Source: a virus
IMG/VR virus record: IMGVR_UViG_3300044953_000546
Location: 1-43,782 of that record
Direction: 5' to 3' (one strand)
Length of the DNA: 43,782 nt
Of the stretch, positions 1-43,782 are shown in pieces (position 1 is the first letter of the stretch; each line of letters opens with the position of its first letter). Position numbers and translations under genes: made by a program. The notes below the pieces were generated by a model, which had not been told where the DNA came from, did not search any database, and saw nothing but the letters and a program-made list of their open reading frames with translations.

Positions 1-92
1 TCCAGATTGGTAATTTTTTGAATTTGATCTGCAGAGATTATCTGCGCTTTGTCTAATGCTGTAATTACGCAAGCTATATAGTCTGAAACCAT
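1..92 (-). CDS. Hypothetical protein, N-terminal fragment cut by the window edge
   Basis: Thirty codons are visible, starting MVSDYIACVITALDKAQ, before the window ends. The start is supported by a good ribosome binding site, AAAGGA four bases upstream of the ATG at 92. It is the next gene downstream of the terminator-like hairpin at 148-184. The fragment is too short to assign a family. Confidence 0.6.
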   Translation of the reverse strand, partial: MVSDYIACVITALDKAQIISADQIQKITNL

Positions 93-147
93 GAGATCCT
101 TTGATAATTAAATACAATGCAAAGCCTGTTTAAAATATAAAACCCTA

Positions 148-184
148 CCCCGGTACCGCATGTAATCAGCATGTGGTACCGGGG
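148..184 (-). terminator. Strong hairpin, probable terminator
   Basis: Bases 148-162 pair with 170-184 in a 15-bp stem with a 7-base loop, perfect except for one position that is G-T on the plus strand. On the minus strand it is followed by TAGGG and then a T-rich run (TTTTATATTTT). It lies just past the stop codon of the gene ending at 207, so it probably ends that transcript. The T run is not adjacent to the stem, which lowers certainty. Confidence 0.55.
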
Positions 185-206
185 AATACGGGGTGTGACT
201 GGTTTT

Positions 207-1274
207 TTAAGATTCGCTAGGCTCTAGCTCTTTGATGGAGGGCTTTATTTCCACCAGGGCTGGAGGCTTTTGCTTTGGAGTATCGGAAGAACGCGTTTGC
301 TGTCGAAGCTGTTCGAGATTTGGAATCTCAAAACCTAGTTGTTTGCAGGCGATATAACTTTTATTTTTGGTGTGGAAAGTATCCGTGCGCCTACCCATTA
401 GAAAACACTCCTTATGGACAGGCACTACGTATTCCTCCACATCCATGACAAACCATGGCAGGCAGTTTTTAAACTGCGTAATCTGAGAGTTAGTCAACAA
501 CAGCGGTAAACTGTTTTGATCCACTCCCAGCATCTCAAGCGGATGTTCAATCATATCAGAAACAATCTTGATAAGTCGCCCCAGCATCCCCTGTTTCCGA
601 CCGAAATCGGACATCATGGTCTGAGGGTCGCATCCAGCGTTGAGATACATCTCCCATGGTGTTATTTTGTACTCTGCAATCAACTGCTTCATTCGTAGAT
701 ACGCCGGCGACATTAAGCTGCCTATGCCCGAGCATATAAAACTCAGAAAAGGTTCAACTACAGTTGGAGCCGTATCTACCTTACCACTACTCCTAGGCAC
801 CATCAAAATTGGTTCGTTTGTCAATACCCGCGGTTGATTGAAAGCCTCATTGATTAGATGAGACTTGTAAGCCAGACCTGCCAGCGCCGGAAGACCGGAC
901 ACCACCATTCTGGCTCTTTGGGCGGCCTCCTCATTTCTAGTCAAAACCAGGTCTTGCAGCTGTACCTGTTCTCCGTCGAACATCCATCTGGGTGTATCTA
1001 AATTTTCCAGATTTACGAAAAAAGGTACGCTGGTAGAGAAGTTCAGATGCCTGACTTGCCCCTCGTTCCAATGGTGGAGTAGGCAGTAGACGTCTGTTGC
1101 ACCCTTAGGCATGCGCATGATTAGCGCGCAAGCCGTGGTGTCTGCTGATCCGATGAACAAGGCGTTTCTGTGCCTAAACCTCTCAGCATATGAAAAACCC
1201 CATTCGTTAATGTAACCATAGGCTTTAGTTATGGCCAATGGTTCGTTGACTACTGCTTCCGTGCAGTGTCTCAT
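207..1274 (-). CDS. Hypothetical phage protein, 355 residues
   Basis: No family recognised. The reading frame is open up to 1343, but the start at 1274 (MRHCTEAVVNEP) is preferred because AAAGGGGTG lies seven bases upstream. The 23 codons before it run through a terminator-like hairpin at 1293-1318. The product looks globular and soluble, with a charged C-terminal tail rich in Lys, Pro, Glu and Ser (last 35 residues). It has its own leader between two strong hairpins, so it may be a separate transcription unit from the genes upstream. Confidence 0.7.
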   Translation of the reverse strand: MRHCTEAVVNEPLAITKAYGYINEWGFSYAERFRHRNALFIGSADTTACALIMRMPKGATDVYCLLHHWNEGQVRHLNFSTSVPFFVNLENLDTPRWMFDGEQVQLQDLVLTRNEEAAQRARMVVSGLPALAGLAYKSHLINEAFNQPRVLTNEPILMVPRSSGKVDTAPTVVEPFLSFICSGIGSLMSPAYLRMKQLIAEYKITPWEMYLNAGCDPQTMMSDFGRKQGMLGRLIKIVSDMIEHPLEMLGVDQNSLPLLLTNSQITQFKNCLPWFVMDVEEYVVPVHKECFLMGRRTDTFHTKNKSYIACKQLGFEIPNLEQLRQQTRSSDTPKQKPPALVEIKPSIKELEPSES

Positions 1275-1292
1275 TTGTACACCCCTTTTAGT

Positions 1293-1318
1293 AAAAACCG
1301 CCGACTGTAAATCGGCGG
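1293..1318 (-). terminator. Intrinsic terminator or attenuator in the leader of the gene at 207-1274
   Basis: On the minus strand a perfect 7-bp GC-rich stem (CCGCCGA/TCGGCGG, loop TTTACAG) is followed directly by TTTTT, the form of a Rho-independent terminator. It sits after the stop of the gene at 1394-1654 and only about 20 bases before the start codon at 1274, so any read-through controls the next gene. A second hairpin lies just upstream in transcript direction (1325-1348, 7-bp stem, 10-base loop). Confidence 0.65.
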
Positions 1319-1393
1319 AGATTCCGGTCATCCAGTTCACCATGACCGATTCATGGCGAAACGTGATTAAATTATTTTAACGCGTTTAAACGT

Positions 1394-1654
1394 TTATTTA
1401 AGCGTAGGTGCATCTACGTCAAGTTTGCGCTTTTCGCCTAAATCTTCAAGCATGAGTTTGCCTGTATCGGTTACTTTTAGCTTATAGCGATACAGCCATT
1501 TACCAGTATTACTTGCAGATGTCAGTACGCAGACCATAGCATTCCTAGACTTGCCGTAAAACGACGGCTCTACCGCCATGGCAATACCCTTGCCGTCTTT
1601 AGGAAAAGACGCTTCGGCTTCCATAGGGTCTGCTTCATGGAAATTAATTTTCAA
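1394..1654 (-). CDS. Hypothetical protein, 86 residues
   Basis: Small protein of unknown family. The start codon is TTG at 1654, with GAGGG seven bases upstream. The TTG overlaps the TGA stop of the preceding gene (TTGA), so translation is probably coupled. The C-terminal half alternates charged and hydrophobic residues as in a small beta-rich fold. It is the last gene before the hairpin pair at 1293-1348. Confidence 0.6.
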   Translation of the reverse strand: MKINFHEADPMEAEASFPKDGKGIAMAVEPSFYGKSRNAMVCVLTSASNTGKWLYRYKLKVTDTGKLMLEDLGEKRKLDVDAPTLK

Positions 1655-2298
1655 AACATTTCCCTCAGTTTCTTGAATAGAGATACGACTTCTCCGCCCC
1701 CTGGACCGCTTCGATTGACGTATATGCAGTTAAACGGAGGTCCGTTTTTTATGTTGAGATACAGTTTTCCTGAAGAGTTACAGGGCATGAAAAAAGTGAT
1801 AGGTACAAATTCCTTTATACCTACCACCTGTAGGGTTTGTAGCTTTACTGGATCTCTGACTTCAACGTCTTCGGTCTCGCAGCCATACATTATTTTTTCG
1901 CCCATGGAATTGTGGGCTAACCATTTAGCATTACTCAGCCAGTTTTTAAAATGCGGCCAATCCTCTTTTGACATACCGTGTAGGTATTTGCTCCAACCTG
2001 GTTCTGGAGCTGCAAACTGAGTAGAGGCGACTACATCTTCAACAAGCAGTGGCTCAGGCAACACAAAGTGCGTGATCTTGAGCTGTTTGTTGAATTCTTT
2101 TGCATACAGTTCAAACAAACTTACTGGTATGCGCAAATACATATGGAGAGTATTTACAAAAAATAGACTATAATCCTTAGCCCAACTTTGTAATTCGTCT
2201 TGCGGTGCAACCGCATCCTCAATAACCAATTCAGTACTGAGTGGGGAGGATGCAGCTTTTGCTGGAGTAAGTACTCTATTGATTGACTCTTCAGCCAT
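1651..2298 (-). CDS. Hypothetical protein, 215 residues
   Basis: No family recognised. The first 35 residues are rich in Ala, Ser and Glu and look disordered; the rest is a mixed globular sequence with many aromatics. No signal peptide, membrane segment or metal motif is visible. It follows the gene at 2304-2630 by five bases and overlaps the TTG start of the next gene. There is no clear ribosome binding site, so translation may depend on the upstream gene. Confidence 0.65.
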   Translation of the reverse strand: MAEESINRVLTPAKAASSPLSTELVIEDAVAPQDELQSWAKDYSLFFVNTLHMYLRIPVSLFELYAKEFNKQLKITHFVLPEPLLVEDVVASTQFAAPEPGWSKYLHGMSKEDWPHFKNWLSNAKWLAHNSMGEKIMYGCETEDVEVRDPVKLQTLQVVGIKEFVPITFFMPCNSSGKLYLNIKNGPPFNCIYVNRSGPGGGEVVSLFKKLREMF

Positions 2299-2303
2299 TA
2301 TAT

Positions 2304-2630
2304 TTATTCTGTAGTTTTAAGTACGTTTAAGGATGCAGCTGTGTCCTTACTTTGTTCCTCTGGAGCTTTTTCAGCTTCCTGCTGAACTTTCATCAGCATG
2401 AGTTGCAGATTGTTGTGAATGACGCGCAGAGACGCTAAAGTATCTGACGCATCCTGGCCGCTTAGCACGAAACTTTGGGTGGCGTCGTGCAGGACACCCA
2501 GTTGAGTACGAATCTTGGTAGTGACTTTGACTTCAAGTAGTTCGCCGCCCCCTTCCGGATGTGGAATACGGGTGAAGGTGGTGCTCTCGTTCAGTAGCGA
2601 TACTTGTTTGTTATTTGTAGTTTCTGTCAT
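2304..2630 (-). CDS. Hypothetical protein, 108 residues
   Basis: Short soluble protein with a Ser/Thr-rich N-terminus and an Ala/Glu/Gln-rich C-terminal half (about residues 55-95) likely to be helical. AAGGA lies eight bases before the ATG, which sits inside the end of the RuvC-like gene (20-base overlap). No family recognised. Its place in the operon next to a recombination nuclease is the only functional hint. Confidence 0.65.
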   Translation of the reverse strand: MTETTNNKQVSLLNESTTFTRIPHPEGGGELLEVKVTTKIRTQLGVLHDATQSFVLSGQDASDTLASLRVIHNNLQLMLMKVQQEAEKAPEEQSKDTAASLNVLKTTE

Positions 2631-3201
2631 TTTTTAATTCCTTGTAGGCATTGGTTGTTCTAGCTGCCATGTAAACCGACAACGCATCGTACACGTGTTC
2701 ATTCTTTCCTTCCAGCACTTGTCCTCTTTTTCCCTTTACCCAGCCGTTAAAATCTGGGAACAGGGTTTTTACCGAAGCCTTGACATCTTGCTTGGAGGCT
2801 GCTGTACTGCCGGTGGCAGCCCTTTTTGCCTCAAACGGAGTGACTAGGGTGGCAGGTATCTTTAATCCGTCGACAACAGCGCATGCAGCCCCTCTGGCAA
2901 TTGCCATGCTCTTGGCAGCTTGTGCGCTTTTGGATGCCCCTGTAGGGCACTCTATAAATATATGGCATGGAGCGTGCTCCATGAGGATCTTTTTAAACGC
3001 CTGAGCAAGCTCTGTCGTTCTACGCCATTCATCGTCTGCTACTCGCATCTTGGTCTTCTTAAGTTGCACCTTGTCAGTCTTCTCTGTGTGGATGGTATCC
3101 ACAAAAAGCAGTCTGTCTTGGTCAAGACCTACAGAGATAACTGCAACCCCTGTATTGGCGAGGGCGAGATCCCAGCAGATGATGGTAGGCGCACTAGTCA
3201 T
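2611..3201 (-). CDS. RuvC-like Holliday junction endonuclease
   Basis: Predicted RNase H-fold resolvase that would cut Holliday junctions formed during recombination-dependent replication, or debranch DNA before packaging. Visible motifs fit the RuvC family: an Asp in the first strand (ICWDLALANTG, D11), a Glu in strand four (IFIECPTGAS, E84), and the C-terminal pair EHVYDALSVY (E168, D172). The 196-residue length is near that of bacterial RuvC (about 170). The start codon overlaps the upstream stop codon. Phage RuvC-like nucleases vary in substrate preference, so the exact activity is inferred. Confidence 0.85.
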   Translation of the reverse strand: MTSAPTIICWDLALANTGVAVISVGLDQDRLLFVDTIHTEKTDKVQLKKTKMRVADDEWRRTTELAQAFKKILMEHAPCHIFIECPTGASKSAQAAKSMAIARGAACAVVDGLKIPATLVTPFEAKRAATGSTAASKQDVKASVKTLFPDFNGWVKGKRGQVLEGKNEHVYDALSVYMAARTTNAYKELKNDRNYK

Positions 3202-3623
3202 TAGTTCTTAGTGTCTTCGTTCTTATGATCTCCGGAGTTATCGTCATTGTCAATTTCGAAGTCATCAGATTCCGGCATTTTGAGCAGTTTGTCTATCGGG
3301 GGCATATTAAATGAAATAAAAGGCGTAGCTCCTAAGTCACAGCCCATAATCTTTGTGATCGAAATGTCGGAGCTTTGACTCTTATCCTCCATCTTTGCAG
3401 ATATAGGCTTCGGGGGAGAGACCTGCATAGCGATCTCCATCAACGCAGTTGGATCAATCTTGGAGTCAAACACCGTGATGGGCTTAATGAGCAGCCATAT
3501 GCGGCTCCCTGTAACGGGAATTCCAAAATAGACTACTTGATCTCCCAGAATCTCCTTTCCAACTACATAACCGAGAGCATTTTGTTCATTGACAGCAAAC
3601 TTTCCAATTAGATCGTCTTTCAT
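3201..3623 (-). CDS. Hypothetical protein, 140 residues
   Basis: Unknown family. The N-terminal 60 residues have the hydrophobic beta-strand pattern of a small barrel or SH3-like fold. The last 30 residues are strongly acidic (runs of Asp, Glu and Asn) and probably disordered, a tail type also found in single-stranded DNA binding and DNA-mimic proteins. AGGA precedes the ATG by five bases. It overlaps neighbours on both sides by one to four bases, so it belongs to the same operon as the RuvC-like gene. Confidence 0.65.
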   Translation of the reverse strand: MKDDLIGKFAVNEQNALGYVVGKEILGDQVVYFGIPVTGSRIWLLIKPITVFDSKIDPTALMEIAMQVSPPKPISAKMEDKSQSSDISITKIMGCDLGATPFISFNMPPIDKLLKMPESDDFEIDNDDNSGDHKNEDTKN

Positions 3624-4126
3624 TCTAGTCCTCTATTAAAGGTTCTTAGCAAGTTCTCTGCAGCATTATTTATAGGAGAATCCGCATACTGCTTAAAGTC
3701 ATTTACTCTTGCAATAGCAGCCTGATGCCACATACGAATCAGGATGTCTCCTAGATTCTTGAGAACCCAGGTACGAGCTTGCCAAGAAAGCTTTGTGAAG
3801 CCTGAGGCTATGTAAGCTTCTTCTGGTGTTGCGTGGCTAATCCCGTTTTTGGACAGGATGTAGCGCACGGCCACAACAGCCTTCATCATTTCCTCTTCGG
3901 AGATCTGCAAGGTCTGAGTAGACGTGTAGGTATCTACGTTCTGAATCAAATTGCACATGCCAACGAATGCGCCGGGCACGCAGTTGATAATGTCGTGTTG
4001 AGGAACGTAGCTCTCATTGGCCGACATGACCCCCCTAGGACTGATTGACAGCATGTGATTTGAGTTGAACGGCAGAGCCATGTTCACAGGAATGTCTAAG
4101 CTTCTTCGGAAATCTTCTTCTGACAT
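3620..4126 (-). CDS. Hypothetical protein, 168 residues
   Basis: No recognised family. The sequence is largely helical, with a central acidic helix (ISEEEMMKAVVAVRYIL) and a C-terminal basic-amphipathic region. AAAGGA lies eight bases upstream of the ATG. The gene starts 31 bases inside the upstream gene and ends in an ATGA overlap with the downstream one, typical of translational coupling. Confidence 0.65.
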   Translation of the reverse strand: MSEEDFRRSLDIPVNMALPFNSNHMLSISPRGVMSANESYVPQHDIINCVPGAFVGMCNLIQNVDTYTSTQTLQISEEEMMKAVVAVRYILSKNGISHATPEEAYIASGFTKLSWQARTWVLKNLGDILIRMWHQAAIARVNDFKQYADSPINNAAENLLRTFNRGLE

Positions 4127-5022
4127 ATATTTTTTCCTTTGATGGTTATATCCACGTTATCAGGCAATTGAATATCTGTCAAGGGCTGTGTACCTCTTGG
4201 GCACAAATCATACCCAACCCAGCATTTTGAGCAATCCATTGTAAGAAATTGTATGCAGTTTTTCTTACGTTCTTTGATTAGCATCAGGTTAAATGCCTTT
4301 TGCTTTGGGGTCGCTCTCAACAATCCAACAGAGTTGTCTTTTACATTGAAGCTAGCTGTGGTATGCCCTACATGTGGGTTGAAATGCAGCAACGGCACTG
4401 GATCGGGATATACCAGCATTTGCAGCTGTACTGCTTCTTTTGGATCCGCAAGCTTCACACGCTGCTTATCAACCTTGTATTTAACTCCTATGGCATGAGA
4501 CATGCGACTTAGAGTCTTGGGTACCTTCATGTACATATCGAATCCAGCCGCAGGTCCGTCCAATACTCTAACTCTGTAGCACCCCAGAAATGAATTAGCG
4601 TCGTTCAGATGCTCTGCAATGGCACAGCTCATCCAGCCCAATTCCTCGGGTTTGCCGGAGTACAGCAGTATAGGCTCGTCCAGGACTCGTTTGCGGTTAC
4701 CTGCTACTTGCCAACAAATAAGATCTTTTATTCTTTTAGTTATTAGACATCCTAAGAATGGCTGTAGTAAATTTCTACCTATTTCAGCTTCGCAACCGGT
4801 TACTTTCCGAGCAGCTCGAATTAAAGCAGTAAGGTTCTCTTGGTTTAGGGGCTTTCCAACAATATCAATCTTTTGTCTGACTAGGATATTTCTGAAAGCA
4901 GTAACAACCTCTATGCACTGATCGGGACGATTGTAAATAGGCTTCTTAGGAGGTTTAAAATTTGTTTCAAGATTTTTTATTTTGTAGTTTTTGCTGACCG
5001 GCAGGAAAGACTTGTCGTACAT
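4096..5022 (-). CDS. Hypothetical protein with C-terminal cysteine cluster, 308 residues
   Basis: Unknown protein. The N-terminus is basic. The C-terminal 55 residues hold Cys-rich stretches (MDCSKCWVGYDLC, then a final Cys near KNICQKK) that could bind zinc or an iron-sulphur cluster. Start at 5022 is supported by GGAGG four bases upstream; the ATG overlaps the stop of the GroES-like gene, so the two are coupled. The stop is TAG, one of several genes here ending in TAG. Confidence 0.65.
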   Translation of the reverse strand: MYDKSFLPVSKNYKIKNLETNFKPPKKPIYNRPDQCIEVVTAFRNILVRQKIDIVGKPLNQENLTALIRAARKVTGCEAEIGRNLLQPFLGCLITKRIKDLICWQVAGNRKRVLDEPILLYSGKPEELGWMSCAIAEHLNDANSFLGCYRVRVLDGPAAGFDMYMKVPKTLSRMSHAIGVKYKVDKQRVKLADPKEAVQLQMLVYPDPVPLLHFNPHVGHTTASFNVKDNSVGLLRATPKQKAFNLMLIKERKKNCIQFLTMDCSKCWVGYDLCPRGTQPLTDIQLPDNVDITIKGKNICQKKISEEA

Positions 5023-5351
5023 CAGTCCTCCAATACGCCGAGGATCTCCGTCACCTTCATGATCAGATAGCCCTCAGGCATAGGAATTTCCGAACCTGAG
5101 AAGGCAGTAAAAAGAACCTCGTCGCCTACTTTAACATCCGGCACTGGAAGCTTGCGCACCTTAAGGTTTTCGCAATCCCCCATCTTAACTACCGTGCCTC
5201 GCTTGGACTGATAGTCCTTGCGGTCATCCGGAACGATGATTCCAGCGGCCGCGGTTTCCGGAGCCTTCCATTTGCGAATCACGACAAAGTCGTGGATAGG
5301 CTGGAAGTTTTCTAACATTTCTTTTTCTTCAAGTCGTGGAACAATTGCCAT
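5022..5351 (-). CDS. GroES-like co-chaperonin
   Basis: Predicted Cpn10 lid that would cap a GroEL ring and help fold phage proteins, comparable in role to T4 gp31. The 109 residues show the family pattern: a strand IHDFVVIRKWKAPE, a mobile-loop region ending AAAGIIVPDD, then KRGTVVKMG, VKVGDEVLFTAFSG and a final strand YLIMKVTEILGVLE. About 15 extra residues precede the core. AAGGTGG lies six bases before the ATG. No GroEL gene is in the window, so it would act with the host chaperonin or a phage one elsewhere. Confidence 0.88.
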   Translation of the reverse strand: MAIVPRLEEKEMLENFQPIHDFVVIRKWKAPETAAAGIIVPDDRKDYQSKRGTVVKMGDCENLKVRKLPVPDVKVGDEVLFTAFSGSEIPMPEGYLIMKVTEILGVLED

Positions 5352-5681
5352 TTAAGCCACCTTGTTAACTATAAATATACTGTAATTTTCTGGAGAAAAA
5401 TACAGTGCGGTCGGTCTGCCTCCGCGTTTATTCGGCGTAGTAATAACGCGTATCCAGTATGCGTTTACCGTTAGTTTTTCTAGTATTTGTTTTGCTTCAA
5501 CTGTTTTAATTGTGTATTTACGACTAAAGTCCCTTAGCGTCAGTCCAAGCTTACCTTCAGGTATTGCCTTTTTTGCCAAGTCAACATAGGTTAAAAGTTG
5601 GACTAGTTCCATTTGTTCAATTTGTTTTTTAGCAAATTTTAAATCTATTCTTTTAGCAAATTTTAAATCTATTTTCGGCAT
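5352..5681 (-). CDS. Putative winged-helix DNA-binding protein, 109 residues
   Basis: Residues about 45-95 have helix-turn-helix character (LTLRDFSRKYTIKTVEAKQI, a second helix, then a basic Gly-Arg wing NKRGGRP), suggesting a small winged-helix transcription factor. The first 17 residues contain a duplicated peptide, KIDLKFAKRIDLKFAKK, produced by a 24-base tandem repeat. No strong ribosome binding site precedes the ATG. It lies one base ahead of the GroES-like gene. The assignment rests on pattern only. Confidence 0.55.
   Translation of the reverse strand: MPKIDLKFAKRIDLKFAKKQIEQMELVQLLTYVDLAKKAIPEGKLGLTLRDFSRKYTIKTVEAKQILEKLTVNAYWIRVITTPNKRGGRPTALYFSPENYSIFIVNKVA
5627..5673 (-). repeat. 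Tandem direct repeat, two 23-base copies with a 24-base period
   Basis: Bases 5627-5649 and 5651-5673 are identical. The period of 24 keeps the reading frame, so the repeat duplicates eight codons (IDLKFAKK-type peptide) at the N-terminus of the winged-helix gene. The perfect identity suggests a recent slippage event. Confidence 0.85.
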
Positions 5682-5711
5682 ATTTAATTTTCTACACTAA
5701 ACCCAACCATT

Positions 5712-5731
5712 AAAAAACAACACCACTGTTG
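5712..5731 (-). terminator. Weak intrinsic terminator
   Basis: On the minus strand a short stem (CAACA/TGTTG, tetraloop GTGG) is followed by TTTTTT. It lies between the acidic protein gene (5849-6292) and the winged-helix gene, in a 167-base gap with no convincing gene. The stem is short, so termination would be partial. Confidence 0.4.
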
Positions 5732-5848
5732 CCCAAAACAATACTATGCTTGCGGCCTTCAGTAATTGTAATTTAGGTCTGTGCATTTTTATACACTAAT
5801 ATATTTTTGAGGATCTTATATGTTTTTTTGATTTTTTAATAATTATTT

Positions 5849-6292
5849 TTAATCTTGTAATTCCATGCTGAATATTTCGGCTTTTACGACGATTGATTCC
5901 TCGTTTTTGTTTTCTGGGCACTCGGCGTTTGCAAAACCATCTTCAAGACTTTCAACTAATTCTTCCGCTTCGTCGCCACTGCGGAAGACGCGCTCTACGC
6001 ACCAGTCTTCCAAGACTCCGTTTCTATGGTTGTTATACCTAACTATAACGACATATAAAATGTCTCCGACATTTACTTCAAAGTCTAATTCAATCTCAAT
6101 CTCTACTGAATTTTCTCGGGGTTGTTTGATAGATAGTTTTATTGGACTGAACTCAACGTAGCAACGACCCTCGTAGTCTTCGTAATTATAGTCTTCCATA
6201 TCCTCATCGAGACTACTTTCTTCTAAGTCTTCGTATTCGGCATCTTCATTTCTAGTTTCAGAATATTGTAAATAAACAGTGGTGTAAGACAT
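5849..6292 (-). CDS. Hypothetical highly acidic protein, 147 residues
   Basis: Unknown protein with an extreme acidic stretch (residues 14-42, mostly Asp, Glu and Tyr) followed by a beta-rich part. Such acidity is seen in DNA-mimic and anti-restriction proteins and in DNA-binding inhibitors, but no family match is recognised. The start codon lies in the loop of a very stable hairpin (6273-6316) that also buries part of the AAGGAG ribosome binding site, so expression is probably controlled at translation. Confidence 0.65.
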   Translation of the reverse strand: MSYTTVYLQYSETRNEDAEYEDLEESSLDEDMEDYNYEDYEGRCYVEFSPIKLSIKQPRENSVEIEIELDFEVNVGDILYVVIVRYNNHRNGVLEDWCVERVFRSGDEAEELVESLEDGFANAECPENKNEESIVVKAEIFSMELQD

Positions 6293-6316
6293 ATTAACTC
6301 CTTACACCACTGTTTA
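6273..6316 (-). promoter_or_regulatory. Start-codon hairpin of the acidic protein gene
   Basis: Bases 6273-6288 are the exact reverse complement of 6301-6316: a 16-bp stem with a 12-base loop. In the minus-strand mRNA the 5' arm covers the leader up to the first bases of AAGGAG, the loop holds the rest of that site and the AUG (6292-6290), and the 3' arm covers codons 2-6. This would block ribosome loading unless the hairpin is opened, cut or transcribed from a different start. Confidence 0.7.
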
Positions 6317-6340
6317 CCTTATTTAATAGTTTAGTGCAAA

Positions 6341-6715
6341 TTACTTCTTAGTAAAATTCCTAGCTTTACTACTAGTATTTGAATCTGCCACAAACTGCAT
6401 AGTCTCAGTAATGCTGGAATCAGATACGCCTCTGACATAGGTCATAGCGTAGGTTGCTACTGAGTAAATGTGGCCTCCGGATACCGGCATTCTGCGGGTA
6501 ACACGATGGAAGTTATTTGCGATTGAGGCGCCAAGACGGTTGTCCGTCCAGTGCTCTTCGCCGAGGGTTTCCCACAGGGGCTCTTCTACGATCGGAGTTA
6601 CGGCATCCGTAATTTGCGAATCAAATGCTGCTTTTTCAGACGGACTCATAAGTCCTTTGGTATTGATAGGCGTGTTTGCAATATTTCCAGTTGATACGGC
6701 TTCAAACTTGTTCAT
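6341..6715 (-). CDS. Hypothetical protein, 124 residues
   Basis: No recognised family. The sequence is soluble and mixed, with a Ser/Lys-rich C-terminus. AAAGGA lies five bases upstream of the ATG. It lies 16 bases after the ribonucleotide reductase gene in transcript order, so the two may be co-transcribed. Confidence 0.6.
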   Translation of the reverse strand: MNKFEAVSTGNIANTPINTKGLMSPSEKAAFDSQITDAVTPIVEEPLWETLGEEHWTDNRLGASIANNFHRVTRRMPVSGGHIYSVATYAMTYVRGVSDSSITETMQFVADSNTSSKARNFTKK

Positions 6716-6731
6716 AAATTTCCTTTAGTAA

Positions 6732-9242
6732 TTAACCACACTTGCTACTGCCGCAGGACTTACAGGTAACGCACCCCTCCTGCCGCACCAGATTCTCCGA
6801 TTGACAAAACCCACAACGCTCTCCCTTGACCTCTGTACCGTCAGGAATGAACTTCTTGAGGGTACGGGCTATGGTCTTGGAGAACGAGAACATATCCCCC
6901 TTTACCTTCTCCAGCTGATGTACAAGGTAGTGAATTTCCACACCGTGTCTTAAGGCTGTGGAAATAAGTCTTGTAATTGCGCCCTCTTCGCTGGATACAA
7001 GATTGCCTAGTTTATTAAGAGTGAGAGTTTCTCCGTCACTCTTATTGTCAATAAACTCACCCTTATAATGACCTCGATCCATCTTAGTCAGGGTGCCAGT
7101 TTTAAATCGCTTGGGAATAATCGGCTCGGAATCTTCATTCTGATTTACCCCTGCAAAGATTTCATAGGGAGCGCCATTTCGAGTACTGACAAGCACAAAG
7201 TATGGAGTACCTCCGACCGTGTGATGGTTTATCTCGCACGGCAGAGTGTTAGGACGCTTATAGCTGGTATCCTTGGTTTTCTTGTCTTCCTTGGCTATCA
7301 GTACTCCGGTACGACACCCATCGCGGTAGATCGTGACACCCTTGCAGCCAGCCTTCCAAGCCTTAAGGTAAATCTTATTTACTGTCTCAATACTGGTGTC
7401 TGCAGGCAGGTTGATGGTGCTACTGATGGCGTGATCAATATGTTTTTGCGCAGTGGCCTGCAGCTTAACCCGAGATTCCCATTCAAGTTCAGGGGCAGTC
7501 GATCTTGCCCATGGGCTCTTGTCCAGATCGGTCTCGCCCGTAATTCGCATCCACTCAGACACCTTTGGAGGATATACAGTAAATTCCATCCAGTGATCTC
7601 CACTCTGATCTATAAAATCTGAGCGGAAGTTTTTATCGCCGGGATTACCCTTCTTGCGTCTGGTGTACGGCTTGATCATGAACTGCGGCTCAATGCCGGA
7701 GCTTGTCTGGGTGAGGATGGATACGGAGCCACATGGCGCTGTAGTAAGCAGAGCGATGTTGCGTCTTCCATATTTACACATATCCTCATACAACTTAGGA
7801 TCCTCTGAGGCAATACGCAGCAAGAAAGGATTCATCTTCTCTCGCTCATAGTTGTGGATAGGGAAGGCTCCAAGCTCCTTGGCCATATCTACCGATGAAC
7901 GATAGCAGGCCAGCTTGAACTGCTTGTAGATCTCGTCGATCGTAGCAATGCCATCCTTAGAGCCATAACCTATGTTAAGAGCCGCAAGGGTGTCTCCGAC
8001 AGCCGTCATGCCAGAACCGGTGCGACGTCCATTAGAGGCAGCTGTTCGGACCTTCTTCCAAAGAGCCAGCTCACGAACCTTTAGTTCAAGGTCCTCTGGA
8101 TCGTTGTAAATCTTGTCGACGATTTTATCAATACACTCCAGTTCAAGATCAACCATGTCATCCATGAGACGCTGACACATATATGCGTCTTTCTGGAAAG
8201 CCTCAAAGTCAAACTTTGCCTCCCGGGTAAAGGGTTTTGTAACGTATGAATACGTATTTACCAGCATCAGGCGACAGGAGTCGTATGCTGATAGAGGAAT
8301 CTCCGAACAAGGGTTAGTGCAAACTGTCTTAAACCCCATGTCGGCATAGCAGTCGGGAATGCTCTCCTTAATTATCGTATCCCACATGAGCATGCCGGGT
8401 TCAGCGGTTGCATGTGCCGCCTCAATGAGCATATCCCACAGCTTTTTAGCGTCCATCTTGCGAGTTACCTTGGGATTATCCGCGGGCCACCGTTGCATAT
8501 ACTCTTTGCCCCTCTCTACTGCAGTTAGGAACTCATCAGATAGCCTGACGGAGATGTTAGCTCCAGTCACCTTGGTAAGATTTCGCTTGCACTTGATAAA
8601 CGCTTCGACATCTGGGTGATGAATAGACTGCGTAATCATGAGGGCGCCACGGCGACCATTTTGCCCAACCTCTCGTATGGAATTAGAAAATCTTTCAGCA
8701 AACACAATGGTTCCAGTGCTGGTACGAGCTGCATTCTTGGTCAGAGACCCTTCAGGTCGAAGAGATGCCAGGTCTATACCGCAGCCGCCTCTACGCTTAC
8801 TGATTTGCACTAGCTCTTCGTCTGCCCTGCAAATACCCGAATAAGAGTCTTCCGGACTCTGCAGTACGTAGCAGTTACTCAGACTGATGATTTGATACGG
8901 ATTCCCAATACCATACATTGGACTGCCCTGGGCCACAATACGGCCAAACTTTTCAAGAGCTTTAAAAATAGTTTGCTCCGAGTAAGGCTGCTTAAATTTA
9001 CCTGCTTCAATACGAGCAAATTCCTTGGCAATTCTACGATGCATTTGATTTGGAGTTGCCTCCAGCAGATTCTGCTGATCATCTCGCAGTGCGTACTTGT
9101 CTACAAAAACACGCGCTGCAAGGTCGTCTCCGCCAAAATACTCTGTAGAAGCGGTTACAGCTTCCTCATAAGTGTAATAAGTAGGTGTAATGGCAGCAGC
9201 CTGTTCAATTGGATTAGTTGAAATTAGTGTATCCGGCCTCAA
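6732..9242 (-). CDS. nrdJ: Adenosylcobalamin-dependent (class II) ribonucleotide reductase
   Basis: Converts ribonucleotides to deoxyribonucleotides with a B12 cofactor, feeding phage DNA synthesis. Numbered from the frame's first codon at 9263, the motifs are: SNCYVL (C131) and DSCRL (C330) as the redox pair, and NPCSEI (N317, C319, E321) as the thiyl-radical site. The C-terminal 170 residues carry a TSCPD-like region and a cysteine tail (CGFCQSENL..., CVTCKSCGSSKCG) typical of class II enzymes. The first codons are unclear: TTG at 9263 lacks a ribosome binding site, whereas TTG at 9242 has AGGAG nine bases upstream and is preferred. It appears complete and active. Confidence 0.93.
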   Translation of the reverse strand: MRPDTLISTNPIEQAAAITPTYYTYEEAVTASTEYFGGDDLAARVFVDKYALRDDQQNLLEATPNQMHRRIAKEFARIEAGKFKQPYSEQTIFKALEKFGRIVAQGSPMYGIGNPYQIISLSNCYVLQSPEDSYSGICRADEELVQISKRRGGCGIDLASLRPEGSLTKNAARTSTGTIVFAERFSNSIREVGQNGRRGALMITQSIHHPDVEAFIKCKRNLTKVTGANISVRLSDEFLTAVERGKEYMQRWPADNPKVTRKMDAKKLWDMLIEAAHATAEPGMLMWDTIIKESIPDCYADMGFKTVCTNPCSEIPLSAYDSCRLMLVNTYSYVTKPFTREAKFDFEAFQKDAYMCQRLMDDMVDLELECIDKIVDKIYNDPEDLELKVRELALWKKVRTAASNGRRTGSGMTAVGDTLAALNIGYGSKDGIATIDEIYKQFKLACYRSSVDMAKELGAFPIHNYEREKMNPFLLRIASEDPKLYEDMCKYGRRNIALLTTAPCGSVSILTQTSSGIEPQFMIKPYTRRKKGNPGDKNFRSDFIDQSGDHWMEFTVYPPKVSEWMRITGETDLDKSPWARSTAPELEWESRVKLQATAQKHIDHAISSTINLPADTSIETVNKIYLKAWKAGCKGVTIYRDGCRTGVLIAKEDKKTKDTSYKRPNTLPCEINHHTVGGTPYFVLVSTRNGAPYEIFAGVNQNEDSEPIIPKRFKTGTLTKMDRGHYKGEFIDNKSDGETLTLNKLGNLVSSEEGAITRLISTALRHGVEIHYLVHQLEKVKGDMFSFSKTIARTLKKFIPDGTEVKGERCGFCQSENLVRQEGCVTCKSCGSSKCG

Positions 9243-9246
9243 GTTT

Positions 9247-10212
9247 TTATACTCCTGTTCCAAAAAGCAAAACTTTCTTCTTGCCCGCTAATGCAGACTT
9301 GTACTCCTCTACTGTATGATGCATAAAACTACTATAAAACCCCTCTTTAAATAGCGCCAACAAACACATAGGAGCAGCATCATATAGCTCTAAGCATACG
9401 TTGTCTAGCCCCTCCTTATACTCTATAGAAACTATATTTTGTGGAAAATGTCTTCTCATATATTTATGCAACTTAGTTATTTGATTTTTAATGGTTTGCA
9501 AATTTTTTGCATCTGAAAACAAAGCAATTTGAATAGATATATACGGCATTCGATTTATTATGCGGGCTCCTAATGTTTTATAGCCAAAGTAATCTATCTT
9601 TGACAGTCTGTTGCGAAGCTGCCGCATCATAGATTTATCAATCACTGGGGCATCGTAGCCGAATTTACTTTGAGTAAAGGGTATATTTACTTTTAGTATT
9701 ATTGCGGGTATAGCTATAAAATCTTGATTGTTATATTTATTTCTTAGAGAATGCCAGGTGCTGTTTGCTAGACGCATTCTGCAGTTTGGACAAAAGATAC
9801 TACGACATTTCCACGAAGAGGTATTCATACCCAGAGGTGGACACGAATACAGCCTGTTATTGTTGTCTATATCCGCTGTTGCAAGCTTGCTTATGCAACT
9901 GCGAACACCTCTACGAAATAGCTTGGTAAGAGCTAATCTTTTGGCAACCGAGCTTAAAAAATACTTCGGTGAATTGCTAGGAATATAATTATGCCAATTT
10001 GGAGTAAGTGACTCTGTATCTTTTAGCTGATAGTATAGCTTTATAGGCTTTATTAAACCTTGTTGAATATCGGGACCACCTAGCTTAAGCATAGATTCTA
10101 TGTAAGAATCTAATAGTTTTTTGAGGAAGGGAGACAGTCGATGCGGCATACTGCGTAATTCGCAACGATCCAACAGCATCTTCCTATCGGAAGGGCAGCT
10201 TATAATACTCAT
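9247..10212 (-). CDS. Hypothetical protein with a CxxxxCPxC zinc-type motif, 321 residues
   Basis: Unknown protein. The middle carries WKCRSIFCPNCRMRLA (about residues 130-145), a cysteine pattern like that in some plasmid and transposon replication proteins, but no HUH histidine pair or catalytic tyrosine pattern could be placed. The protein is basic overall, consistent with nucleic acid binding. It lies directly upstream of the ribonucleotide reductase gene. No clear ribosome binding site is seen before the ATG. Confidence 0.6.
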   Translation of the reverse strand: MSIISCPSDRKMLLDRCELRSMPHRLSPFLKKLLDSYIESMLKLGGPDIQQGLIKPIKLYYQLKDTESLTPNWHNYIPSNSPKYFLSSVAKRLALTKLFRRGVRSCISKLATADIDNNNRLYSCPPLGMNTSSWKCRSIFCPNCRMRLANSTWHSLRNKYNNQDFIAIPAIILKVNIPFTQSKFGYDAPVIDKSMMRQLRNRLSKIDYFGYKTLGARIINRMPYISIQIALFSDAKNLQTIKNQITKLHKYMRRHFPQNIVSIEYKEGLDNVCLELYDAAPMCLLALFKEGFYSSFMHHTVEEYKSALAGKKKVLLFGTGV

Positions 10213-10230
10213 GTTGTTTGAGATTTTAAC

Positions 10231-10356
10231 CAGGCAAATGTATGATTACAATTTAATACGACGGATTCGGCATTACAATATCGCCGATTCCTAAATCAGG
10301 CAAATGTATAGTTACAATATCGCCGATTTGTAAATTAAAATTTAATACGATGGATC
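10231..10356. repeat. Interleaved degenerate direct repeats at the 3' end of the tail fibre gene
   Basis: Three short repeats recur in this stretch. A 22-base element at 10231 and 10297 matches at 20 of 22 positions. A 17-base element at 10273 and 10312 is identical. A third (TTTAATACGA then GGAT) occurs near 10251 and 10341. They span the stop codon at 10253, so the C-terminus of the tail fibre (IGDIV written twice) has grown or been rearranged by local duplication. Confidence 0.7.
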
Positions 10357-12838
10357 CAGCCGTACCATATGACACTTCTCGTATTCCTGAGGACTTAGTC
10401 ATTTTAATAAGGCGAGAGTTGTTTACATACACCTGACAATCCGGATTAACAGAAAAATTAGAAGGCACGACTGCAAGTTTGCAATCTGAGGCAGACTCGA
10501 AACTAAGGTTTGCTATTGCACTGTTGAAAATCAAAGCCTTGTCATATATAGATAGTATGATTGCGGAGCCGGAACTCCAACCTACCGGCAAGCTTTGCAC
10601 TAGGAAGCTAAATTCTTTTCTAGCTTTTACCATAGTATCTACATAATTTTTTGTTGCAGCATCATCTGCCTGTACAGGATCCGCCAGAGACTGAACTCTA
10701 TTATTGTGTACTATAAGTCCATTTGCACCTGCAGATAGTTTGGCTGCTCCATTTACTATAAGGCTCACAGACTGCACTTGCGTTTGACCTAAACCAGTTT
10801 GAGACTCTCCTGCAAATGCGTAAGTAGGCTGACCATAGTTGCCTACTGACGAATAGTTATTGATAGTATTTTTAAGTCTGATAAACGGCGCATTAAAAAT
10901 ATCCGTAGCTCCAACTAACGTCGTATTTGTGGCATTAGCTTCTAGCAATCTCTGACCTTGCGCAGAAAAGCCAATCTTTATTGCTGACTCTGTAGCGGCG
11001 TATAAACCAGTATTGCCTTTGCCTATCGCAGGAGATGCAGGGGTAGAGTCAGCAGAAAGGCTAAGACCTTTGCTAAGGCTTACGGATCCGTCGGCTTTAA
11101 GGATGTTGGAGGTCAGTGAATTTATGCTGACCCACTGTGTACGGCCATTCACGCTCTGGAGCACGCCATTATTTAGACTGTTGCTGGGCAACTCAAAAAC
11201 TACGTTATTAACGACGGGCGGGGCTTTGATGATAGCGGCTCCACCGCTAATAGAATTCATTCTAAATGAGGCCGGCGCTGCAACACTACCTATCTCTAGC
11301 ATACCATTTATGTATTTTGCGTTGCTTTGTATATAAGTTTTTGTAGCTCCATCGGATACAATTGGAAGAGCGCCCGGTGTAAAGCCGATAGGTATGCGGG
11401 CATCTACGTAATCTTTATTAGCAGCATCCTGGGGGTCAGTCGGAGCAGCTACATTTGCAACCTTGTTGCCCTTGACGTTCAGTCGCGCTTCAGATACCTC
11501 CAATACGGTCTGCCCTTTCACAGCCACACCGATGGCATCGGTGTCTGCACGGAATATTCCAAGACCGGCAACACCTGCAAATGAGTAGGTTGGTTTTGTT
11601 GGATTGTTAATTCCAATGTTGTCGTTTAAAATAATTTTAGCGGTAGCTGTAGCGCCAGGAATAGCGGATTCAATCGCTGTGGTTGATATTTGCACAACAG
11701 CGCCGCCTTGGACTACGACCTTAAGGCCTGCAGAATCGGATGCAAAGCCTACACTGTTACCTACATTTAAACCAGGTTTGACTGTTGATCCTGCGTCTAC
11801 GGTAAACGTAGATGCCGGTTGTAATACAAAGTCCTTTACTTCCTCGGTATTTACAGAGGAGGCCAGCGCCTGACTGTTTATATACTTTCTGCCGGTAGCT
11901 GTATTTAGTATTAGCGCCTCTGCTCCGGCGTCGTACCAAAGCGCACCTACTGGGTTGCTGAACGGATCTATTTTCGAGGCAGGAGCCAAAGCCAACGCAA
12001 CATCAAGTTGTAGGTATGGCGTTATAGTGTTTGCAAAAAAATTGTTTGGCTTTACTATCTGAAATACAGACTTGCCTTCTATATTTCCATAAAAGCGTGA
12101 ACTACCGTCTTCCCAGCTTTCTGTATATCCAAAACCTGTCTCTTTTTCCCCAAATTTAAAATTTAAATATGGGTAGTCTACGTCATTAATCACTAAGGGC
12201 TTCTCAGTACTAAAGGAGTACTGATTACCGTTAAAAGTTAATGGAATAAACGGAGATACAAACTCTAGACTGTTTGCACCATTTGCCTGCAGAATTTCAC
12301 CTGGTTTAGGTAAACTAACAGGAAATGCATAGCCCCCTACACTAAGAGCATTTACTTGAAAGTAGCCTGTGGCGACACTAATACTTGCGACGTTTGCATC
12401 GATTGTAAAATTGCTTACTTTATGCCTCTCCTCCATGTCTCCAACACTGCTTAACTGCCTAAATTCAACCGCATCTACAGGGGCACCGCCAGGCAAAGAG
12501 GCAGCTATTGTGAGATTTTGAGGAATTGAAGAGAGGTTTAACAGAGATAAGGTTAAATTATTATGTAGTCTTAGACTTTGAGGGGTATTAAGAAAGTTAG
12601 TGAAGACATCATTAACACTAATAACGTTCGTTAAGGACGAATATCCCAAAACAAAACCAGGTTTAACGACAATTACATCGTTAGTTGTCCCCAAGGTAGG
12701 GGGTGGGATAGGATTTGAGACTTGCTCTAGAGTAAAATTAAAGTTTGAATTTACAGCATCAATCAATAAGTTGTAATTACTGGTTAGCTGCTTTTCAGAA
12801 ATGATTTTGTATGGGGCAAGATCTTTTAACAAGGGCAT
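10253..12838 (-). CDS. Tail fibre / receptor-binding structural protein, 861 residues
   Basis: Likely a fibrous tail protein that contacts the host surface. It contains repeated fibre modules of the type P-x-YxFAG...TGLG...G...L.V (about residues 415-465 and 695-745), a third diverged copy near 610-655, and two linker motifs DAANKDYVD and DAATKNYVD that recur in phage fibres. The N-terminus (MPLLKDLAPYKIISEKQLT) would attach to the tail and the last 100 residues form a distinct beta-rich tip. It is downstream of a terminator at 12862-12896 and lacks a strong ribosome binding site. The 3' end carries local repeats. Confidence 0.82.
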   Translation of the reverse strand: MPLLKDLAPYKIISEKQLTSNYNLLIDAVNSNFNFTLEQVSNPIPPPTLGTTNDVIVVKPGFVLGYSSLTNVISVNDVFTNFLNTPQSLRLHNNLTLSLLNLSSIPQNLTIAASLPGGAPVDAVEFRQLSSVGDMEERHKVSNFTIDANVASISVATGYFQVNALSVGGYAFPVSLPKPGEILQANGANSLEFVSPFIPLTFNGNQYSFSTEKPLVINDVDYPYLNFKFGEKETGFGYTESWEDGSSRFYGNIEGKSVFQIVKPNNFFANTITPYLQLDVALALAPASKIDPFSNPVGALWYDAGAEALILNTATGRKYINSQALASSVNTEEVKDFVLQPASTFTVDAGSTVKPGLNVGNSVGFASDSAGLKVVVQGGAVVQISTTAIESAIPGATATAKIILNDNIGINNPTKPTYSFAGVAGLGIFRADTDAIGVAVKGQTVLEVSEARLNVKGNKVANVAAPTDPQDAANKDYVDARIPIGFTPGALPIVSDGATKTYIQSNAKYINGMLEIGSVAAPASFRMNSISGGAAIIKAPPVVNNVVFELPSNSLNNGVLQSVNGRTQWVSINSLTSNILKADGSVSLSKGLSLSADSTPASPAIGKGNTGLYAATESAIKIGFSAQGQRLLEANATNTTLVGATDIFNAPFIRLKNTINNYSSVGNYGQPTYAFAGESQTGLGQTQVQSVSLIVNGAAKLSAGANGLIVHNNRVQSLADPVQADDAATKNYVDTMVKARKEFSFLVQSLPVGWSSGSAIILSIYDKALIFNSAIANLSFESASDCKLAVVPSNFSVNPDCQVYVNNSRLIKMTKSSGIREVSYGTAGSIVLNFNLQIGDIVTIHLPDLGIGDIVMPNPSY

Positions 12839-12861
12839 AAGGCTATTTTACCTGATTTAAG

Positions 12862-12896
12862 AGAAAAAGTAGAGCCACCCTTCGACGACCCTACTT
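12862..12896 (-). terminator. Intrinsic terminator between the ThiF-like gene and the tail fibre gene
   Basis: On the minus strand AAGTAG pairs with CTACTT, with a further GTC/GGC pairing inside, followed by TTTTTCTC. It separates the nucleotide-metabolism genes from the tail fibre gene, leaving only about 24 bases for any fibre promoter, so late transcription may read through or start inside the hairpin region. Confidence 0.55.
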
Positions 12897-12926
12897 AAAG
12901 ATTAATTATTTATTTGTACTTAATTC

Positions 12927-13466
12927 TTATATTGAATTTACCTGCAAGGCAAAAACTTTTGCTGCTGCTAGTTTACCCTCTTCTGGAACTTCCTTACCGT
13001 TAGGAATATCTTCTAATATTTTTTCTAAATTGTAAATTCCCGGTACAATGCAAGTGATGTCGCAACTACCGTCTTTTTCATTAAATCCAAAGAAATAAAT
13101 CTCTTGACAAGAGTTCTTCATCTCTGTGCATATGTGTATCCTTGACCTATCACTCATGGAATCGCAGCACAACATTATAGTATTACCGTTAATCTTTGAG
13201 GTAAATGTCTCAATCGTGGAATTATCCAGTCGCATAAATTTGTTAATCTTTGCCTTAGGGCTGATTTCCTTAATGGCATCTGCAGTGGCATCTACGCGAT
13301 ACTGCCCTACATCTATCTCTAGATAACCCGAAGCTGTGCACTTAGCCGAAACTTTTTTGTCATCAATAAGGGTTACAGGGCCCAGATTGCTTATAGCTAT
13401 AAGCCCCGCCAGAGTTCTACCAATTGAATTGAGCCCCACAACTACAAACTCTACCGTATCACTCAT
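12927..13466 (-). CDS. ThiF/MoeB-like (E1-type) Rossmann-fold protein, 179 residues
   Basis: Resembles the adenylating domain of ThiF/MoeB/E1 proteins, which activate the C-terminus of small ubiquitin-like sulphur carriers. Visible: a nucleotide-binding start FVVVGLNSIGRTLA, an acidic strand end TLIDD, the family stretch DVGQYRVDATADAIKEISPKA, and CCDSMSDRSR in place of the usual D-x-T-D-N...R. The glycine loop is altered (GLNSIG, not GxGGxG) and no catalytic cysteine is obvious, so it may bind nucleotide or partner without full E1 activity. At 179 residues it is shorter than MoeB (about 250). It begins two bases after the ThyX remnant. Confidence 0.7.
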   Translation of the reverse strand: MSDTVEFVVVGLNSIGRTLAGLIAISNLGPVTLIDDKKVSAKCTASGYLEIDVGQYRVDATADAIKEISPKAKINKFMRLDNSTIETFTSKINGNTIMLCCDSMSDRSRIHICTEMKNSCQEIYFFGFNEKDGSCDITCIVPGIYNLEKILEDIPNGKEVPEEGKLAAAKVFALQVNSI

Positions 13467-13467
13467 A

Positions 13468-13746
13468 TTATAGATATTTTCTTGTTTTTTGGTTAAAAAA
13501 ATTAAAAATCCAGTTCATCCCCATTTTAGCACACTTTTCTTTAAACTCTACCATCTCAAATGGAGAGGTATGTTTGTGTCTCATTAAATAGCGAATAAAA
13601 GATTCATCGCTTTGCGGGCCCAAGCTGCCCGCACCGTTTGAGGTACGGGCAGTTGGGGCCACAGCAATATTTAGGGTGCCTGTATGAGTGCCTGGCATCG
13701 TGTCTACCAGTTTAACCCATCCTTTGGGGGCCTACAAGTATTTCAT
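13468..13746 (-). pseudogene. thyX: Truncated, amber-interrupted flavin-dependent thymidylate synthase
   Basis: The frame starts at an ATG (13746) overlapping the TGA of the upstream gene, reads MKYL, hits TAG at codon 5, then continues with a clear ThyX N-terminus: APKGWVKLVDTMPG, ARTSNGAGSLG, SDESFIRYLMRHKHTSPFEM, VEFK. After about 75 codons similarity stops and the frame ends. The FAD/dUMP-binding RHR..S motif and the C-terminal two thirds (family length about 210-250) are absent. An internal ATG at 13698 could still give a 76-residue peptide, but it could not be an active synthase. An in-frame hairpin (13625-13652) lies in the remnant. Confidence 0.75.
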
Positions 13747-13886
13747 TGTTCATCTAATTTAAATATTTCTTCAGGTATTTCTGATAAGAAGGAGTCATGT
13801 TCGTCTATTTTATCTATGATTGGCAACATTAGATAAAGTTGAAAATCTATATGATCTAAACAAGTGTCTTTAAAGGGTTTTTCCAT
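13743..13886 (-). CDS. Hypothetical small acidic protein, 47 residues
   Basis: Begins with MEKPFKDTCLDHIDF at an ATG inside the last codons of the dATP/dGTP diphosphohydrolase gene and ends in an ATGA overlap with the thyX remnant. Acidic, helical-looking, no known family. Longer in-frame starts (to 13940) run deep into the upstream gene and are less likely. Tight overlap on both sides supports it as a translated, coupled gene. Confidence 0.5.
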   Translation of the reverse strand: MEKPFKDTCLDHIDFQLYLMLPIIDKIDEHDSFLSEIPEEIFKLDEQ

Positions 13887-14415
13887 TTTGAGGTGGCTCG
13901 TACTGCGGTAGATCGTCATACTCGGTCGGCCAAAATCCACGGCGAATCATCTCCTGTCCATGCATTATTGCATCGAGGTTAAAAGCACAATGAGCTAAAT
14001 GATCTTCATCTGTTGCCCCCATAAGGAACTGTACAAAGTGCCTATTCGCAGATGCTACAAACACACTTAATGGCATCCCCTTTTCCCAATTACGTTCTCC
14101 GTACTTACAAGCCCCCAACTCCATAACTCGACCTCTACGCATAGTGGCAAAAGGTGAGAGAAGATCTGGTCTAGACTTTCCCAAGGCGGAGTCTCTCTTA
14201 GCGCCAGAATCAAACGTGCGACTGTTTGAGTTAAAATTAAATCCGTATTCTTCAGTTTTCTGTGGCGGATTTTGGCTTTCTACCTCTTCGCTTGGACTGT
14301 CGGACTGGGTCGGCGCCCTCAGGGCGAACACTGTTCCTGACGCTGTCCCCAACGGCGTAATCCTCGGCTCTCCACTCTCCTGCGGCTGTGATTCCGTCTT
14401 TGTAGGTGTATTCAT
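13870..14415 (-). CDS. dATP/dGTP diphosphohydrolase-like protein
   Basis: Matches the phage family (DUF5664, dATP/dGTP diphosphohydrolase) to which MazZ of phiVC8 belongs, which removes diphosphate from purine dNTPs. Key stretches: FDSGAKRDSALGKSRPDLLS, RVMELGACKYGERNWEKGM, ANRHFVQFLMG, TDEDHLAHCAFNLDAIM, with the E...ED.xH...N acidic/His residues expected for metal binding. The first 60 residues are low-complexity and lie inside the overlapping upstream gene. The ATG at 14415 has only a weak GGAT site, so a later non-ATG start is possible. In other phages the family supports altered nucleotide pools. Confidence 0.78.
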   Translation of the reverse strand: MNTPTKTESQPQESGEPRITPLGTASGTVFALRAPTQSDSPSEEVESQNPPQKTEEYGFNFNSNSRTFDSGAKRDSALGKSRPDLLSPFATMRRGRVMELGACKYGERNWEKGMPLSVFVASANRHFVQFLMGATDEDHLAHCAFNLDAIMHGQEMIRRGFWPTEYDDLPQYEPPQNGKTL

Positions 14416-14836
14416 TGGTATCCAGTATGTAATATCCTAGATTTGGAAACTCCTTGGTCAATCCTGAGATTGACTTGCGGGCGAATATAACAGCATCCAT
14501 CCTCTTGTCGAAGCTTTTTACAGCAAGACCGCTTTTATTTGTATTTTTATCGCCAACAATCACTAAGTATCGATGATCACCTTCGCGGCGGCGATACTGA
14601 AACTCCGGATAAGCGGGGGAGAATTTGTATGGCTTAATCTTATTCTCCTTTTCTTTTTGTCGCTGCCGCTTTGCCCAGGATTTCATAAAAATTGTAGGCT
14701 TAGCTTCATAGTGCTTTGGGTGCACGGTCTCTTCAGCAATAACTCGTTTAACCTCTTTTTTTTCATCAATATATGGGGTGGCTCCGTCCATTAGAAACGA
14801 ATCCGTGGCTGATATATAAACTACATATTTTTCCAT
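14252..14836 (-). CDS. Hypothetical protein, 194 residues
   Basis: Unknown family. A basic region at about 50-90 (KRQRQKEKENKIKPYKF, YRRREGDHRYLVIVGDKNTN) and a basic tail (SKRRGRKPKSATEN) suggest nucleic acid binding. The tail has an AT-hook-like RGRKP core. The last 164 bases are also read, in another frame, as the N-terminus of the dATP/dGTP diphosphohydrolase gene. The ATG overlaps the stop codon of the upstream gene. Confidence 0.6.
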   Translation of the reverse strand: MEKYVVYISATDSFLMDGATPYIDEKKEVKRVIAEETVHPKHYEAKPTIFMKSWAKRQRQKEKENKIKPYKFSPAYPEFQYRRREGDHRYLVIVGDKNTNKSGLAVKSFDKRMDAVIFARKSISGLTKEFPNLGYYILDTNEYTYKDGITAAGEWRAEDYAVGDSVRNSVRPEGADPVRQSKRRGRKPKSATEN

Positions 14837-15054
14837 TATTGAAAATCTCTTAAAGGAGCAACATACACGTTAACTAAGTTTATATAAGTAAAAATTTTGC
14901 TCAACAGTATTTGAGCATCGGCTTTACGCTCATACGCTAGCTCTATATTGTCAAATATGAAATCAGGATGACGTAGATAGTCTACTAGAAATCCATCCTT
15001 TTCATAGGCTATCACCCACCTATCTAGAGATTTCCTCGGGCTTAGACTCATCAA
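14836..15054 (-). CDS. Hypothetical protein, 72 residues
   Basis: Small soluble protein with no recognised family. It starts 35 bases inside the upstream gene and ends overlapping the start of the next. Alternating aromatic and charged residues suggest a compact alpha/beta fold. One of six small unknown genes between the recombinase and the nucleotide genes, all overlapping or nearly so. Confidence 0.55.
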   Translation of the reverse strand: MMSLSPRKSLDRWVIAYEKDGFLVDYLRHPDFIFDNIELAYERKADAQILLSKIFTYINLVNVYVAPLRDFQ

Positions 15055-15508
15055 ACTTCACTTTATCTACATGCTGTAATAGCCACTTACTACGTTGCTT
15101 TAATCCCTCTAGCCTAGCTTTATTCACCATTACAAAATTTAAATTTTTTTTGGAAGATGCTTCTAATTTACAGATATCATACAATAAATCTATAAACTCT
15201 CGAAAGTTGATTCTAGGATCCTCATTTAAAATCTCATTTGTGAATGCGGGAGACCCTAGCTCAATACTTAGAATCGAGATACCTGTAGTGGTGGGAGAAT
15301 CTAACCATCCACTTAGTTCATCATAGAGGCAATTTTCTAATGTGTGTTTTGCGGGACTTTTGCTAAAGCTTAAAGGGCCTTGGCATTTAGGAGCATATTC
15401 TTTGATAATATAATTATAAAACATAGCTGAATCTGTAATAGCAGCTTGAATAGTAAACGATAAGGAGTCTCTTAGAGGAATTCGTTCTGGTTTAATGTCG
15501 TCGCTCAT
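15020..15508 (-). CDS. Hypothetical protein, 162 residues
   Basis: Unknown family, mostly helical by pattern, with a charged C-terminal third. It ends in TAG. Start overlaps the stop of the upstream gene by four bases. No membrane segment or metal motif is visible. Confidence 0.6.
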   Translation of the reverse strand: MSDDIKPERIPLRDSLSFTIQAAITDSAMFYNYIIKEYAPKCQGPLSFSKSPAKHTLENCLYDELSGWLDSPTTTGISILSIELGSPAFTNEILNEDPRINFREFIDLLYDICKLEASSKKNLNFVMVNKARLEGLKQRSKWLLQHVDKVKFDESKPEEISR

Positions 15509-15873
15509 CTTGAAATCCTTTTAGTTGGAGTTCGCACCCATTCAGAAACTCCCTCTAACTTAATTTTAAAATTAATTACTTCTAGAGGTAATGTATCAAT
15601 ACCTATCTCAATGTACTCAAGGTTATCTGCCCCTTGTCTTACAATTTGTGATGTAGATTGGTTTACAAGCCATAAATACCGACCAAATCTGGCTCCATAG
15701 TGCCATATATAGTCTCGATTATTATGAGCTTCTGCAATTGTATCGTAGGGTCCAAGTAAGACTTGTTGGCACTCTCTATCCAAATCCAGCATCCACAATC
15801 CGGGAGTCAGCTTTTTAAGCTCTGTTTTAAGTTTTGATACCGCTTCATATTCTAGTAAGGTTTTATATCGCAT
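15505..15873 (-). CDS. Hypothetical protein, 122 residues
   Basis: Unknown soluble protein. The N-terminal helix is rich in Lys and Leu, and the rest is beta-rich with many aromatic residues (WHYGARFGRYLWLVNQ). Its start shares one base with the stop of the upstream gene, and its stop overlaps the next start by four bases. Confidence 0.6.
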   Translation of the reverse strand: MRYKTLLEYEAVSKLKTELKKLTPGLWMLDLDRECQQVLLGPYDTIAEAHNNRDYIWHYGARFGRYLWLVNQSTSQIVRQGADNLEYIEIGIDTLPLEVINFKIKLEGVSEWVRTPTKRISR

Positions 15874-16391
15874 TAATTGCCCACAATCAACTCTAAAAAT
15901 CCGTCTAATGTATCGATGATTGCGCCACCTTCACCAGATGTAGATGCACGTATCAAACGAAAATAACCTTTAGGCATTTGTGTATTTAATCCCGTATGTA
16001 TTACCATATCTTGACCAATTACAGAGTTATAAAACACCATAGCAGGAATTTGTTGAGGGCTACACTCAGATACTTTTATAGCAAATTTTTCCCAAAGAGG
16101 AAGTCGATATATCTTAGTCGGGGGACCTAGTAGATCATTGATACTCCATTGCTGCAGCCTGTGAGTTGTCAGGCAAAACGGATCCACCAACTCCTGGAGG
16201 TCGGCTAGAGGCTCACTGCTCGCCTCTAGCCGTTTGCTCCAGTACTCTCGCTCCGAGCTGCCCGCCTCAAACATACGCGTAATCAATTTTTTACAAACTT
16301 TATTTTCATAGTTAACTTGTTTATTGTTTTCACGCTTTTGTTTGTACTCCTCAAAAGTATCGAAAAAGTCAGGCTTCTCGTTTTCTTTCAT
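15873..16391 (-). CDS. Hypothetical protein, 172 residues
   Basis: No recognised family. The N-terminal 35 residues are highly charged. The C-terminal region (IPAMVFYNSVIGQDMVIHTG onwards) is beta-rich. It follows the UvsX-like recombinase by two bases, so it is co-transcribed with it. The coding sequence contains a perfect 11-bp inverted repeat at 16202-16232. Confidence 0.6.
   Translation of the reverse strand: MKENEKPDFFDTFEEYKQKRENNKQVNYENKVCKKLITRMFEAGSSEREYWSKRLEASSEPLADLQELVDPFCLTTHRLQQWSINDLLGPPTKIYRLPLWEKFAIKVSECSPQQIPAMVFYNSVIGQDMVIHTGLNTQMPKGYFRLIRASTSGEGGAIIDTLDGFLELIVGN
16202..16232 (-). other. Intragenic hairpin, 11-bp perfect stem
   Basis: Bases 16202-16212 and 16222-16232 are exact reverse complements (CGGCTAGAGGC/GCCTCTAGCCG) around a 9-base loop, inside the coding sequence of the 172-residue protein. 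No T-run follows on either strand, so it is not a standard terminator. Confidence 0.75.
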
Positions 16392-16393
16392 TG

Positions 16394-17638
16394 CTATTCC
16401 TGTTCTGAGAGATTCGCAATTTGCCCTACAGCTACCTTAGAGTAGCGGCTTTCTTCATAAATGGATTTGTCCTCTATTTTCAACTTTGGATATATCTTCA
16501 TGCGATTAATGCCAAGAGCGTCAGAAATACGCTCCCGCAAATCCACGTTGTTGCGAATAGATTCACCCATCTCTGAGTCGGTAACGGCAACAATACCCAG
16601 CTCTTTGCAGCTGTACTTATTGCTGTTTACCGTTACGTTGATAATGTCTCTTAGTCGATTCTTTACCCCTGTGGGGCTGTCATCTGTAAGCAACATCGCT
16701 GTAGCAGCATCCCAATCAAACCAGCAATCGCTGATTTGGTTAGTCTCTTCGTCACCCTTCCAGCGATAAGGAATCTCAATGTTTCTTTTACTGGCGCCCA
16801 TCGAATTCTTGTTGACAGTAATCTTAAGTATCTTCTCAGTAAAGCCACGAGTGGCCTTGTACACCGGAGTACTCTTAACTACGGAGAACCATAAATCTAG
16901 AACCGCATGATAGTCCTGACCCGTGCCGCCAGGCTTGCGCTTAGCGCCCTGAATGGGGCTGTTTGGGTCATCAGATAGGTGATTGATATACACTAGGGCG
17001 TATGGCTTCATGTACAGGTGCTTGTTCACGTGTCGGAAAAACTCGTTATGTGACTTGCACTTGATCATACCGCCTGTGTTACGGGGATTGATGCCGCCCT
17101 CTTTTTCGATTCTGGCATCGGTCTCCTTGGTGTCTACACCGCCAAGCGAGTCAACAATAAACATGATCGGTGTATTTTCCATCTCTGGATTTTCTGAGCT
17201 GAACTTAAGTGCTCCAAGAATCTGCTCCTGCCACTCTTCAGTGGTGAAAGATACGTAGTCAAGAGTGCGATAAGTATTATCAGCGCCGACAATAGCTCGA
17301 TATAATGCGGGGCTCTTTTTGTTCTCTGTGTCTATGTAAATGCAAGCGCCGCCTAAGTTCATCCAAACTTTAGCAAGCGTCATAGCAAACGCAGACTTGC
17401 AGCTCTCCTTCATTCCCGCCACGCCGATGATTCTGCTCATCTGATAGCAGGTATTGTCGCAAAGCCACCTATAAGAAATATGATCGCATGGAATGCCCCA
17501 TACTCGATCAGCCAGGTCTGCCGCTAGGCAGACCTGGCTAGTCGAAGTCTTCATGGCGTGAGCCATCAGAGCTTTAATTCCGGCAAGGCCGGGATCGTTG
17601 TTTACATTGTTGAATTCGTCTTTTTTTCTTTTAGCCAT
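16394..17638 (-). CDS. uvsX: UvsX/RecA-like strand-exchange recombinase
   Basis: Would coat single-stranded DNA and drive strand invasion for recombination-dependent replication and repair. RecA-fold motifs are visible: Walker A GMKESCKS (residues 75-82), E105 in YIDTEN, Walker B PIMFIVDSLGG (D163), VYINHL in the loop-2 neighbourhood, and KPGGTGQDYHAVLD. As in T4 UvsX (GPSKSFKS), the residue before the Walker Lys is not Gly. At 414 residues it is close to T4 UvsX (391). It ends in TAG. A 13-bp perfect hairpin lies in codons 33-43. Confidence 0.85.
   Translation of the reverse strand: MAKRKKDEFNNVNNDPGLAGIKALMAHAMKTSTSQVCLAADLADRVWGIPCDHISYRWLCDNTCYQMSRIIGVAGMKESCKSAFAMTLAKVWMNLGGACIYIDTENKKSPALYRAIVGADNTYRTLDYVSFTTEEWQEQILGALKFSSENPEMENTPIMFIVDSLGGVDTKETDARIEKEGGINPRNTGGMIKCKSHNEFFRHVNKHLYMKPYALVYINHLSDDPNSPIQGAKRKPGGTGQDYHAVLDLWFSVVKSTPVYKATRGFTEKILKITVNKNSMGASKRNIEIPYRWKGDEETNQISDCWFDWDAATAMLLTDDSPTGVKNRLRDIINVTVNSNKYSCKELGIVAVTDSEMGESIRNNVDLRERISDALGINRMKIYPKLKIEDKSIYEESRYSKVAVGQIANLSEQE
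17510..17539 (-). other. Intragenic hairpin, 13-bp perfect stem with tetraloop
   Basis: AGCCAGGTCTGCC and its exact reverse complement flank a 4-base loop (17523-17526), near the start of the uvsX-like coding sequence. No T-run follows in the mRNA direction. This is the longest perfect stem seen inside a gene here. Confidence 0.85.
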
Positions 17639-17657
17639 TATGTTTTTATATCTTTTT

Positions 17658-19076
17658 TTAGTTTTGCTTATTCATATTACTTTGAAGCTTGGCCATCATT
17701 GCCTGCATCTGAGATGACAGATTGTTAGCTGATGATTGAGCGGGAGCAGCCGGAGCAGCCGGAGCAGCAGGGGCTGTAATAGCAGCTACAGGGCGAGGCA
17801 TTGTTGAAACCGCAGCCGGCTTGATAACCGGAACAGCAACGGAAACTGGAACTCTCGCAACAGGCACTTGTACCGCTGGAGTCGGAATAGCGGGAATAGG
17901 CGCAGTGGAAGCAGACGGAGCAGGGGCGGAAAATCCGTCCATTGCCACGCGATTGCTGCCGTCCGAGATAATTCCTGCTTCGACCATAGCCCACTCGTCA
18001 CCCGGGAACAACTCAAGCAGCCACTGAATCTGAAGCTTCTCATTGTTATCCAAGATGTAGTCACTGAATGGACGTACCTTCTTCAGAATTTCATCTGGTA
18101 GAACGTAGGCTGCACCAAATCGATCAACCAAATTTTGAACCGAGCAGAAGTAAGTAGCAATACCTGCAGGACCAGCTGCATAGCTGCTGAACGTGAGCAT
18201 CTTCTGGTTAGTGGCAAAGTCTCCGTGCTTAAAACCTACTTCCCAGGCCATAAGAGATTCATGACTTTCTGAAATGTCCCCAAAGGTGTTTGTGATGATC
18301 TCAGGGTCCATAGGTATGCCATCAACGCGCTCAAACCACGCATCGTAGAAGCCTTCCTTGGTACGAGCGTCTTCTCGGCTCTTTATGGCAGATACCTGAT
18401 TAATCATCAGAATCTTGTGGCGAGGCCAACAAGGCTGACCCTCCTCGTCCTGCAGGTAGTTGATGCCGGCATTGTTGGCGACAAAACCTTGGAGGAACAT
18501 GGTGCGAAGTGGACGACCAAGCGGAGCGTTGAGATCATTACTATCTACAGGAACCAGTTCAAGAGCACGACGATACTTCGTAGTGCTGGTATCCACATTG
18601 ATGGTTGGCATAGAACGACGTTGAGTCTTGTCAAACTTGTGACCGCCGCCAGCCTTCCAGAGGTACTCACGAAGCTTGTACATTGGACTCTTGTAGCCGT
18701 TGCCCCAGTCCCGCTCGACCTGAACAGTCATGCCATCAGGGCCTTCGACCATGTTGATGGCCAGGATATCCTTGCGCTTACGGGGATCCGGATCGTTGCC
18801 GATCTTGCGGTAGACCATGACCCAATCGATGCCATACTGGCCCAAGGTCGGAACGACACCACGAAGCTGATCTTGGCGGAAACCGCCAGAGGTCATGGCT
18901 ATGCTGGCGCCATAAGTGGGGTGCGGAGGAACGAGGATGAACTCGCAGGGCGCCTTACTGGACAGATAGCCCAGACTGGGAGCGTCGTCGTTGAACATCT
19001 TCTGGTAGTCAGAGCTGCGATTACCGGAGTCAACCTTGCTGTTCGTGTGAACAGCCTTATTAAAATCAAAAGCCAT
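17658..19076 (-). CDS. Unknown replication-region protein with Ala/Pro-rich tail, 472 residues
   Basis: Not assigned to a family. Residues 1-375 look like a single globular region rich in aromatics and Gly. Residues about 378-450 are a flexible Pro/Ala/Val linker (GFSAPAPSASTAPIPAIPTP, then repeated APAAP), and the last 20 residues form a predicted helix (SQMQAMMAKLQSNMNKQ). Its position between the recombinase and the DNA polymerase, and the disordered tail ending in a short motif, recall single-stranded DNA binding proteins, but that role is an inference. It is slightly more GC-rich than its neighbours. Confidence 0.6.
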   Translation of the reverse strand: MAFDFNKAVHTNSKVDSGNRSSDYQKMFNDDAPSLGYLSSKAPCEFILVPPHPTYGASIAMTSGGFRQDQLRGVVPTLGQYGIDWVMVYRKIGNDPDPRKRKDILAINMVEGPDGMTVQVERDWGNGYKSPMYKLREYLWKAGGGHKFDKTQRRSMPTINVDTSTTKYRRALELVPVDSNDLNAPLGRPLRTMFLQGFVANNAGINYLQDEEGQPCWPRHKILMINQVSAIKSREDARTKEGFYDAWFERVDGIPMDPEIITNTFGDISESHESLMAWEVGFKHGDFATNQKMLTFSSYAAGPAGIATYFCSVQNLVDRFGAAYVLPDEILKKVRPFSDYILDNNEKLQIQWLLELFPGDEWAMVEAGIISDGSNRVAMDGFSAPAPSASTAPIPAIPTPAVQVPVARVPVSVAVPVIKPAAVSTMPRPVAAITAPAAPAAPAAPAQSSANNLSSQMQAMMAKLQSNMNKQN

Positions 19077-19118
19077 TTGTGTGTTTTTCCTAAGGTTTTG
19101 TAAAACAGGTATTAAAAG

Positions 19119-21998
19119 TTACTTCATGTGCTTGGCCAGAACAGGATACTGAGCTACATCCCCGGAAGTCAAGGGTTCGCTCCAACGAATGCACACTTCC
19201 GAATCAATGCCAAGCACTAAATCACTGCCAGGAATGGTGCATTTTTCACACATTGCCAATCTCATAACCTCCAATGTCTCATCAACCTGCTCTACAGGGC
19301 AAGTGACTATGATTTGATCGTGAACACTCATTACAACTCTGTACTGAAGATGAGGCCTTTCGACTTCGCGGATCATGTACAGATTCACCAAAGCTAGTGA
19401 CATGAGGTCGCCCACCGTACCTTGAATCGGGGCATTCATAGCCTGTCGCTTTTGGTGAGCCAACAGTTCATTATCCTCCGTGTGCTCAAATCGACGACGT
19501 CGACCAAACCCATTCTCAACATATGCCTGGCTGGACACCTTCTCTTGCTGCGAGATCAGCCAATGTGCAAGCTGAGGAAAAGTCTCTTTAAACTTGTCCA
19601 CAGATTGCTGAGCTTCCTCCAGCGTGATGTTGATGCCTTCGGCATATACCGCTTCTTTGATGGCTGCTGCGCCACGACCATACGCAATTCCGAACGTGAT
19701 AGTTTTCGCAATTGTCCTGTACTTTATGTTCCCGCTTTCCTTAAGCCAGTCTTTCTTGCCTTTGGGGTAATCCACTGGTGGCTGATCCAAACGGAACATC
19801 TCTATGGCAACTTCGGAGTGGAAGTCCGAACCAGGATCTCCAAGCTTTTGTTGCATATTGGTATCTCCGGATAGCCAGGCCATAACAAACAACTCTGCCT
19901 GTACCCAATCACAGTCCAGCAGCACCCAACCTGGATCCGCACGGAAACAAGAACGGATGGGTGGAATCTGCTGATTGGTGTCTTTGAAAGCCTTGCTGAC
20001 CAAATCTTCGGCAGTCTTTGGAAGCTGAGCCATATTGGGATCGGAGTGCCCATATCGCCCGGTTTCTACAGTCTGTCGAATGCGAGTATGCACCCTGCCA
20101 TCGCTCCACAGCTTAGGTAAGATACCGCCTTCCACCTTGTGCCCGCCCGTAACCGGATCGTCACCGAACTCGCCGGTGAAAGTCTTTACGGTCTGAGCTA
20201 CGGCCGTGTACAGCAGCATAGTGTTGAGCAGCTGATTGTCTTTGTGCTGTAGCAGCAGACCGGTCAGTACCGACCTGTCGGTAGATGGAGTATAACTGGC
20301 CATCTTGTCAGGGGTCTTAATGAGATCTGCCCATTTCTTGTCATTTGTTGCCTTGATAGGCTCAAATTTGGCAAGAGTAGCGGTATTGGGAAAGCTAGGC
20401 TTGCTGCCTTGCTTTACCCACCCGAACAAAGCTGCAGCTTTCTGCACCGGAGAGTCGGGATTAAAATCAGGCCAAGACAACATTGCCCTAAGAGACTCCG
20501 CCAACTCAGTACGTTTGTAGGTGTACTTATGGGACAAGAGCTCTAGGCGCTCTCTATCTACATTCATACCCGTCATCTCTATTTCAAGAATGGGCAAAGT
20601 GGTAGGCATGACCACATTCTCAAAAAGATCTTTGATCTTTTCGTTTTCTGGCTTCATCATTTCCTGATACTGAATCAGAAATATTCGGAAAGTGGCATCT
20701 GCGTCCTTTGCAGCGTAAGGCAACAAAATATCGTCAGGTATGCCTCCGTAGCCAAGCTCATCTACATCGTACTTGTTAGCTTTGATCCAGTTTGTGAGTT
20801 CCAGTTCGTAGCGACCCATTTGGGTATGACGAGCAGTATATATTTCAAGACCTTGATCCCAATTCTCATCCAACAAGTGCCCCGCTAAAGCAGTATCCCA
20901 ACCTCTGAGAACAGGAACAGTGATATTTATGCCGTTGTGTTTCAGCCACGGCAAGTCCGCTCTGATAAAGTGGCCTATGAGTCTAGTTTTGCCGTTCTCA
21001 ACAAACTTCTTTATCAGTTGCCAAGCTTGTTGTGGGTTTTGCCCTATATCCGTTGGTTGTAAATTTGCAAAATTAAACACAATAACTAAAACTTTGCCTG
21101 GAGCCCAGCTGAACTGAAGACAGCGGAGAGATCCGGATAAGTGATTGCCTCCGCCCCACTCACAATCAACTGCAACCCATTCACTGTATTCCTGCTCAAT
21201 CCGATCAAGGTAGCGCTCCAGCTGATCAGGAGAAAACACACAATGATAGTCAATGCGGGTGTCATCCTCGACCGTTACCTTATTATTAGCCAGCTCATTA
21301 GCAATCCGACTCATGTCCATAGCGATTGCGCCCCGAACTTCAGGCATATGCATAATTGCTGAAAAGTCAGTCATGATTGCCGTCTTAATTCCTAATGGGC
21401 TCTCCTCAGCAGACATGGTTCTGTTCTTGTACTTATCGACAGTGGCTTTGGCGCCAAGAACTGCCTTCAAAGTTTTTGCTCCAAGCAGAATGACTAGATC
21501 CGGATTTACCGTCTCTAATTCACGCTTGAATAAAGGAGCATACTCTTGTACTAATTCCTTGGGTATGGAGGTCTTCTTACCGTCCACATATTGTTTTACA
21601 TAAGTAGTGTAGTAGCAGTCGTTTACAGGAAACGATGTTTTTTTCACCAAATCTTCAAACTCAGCAACCCAGTCTCCCATGTACAGTCGAGCATTGGAAT
21701 CCTCTTTAAAGTTAGGCCAGCACCCTACAAACATGATTCGCTTGCGGCGAGGTCCTACTACAGCAGATCTCTTACCAGGATTGGCGGGTGCAGCTTGCCC
21801 AAACACGGAGTCCAGGTGGATTCCGGGAATGATTTTGATTAGCATAAATTTACCGCTGTCTCCGTTAAAAATTACGTTGCTTGTTTGGTTGAGCATTTCC
21901 TCAAATGAAAACTCAATTCGTTGACCGTATTGCTCGGCCCTAAGAACTGCTATGGACCCGTACTTTTTAATTTTTTCATCAACTGTTTTGATAGGCAT
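19119..21998 (-). CDS. DNA polymerase: UDG-like domain + 3'-5' exonuclease + family A polymerase
   Basis: Replicative polymerase of the phage. Residues about 85-205 resemble the uracil-DNA glycosylase fold (RIMFVGCWPNF, VNDCYYTTYVK, VNPDLVILLGAKTLKAVLG). Residues 270-445 are a DEDD exonuclease with D278-x-E280, D348 in GHFIRADLPWL, and Y428-xxx-D432. The polymerase domain has motif A D697-W-V-Q-A-E702, motif B R761...K765...F769...Y773G, and motif C VHDQ (H893, D894, Q895), where family A enzymes usually have VHDE. No 5'-3' exonuclease domain. 959 residues. The UDG-like part lacks a clear catalytic loop and may be structural. Confidence 0.93.
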   Translation of the reverse strand: MPIKTVDEKIKKYGSIAVLRAEQYGQRIEFSFEEMLNQTSNVIFNGDSGKFMLIKIIPGIHLDSVFGQAAPANPGKRSAVVGPRRKRIMFVGCWPNFKEDSNARLYMGDWVAEFEDLVKKTSFPVNDCYYTTYVKQYVDGKKTSIPKELVQEYAPLFKRELETVNPDLVILLGAKTLKAVLGAKATVDKYKNRTMSAEESPLGIKTAIMTDFSAIMHMPEVRGAIAMDMSRIANELANNKVTVEDDTRIDYHCVFSPDQLERYLDRIEQEYSEWVAVDCEWGGGNHLSGSLRCLQFSWAPGKVLVIVFNFANLQPTDIGQNPQQAWQLIKKFVENGKTRLIGHFIRADLPWLKHNGINITVPVLRGWDTALAGHLLDENWDQGLEIYTARHTQMGRYELELTNWIKANKYDVDELGYGGIPDDILLPYAAKDADATFRIFLIQYQEMMKPENEKIKDLFENVVMPTTLPILEIEMTGMNVDRERLELLSHKYTYKRTELAESLRAMLSWPDFNPDSPVQKAAALFGWVKQGSKPSFPNTATLAKFEPIKATNDKKWADLIKTPDKMASYTPSTDRSVLTGLLLQHKDNQLLNTMLLYTAVAQTVKTFTGEFGDDPVTGGHKVEGGILPKLWSDGRVHTRIRQTVETGRYGHSDPNMAQLPKTAEDLVSKAFKDTNQQIPPIRSCFRADPGWVLLDCDWVQAELFVMAWLSGDTNMQQKLGDPGSDFHSEVAIEMFRLDQPPVDYPKGKKDWLKESGNIKYRTIAKTITFGIAYGRGAAAIKEAVYAEGINITLEEAQQSVDKFKETFPQLAHWLISQQEKVSSQAYVENGFGRRRRFEHTEDNELLAHQKRQAMNAPIQGTVGDLMSLALVNLYMIREVERPHLQYRVVMSVHDQIIVTCPVEQVDETLEVMRLAMCEKCTIPGSDLVLGIDSEVCIRWSEPLTSGDVAQYPVLAKHMK

Positions 21999-22010
21999 AT
22001 GCGTTTTTCG

Positions 22011-22295
22011 TCAAGCTGGCTCTATAGTGCACGTGAGAAACTGACACTTAAACTGTTCCTGCAGGAGCTCAGCGTGTTCCTTATGGGTTGTCGCTACAAT
22101 CGACAAACCTTTCTTATCAACTTCCGTTGTCTTCTTGAGCGCAGTCGCGGCGTCTAAATTTACTAGCCGCATAAGGATGGCTATTACATCATCATACGTG
22201 TGTACGTCATCATTATGCACAATGACATTCCATTTCTTTAAACTACTGGTTTTAGGGGGTGCGATCATTGGGGTAGTTGCGTTTTGATTAGACAT
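22011..22295 (-). CDS. clpS: ClpS-like adaptor for Clp protease
   Basis: Resembles ClpS, the adaptor that delivers N-degron proteins to ClpA-type ATPases. After a 20-residue disordered start, which in ClpS enters the ATPase pore, the core follows the family order: WNVIVHNDDVHTYDDVIAIL (NDD at 28-30, contacting the substrate amino group), ALKKTTEVDKKGLSIVATTH, and the terminal strand LTCTIEPA. Length 94 is near E. coli ClpS (106). The conserved substrate-contacting His (HxxG) is Asp here (D60 in VDKKG). The start overlaps the stop of the primase gene by eight bases, so it is made with the replication proteins. Confidence 0.85.
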   Translation of the reverse strand: MSNQNATTPMIAPPKTSSLKKWNVIVHNDDVHTYDDVIAILMRLVNLDAATALKKTTEVDKKGLSIVATTHKEHAELLQEQFKCQFLTCTIEPA

Positions 22296-23418
22296 TTGTG
22301 TTTTTTTCTTTGTTGATTACTGCTTTCATAAGTTCCGAGGTTGTCATGCTGGCTGGGTCTTTGCCTTTAGGTAGCTCAACCGCAAGACAGCCTTTTGCAA
22401 CCTTTTCATTAAGCCTTGTTATCACATTAAAAATACGTTTGTTCAGGGCCGCCTCATGCTCGACCATGAATAATATCTGACCATTCTTGAACATGCTTGC
22501 CAGCAGCTCTTCCTGCATGGGACGGGGATACATGCCAAATGTACACACGCCCGCAAATCCACAGGCGATTGCAGAAAGCGCACCCTCGCAGACAATACAA
22601 AAATCCCCATTGGTAAATGACTTTGCGGCCTCAAGTCGATAGACGCTGGAGCTGAAGGAGTACCCAGGGGCATTTAAATACTTTTGTATGACTGGTTTTC
22701 CGGAGTTGGGATCTTTAGGAATATCTCCTATATACCTAGCCATCCAACCCTGCCATACCCCTTGTTGAACATTTGGAATGATCAATCGGTTCTGAGGTGT
22801 GATTATATGCCATTGACCGCCAGAGTCTGTAAATCGCTTTTGCCACGGGCTTTTACTGCAGTAACAAAATTGATACTCGTTTGCTAATAGATTGATATCC
22901 GTAAAATTCCTTGATATCAAGTACTGAATAACGGGATGATCCTGCTCCAGTTGATTGATTGGGACTAGATCCTCAACCGGACCAGGCAACTCCATTCTTC
23001 TGACATCGGCATCCATGCCGGTCTTGAGATCCTCCGACTTCTGCTCTATTCCAGGATCGTAGTCTGTGCCAAACAGGACATTCCACAGGTCTCCCCAATA
23101 GCAACTCTCGTTGTGACACTTCACGCACGAGAACAATTTTTTTCCGGCTTGCTCACAGTAAGTGCCCCATAGGTGACTGACGTACAGACGAGACCTTTTA
23201 TCATTGCAACGAGGACAATTTACAGCATATGTTTCGCCCCAATTTATAAGGTTTACTCTTTTGGTAGAGGTGTCCAGATTTCCATTTCGAGCCGAAGCCC
23301 AAGCGGCTACCTTATCCTCAACCACGTGATACTTGGCCTCGATCCCCGCATTGGTTACCTGGACCTTTCCGAATTTCTTCTTCAAGGCCTTAAAAAGAGA
23401 TTCGTTTATGTGCTTCAT
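22288..23418 (-). CDS. DnaG-like DNA primase
   Basis: Would make RNA primers for lagging-strand synthesis. It has an N-terminal zinc-binding region (C68PRC71 ... C98VKC101) and a TOPRIM-type catalytic region: VCEGALSA holds the conserved Glu (E278). The second TOPRIM motif, normally D-x-D, reads E320-H-E322 (ILFMVEHEAA). The helicase-interaction domain seems short or absent; at 376 residues it is far shorter than bacterial DnaG (about 580). It overlaps the helicase gene by four bases, fitting a primase-helicase pair. Confidence 0.82.
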   Translation of the reverse strand: MKHINESLFKALKKKFGKVQVTNAGIEAKYHVVEDKVAAWASARNGNLDTSTKRVNLINWGETYAVNCPRCNDKRSRLYVSHLWGTYCEQAGKKLFSCVKCHNESCYWGDLWNVLFGTDYDPGIEQKSEDLKTGMDADVRRMELPGPVEDLVPINQLEQDHPVIQYLISRNFTDINLLANEYQFCYCSKSPWQKRFTDSGGQWHIITPQNRLIIPNVQQGVWQGWMARYIGDIPKDPNSGKPVIQKYLNAPGYSFSSSVYRLEAAKSFTNGDFCIVCEGALSAIACGFAGVCTFGMYPRPMQEELLASMFKNGQILFMVEHEAALNKRIFNVITRLNEKVAKGCLAVELPKGKDPASMTTSELMKAVINKEKNTNV

Positions 23419-24884
23419 CTCAGATGCGACCTCACGGTTTCATTGAATGCCGATAGATCTCGGCGACGGCGAACCTTAGACTCGTCGTCTTCACCAACAG
23501 ACTTGGCATCCTCCTTTTGGTTGTAGAGCCTCATTGTCTCTATATTTACCTCGGACTTATCTACTAGCTTCCAGCGAGACATGGCGCCATCCATCTGAAT
23601 CAATGAGTCCATAAATGGTATACCATTGCGAACCTTGGGGGCGTTGACCCAAGCCATGTTGCTTTCCTTGTCTCTATTGCCTACGCAGATCACCGTGTCC
23701 ATGTAATGATGCAGCGTGCGGCACATGTAGGCATCCGTGGCTTCGGGCTTACGCTGGGGGCCACTGGCCGAAGCCGTAGTGCCCAGCTGATGATATACAA
23801 ATATATTAACCTTTAGATTGCTGCCCACTTTGCGCAGGTCGTCAGCCATCTGATTCATGATCCTGGTTTGTTCGGAGATGTTTAGACCCCTAACGGCCAT
23901 ATAATTGTTTGCCATCGGACCCAACCAGTCGATGCCAACATACCTGGGATTCTTACCAGAATCTTTTGCCTGCTTGACTATCAGCTCAACCTCAGTAGCG
24001 CCGCCACCGCCGCCACCTCTGTTCTGGGCCGCTTCAAGCATGTCCACAATCATAAGCCGACCAGCCAAGCGCTCTCGCACCTGATCGTACTTGGCTTTCA
24101 ATCTCTTGTCTGCATGAAAGTCTTCTCCACTCAAACCGGCAAACCGAGTAATAGGAATGCCCATTGCAAAAGCATAGATGCGATTAGTGATGCCTTCGGC
24201 ATTCTGCTCATAAGTCAGGATCAGAGAATCTTCACCTCCAAGAGCAGCGGTAGTAGCAATCTGAATATTTGTCAGAGTTTTGCCACCACCAGAAGGTGCC
24301 AAAAATAAAGTAGTCTCTCCGGTGATTGCACCGCCTGAGGTAACTATGTCCACCCAGTCAACTCCCCAAGGACGTCTAATCGTGTTGGACAGCATGGGCG
24401 TGCTGCTTATGAACGGATCGATGAAGTTGGCCTTGCTGATGGAGGTGCTGGCAATGGTACGATTGAGTTCCTGCACTTTGTCTACGATGTTTTCCACCCG
24501 GTCCAGGCCAAACGCAGCTGGCCTCACCTTGCGGTCAATCAAAAACTTGTGTAAAAACTCTAGAACATAAGTTTTATGCTCTTCAAATGCGTTGATAGAT
24601 CCGTACGCCCATTGCAGAATATCGCCAAACTGCAAAGCCTCCACCTCGTTTAAAATTCGATTTGGAATGAGTTCATCGAGTAACGCACTTGCCGCAACTT
24701 CGTAAGGAACTGGAGTTTTGCTAGTTGCATACCAGCGACTGCCAATGATAAAAGCAACTCTCAATGGAGTTTCGTTATCTCGGAAGTCCTCAAGTTTCAA
24801 CCTCTGTACAACCATGCCCATTATTTCGCTTGACCTGAGCATACCCAGGACAAGCCACTTGTTATTTGCGTGACTTAAGTCCAT
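23415..24884 (-). CDS. DnaB-like replicative DNA helicase
   Basis: Hexameric RecA-fold helicase that would unwind the replication fork. Motifs: Walker A APSGGGKT (196-203), a Glu-containing strand LILTYEQ (about 221-227), Walker B YVGIDWLGP (D319), and VNIFVYHQLG (motif H4-like). A Gly-rich stretch of seven (about 290-295) marks a flexible loop. The N-terminal 160 residues resemble a helical DnaB-type N-domain. Overlaps with the primase and with the upstream gene support one replication operon. An 8-bp inverted repeat (23739-23775) lies in the coding sequence. Confidence 0.87.
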   Translation of the reverse strand: MDLSHANNKWLVLGMLRSSEIMGMVVQRLKLEDFRDNETPLRVAFIIGSRWYATSKTPVPYEVAASALLDELIPNRILNEVEALQFGDILQWAYGSINAFEEHKTYVLEFLHKFLIDRKVRPAAFGLDRVENIVDKVQELNRTIASTSISKANFIDPFISSTPMLSNTIRRPWGVDWVDIVTSGGAITGETTLFLAPSGGGKTLTNIQIATTAALGGEDSLILTYEQNAEGITNRIYAFAMGIPITRFAGLSGEDFHADKRLKAKYDQVRERLAGRLMIVDMLEAAQNRGGGGGGATEVELIVKQAKDSGKNPRYVGIDWLGPMANNYMAVRGLNISEQTRIMNQMADDLRKVGSNLKVNIFVYHQLGTTASASGPQRKPEATDAYMCRTLHHYMDTVICVGNRDKESNMAWVNAPKVRNGIPFMDSLIQMDGAMSRWKLVDKSEVNIETMRLYNQKEDAKSVGEDDESKVRRRRDLSAFNETVRSHLR

Positions 24885-25444
24885 GAGATGAACAACTCCT
24901 CTGGAATGATGCCCTTAAACTTATCAGCATATACGGGTTGATATTGCACTTGGTGCTGTGCGCGAAGTAGTATATCTGAGGGCAGCTTGTCATGGCATTC
25001 CATTTTTTTAGCAATTGTGTAGATAAAAACAGGATCAAAAGTATTTAAAGGATCAAGCAAACATTCAATTAATTCAGCATTTTGCGTCAGTTTTTCGAGC
25101 CTCTTCACCATAAGCTCGTACTTTAACTTTAATTTTGAATACTCTGGATCTGGTTTGCCTGCTTGTATATATTTGCTTTTAAACAAATAGGAGTCAAATT
25201 TTGAAGGCATTGGGTATCCAGGAAACTCCTGCATAAAACACCACTCAATGTAGGCTCGAGGATCGACGCTATTGGCATTGCACCAAACGGCAATCGAATC
25301 CCAATGAGCCTTCAAAGTTGCATTAGTGCTGTTCATAGCAGCGTGATAATCACGCTTTGATCCGGTGATCGCCATCTTATTTATTGCGTACATCTCTCGT
25401 AAGCGATGACTCAATGATTCAAGTTGACCAGAACAATTTCCCAC
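24875..25444 (-). CDS. Hypothetical protein between two helicase genes, 189 residues
   Basis: No family recognised. The start is GTG at 25444, with AAGGA six bases upstream; an ATG at 25393 is an alternative. The protein is helical and lysine-rich in its middle third. Its place directly upstream of the DnaB-like helicase gene, with a 10-base overlap, is where helicase-loader genes often sit, but no sequence motif confirms this. Confidence 0.6.
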   Translation of the reverse strand: MGNCSGQLESLSHRLREMYAINKMAITGSKRDYHAAMNSTNATLKAHWDSIAVWCNANSVDPRAYIEWCFMQEFPGYPMPSKFDSYLFKSKYIQAGKPDPEYSKLKLKYELMVKRLEKLTQNAELIECLLDPLNTFDPVFIYTIAKKMECHDKLPSDILLRAQHQVQYQPVYADKFKGIIPEELFISWT

Positions 25445-26850
25445 TCTTTTTCCTTATAGCTATCAAACCGAGTCTTAGATCTTCGTGCGGTCCATACATC
25501 ATAATTATCGGCAAAGTCGACCAAAATGCCTTTTGACTTTCCATCAGCTATGCGGCATACACGTCCCGGCATCTGAATGTCTTTGATTGGAGAAGCACCG
25601 CCGTCTGCACGTATGATGACCGACAACTGCGGGAAGTCAACACCTGTGCTCCATATACCTGTTGCAATGGCTCGCTTAAGAGTGCCTGAGGAAAATTCTT
25701 TACGAATGGCCTCTACTTGTTTACGAGACAGCGGATTCTCTTTTAGCAACTTAGCTCGTTGAAAGAACTTGGCTTTCTCGTCGTCCATATCGCCGTATAC
25801 ACACTTGAAATCAGGCAGATACTTATGCAATTCAAGTGCATGCTCTATCTTGTCCACTAGGATTAGAATCTGCGGATCTTTTTCAGATAGACGCTTAGGT
25901 ATCTCATCATAAACCACCCTAGCAATAGCATTGTTACGAGCAAGATTAGTCCAGTATCCTAATCTAGCGCGCTTTACGTCAGATTTAAAACCTCTAATTA
26001 CATCAACTGGAGTGCAGTCCCAGTCAACTTTCCAAACTTCAATAGGAACCACTAGACCAAGATCGACCCCGTTTTGATAATCGACTTTGCATATTTTATT
26101 TCCAAAGTATGCCTCCATAGCCAACGCAGTGTTATCCATTCGCTGATCTGGAGAAGCAGAATAAGAAATTAACTTGCAGCCGCTAAAGCCGGGATAATAT
26201 TCCAGGAATGTAGGCACCAGTAACTCATGAACTTCATCGAGTTGAACAACATCAAACTCCTCTAAAGGCAGTCCCCCTAGAGAACCGCTAGTGCAAATCA
26301 GCGGATTCCCGTCAACATGCTTGCTAGAGTTCCAACAGCCTGCTTTTGGAAACACTTTCTTCACACGTTCGTATAGCTGATTGCATACGCTCTTTGATTT
26401 GGTTATGACCGCATGCTTTTGCTTAGGGTAGAGTTGAATAACCTTTTCTATGACTACGCCCTTGCCAAAGCCGGTAAGGGCATCAATAATACCAAAGTCT
26501 GCTTTTACAATCTCCTGAATCACCTCCAACTGACCGGGCCGAAGCCCGGTCAGCTTAGAGGCGTCGGGAACAGGGAGTTTCTTGGGGCGCAAGTCAGAGA
26601 GTTCCGGCTTGTAGCCGGCCTGCGCCAGAACCTTGAGGCATCTTTCCTGTAGACCACACGGAAAATACATCCAGCCATCCTGCATTGCAAATAAGTGAAC
26701 CGGAGTGCTTATGTACTTTGGAGCCATGCCAGGGATCCGCTCTTGACTTCTATGAAGGTATTGAAACTCTTTCTTTAATACCTCGTTGTGTGAACCTTCT
26801 GGAGTTCTAATGAACCTCATAATGCGCTGCAGTATTACTTTTTGATTCAT
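25411..26850 (-). CDS. SF2 DNA helicase (UvsW-like)
   Basis: Predicted branch-migrating or annealing helicase for recombination, like T4 UvsW. Motifs: LRPGQLEVIQ (Q-type), Walker A-like ALTGFGKG (124-131, with Gly in place of the usual Ser/Thr after Lys), DEVH box (D205-H208), ISYSASP (motif III, usual S/T-A-T), GIWSTGVDFP (motif V) and QMPGRVCR (motif VI, near residue 430). The N-terminal 95 residues would be a substrate-binding domain. A 10-bp UUCG hairpin (26530-26553) lies in the mRNA just before the Walker A codons. Confidence 0.85.
   Translation of the reverse strand: MNQKVILQRIMRFIRTPEGSHNEVLKKEFQYLHRSQERIPGMAPKYISTPVHLFAMQDGWMYFPCGLQERCLKVLAQAGYKPELSDLRPKKLPVPDASKLTGLRPGQLEVIQEIVKADFGIIDALTGFGKGVVIEKVIQLYPKQKHAVITKSKSVCNQLYERVKKVFPKAGCWNSSKHVDGNPLICTSGSLGGLPLEEFDVVQLDEVHELLVPTFLEYYPGFSGCKLISYSASPDQRMDNTALAMEAYFGNKICKVDYQNGVDLGLVVPIEVWKVDWDCTPVDVIRGFKSDVKRARLGYWTNLARNNAIARVVYDEIPKRLSEKDPQILILVDKIEHALELHKYLPDFKCVYGDMDDEKAKFFQRAKLLKENPLSRKQVEAIRKEFSSGTLKRAIATGIWSTGVDFPQLSVIIRADGGASPIKDIQMPGRVCRIADGKSKGILVDFADNYDVWTARRSKTRFDSYKEKEWEIVLVNLNH
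26530..26553 (-). other. Intragenic UUCG-tetraloop hairpin
   Basis: On the mRNA strand CTGACCGGGC, loop TTCG, GCCCGGTCAG form a perfect 10-bp GC-rich stem closed by C(UUCG)G, one of the most stable RNA tetraloops. It lies inside the SF2 helicase gene (codons for KLTGLRPGQ). No T-run follows. Confidence 0.85.
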
Positions 26851-26995
26851 GTTAGCTTTATAGTTTAAATACAGTTAATTTTAAATTAAAACAATTACGT
26901 TACAGTCTTTATTTTTGACATTGTTTAAAAGCGAACGGCTTCGACAAAATCACGGCTCACTAAAATGTAAACAACACTGCAATCAACGATAGTCA

Positions 26996-29173
26996 TTATT
27001 CAAAACCTTCAAGTGCGATGTTTTTGCAGCCCAAAGCCGAAAGAGAGTTGCTATGAGTAATTACAATAAATTGGCGATTGGTGTGCTGTCCCACTTTTGA
27101 TAAGTAATTAAACGCCTCGGCTAGATCTCGAGAGTTAGACTCTTGCATTGCCCCAGAGGGCTCGTCAAGGGCAAGGACTCCGAGAGTGCTAGCAAATACA
27201 TCATTTACGGCCAATAAGTAGCAAACGCTTGCCTGCTGCTTCTGACCGCCAGAAAGTCTCTTGGCGGCGTGTACTAGGCCGTCAGACTTTCTAGCCATGA
27301 ACTCTAGATTTTCATCAATATACGCAGAAAAATCTGCATTGATTGTACTAAGATAAAACGCTAAACGATCATTGAGTTTCTGCATGTACTGCAAAGATAG
27401 CAGTCTTGGCAGACCGTCCTTCATCAAAATCTCATTGACCTTATCTAAGACTTTACGGAAATTTTCAATAGGTTTTACTGAGGCTGCACGTTTCTCATAA
27501 ACGTCCACCTTGGTTTTAGCTCTCTCTACGCTTTGTACTAAAGCCTCAAGACTGCCCTCCAGCTTATCCGCCTTTTGCTTCAGCAACAATCCATCTTCAT
27601 GGACTTTCTGAAGTCGAGCGTACTCATTGGCATCGTATCTGGCTAAAGGTATATCCTCTAGCTTATTGTCGATCAGAGAGATCATGTCCAATTGGGATTG
27701 TATATGCCCCTTGATGGCACTAACACTGTTATTAGCGCTATTGATACCTCGCTCCAGCATATCGTAATTCCCAACTATATGAATAAAACCTGCCTTGATC
27801 TGAGCAGTCATTACAGGCAAATCCTGTAAAGTCTGTAATTCTTGATCGACTTCAGCAGCCTTGGCCATCACTGTCTCGGCGCATTGATTGCAGTCTTGAA
27901 CAGCCTTTTCGTAATTCTGCCATTCACACTCAAGTCGCCTAACTTCTCTCAGGGCCTGGATAGCCATATCTACCTCAGCAGACTTGCTGGCAATATCGGA
28001 CTTGAGTTGGCTCATGTCGTGACTACATACGGCTGTCACCGTACCGCATTCAGGGCACTGCCCCCTCTCAGCCAGTTGCATGCGCTTTATGAGAGCAGCC
28101 AAGTCTTGCTTAAGCTCGGACATATGGTCCACAAGCCAGATCTCTGATCCTGCTTGGGGGCGATCATCTGCAGGAGCTTGAGGCTGACTTTGCAAACATT
28201 CCTGGAGCTTGGCAGTCAACTTCTCAGCAGTGTCCAGAAGTTTGGCTTTACGCTTATTATTTTCCAGGAGAAGGTCCGCAGAGTACAAAGACTTCTTAGC
28301 CGATTCCGCAGCGGCAGCGTTTGCTGACTTTTGCCGCTCTAATTCCGCCAAAGCCGCTTCCTGAATTTTTTGTTGTTGCAGTAACTGTACATGAGCGTTT
28401 ACTGCTGTTGTCCTGTTGGACTCTAGCTGCATGCGCTTATCGTCGTTTTTCTTAATATGCTCCAACGTATCCATACGATGGCACACATCTTGAATCTGCA
28501 ATGCAACATACTGTTTTGTAAGCTGACTCAACTCCTCTTCTAAGCGACCAACCTCGCCGCTCAGCAAGTTAAATTCCGTCCTGGCCTCCAGTAACGGACC
28601 TTCAACGTCAGGCACAGTAACGGACATCATTACATCTCGAACTTGACCACGCAGAGCTTCAAGCTCGTTAGTTCTAGTCAATGTATGAATAATTTCTTTA
28701 AACTTTGCCGGAGTAGACGATACTGGAGCTGTAATAGAGTCTTGGTCGACAATTAAATGACCGTCAATGATGCCGACTGGCACCGGTATCAAAGAATGCG
28801 TTTTATCTAGTGCCTCCTTTGAAGCAAACACTTCTTCAACTTTACCGTCGTCATGCTCAATCCGCAGTCTCGGAATATTGAGATCGTTGAATCTTTTCTC
28901 ACCTGCAATAGCTTTGGCGATGTGTAGGACTTTGTTTCCCATGCGCCAGGTAGCAACAAAATAGCAGGCCTCCTGGGGTGGTGTACCCCAAGAGGCCCAG
29001 CTACTTGCGCTCCCTGGAAACGAGTTAGTCAGCGAAGCTCGGATCATCGTGAGTATGGTTGACTTGCCGCAGCCGATTGGGCCAGTAATAACCGTCAGTG
29101 CGTCGTCAAACTCAAACTCAAAATCTCCCCTTAGAAGACCGATGTTCCTGCCCCTCAAGGAGAGCAGTTTCAT
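26996..29173 (-). CDS. Rad50/SbcC-like ATPase (T4 gp46-like)
   Basis: ATPase subunit of a DNA end-processing nuclease. Walker A GPIGCGKST (31-39), a long coiled coil split by a zinc hook CPEC (C373, C376; further Cys at 383), ABC signature LSGGQKQQ (about 640), and Walker B GVLALDEPSG. The 725 residues are between T4 gp46 (560) and E. coli SbcC (1048), so the coiled coils are short. The partner nuclease is encoded at 30601-31722, two genes upstream. A 13-bp hairpin lies at 28967-28997. Confidence 0.9.
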   Translation of the reverse strand: MKLLSLRGRNIGLLRGDFEFEFDDALTVITGPIGCGKSTILTMIRASLTNSFPGSASSWASWGTPPQEACYFVATWRMGNKVLHIAKAIAGEKRFNDLNIPRLRIEHDDGKVEEVFASKEALDKTHSLIPVPVGIIDGHLIVDQDSITAPVSSTPAKFKEIIHTLTRTNELEALRGQVRDVMMSVTVPDVEGPLLEARTEFNLLSGEVGRLEEELSQLTKQYVALQIQDVCHRMDTLEHIKKNDDKRMQLESNRTTAVNAHVQLLQQQKIQEAALAELERQKSANAAAAESAKKSLYSADLLLENNKRKAKLLDTAEKLTAKLQECLQSQPQAPADDRPQAGSEIWLVDHMSELKQDLAALIKRMQLAERGQCPECGTVTAVCSHDMSQLKSDIASKSAEVDMAIQALREVRRLECEWQNYEKAVQDCNQCAETVMAKAAEVDQELQTLQDLPVMTAQIKAGFIHIVGNYDMLERGINSANNSVSAIKGHIQSQLDMISLIDNKLEDIPLARYDANEYARLQKVHEDGLLLKQKADKLEGSLEALVQSVERAKTKVDVYEKRAASVKPIENFRKVLDKVNEILMKDGLPRLLSLQYMQKLNDRLAFYLSTINADFSAYIDENLEFMARKSDGLVHAAKRLSGGQKQQASVCYLLAVNDVFASTLGVLALDEPSGAMQESNSRDLAEAFNYLSKVGQHTNRQFIVITHSNSLSALGCKNIALEGFE
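28967..28997 (-). other. Intragenic hairpin, 13 bp with one G-U pair on the mRNA strand
   Basis: In the mRNA, GGCCTCTTGGGGT pairs with ACCCCAGGAGGCC around loop ACACC. The single non-Watson-Crick position is G-U in the RNA but a C-A mismatch on the other strand. It covers codons about 59-69 of the Rad50-like gene. No T-run follows. Confidence 0.8.
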
Positions 29174-29183
29174 ATGTATTTAC

Positions 29184-29840
29184 TTAGTCGTTGGTTTTAC
29201 GGCGACCCTTCGGACGAATAGTGACGTTGTTGCGCTTGAGTAGGTTGATTATGCAGCTGACTGAGACCGAGAACTTTTCAGCAATCGGCTTAGCACCCAC
29301 ACCCTCTCTGTACAGGCGGCAAACTTCTTCGCCGTGCTCTGTCAACTTGTGGGGAGCGCCGCGCCTCTTGGTGATCCTTTCAGCGGACTGAGCAACGGAT
29401 TGCTTTGGACTGTTGTTTGCGGGAGTTTCGTTAATTTTGTTTGTCATAGTTTTCTTAGTTTTTCGTACTTTTGATTGCTTTGGCTTTTCGATGTACTGAG
29501 TAGACGTATTAGGGACTGGCTTAGATTCGCTGATATCTTCCTCTAATGCTTTTTCACGCAGCCATTTGTCTGAAGGAATATCGGAATAATCCTGCATACT
29601 CTCCTCATCATCATCATAAAATTCTTCGTCTTCATCGCCAACCTCTTCAGACGAAGTATCATCAAATTCTTCGTCTTCGTCGGTCGCAATTTCCTCATCC
29701 TCATCCTCATCATAATGAGGCAGATGAGCCGAAGCGGAGGTTTCTGCGGACTCGCACTGACTAGAAGTTTGGGGGGCTAGAAGGTTGACATTGTCTTTAT
29801 CATCAAACTCACCATTGAGAATTCTATCGATAATACTCAT
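29184..29840 (-). CDS. DNA-binding protein with acidic N-terminus and C-terminal HTH, 218 residues
   Basis: Residues about 35-85 (from the ATG at 29840) are extremely acidic. The C-terminal 55 residues carry a resolvase-type helix-turn-helix (HKLTEHGEEVCRLYREGV, then AKPIAEKFSVSVSCIINLLK) ending in a basic tail. This suggests a transcription regulator or an adaptor that binds DNA through its C-terminus. The start at 29840 is chosen for AAAAGGAG eight bases upstream; the frame is open to 29888. It lies between the two genes of the Mre11/Rad50-like pair. Confidence 0.7.
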   Translation of the reverse strand: MSIIDRILNGEFDDKDNVNLLAPQTSSQCESAETSASAHLPHYDEDEDEEIATDEDEEFDDTSSEEVGDEDEEFYDDDEESMQDYSDIPSDKWLREKALEEDISESKPVPNTSTQYIEKPKQSKVRKTKKTMTNKINETPANNSPKQSVAQSAERITKRRGAPHKLTEHGEEVCRLYREGVGAKPIAEKFSVSVSCIINLLKRNNVTIRPKGRRKTND

Positions 29841-29911
29841 TGATATCTCCTTTTGTGTAGTTGTTTTAAGAATTATTCTTCTCAGCACGCGACATAACGC
29901 GTCGAAGTAGG

Positions 29912-30601
29912 TTAAACCATCTCAAGCACATCATCGACAGAGAGATCCGTTTTGGGATCGAATGTTCCGTCATTATTGATTATGTTATTCATGATTCCGA
30001 TCAAGCGATTCTTGTTGTTGTGACAATACTTTCTGTAAAAAGCCTTGCACAGCGTTACGTCGTAATCACTAAATGGAGAAAGAGTACCTTTATTGTTCTC
30101 GAACGCATTTTCGATAAGCACAAGCTGCCTTCTCGAGAAATACTTCAACAAAACGGATTCACTACTGAAATTATCGATATTTTCGAAAGTACAATACGTA
30201 AAGCCGCAATCATTTTGCCTGCATGACATGTCTAAAAAAGAGCGTTGAGCTTCTTTGTTCATTTTCCATGAAATATCGTTGTCCAGATGCACCGAGGAGA
30301 CGAATAGCGAACCCAGTGCGCACACCTTGCACTTGTTCAGCTTGTTGACGTAGTCGCAAGCATCGATCTTGACGACGTTTTCATTAATGCCATTTGCCAA
30401 CTTAGACTCCACAAAACAGTCCAAGGTCCCTAACTTTGGGTCCTCTATCCAGTTGCCTACAGTGGCAACGATCTTTTTGGCCTCCAGCTGCGCAATGACA
30501 TCCTTTGCGATGGCGATGCGCATCTGCCTCTTGGTTAAATTCGGCCTGCCAACCTTCTTGCTGTTTTTTGGCTTACTTATCTTCTTTAATTTCACTTGCA
30601 T
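29912..30601 (-). CDS. Hypothetical cysteine-containing protein, 229 residues
   Basis: Unknown. The first 30 residues are strongly basic (KLKKISKPKNSKKVGRPN). The middle has NKCKVCALGSLFVSSV, similar in style to the common phage 'C-lGaL' proteins such as the one at 31735-32142, but without clear family identity. The ATG overlaps the stop of the Mre11-like nuclease gene, so it is coupled to it. Confidence 0.6.
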   Translation of the reverse strand: MQVKLKKISKPKNSKKVGRPNLTKRQMRIAIAKDVIAQLEAKKIVATVGNWIEDPKLGTLDCFVESKLANGINENVVKIDACDYVNKLNKCKVCALGSLFVSSVHLDNDISWKMNKEAQRSFLDMSCRQNDCGFTYCTFENIDNFSSESVLLKYFSRRQLVLIENAFENNKGTLSPFSDYDVTLCKAFYRKYCHNNKNRLIGIMNNIINNDGTFDPKTDLSVDDVLEMV

Positions 30602-31722
30602 TATATTCCTACTTTCTTTTTGAGTGCATTGACGGCCTCATCAAATCCTGCATTCATGGCTTGTTGTATGAATGCCATGACTTCCTGATCTATCTCTGTC
30701 TTTGGGTTCAGCAGTTTATTTAGCGCGCTGTCTATGTCGACTTTTTCCTCCAGCGAGCCCTTTACTTCGGATAAGTCCCGATCGTGGGAAATATCTACTT
30801 TTTCAAATACAAATGCTCTTTGCTTTAACGACTCAATTCCAGCTGCCAGTTTTGACGACATATTAGAAGGTATTTTAATATGCAGTCTTGGGAGCTTGTC
30901 TCCCATAAAAGCGCACATCTCTGAAACATACGTGAGCTTGTCGCAAGCGTCAAGCCAAATTTCAATTTTTTTCAAATCCTCCTCTGAATTAATCTCGGTG
31001 CGAAAAAACGGCCGACAACGCAGAGGAATACGCTCTACACTAAGATCGCTGTAAACAACGATAAAAGACTTCGTTTCTGGCTCGCCCAGACGATGCATCC
31101 ACATAGAACCAGAGTATAAAAATCTAGTCCCCTTTGGGCCTTGCCACTCCCACTCAATATGAATGTCACCCATTAGGACCAGTTTGTACTTTCCATCAAA
31201 CCACTCAAGATCCATATCGCATAACGGGGTCTCGTCAGGAGGTAAACCTAGGGCCGGAATAACCTGAGAAGCAAAGCCATGCAAAATCAATACATCTGCT
31301 TTTTGCAGTTCATTTGCTTTTAAGTAAGCATCCCACTGCCTACGAGTCCTCCAGTTGTATCCTGCAACAAATCCTGCGAAAGTTACGTAACCTTTGCTCT
31401 CCTCTAGATTCCGTGCAACAGCTGCATTACCCCCCTCCATACACAATCTTTTAAAACCCTTCTCGTGATTGCCATCTACGTAGTAAGTATTTTGATGAGG
31501 CACATCCACCAATATTTTCCTGAGCTCAATGGTATGCTCATCGGAAATTGTTGGCATATCGACCTGATCTCCCCCTAAAACTAGAGGTAAACGATGCTGT
31601 TTGCAATAGTCCACTACCTGCCTAAGAGCATATAAGTCGTCACCTTTAAGTTCTTTAATAGATCTGTAAGCTGACTCTCTAGCTTGCAAGTCAGCGCAAA
31701 AAACAAACAAAGGCTCTCGCAT
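30601..31722 (-). CDS. Mre11/SbcD-like nuclease (T4 gp47-like)
   Basis: Metallophosphoesterase subunit that would trim DNA ends with the Rad50-like ATPase. Motifs: GGDQVD (GDxxD), YVDGNHEKG (GNHE), LILHG, and LMGDIHIEW (GDIH). The first motif, normally D-x-H, reads ADLQ, so one metal ligand His is replaced by Gln. The C-terminal 120 residues are helical and probably bind the partner. At 373 residues it is near gp47 (339) and SbcD (400). Confidence 0.85.
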   Translation of the reverse strand: MREPLFVFCADLQARESAYRSIKELKGDDLYALRQVVDYCKQHRLPLVLGGDQVDMPTISDEHTIELRKILVDVPHQNTYYVDGNHEKGFKRLCMEGGNAAVARNLEESKGYVTFAGFVAGYNWRTRRQWDAYLKANELQKADVLILHGFASQVIPALGLPPDETPLCDMDLEWFDGKYKLVLMGDIHIEWEWQGPKGTRFLYSGSMWMHRLGEPETKSFIVVYSDLSVERIPLRCRPFFRTEINSEEDLKKIEIWLDACDKLTYVSEMCAFMGDKLPRLHIKIPSNMSSKLAAGIESLKQRAFVFEKVDISHDRDLSEVKGSLEEKVDIDSALNKLLNPKTEIDQEVMAFIQQAMNAGFDEAVNALKKKVGI

Positions 31723-31734
31723 ATAGGCATCTCT

Positions 31735-32142
31735 TTAAAGTTGTTCCTGGTTCCGTTCTATCAAATTCGCCAACTCTGCAAAAGAACAACCTTGATCGTT
31801 CTTTTTCGTCAACGTTACCTCTGTGTCATTAACATCAAATAAAGCGCCGTCCTTAGAAGATAGTCCTGCCCAATTTTGAACTTCATTAGGCAGATACTCA
31901 CACATTTCGTTAAATGCGACTACGTTTACGTGCTCACAAGAGTTACTGTCTAAAGGTTGGCATATATGTGATTGGCTTTCAATTAAAGGATTATTTAAGT
32001 TTTGCTTTTGATATAAATCGCACAGCACCCCAAGACAACAAAAATTAGGCGGAGAGGTGCAGCGCTTTAAAGCAAATTTACCTTGGGCATAATTGCCGGA
32101 TCGAAGAGCTTCGACCCAGATTACAGCAATTTCTTTATACAT
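31735..32142 (-). CDS. Conserved phage protein of the 'W-ALRSG-Y-QG / CCLGVLCDL' type, 135 residues
   Basis: Belongs to a widespread phage family of unknown function recognised by WVEALRSGNYAQGKFALK near the start and FCCLGVLCDLYQ in the middle, followed by a late LPNEVQNWAGL segment. The paired cysteines may bind metal. Function is not known. It lies 12 bases from the nuclease gene and is probably co-transcribed. Confidence 0.65.
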   Translation of the reverse strand: MYKEIAVIWVEALRSGNYAQGKFALKRCTSPPNFCCLGVLCDLYQKQNLNNPLIESQSHICQPLDSNSCEHVNVVAFNEMCEYLPNEVQNWAGLSSKDGALFDVNDTEVTLTKKNDQGCSFAELANLIERNQEQL

Positions 32143-32150
32143 ATATTATT

Positions 32151-32465
32151 TTATTTTTTTTCAGTGAGAGGATCTAGCCGCACCATAAATAAGGCTACAA
32201 AGCAAGCAAGCAAAGTAATTCCAATCCAAGTCCACAAACCTAAATTAAAAGTCAGACAGTGTATAGAAGACAACACAAGCACAACCTGTACCCCAAAACA
32301 CACAGGACAAGATATGAGTTTTTGTAGAAACGAGTCCTGTTGATCGGCCCAAGCCATAATCGTATCAACAGTAAGTTCAAAATTATGCATTCCCCAGACT
32401 ACCATATAAGCCATAAAGCCTATAAAGAGCGAGGAGAGAGAAACAGTAATAATCCAATCAATCAT
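32151..32465 (-). CDS. Membrane protein with three predicted transmembrane helices, 104 residues
   Basis: Hydrophobic stretches at about 4-24, 55-70 and 74-95 predict an inner-membrane protein, with a cytoplasmic-like charged tail (RLDPLTEKK). CPVCFG at about 53-58 could be a redox or metal pair. The first codons overlap the end of the 37-residue membrane peptide gene. Possible roles include lysis control or superinfection exclusion, but nothing identifies one. Confidence 0.6.
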   Translation of the reverse strand: MIDWIITVSLSSLFIGFMAYMVVWGMHNFELTVDTIMAWADQQDSFLQKLISCPVCFGVQVVLVLSSIHCLTFNLGLWTWIGITLLACFVALFMVRLDPLTEKK

Positions 32466-32571
32466 TTTTTAATTTACAATAGCCGATTATCAGCAGCAAG
32501 GCTATTACAGATGTTAAACAAGGGTCTATAAAAAAAAATAAAATTAAAAGAAATAAGATAAACACAAACAA
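32458..32571 (-). CDS. Small hydrophobic peptide, 37 residues, TTG start
   Basis: A short frame begins at TTG (32571) with GGGAGG five bases upstream, the strongest ribosome binding site in this part of the window, and ends eight bases inside the next gene. The product has two hydrophobic segments (FVFILFLLILFFFI and VIALLLIIGY) around DPCLTS, then KLKND. A GTG two codons later is an alternative start. The overlap with the next membrane protein supports translation. Confidence 0.5.
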   Translation of the reverse strand: MFVFILFLLILFFFIDPCLTSVIALLLIIGYCKLKND

Positions 32572-32584
32572 AGAAACCTCCCGA

Positions 32585-32767
32585 TTATTCGCAGTTTTTA
32601 CAGTCTTTAGATTCGGTTCCGTCTTTAGGCTGATGTAGGGATTCCAACATGTCTTTATTTATGGAGGGCTTGGATGTGTTCGGCTCTATCATAGTAGAGT
32701 CGTAGCCAGGTAAACCCACCTGCTTTAAGAATTCGTCAGGGGATTCTGATTTTGGAGGTTTAGACAT
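32585..32767 (-). CDS. Hypothetical small soluble protein, 60 residues
   Basis: Short polar protein rich in Pro, Ser and Lys, ending in SKDCKNCE, a CxxC pair that could bind metal or form a disulphide. No family recognised. The ATG shares one base with the stop of the upstream membrane protein. Confidence 0.5.
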   Translation of the reverse strand: MSKPPKSESPDEFLKQVGLPGYDSTMIEPNTSKPSINKDMLESLHQPKDGTESKDCKNCE

Positions 32768-32979
32768 TAGGTTGTCTCCTGAGAACTAGAGGATTCTACA
32801 AACTCTTTAGCTGCTTTTCTTTCTTTGGTTTTTTTCACCAAAACATACAGCAAATCAAACAAGTATTTACCAACAACAATAAATCCAGTTGCCAGTAACA
32901 TAAATAAAGTATATGCTTCAATTAGACATTGTTTAAAAAGTCTTAAAAGTAAGTCTTCCGTTTTTTCAGAGGTTGACAT
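32767..32979 (-). CDS. Small single-helix membrane protein, 70 residues
   Basis: The start at 32979 (MSTSEKTEDLLLR) has GGAG six bases upstream; the frame is open to 33057 but upstream codons run into the terminase gene. One long hydrophobic helix (about 24-48) is followed by a basic cytoplasmic-type patch (KKTKERKAAK). The start codon is on the same CATG as the terminase start on the other strand. Confidence 0.6.
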   Translation of the reverse strand: MSTSEKTEDLLLRLFKQCLIEAYTLFMLLATGFIVVGKYLFDLLYVLVKKTKERKAAKEFVESSSSQETT

Positions 32980-34903
32980 GAACGACTCCGATAAAATTAA
33001 TGAAGAAAAATCCCAAATAGATATCAAAACCTTAGCACCAAGCTGGGTTGTAGACATGGCTCAAAACATAAAATCTATTTGTGATATAGACGACATTGAC
33101 AACAAGATATTCTCTTTACCCGCAAATAAACTAAATGAACTTTACGGCAAACTTGACATTAACGAGTTTTCAAAGTTTTTAAACGTTTATTTGAAATTTA
33201 ATAAAACGTCCTCAATTCCTATAACCTCTGTGCTTAGATTAAACGGTAAACCCTTTACCTTAGTCAAACATAAATTTTTTGAACCTCTGTTTTATCCAAA
33301 TCTCCCAGATAGATTATTACTCGTATGCGCTCGTCAAGTAGGCAAGTCCACACACATTGCCGCACAAGGGGTTTTACAAGCTGCAGCCATTAATAGATTT
33401 AAAATTTTATATATGGCCCCGCAGTTCGAGCAGATTCGTCGCTTTAGCCATCAGTACATTAGACAATTTGTCCATGAGTCCTACATTAAAGACATACTTA
33501 TGGATAAGAGCTGCGTCGATTCAGTAATGCAAAAAACTTTTAAAAACGGCTCCGAGTTATGGTTCTCTTTTGCCAAACTATCAATAGATCGAATTCGAGG
33601 TCTATCTGTAGACGGCATTCGCATGGATGAAATTCAAGACTTGAACCCTGAGTTTTTAGACATTGTTAGAGAGTGTATGTCTGCGTCGGAAAGACGTTCT
33701 GAAATGTACGCAGGAACCAGTAAGACAGTTGATAACGTCATTGAACAGCTTAGGTTACACTCAAGCCAGGCTGAATGGTTTATGCAGTGCAAAGCCTGTA
33801 ACCACTGGAACATACCAACTGTAGAGGGCTCAGGACCTGGACTGACTGTAATGGACATGATGAGGCCGGAAGGATTTTGCTGCGCTAAATGCCATAGGAT
33901 TTTAGAGCCGGAAAAGGGATTTTGGGTACACAAATATGCAGAAAGGGCAAAAACGTTTCCCAGCTATCACGTACCGCAAGTTATTGCGCCCGTGCATTAT
34001 AATAATCCGAAAAACTGGAAATCGCTTTTGTTAAAACGAGAGTTAAACTCTTCTGCTACTTTTGTAAACGAAGTTTTGGGAGAGGCTTGCGATGAAGGTC
34101 AAAGACTTGTAAGTCTTACAGAACTTAAAGATGTATGTATACTTAATCCTAACTCAAAAGACAATAACCAAGATATTGCTAAGTATGCAGACAGGATTCT
34201 TGGAGTAGATTGGGGAGGTAAGGGCAGCAGATTTCAATCCATGACTGCTGCTGCTGTAGCCTGCTACAAACCTGTTGAACAAAAGATTGACATTGTCTTT
34301 GGCCATGTGTTTCCAGCCATGACTGATTCGGTCATTGAAACAAAAGAAATTACAAATATCGCCAATGTGTTTCAATGTACGGCAATTGCACATGACGTTG
34401 CAGTTGCAGGTGAGGTAAGACTTAGCATTATGCGTAGCATTGGAGTTCCAGATTCTCGCCTTATTAATTGCAGATACACTGCAAGCGGCAGCATTAAATC
34501 AATTTTGCAGTTTGTGCCGTCTACTGATGTTAACCCTACCAGCTACTATAATTTAGATAAAAGTAAAATTATTGCAGCTGTATGCTTGGCAATCAAAAAC
34601 AAAAATATTCGATTCCCACAGTTTGACAGCCTTTTGGACGCCGCTGGAGAAAACATTATGAATCACTTTCTTGCGGTGTACGAAGAAAGCAATGAAAGTA
34701 TGTTTGGTACTGAACGACGATTTATTCGCCGCAATCCTGGAATGCCAGATGATTTTTTACATGCTGTTGCTTTTGCCGTTATATCTCTATGGCGCCGATA
34801 CCCAGAACTTATCCCTAACCTCATAGAAGAAGTATTGGATGGCGACGAGCATGTGCATATGAAAAATATCGACACATACTATAACGCAAACGAATACGAT
34901 TAA
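32978..34903 (+). CDS. terL: Terminase large subunit
   Basis: DNA-packaging motor and nuclease, 641 residues. Walker A ARQVGKST (R119-Q120...K123-S124), Walker B GIRMDEIQ (D217, E218), a zinc-type insertion (C271KAC274 ... C301/C302, C305), and the nuclease region with D411 in GVDWGGKG and an Asp near 605 in MPDDFLHAVAFA. The start at 32978 follows AGAGG by five bases; the longer open frame to 32825 overlaps a membrane protein gene on the other strand. It is the only plus-strand gene in this part and begins within the CATG used by the gene opposite. Confidence 0.93.
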   Translation: MNDSDKINEEKSQIDIKTLAPSWVVDMAQNIKSICDIDDIDNKIFSLPANKLNELYGKLDINEFSKFLNVYLKFNKTSSIPITSVLRLNGKPFTLVKHKFFEPLFYPNLPDRLLLVCARQVGKSTHIAAQGVLQAAAINRFKILYMAPQFEQIRRFSHQYIRQFVHESYIKDILMDKSCVDSVMQKTFKNGSELWFSFAKLSIDRIRGLSVDGIRMDEIQDLNPEFLDIVRECMSASERRSEMYAGTSKTVDNVIEQLRLHSSQAEWFMQCKACNHWNIPTVEGSGPGLTVMDMMRPEGFCCAKCHRILEPEKGFWVHKYAERAKTFPSYHVPQVIAPVHYNNPKNWKSLLLKRELNSSATFVNEVLGEACDEGQRLVSLTELKDVCILNPNSKDNNQDIAKYADRILGVDWGGKGSRFQSMTAAAVACYKPVEQKIDIVFGHVFPAMTDSVIETKEITNIANVFQCTAIAHDVAVAGEVRLSIMRSIGVPDSRLINCRYTASGSIKSILQFVPSTDVNPTSYYNLDKSKIIAAVCLAIKNKNIRFPQFDSLLDAAGENIMNHFLAVYEESNESMFGTERRFIRRNPGMPDDFLHAVAFAVISLWRRYPELIPNLIEEVLDGDEHVHMKNIDTYYNANEYD

Positions 34904-34947
34904 TACTTAAGCTAAAAGTCACACTAATTGTTAGAATAGGCACTTAA

Positions 34948-34993
34948 ATCGTAACCTCAAGTATATTTTTATAAAATTACTTAAGATTACGAT
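34948..34993. repeat. Long imperfect hairpin behind the terminase gene
   Basis: Outer arms 34948-34963 and 34978-34993 pair at 14 of 16 positions; inside, ATTTT pairs with AAAAT around a 3-base loop with one bulged base. The total is about 19 paired positions. Confidence 0.75.
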
Positions 34994-35121
34994 CAATGGC
35001 GAAACGCCATCAAATTATATTAACCAGACTTACCCCTTATTTTAGTGGCTGTATTTAAACCTTAAATAGTAAAATAGTAAATCAGAACTAAACTATATTA
35101 ACACAATTTCAGACCATACGC

Positions 35122-35212
35122 GACGTTTGCTATGTCTTATTCCTCTATACTTAATATGCTTTACTAAAGGTATTATCTGTAGTGTAGAGTATAATATAAC
35201 ATAGCAAACGTC
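35122..35212. repeat. Perfect 14-bp inverted repeat, arms 63 bases apart
   Basis: GACGTTTGCTATGT at 35122-35135 is the exact reverse complement of 35199-35212. The spacer is AT-rich. The right arm ends 11 bases from the stop codon of the primase-like gene. The arrangement looks like a binding-site pair or a large stem-loop rather than a simple terminator. Confidence 0.8.
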
Positions 35213-35223
35213 ACGCATGCTTT

Positions 35224-37896
35224 TTAGAGGCGAAATAAATTTGCAAGAGCTGCTCGTCTAAAACTACGCATTCGTTTTACCGCAGATACCAAACTGTTCC
35301 ATAGGGGTTTTGAAAACACTAATATAAGGTGTTCTTCTTTATTTCTCTCTACAGCTCCAAGTTCTTTAAGATGTACTACGGCGGATTGCCAGCTACGCAC
35401 CGGTAAATTGTAAAATCGCATGTGTCCCAGTAGATTTGTTAAATCAATTGATACAGTATCTTCCATTGGGTTTTTAAAAACTACATATCGCTTTTTAGAC
35501 CCATCTCCTGTAAACATTTTAAACATACCTTGCTCGACACCCTCTTGTATAAAATTAATAAGTTGAACTCCGGCAGATTTAGTGTTTATGTAGCCTTTAG
35601 CAGAAATTATGGCTTTAGCCTTATCCATAATATTCGGATTTATATCTAAAGACTTAGTAAGGTACTTTAAAGTGTCTAACAAAGAGTGCGAGGACGTAGG
35701 CCTTATCGTGAGGGCGTATTGCATAAAAAACGGAAATACATTTTCACTATTTAAAAGGGCTCGAGTTTCATCGGTAAACTCCGTGTCCGCTCTAACAAAC
35801 TCCCAGTCTTTATCCGCTGCTAGTGCCGAAGCAATAAGGGATGAGGCAAACACAACGCTATTCTTACCTCTGCCTTCTAGCCATTGCGCTAAAAGCTTCG
35901 GAGAAGACTTAGCTCCATTTATGGCTACCGGTACTTGATGTAGCTCTGCGATTGCCTGTGCAGCTTCTAAATCGTTTTTACAGTTTAAGGTAGCATAGTC
36001 TAGCCCTAAATCTATTCTAATAATATCAAAGATATATTCAGCTAAAGAGCCTTTAGCCCCCACTAACATAAGATTAGTTCTAGGGTTGTCGTTTATTAAA
36101 TTATGTACCCCAGACACAACTCCTGCCATTGAAGCAAGATAAACAATTGTTTCTACGCTGGGCTCAAATATATTAGAAATTTTTTTTATTGTTAATCCGG
36201 GCTCAATAACTAAATTTGAGCACGGAGGCTCCACTTCGTTTATTACAAATGGAATACCTACCCTAATTTGATCTGTGTCGATAGATACCTTAGGCAGGTT
36301 AAATCTACCTGTATCTGGGTCGTAGCCTACGTAGTTTTGAGCAGAGTGGACCTCCGGAGAGCTAAGTCTTGTAATAATTTCTAAATATTTTTTAGCTATT
36401 GAGTCAGCAACAAATGGTTGCTTGGATATCCCGACAGAGGCTGCAATAAACGCAAGTATTTTACTTGGATGATTTTCTATATCGTCTTCAGATATTTGAA
36501 ATCCGATTTCTTTTCCGTCAAACATCATCTTTCCAAAGATGGCTGCAGCTCCGCCTTGCTTAATTCTGCATATATGTAAAATACGCACAATAGCGTTGCA
36601 TACGACTTCGTCTACAACCTCTCTTGAGCCTTGTATCCAAAGCTTTCCGTCTCTTTCAAAAAACACCTTCTTATCCATAATCAGAGGCTGAGATTCCATT
36701 ATATGATTTAAAAGTTCTGCAATCTCTTCTCTAATCCCCTCTGAGCAAGACGCTAGAATGATGTTCTTTTGAAACTCTGTTAAATTTAGACTATGTATAA
36801 TATTACGAGCATTTGCTTTACCTACGGTTAAAAGCTCTGTAACTAAAAAGTCAATTGGGTTTAATAAATTATTTTCCTCTATTTTGGCGTGAATAAAGGG
36901 CATAAGACTGTTTTCCCAGAGTTTAGACTTTTTTTCTGAAGGTCTCCAGATGTATGGCGTGTCCTCAATTATTACTTTAAAATTACGAGCTTTTATGCAA
37001 CTTTTGAAGAAAGCTGTGTCAGGTTCGTCAATCCAAGCTACGGTTGGCTTTGTAAGCAATAGTGGCTCTAATTCGCCTATAGGCGCTTTTGCCACTACTG
37101 ATATCTTTCTATATCTTTCTATTGCGCATTTTTGCTCAATTCTAGCGGCCTGTAATGGATGAGAAACTACATAAATTTTTGAGGCATCAGACCTGTGACA
37201 ACCGTTTAAACCGCAAAATCCACCATTATGGCCCTGTAACAAATTTATATAGGCCATTTGATCTTTGCTTCCAATAAAGCCAAACCCACTAATAAATCCC
37301 GGTTTAATATAAAACGGTATTATTAGTAGACCGTCTGGCGATTTGCCAAGTCCAGGTATATTCTCCTGCAGCTGATCTTCTAGTTCGTGTTTAAATCCAA
37401 AGCCAAACCAATCTACCAGACTTCTATTAAATGTTTCTTGACTTAGCCATAAATTTAGTTCAGTAAGTCGACCTATCGCCAATCTGTTTGCAGAGGGGTA
37501 CATTACAGCTTGACCCCTATTCCAAACTTTTTGTATCTTTTCGTAGTATTTGTTGTAAAAATTGCAATAAGCAATACGGTCTTCTGTATTTACAGATTTT
37601 ATTTTTAGATCTTTTAAAAGTGTATCTAAGAGCTCTTCCGGATTTGAGATTTTGTATGCTTGACCGTATAGTTGTAGCCCCTCACATGCTAGTTTACACT
37701 TGTCGCAATACATCCAGCCCTCAAAAGGTAACAGGCTGGATACAAGCATATTTCCAGTTTTGCATCTGGGGCATCTCACATACGTTCCTGCCTTTGCCGG
37801 ACCGTCATAGCCCAAAAGTTTCAAAATTTTTGTATAATGTAGGGTCGAATAGAACTCTTCTGAAGGAGCCCCATCTATGAGTCGTTGGATTGACAT
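35224..37896 (-). CDS. Degenerate primase/helicase-like protein, 890 residues
   Basis: The N-terminus has a primase-type zinc site (C42PRC45 ... C64DKC67). About residues 255-320 resemble a TOPRIM region, but the acidic residues are lost (IYVVSHPLQAAR in place of vvEGplDAl), with only IDEPD left as a possible D-x-D. Near residues 625-725 the order of a D5/SF3-like ATPase seems present, but the Walker A site reads GAKGSLAE and no Walker B acid is visible. So it probably has no primase or ATPase activity and may be a structural or regulatory derivative. It stands alone on the minus strand between packaging and virion genes. The start overlaps the opposite gene by 20 bases and has a weak ribosome binding site. 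Confidence 0.6.
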   Translation of the reverse strand: MSIQRLIDGAPSEEFYSTLHYTKILKLLGYDGPAKAGTYVRCPRCKTGNMLVSSLLPFEGWMYCDKCKLACEGLQLYGQAYKISNPEELLDTLLKDLKIKSVNTEDRIAYCNFYNKYYEKIQKVWNRGQAVMYPSANRLAIGRLTELNLWLSQETFNRSLVDWFGFGFKHELEDQLQENIPGLGKSPDGLLIIPFYIKPGFISGFGFIGSKDQMAYINLLQGHNGGFCGLNGCHRSDASKIYVVSHPLQAARIEQKCAIERYRKISVVAKAPIGELEPLLLTKPTVAWIDEPDTAFFKSCIKARNFKVIIEDTPYIWRPSEKKSKLWENSLMPFIHAKIEENNLLNPIDFLVTELLTVGKANARNIIHSLNLTEFQKNIILASCSEGIREEIAELLNHIMESQPLIMDKKVFFERDGKLWIQGSREVVDEVVCNAIVRILHICRIKQGGAAAIFGKMMFDGKEIGFQISEDDIENHPSKILAFIAASVGISKQPFVADSIAKKYLEIITRLSSPEVHSAQNYVGYDPDTGRFNLPKVSIDTDQIRVGIPFVINEVEPPCSNLVIEPGLTIKKISNIFEPSVETIVYLASMAGVVSGVHNLINDNPRTNLMLVGAKGSLAEYIFDIIRIDLGLDYATLNCKNDLEAAQAIAELHQVPVAINGAKSSPKLLAQWLEGRGKNSVVFASSLIASALAADKDWEFVRADTEFTDETRALLNSENVFPFFMQYALTIRPTSSHSLLDTLKYLTKSLDINPNIMDKAKAIISAKGYINTKSAGVQLINFIQEGVEQGMFKMFTGDGSKKRYVVFKNPMEDTVSIDLTNLLGHMRFYNLPVRSWQSAVVHLKELGAVERNKEEHLILVFSKPLWNSLVSAVKRMRSFRRAALANLFRL
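37833..37838 (+). promoter_or_regulatory. Possible -10 element for the plus-strand virion operon
   Basis: TATAAT lies 39 bases before the ATG at 37877, inside the coding sequence of the opposite-strand gene. No matching -35 box is visible at 16-18 bases, so a sigma-70 promoter is only a possibility. No intergenic space exists for another one. Confidence 0.25.
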
Positions 37897-39589
37897 AACT
37901 GATGACGTCTCTAAAAAGTATTATAATGCCTTTATTAAACAAGTCTCTATGCCCGAATATGTAAAGGTTGCAAGCGTACTTACCGAAAAAGACTTGAATA
38001 GCATCTCATCCGATGCATTTGCGGACAGTCTCAATAGGAAGTTTGCTGTAAACACTAAGGCCAACTGTTGGTGCTCCGCTCTTTATTTCTACGGCAACCA
38101 GTGTAACACTTTAGGCGCAAGTAAACAAGCTGAGGCAAAGTTACTTAATGCTGCTCGTATTTGGGGGATTGCGGATGACGTAGAGAATATAAAGCAAGCA
38201 TTTGAAATGCAAACTATTCCTGTGTCTTATGCTATTTCCTTTGAATACAAGGGTGCAAAGATAGAACGCTGCCCAGATCATACTAAGGAAGCCGCTACTG
38301 CCAGCGCAGAGTGGATGTATACCAATCGCACTAAGTTTCCACTTGCAATTCAAAAGCAGGCTGCGGCAAGACTTATTGCTAAAGCTAATTTTTTAAATTT
38401 AACTCCTAGTGCATCGACGTATTTAGATAAACTTGTAAATCCTGAGACTTATGCAAATATAAATTGTAAAGTTGCAATGGCTATTACAGATCGTCTAAGC
38501 GACATTTCAACCGTTCGTTGGGGTAATCTTGAGGACGAGCTTCTTAAGGTTGCTAACGATTTAAACAGCCGTCCCTTTGAAGTGTGCCACAGCGGTGAGC
38601 TTATCTCAAACGCTTTAGAGGCTCTAGATGTAAAGCACGGTCTTAATGCCAAGTGGGGCTCTGCTCTTCAATATCCCGTAGAGGCTTGCCTACGCGTCAA
38701 CATGACAAAAGCGGCAGCTGCAGCAGATGCTGTAATACATTTAACTACAGGGATGCCAGTAGATCTCACCAAGATCAGCGATCATCAACTGGAGAAGGGC
38801 CTTAAAATTGCCGGAGACGATTTCCTGTCATACTGCCAAACCGACGGGTTTAACGTAGATAGAGGTAAGGCTGCGGAGATTCTGCCCACCCTGCCGAAGC
38901 CAGAAGCCCAGCGCTTTGAGGCAGCTATTAAGACAGCAGGCTACATCCCAGACACGACTGATGATTTACTAGGGAGGATCTTTAAAGAGAGTAACGCCAT
39001 GGGTGTCATGGGCGCGGTATCGCAGCAGCCGCAAGCCCCCGTTAATTCAGCCGAACCAATGCCGATGCAGGGCGAAGATGACGCAGCTTTTGAAGCTCGC
39101 ATGGCCGATCAAAAGGAACAGGCTAATTTAGACTCACTAGATGCACAAGCTGGATTAGCGGCAGTTAAAGCTCGCAAAGCTAAGCAACAGTATCACCAGA
39201 ATTTGCTCAACCAGCCACAACTAGGAGAGAAGCAAGCCTATGGCGTTAGGGATACGTATGAGTACCTTGATAGAAACCCGGCTCTATTCGGGACGATTGA
39301 AAAAGATCAGGTAGCTACGTATATACAGGCTTTGATAGACGTAGCTAAAAAGAGAAACTTAGAATTGACTTTCTCCTCAGGTAGATACGGGGTAGACCCC
39401 ATGAGCTCAGAAGAGGCCTTAGCCAGAGTATTAAAGGCAAAGAGCATGTATGATGAGGATCTGCCACATTTCTTAGGGATGCGGTCAACTAATGGCCAAC
39501 CTATTGATTACGACAACCACCCAGAAAGTGAAGCCTGGGATCTATGGCAAGCCCACTACGACTCCGCCAAGAATAAGGAAAGAGGGTAA
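37877..39589 (+). CDS. Putative virion protein, 570 residues
   Basis: Unknown protein, first of five plus-strand genes. GAAGGAG lies eight bases before the ATG. Mostly helical; residues about 370-440 form a Gln/Ala/Pro-rich, low-complexity linker (SQQPQAPVNSAEPMPMQGED and a following charged helix). A YVKVASVLTEKDL segment near residue 28 resembles the N-terminal 'KVA' segments of the next two genes. Membership in the operon with terminase-side genes suggests a structural or head-associated role; no family was identified. Confidence 0.65.
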   Translation: MSRWIDITDDVSKKYYNAFIKQVSMPEYVKVASVLTEKDLNSISSDAFADSLNRKFAVNTKANCWCSALYFYGNQCNTLGASKQAEAKLLNAARIWGIADDVENIKQAFEMQTIPVSYAISFEYKGAKIERCPDHTKEAATASAEWMYTNRTKFPLAIQKQAAARLIAKANFLNLTPSASTYLDKLVNPETYANINCKVAMAITDRLSDISTVRWGNLEDELLKVANDLNSRPFEVCHSGELISNALEALDVKHGLNAKWGSALQYPVEACLRVNMTKAAAAADAVIHLTTGMPVDLTKISDHQLEKGLKIAGDDFLSYCQTDGFNVDRGKAAEILPTLPKPEAQRFEAAIKTAGYIPDTTDDLLGRIFKESNAMGVMGAVSQQPQAPVNSAEPMPMQGEDDAAFEARMADQKEQANLDSLDAQAGLAAVKARKAKQQYHQNLLNQPQLGEKQAYGVRDTYEYLDRNPALFGTIEKDQVATYIQALIDVAKKRNLELTFSSGRYGVDPMSSEEALARVLKAKSMYDEDLPHFLGMRSTNGQPIDYDNHPESEAWDLWQAHYDSAKNKERG

Positions 39590-39597
39590 AATACAAT

Positions 39598-40503
39598 ATG
39601 ATCAAAGTTGCAAATAATTTATTAAATCTCTCTCAGCACATGTTGAAGCGGAGCTACGACCCCGCTGCTTACGGCAATGCCTCCATGCCCCCATGGCGTT
39701 ATCCACTGCAGCAGCCACAACTGAGGTACGACTCTGGAGGCACTGGCTTCCACGCGGAAGGGAAACCTGCTGTAAGCATGATTCCAGAGGAGTTTGAGCG
39801 GTACCAAGCCAGAATGTTACTAAATCCGCGGAAGATGGGGAATCCTATGGCCTTCCCCGATGCCGAAACAGCTGCAGCGTATTACAACACTGCCTTAGGG
39901 GGGAACACCATTAAAGGCCCCTCGGGCACGCAACTTTCACACGAGGAGATGGCTAATTATATTAATAATCTCCCGCCCGATATTTTTGGCGACTTCTACC
40001 GGATGAACCCCGATAACAGCATAAACCTTAATCCTTGGCTAGGTGGAAACCCCGCAACAGCCGAAGGTCGTCGTTGGGATGAAGGTCGTCGCAGGTTCCT
40101 AAATGGCCAACTCGAGGGTCCGTTTAATCCTAATGAGCCTTACCTTGGTCACAGGGACCCCCTTGGAAATCCATATTTGGGGAGGAAAGCTGTAATGTTT
40201 AATGCTGCGTACAGACGAACCCCCGAGAATCCCGAGGGGAACATATTTCACTACACTGAAGGTCCAGATGGGAAGCCAGTTTTTTCCAATCCAGAATACC
40301 TTAAGAGCCTTGCAGCCGAAGGGAATAGGATGGTTAGACAGCGCGCCGAGGTTTCGGAGATCGCGATGAGGGATCCGGCCTTATGGGGGCAGCTCCAGAG
40401 CCAGTTTAGCCAGCACGATACCCCCCTTGACCTTCTCCAACTCGTTCCAATGGCTAGACAGCGCGCCGAGCAGCAAAAGGCGACACCCAGGATGAGTCAG
40501 TGA
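39598..40503 (+). CDS. Putative virion protein, 301 residues
   Basis: Unknown protein rich in Pro, Asn, Gly, Tyr and Arg, lacking hydrophobic segments, so probably extended or disordered. It begins MIKVANNLLNLSQHMLKRS, a start shared in form with the gene at 40582. GAGGG lies upstream of the ATG. The internal repeat MVRQRAEV / MARQRAEQ near the C-terminus suggests a small duplication. Confidence 0.6.
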   Translation: MIKVANNLLNLSQHMLKRSYDPAAYGNASMPPWRYPLQQPQLRYDSGGTGFHAEGKPAVSMIPEEFERYQARMLLNPRKMGNPMAFPDAETAAAYYNTALGGNTIKGPSGTQLSHEEMANYINNLPPDIFGDFYRMNPDNSINLNPWLGGNPATAEGRRWDEGRRRFLNGQLEGPFNPNEPYLGHRDPLGNPYLGRKAVMFNAAYRRTPENPEGNIFHYTEGPDGKPVFSNPEYLKSLAAEGNRMVRQRAEVSEIAMRDPALWGQLQSQFSQHDTPLDLLQLVPMARQRAEQQKATPRMSQ

Positions 40504-40581
40504 TCTCATATTAGATAAAGCACAGTATGCCTGTTCGCTAGTGTTTTCCGCATAATTACGAGCCTAAGAAAGTATAAGAAT

Positions 40582-41103
40582 ATGATTAAGGTAGCAGACA
40601 ATCTTCAGTTTATGTTAGGTTTAAAGTGTGCTAAAGAGGAGCGTAAAAAAAGGAAAGTTGATTATGCTGGTCGTGCTGCGCGCGGCGCTCAATACGGGGC
40701 TATTTCCGGCGCTCTTCTTGGCGCACTAGGAGGCACACATTATCCACAGATTACGGGAGTTTATGAGCAGAGTCCGCTGATAGGTGGTATTATTGGCGCC
40801 TTAGGTGGCGGTTTACTAGGCTCCGGTGTTGGGGCTGCAGGCAACATGTTAAGCGGATACATCAACGAGGACATCATAACTGGACAACTCGAACCCAACA
40901 GGTTAAGAAGAGCAGGAGTAGGCGGAATTCTCGGAGCTATCGGAGGACTAGGTGCAGCTTCCTTGGGTTCTTTCAACACAGAGAAACAGCAGCTTGCTGC
41001 CTTGCTTCTTGGAGGCCTCGGAGGCGCCGCGGGGGGCGCTCTAGGCGGCGGTGTTATCGGGCCTTGGCTAAATAGGGATATATGGGAAAACAACCGAATA
41101 TGA
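40582..41103 (+). CDS. Glycine-zipper protein, 173 residues
   Basis: After MIKVADNLQFMLG and a basic patch (KEERKKRKVDYAGRAARG) come four Gly/Ala/Leu segments with the GxxxG spacing of glycine zippers (GALLGALGG, IIGALGGGLLGSGVG, ILGAIGGLG, LLGGLGGAAGGALGG). Such proteins insert into membranes as packed helices. In phages they are candidates for pore-forming ejection proteins or pilot proteins. The ribosome binding site is weak (AAGAAAG). Confidence 0.65.
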   Translation: MIKVADNLQFMLGLKCAKEERKKRKVDYAGRAARGAQYGAISGALLGALGGTHYPQITGVYEQSPLIGGIIGALGGGLLGSGVGAAGNMLSGYINEDIITGQLEPNRLRRAGVGGILGAIGGLGAASLGSFNTEKQQLAALLLGGLGGAAGGALGGGVIGPWLNRDIWENNRI

Positions 41104-41144
41104 GACCACATAGGGTCTACTATAAGTAGGTCCCTGTAGTAGCT

Positions 41145-41846
41145 ATGCCTGTAAAGTCTGTCACATCTCAAAGGACCTATGAGCAACTGTGGAAAAGTCG
41201 AGACACCGTTGGTACCACGCTCCTCGTTATGGTCTTGGACTCGTACGGCCAAGAAATCTTTGATATGGATCCCCAGGCCTTCCGCCAGGAAATCGAGGAA
41301 GGTTTTGGGGTATCCGATATCCCGGCCATCAATACAGACAAAGTTTGGGCTCTTTGGGCTGCCCTTACGACCGACCTTGTCCACACCGATGTATCAACAT
41401 TCATCAACACAGCAAACGTTTTAAGCGGCACGCCAATGAGCTACGATGTGTTTGATATTGCGGATGTCTATGAGTGCGCTTGGGCGATTACTGAGCTGAC
41501 GATGCTGGACAGCAGCACGCCTGAACGACTTAGCCCTGATGTGCGTAGGTATATTGGGGAGGTGTGCAAGGAGCAAGGCCTGTATAGGCCTCCGCCGGTA
41601 CTTGCAAAAGTTGCAGATATGGGCCCTGGGGACTTTGCGGCCAACGTGGAGTCTCATGCAGATACCCGGGAATCCATGCAAATGATGATTCAAAATCAAT
41701 TAGCGTTTCAAGAAGACGTAAAAGCATATGTTAATAGAAAAACTGCTAAAATGATGCTTGAGCTAAACAACACCCCACTGGTAAACAAGGACATCGGCAC
41801 CTGGAATAAGTTTGTACAAACTTTTGCCAACGCATTAAATAAATGA
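41145..41846 (+). CDS. Putative virion protein, 233 residues
   Basis: Unknown, largely helical soluble protein with no membrane segment. The C-terminal third (from about 165) has a coiled-coil-like pattern ending in FVQTFANALNK. The stop overlaps the next ATG by four bases (ATGA). A 6-bp tetraloop hairpin at 41576-41591 lies in its sequence. Role inferred only from operon context. Confidence 0.6.
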   Translation: MPVKSVTSQRTYEQLWKSRDTVGTTLLVMVLDSYGQEIFDMDPQAFRQEIEEGFGVSDIPAINTDKVWALWAALTTDLVHTDVSTFINTANVLSGTPMSYDVFDIADVYECAWAITELTMLDSSTPERLSPDVRRYIGEVCKEQGLYRPPPVLAKVADMGPGDFAANVESHADTRESMQMMIQNQLAFQEDVKAYVNRKTAKMMLELNNTPLVNKDIGTWNKFVQTFANALNK

Positions 41847-42943
41847 CTATTTCTAACAATAATTTTATTATACCGCTTTTGCGAAAAGTAGCCGCAGACA
41901 ACCAGGCATGCTGGGATGGGTACAAACAGGTTGGCAAGAAAACCAAGAACGGCAAGCAAGTGCCTAACTGCGTACCTGTAGACAAGCAGGCTACGATCAA
42001 GCAAGCTAAGAACAAGCCCACTAATCCTGAGCTGTGGTCTAGGGCTAAGGCTAAGGCAAAAGCTAAGTTTGATGTTTATCCTAGCGCCTATGCTAACGGA
42101 TGGGCATCAAAATGGTATAAGGAGCAAGGTGGCGGATGGGAGTCAGGCTCTGATGATAACTCCAAGAAGAGCGATCTCAGAGAGTGGTTTAAGGAGGACT
42201 GGGTAGATATCTCCAAGAAAGACAAATCTGGCAAGCATCCGCCTTGTGGCAGATCTGACGCCGACGACAAGACCGGTTATCCAAAGTGCAGACCCTCCAA
42301 GCGGGTGTCTGAGGACACGCCAGAAACAACTCGCTCGATGTCTAAGGAAGAAAAAAGAAAAGCCGTTGCCCAGAAGCGACGAGCCGAGGCTAAGCCAAGA
42401 AAAGGCAAGAAGCCTCACATGACCAGCCACAATAAAGAGTCTAGCTCTTTTGCCTCAAATAGCGTTGTAAATGCTCCTATTAGGTGCACCCCTGGTTTTG
42501 GATGCAAAAGATACCTTACTCCAATGGAGAGGGAGGAGATAGCCATAGCCAAGGCTCAAATGTTCCCTACGCTTTTCCCTATGAATGCAGACCCTATTTC
42601 TAGCCAACTCTCGAGTCCCGCTTGGGCAGGCATAGGAACAGGCCTTATAGGGGCTCTATTAGGCGCAGGCGTAGGAGGCGGTGTTGGGGCTGTCCTAGAG
42701 AAGAGTATGCCTATGGCGGCTCTGCTGGGCGGCGCAACAGGCGGTCTTGGCGGTCTGCTGTATGGCTTCTCCAGCAGAGCTAGAAAGAACAAAGAAATTG
42801 AAGCCCTTATAGGGGATCTTCCTGTAGGTGCCGACTTAGGAGACATTGAGGTATTAGGTGATCCTAAGGTCAAGGCGCAACTTGCTAGAGACTTCCAGCG
42901 CCAACTATGGCAATCTAATTTCCAAGCAAAAAAAGAAATATAG
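41843..42943 (+). CDS. DUF5872-type protein fused to a glycine zipper, 366 residues
   Basis: Three parts are visible. First, CWDGYKQVGKKTKNG... and the AYANGWASKWYKEQGGGW segment (about 24-105) match a module seen in large phages and giant viruses. Second, DLREWFKEDWVD...PPCGRSDADDKTGYPKCRPS and SMSKEEKRKAVAQKRRAE (about 112-190) match DUF5872. Third, residues about 260-310 are glycine-zipper membrane segments (GIGTGLIGALLGAGVGGGVG). Likely a virion-borne, membrane-acting protein, but the function of DUF5872 is unknown. It ends in TAG. Confidence 0.7.
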   Translation: MTISNNNFIIPLLRKVAADNQACWDGYKQVGKKTKNGKQVPNCVPVDKQATIKQAKNKPTNPELWSRAKAKAKAKFDVYPSAYANGWASKWYKEQGGGWESGSDDNSKKSDLREWFKEDWVDISKKDKSGKHPPCGRSDADDKTGYPKCRPSKRVSEDTPETTRSMSKEEKRKAVAQKRRAEAKPRKGKKPHMTSHNKESSSFASNSVVNAPIRCTPGFGCKRYLTPMEREEIAIAKAQMFPTLFPMNADPISSQLSSPAWAGIGTGLIGALLGAGVGGGVGAVLEKSMPMAALLGGATGGLGGLLYGFSSRARKNKEIEALIGDLPVGADLGDIEVLGDPKVKAQLARDFQRQLWQSNFQAKKEI

Positions 42944-42950
42944 ACTATTA

Positions 42951-43667
42951 CTAACGGGAATTATTTACACTACTCTCTGCTGTTTTATAAATCCAAGGTA
43001 ATAGTAGGTCTACTCGCACAGCGGAGTTTTCGTAAACATAATTGCGCCTGCATCCTAACGAGGAAACAATACCAACTATATTCCCCTGCGAATCAAGCAC
43101 TGCACCGCCGGAGTCGCCAAACCATACGGTCCCCTCGTAGCACAGCATTTTTAAATTAAATGGATCTTCGATTAGAGTACCGTAATACCAAAGAATGCCA
43201 AAATTACTACGCTTCCTTATTCCGCCACCGTATCCAACTACGGTAAGATTTTCTCCTCGTATTAAAGATGTGCTTCGTATAGTAACCGAGGGTTCCGCGC
43301 AGGGCTCATCAAGGACTAAAAGGGCAGCATCAACTAACATAATAGAAGACAGCGGATGTATATAAGTTTCTTTAATGCAGTATTTGACTCCCTTAGTTTC
43401 AAACCAATAGGCCTCCGTATTATCCACAACATGCGCAGCAGTAAGTACGTGGGTTGATGAAATTAGAGCCCCGCTCCCTATTATATCCCCGTCGTATTCA
43501 AGAATTTTACCAATCGCAGACGTTTCAGCGTCATCTATAATTTTAAATCCTTTAAGGTATAAAGGCGTTAGTTTTTGGGGAGGCGTAGGTAGGGTTTTCT
43601 CTCCAGCACAGGCTAAAGGCAGCAGTGTTGTAAGTATGAGCAGAAATTGAGTGACAACTCTTTTCAT
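42951..43667 (-). CDS. Secreted trypsin-like (S1) serine protease, 238 residues
   Basis: Predicted extracytoplasmic serine protease. N-terminal signal peptide MKRVVTQFLLILTTLLPLAC, with possible cleavage after ACA; LPLAC is a poor lipobox. The catalytic triad is clear: His in HVLTAAHVV, Asp in MLVDAALLVLDEP, Ser in FGDSGGAVLD. Fold strands GSGALIS and IVGIVSS match the S1 family. It ends at TAG seven bases from the stop of the convergent virion gene. A secreted protease is unusual for a phage and may act on host surface or periplasmic proteins. The ribosome binding site is weak. Confidence 0.8.
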   Translation of the reverse strand: MKRVVTQFLLILTTLLPLACAGEKTLPTPPQKLTPLYLKGFKIIDDAETSAIGKILEYDGDIIGSGALISSTHVLTAAHVVDNTEAYWFETKGVKYCIKETYIHPLSSIMLVDAALLVLDEPCAEPSVTIRSTSLIRGENLTVVGYGGGIRKRSNFGILWYYGTLIEDPFNLKMLCYEGTVWFGDSGGAVLDSQGNIVGIVSSLGCRRNYVYENSAVRVDLLLPWIYKTAESSVNNSR

Positions 43668-43782
43668 AGCAAGTACCTAGTTCCAACTTACTATTGGCAA
43701 ACATAACTCTACAATACATTAGTTGGATTCCAAAACACATTTACAAAATAATTTCTTATTTTTTATTATGTTTTGTTTTTGC

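Follow-up and report, generated by a model that had tools for sequence, protein, structure and literature searches.

A clpS-like gene between the primase and DNA polymerase genes

The window, i.e. the whole 43,782-nucleotide stretch of viral DNA analyzed here, carries on its minus strand a clpS-like gene of 94 codons (22011..22295; ATG at 22295, stop codon ending at 22011), which we annotate as encoding a putative D-type ClpS adaptor given its Pfam match, its AlphaFold2 model and its position in related phages. The coordinates agree with those of the original prediction, which did not state the strand. The same prediction placed the gene between those for primase and DNA polymerase, overlapping the former, and this is the arrangement we find, within what forms a replication operon of the phage. 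The upstream gene (22288..23418, minus strand) encodes a DNA primase (phrog_47), and its end overlaps the clpS start by 8 nt (ATGTCTAA; 22288..22295, minus strand), suggesting that translation of clpS may be coupled to that of primase. The downstream gene, polA (19119..21998, minus strand), starts 12 nt from the clpS stop codon and encodes a family A DNA polymerase (PF00476, PF01612) with an N-terminal uracil-DNA-glycosylase (UDG)-family domain (PF03167) at residues 82-186. In other viral contigs, the same polymerase is adjoined by five close relatives of the ClpS. With related contigs of up to 174-183 kb, the 43.8-kb window is probably a piece of a larger genome.

Elsewhere in the window we found a GroES (Cpn10) gene (60.8 bits) and a gene for a trypsin-like protease (Trypsin_2, 58.6 bits; 42951-43667, minus strand), which had been proposed to act with ClpS, as GroES-like and S1-protease genes, in the control of host proteostasis. 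This proposal is weak, and we set aside a protease/GroES/ClpS module, because the two genes lie ~17-21 kb from clpS and the N-terminus of the protease (MKRVVTQFLLILTTLLPLACAGE) looks like a lipoprotein export signal (LPLAC), so that the enzyme probably acts outside the cytosol. The window also encodes a ThiF/E1-like protein (PF00899; 12927-13466, minus strand), here in a phage genome, and a dATP/dGTP diphosphohydrolase N-terminal domain (PF18909; 13870-14415, minus strand) with a possible link to the nucleotide pool or to base modification.

The product is a ClpS-domain protein

Searching Pfam with the 94-aa product, we obtained ClpS (PF02617) as the sole match, with a score of 61.1 bits (E 9e-17, cut-off 23) over residues 20-83. 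Ten ClpS equivalog models of NCBIfam matched as well, each below its cut-off, and so did PHROG 27368, annotated as 'ATP-dependent protease'. The AlphaFold2 model, built from 7 homologous sequences, has a mean pLDDT of 81 and the element order beta-alpha-alpha-beta-alpha-beta. All 38 Foldseek matches of this model at E <= 0.001 were ClpS (best E 3.4e-6), and VIA realignment gave a Z of 15.0 to M. smegmatis ClpS (1.0 Å over 76 residues) and of 12.5-15 across 25 ClpS entries, with E. coli and Caulobacter ClpS at 13-14. Lower in the ranking were L7/L12 (Z 9.7) and yeast Ubr1 (Z 9.6). Codons 1-20 (22236..22295, minus strand), with a pLDDT of 49-57, form an N-terminal extension predicted to be disordered. 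The N-terminal extension of ClpS is the part engaged by ClpA.

The profile search and the superposition on solved ClpS structures, both suggested as checks by the original prediction, thus bear out its description of the product as ClpS-like. A chance ORF or a member of another small family is ruled out by the Pfam score, Foldseek and VIA, and the C-terminal domain of L7/L12, which has the same fold, by the lack of an L7/L12 Pfam match at E up to 1 and by its Z of 9.7 versus 15.0. Together, the profile, the predicted fold and the gene position indicate that the ORF encodes a genuine ClpS-domain protein.

The substrate pocket and the putative docking face are conserved

Both motifs by which the protein had been recognized, NDD at residues 28-30 and the C-terminal LTCTIEPA, are present. 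For the pocket we used a list of positions based on E. coli ClpS structures, namely N34, D35, D36, T38, P39, M40, V43, M62, V65, H66 and L99 (E. coli numbering). N28-D29-D30 (22206..22214, minus strand) correspond to E. coli N34-D35-D36 in the alpha-amino-binding loop of the pocket, N28 and D29 being invariant in the six intact relatives. Y34 (22194..22196, minus strand) takes the gatekeeper position of M40, and every sequence in our sample with Tyr there has Asp at the position of D60. Alignment with E. coli H66 confirms that the usual pocket His is Asp here (D60; 22116..22118, minus strand), placing the protein in the Asp-type rather than the His66-type subclass. N28, D29, V37, V59 and L87 of the N-degron pocket are all present. 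Of the 11 mapped pocket positions, eight do not vary among the six intact relatives, compared with 28 of 75 core positions (p 0.012), and the clpS genes of the window copy's two closest intact relatives (L013 and L014) differ by 1 nonsynonymous and 11 synonymous changes (p 6e-7), indicating strong purifying selection in this pair.

The face formed by T70-E76 (THKEHAE; 22068..22088, minus strand) is conserved in intact copies as well as in the pocket-less copies described below. It contains E73, the counterpart of E. coli E79, which we take from the literature to be a ClpA contact. E. coli K84 is another such contact; the window ClpS carries Leu (L78) at this position, as do planctomycete ClpS, and this counts against an adaptor function. 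Compared with E. coli ClpS (1R6O, 3O2B), the protein thus shares the fold (Z ~13-14), the NDD motif, the Glu equivalent to E79 and the N-terminal extension, whereas overall identity is ~26% and four residues are replaced (H66 by D60, M40 by Y34, M62 by T56 and K84 by L78).

The Tyr/Asp pocket is shared with cellular ClpS and UBR1/UBR2

Among 78 different cellular ClpS sequences, a sample biased by one search pattern that demanded Tyr or Phe at position 34, the H66 position is His in 61 and Asp in 17. The Asp set comprises Phycisphaerae-type planctomycetes, one Calditrichota member and Rubrobacter; in the window lineage Asp is found in 6/6 intact relatives. A 'Bacteroidia' match (MAG12, L064) is the same ClpS as that of a planctomycete (L060) and was probably misbinned. 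In the cellular sequences Tyr at the M40 position goes with Asp in 12/12 cases, Met, Val or Arg with His in 24/24, and Phe with either partner (37 His, 5 Asp), while phage ClpS with Tyr have Asp in 7/7. The cases counted are not independent of one another, and the Tyr/Asp pair appears in UBR1/UBR2 and in two cellular clades separate from each other.

Human UBR1 and UBR2 (9WBW, 9WBV) align with Asp at the H66 position and Tyr at the M40 position, their ClpS-like N-domain reading NDExHxY ... xxDxxG against NDDVHTY ... EVDKKG in the window ClpS. In UBR1 and UBR2 this is a domain of a ubiquitin ligase of ~1750 residues; the window ClpS, in contrast, stands alone at 94 aa, has no UBR box or RING, and does not qualify as a UBR-type N-recognin, a large E3 ligase. 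We suggest that Tyr34 and Asp60 form one unit of a UBR-like type-2 pocket, the putative link from Asp to N-degron binding coming from the UBR1/UBR2 sequence alignment rather than from a ClpS structure. The original prediction read the His-to-Asp change as an altered pocket, which is mostly incorrect. Given that Asp is normal in chromosomal ClpS of Phycisphaerales, Calditrichota and Rubrobacter and in UBR1/UBR2, the residue is not new to the phage and does not on its own signal a dead pocket, and a phage-specific change is ruled out. This pocket subclass, common to planctomycetes, Rubrobacter/Calditrichota, phages and human UBR1/UBR2, allows the UBR type-2 site to be modelled in a simple bacterial setting.

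Scanning bacterial genomes with the phage profile, we found the nearest cellular relatives in Planctomycetota. The best match, at 55% identity, is a Phycisphaerales ClpS (L059, contig VERO01000011.1), which has the same NDD..TY..EVD pocket, HxExAELLQEQL and TIEP ending and groups with the phage copies; unlike these, it is chromosomal, lying amid ordinary chromosomal genes outside any phage operon. In a tree built on 83 columns, eight planctomycete ClpS join the D-type copies of the phages in one clade (99/90) inside a planctomycete group, and the phage/Phycisphaerales D-type clade is recovered at 100/87 once more phage copies are added; the tree needs four changes between His and Asp. Given this placement, Asp60 most likely came to the phage by inheritance, with a gene of host type, and is not an invention of the phage. 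Three planctomycete genomes (G112, G146 and G073; loci L151, L148 and L149) each carry three clustered ClpS-like ORFs, some with diverged pockets.

ClpS in other phages and a probable host partner

Beside the same polA in IMG/VR records we found ClpS copies 73-74% (L013/L014), 58% (L016/L017/L019/L027) and 44% (L020/L021/L024/L028) identical, and, one gene beyond primase, copies 34% identical (L042-L044). Two records (L015/L022) have two tandem copies and another (L018) a single pocket-less one. clpS is absent from the contigs L023, L025/L026 and L032 of the related group; it is thus dispensable in this phage group, which counts against an adaptor function.

In a collection of named phages, the window protein as query matched a ClpS of 32% identity in 11 records of Pseudomonas jumbo phages; the proteobacterial-type ClpS of Atu_ph07, Phosso and GAP32 were not found with this query, and E. 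coli ClpS as query added these three, Kaldavass and one Vibrio phage. Matches from Acinetobacter phage MD-2021a (CAKLQH020000043.1, L190) were not counted as phage ClpS, since clpS there lies beside clpA and argC and the contig looks like host chromosome. ClpS was captured repeatedly and independently in many phage lineages, generally keeping the pocket of the donor lineage. Several jumbo phages are known to encode ClpS, which likely brings targets to host ClpAP (PMC7824862), and the ClpS of Atu_ph07 is gp708 (PMC6102473); the idea that a phage ClpS feeds ClpAP is therefore already published for jumbo phages. The window ClpS is likewise phage-borne, as in PA5oct, Atu_ph07, Phosso and GAP32 (PMC7824862, PMC6102473), and adds a planctomycete type to the few ClpS known from phages. 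It differs from PA5oct ClpS, which is of proteobacterial type and only 32% identical; PA5oct also has ClpP and a Clp_N protein on board, neither of which was found in the window group. In the open-licence literature we found no paper on an assay of a phage ClpS, on the D-type pocket or on pocket-less copies.

ClpP was not found on 20 related viral records, nor Clp_N in the window or 13 related records, all of which records may be fragments, and we set aside a Clp machine of the phage group's own. Clp_N unfoldases are present in six planctomycete genomes. From the clpS gene alone we infer a planctomycete-like host; a link to such a host, or to a prophage, by way of terminase and primase was discarded, since these have only distant relatives in planctomycete genomes (~25-31% identical) and no adjoining ClpS.

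A putative N-degron adaptor and alternative functions

On balance we consider it probable that the window gene encodes a ClpS adaptor which the phage captured from a planctomycete-like host and which delivers N-degron substrates to host ClpA/ClpC; judged by its sequence, the protein is most likely a working adaptor of this kind. The clpS product would be made along with the replication proteins, and its THKEHAE face would dock on the unfoldase of the host, ClpA/ClpC, at the N-domain. The proteins that it presents there would be those beginning with a bulky, hydrophobic residue. Their free amino terminus would be bound by Asp60 together with Asn28 and Asp29, in the place that His66 takes in E. 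coli, and Tyr34 would line the pocket entrance, as it does in the N-domain of UBR1/UBR2. In consequence, additional N-degron substrates, or a biased set of them, would reach the host protease while the phage replicates, be they host or phage proteins. With docking and delivery of this kind, the effect could run either way, toward more degradation or toward blocking.

Blocking is the essence of a second, unlikely reading, according to which the phage ClpS fills the N-domains of host ClpA/ClpC, outcompetes host ClpS, blocks degradation and shields phage proteins. ClpS inhibits degradation of ssrA-tagged substrates by ClpAP. What speaks for this reading are the pocket-less copies. In L015:2772-3490 (contig 3300020220_002918) and also in L022:419-1137, an intact copy is followed in tandem by a pocket-less ORF just upstream of polA, and in L018:3206-3490 the pocket-less ORF occupies the same place alone. 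In the pocket-less proteins 0 of the 8 conserved pocket residues are kept in both copies (NDD is changed to NRD or SRD, and VD to WK or FK), yet 17 of 20 other conserved positions are retained, including THKEHAELL with E73/A75/E76 (p 5e-5). They score 16.3 and 13.6 bits, under the Pfam ClpS cut-off, and one of them was modelled as ClpS with a pLDDT of 86.6. A separate loss of the pocket has occurred in the ClpS of GAP32 (NDD to NTA, His to K). The window copy, however, retains its pocket, and purifying selection acts on the intact copies closest to it. Thus the option of an inhibitor, raised in the original prediction, is not favored for the window protein and is live for the pocket-less paralogs, which are candidate ClpA/ClpC decoys or else decaying duplicates kept open by their place in the operon. 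We regard as doubtful, though a shade less so than a decoy role for the window protein, a two-part scheme in which the intact Asp/Tyr ClpS, its pocket being the counterpart in bacteria and phages of the UBR1/UBR2 type-2 site, would deliver N-degrons while the pocket-less twin would dock empty as an anti-Clp decoy. The twins yield the testable claim that some phages block ClpA/ClpC with ClpS mimics, and together with the UBR-like pair they most deserve further attention. In GAP32 (L188:1821-2354) and Kaldavass (L219:582-1115), the ClpS domain belongs to a 177-aa protein that is extended at both the N- and the C-terminus and in which NDD is eroded.

It is quite improbable that the Asp/Tyr pocket reads N-terminal residues other than those read by a His/Met pocket and so redirects degradation to new substrates. 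Y34, T56 and D60 do depart jointly from E. coli M40, M62 and H66, but chromosomal planctomycete ClpS carries the same residues, so that the host would already have such a specificity, and UBR1/UBR2, which also have this pair, recognize N-terminal residues of the classical type 2 (for the domain class see, e.g., PMC4447728).

Between L013 and the pocket-less L018, clpS shows 47.6 nonsynonymous and 14.4 synonymous differences, with a dN/dS of ~0.9 on the pocket-less branch, not significantly above 1, while the ratio for polA in the same pair is 20 to 61, with a dN/dS near 0.09 (p 4e-10). Positive selection on the pocket-less copies was rejected, the dN/dS of 2.45 between L015b and L018 resting on only 26 differences (p 0.31 versus neutral). 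The rate on the pocket-less branch and the patchy presence of clpS among related contigs would suit a captured passenger gene that survives between the primase and polymerase genes as a coupled ORF, its ClpS activity unselected, and decays in some lineages, but the strong purifying selection between L013 and L014, the independent captures in many phage lineages and the occurrence of D-type clpS in unrelated contexts make this highly improbable. The phages L201-L205 have such a different gene context, and their close D-type ClpS (at ~2998-3276) shares 64-65% identity with that of L016.
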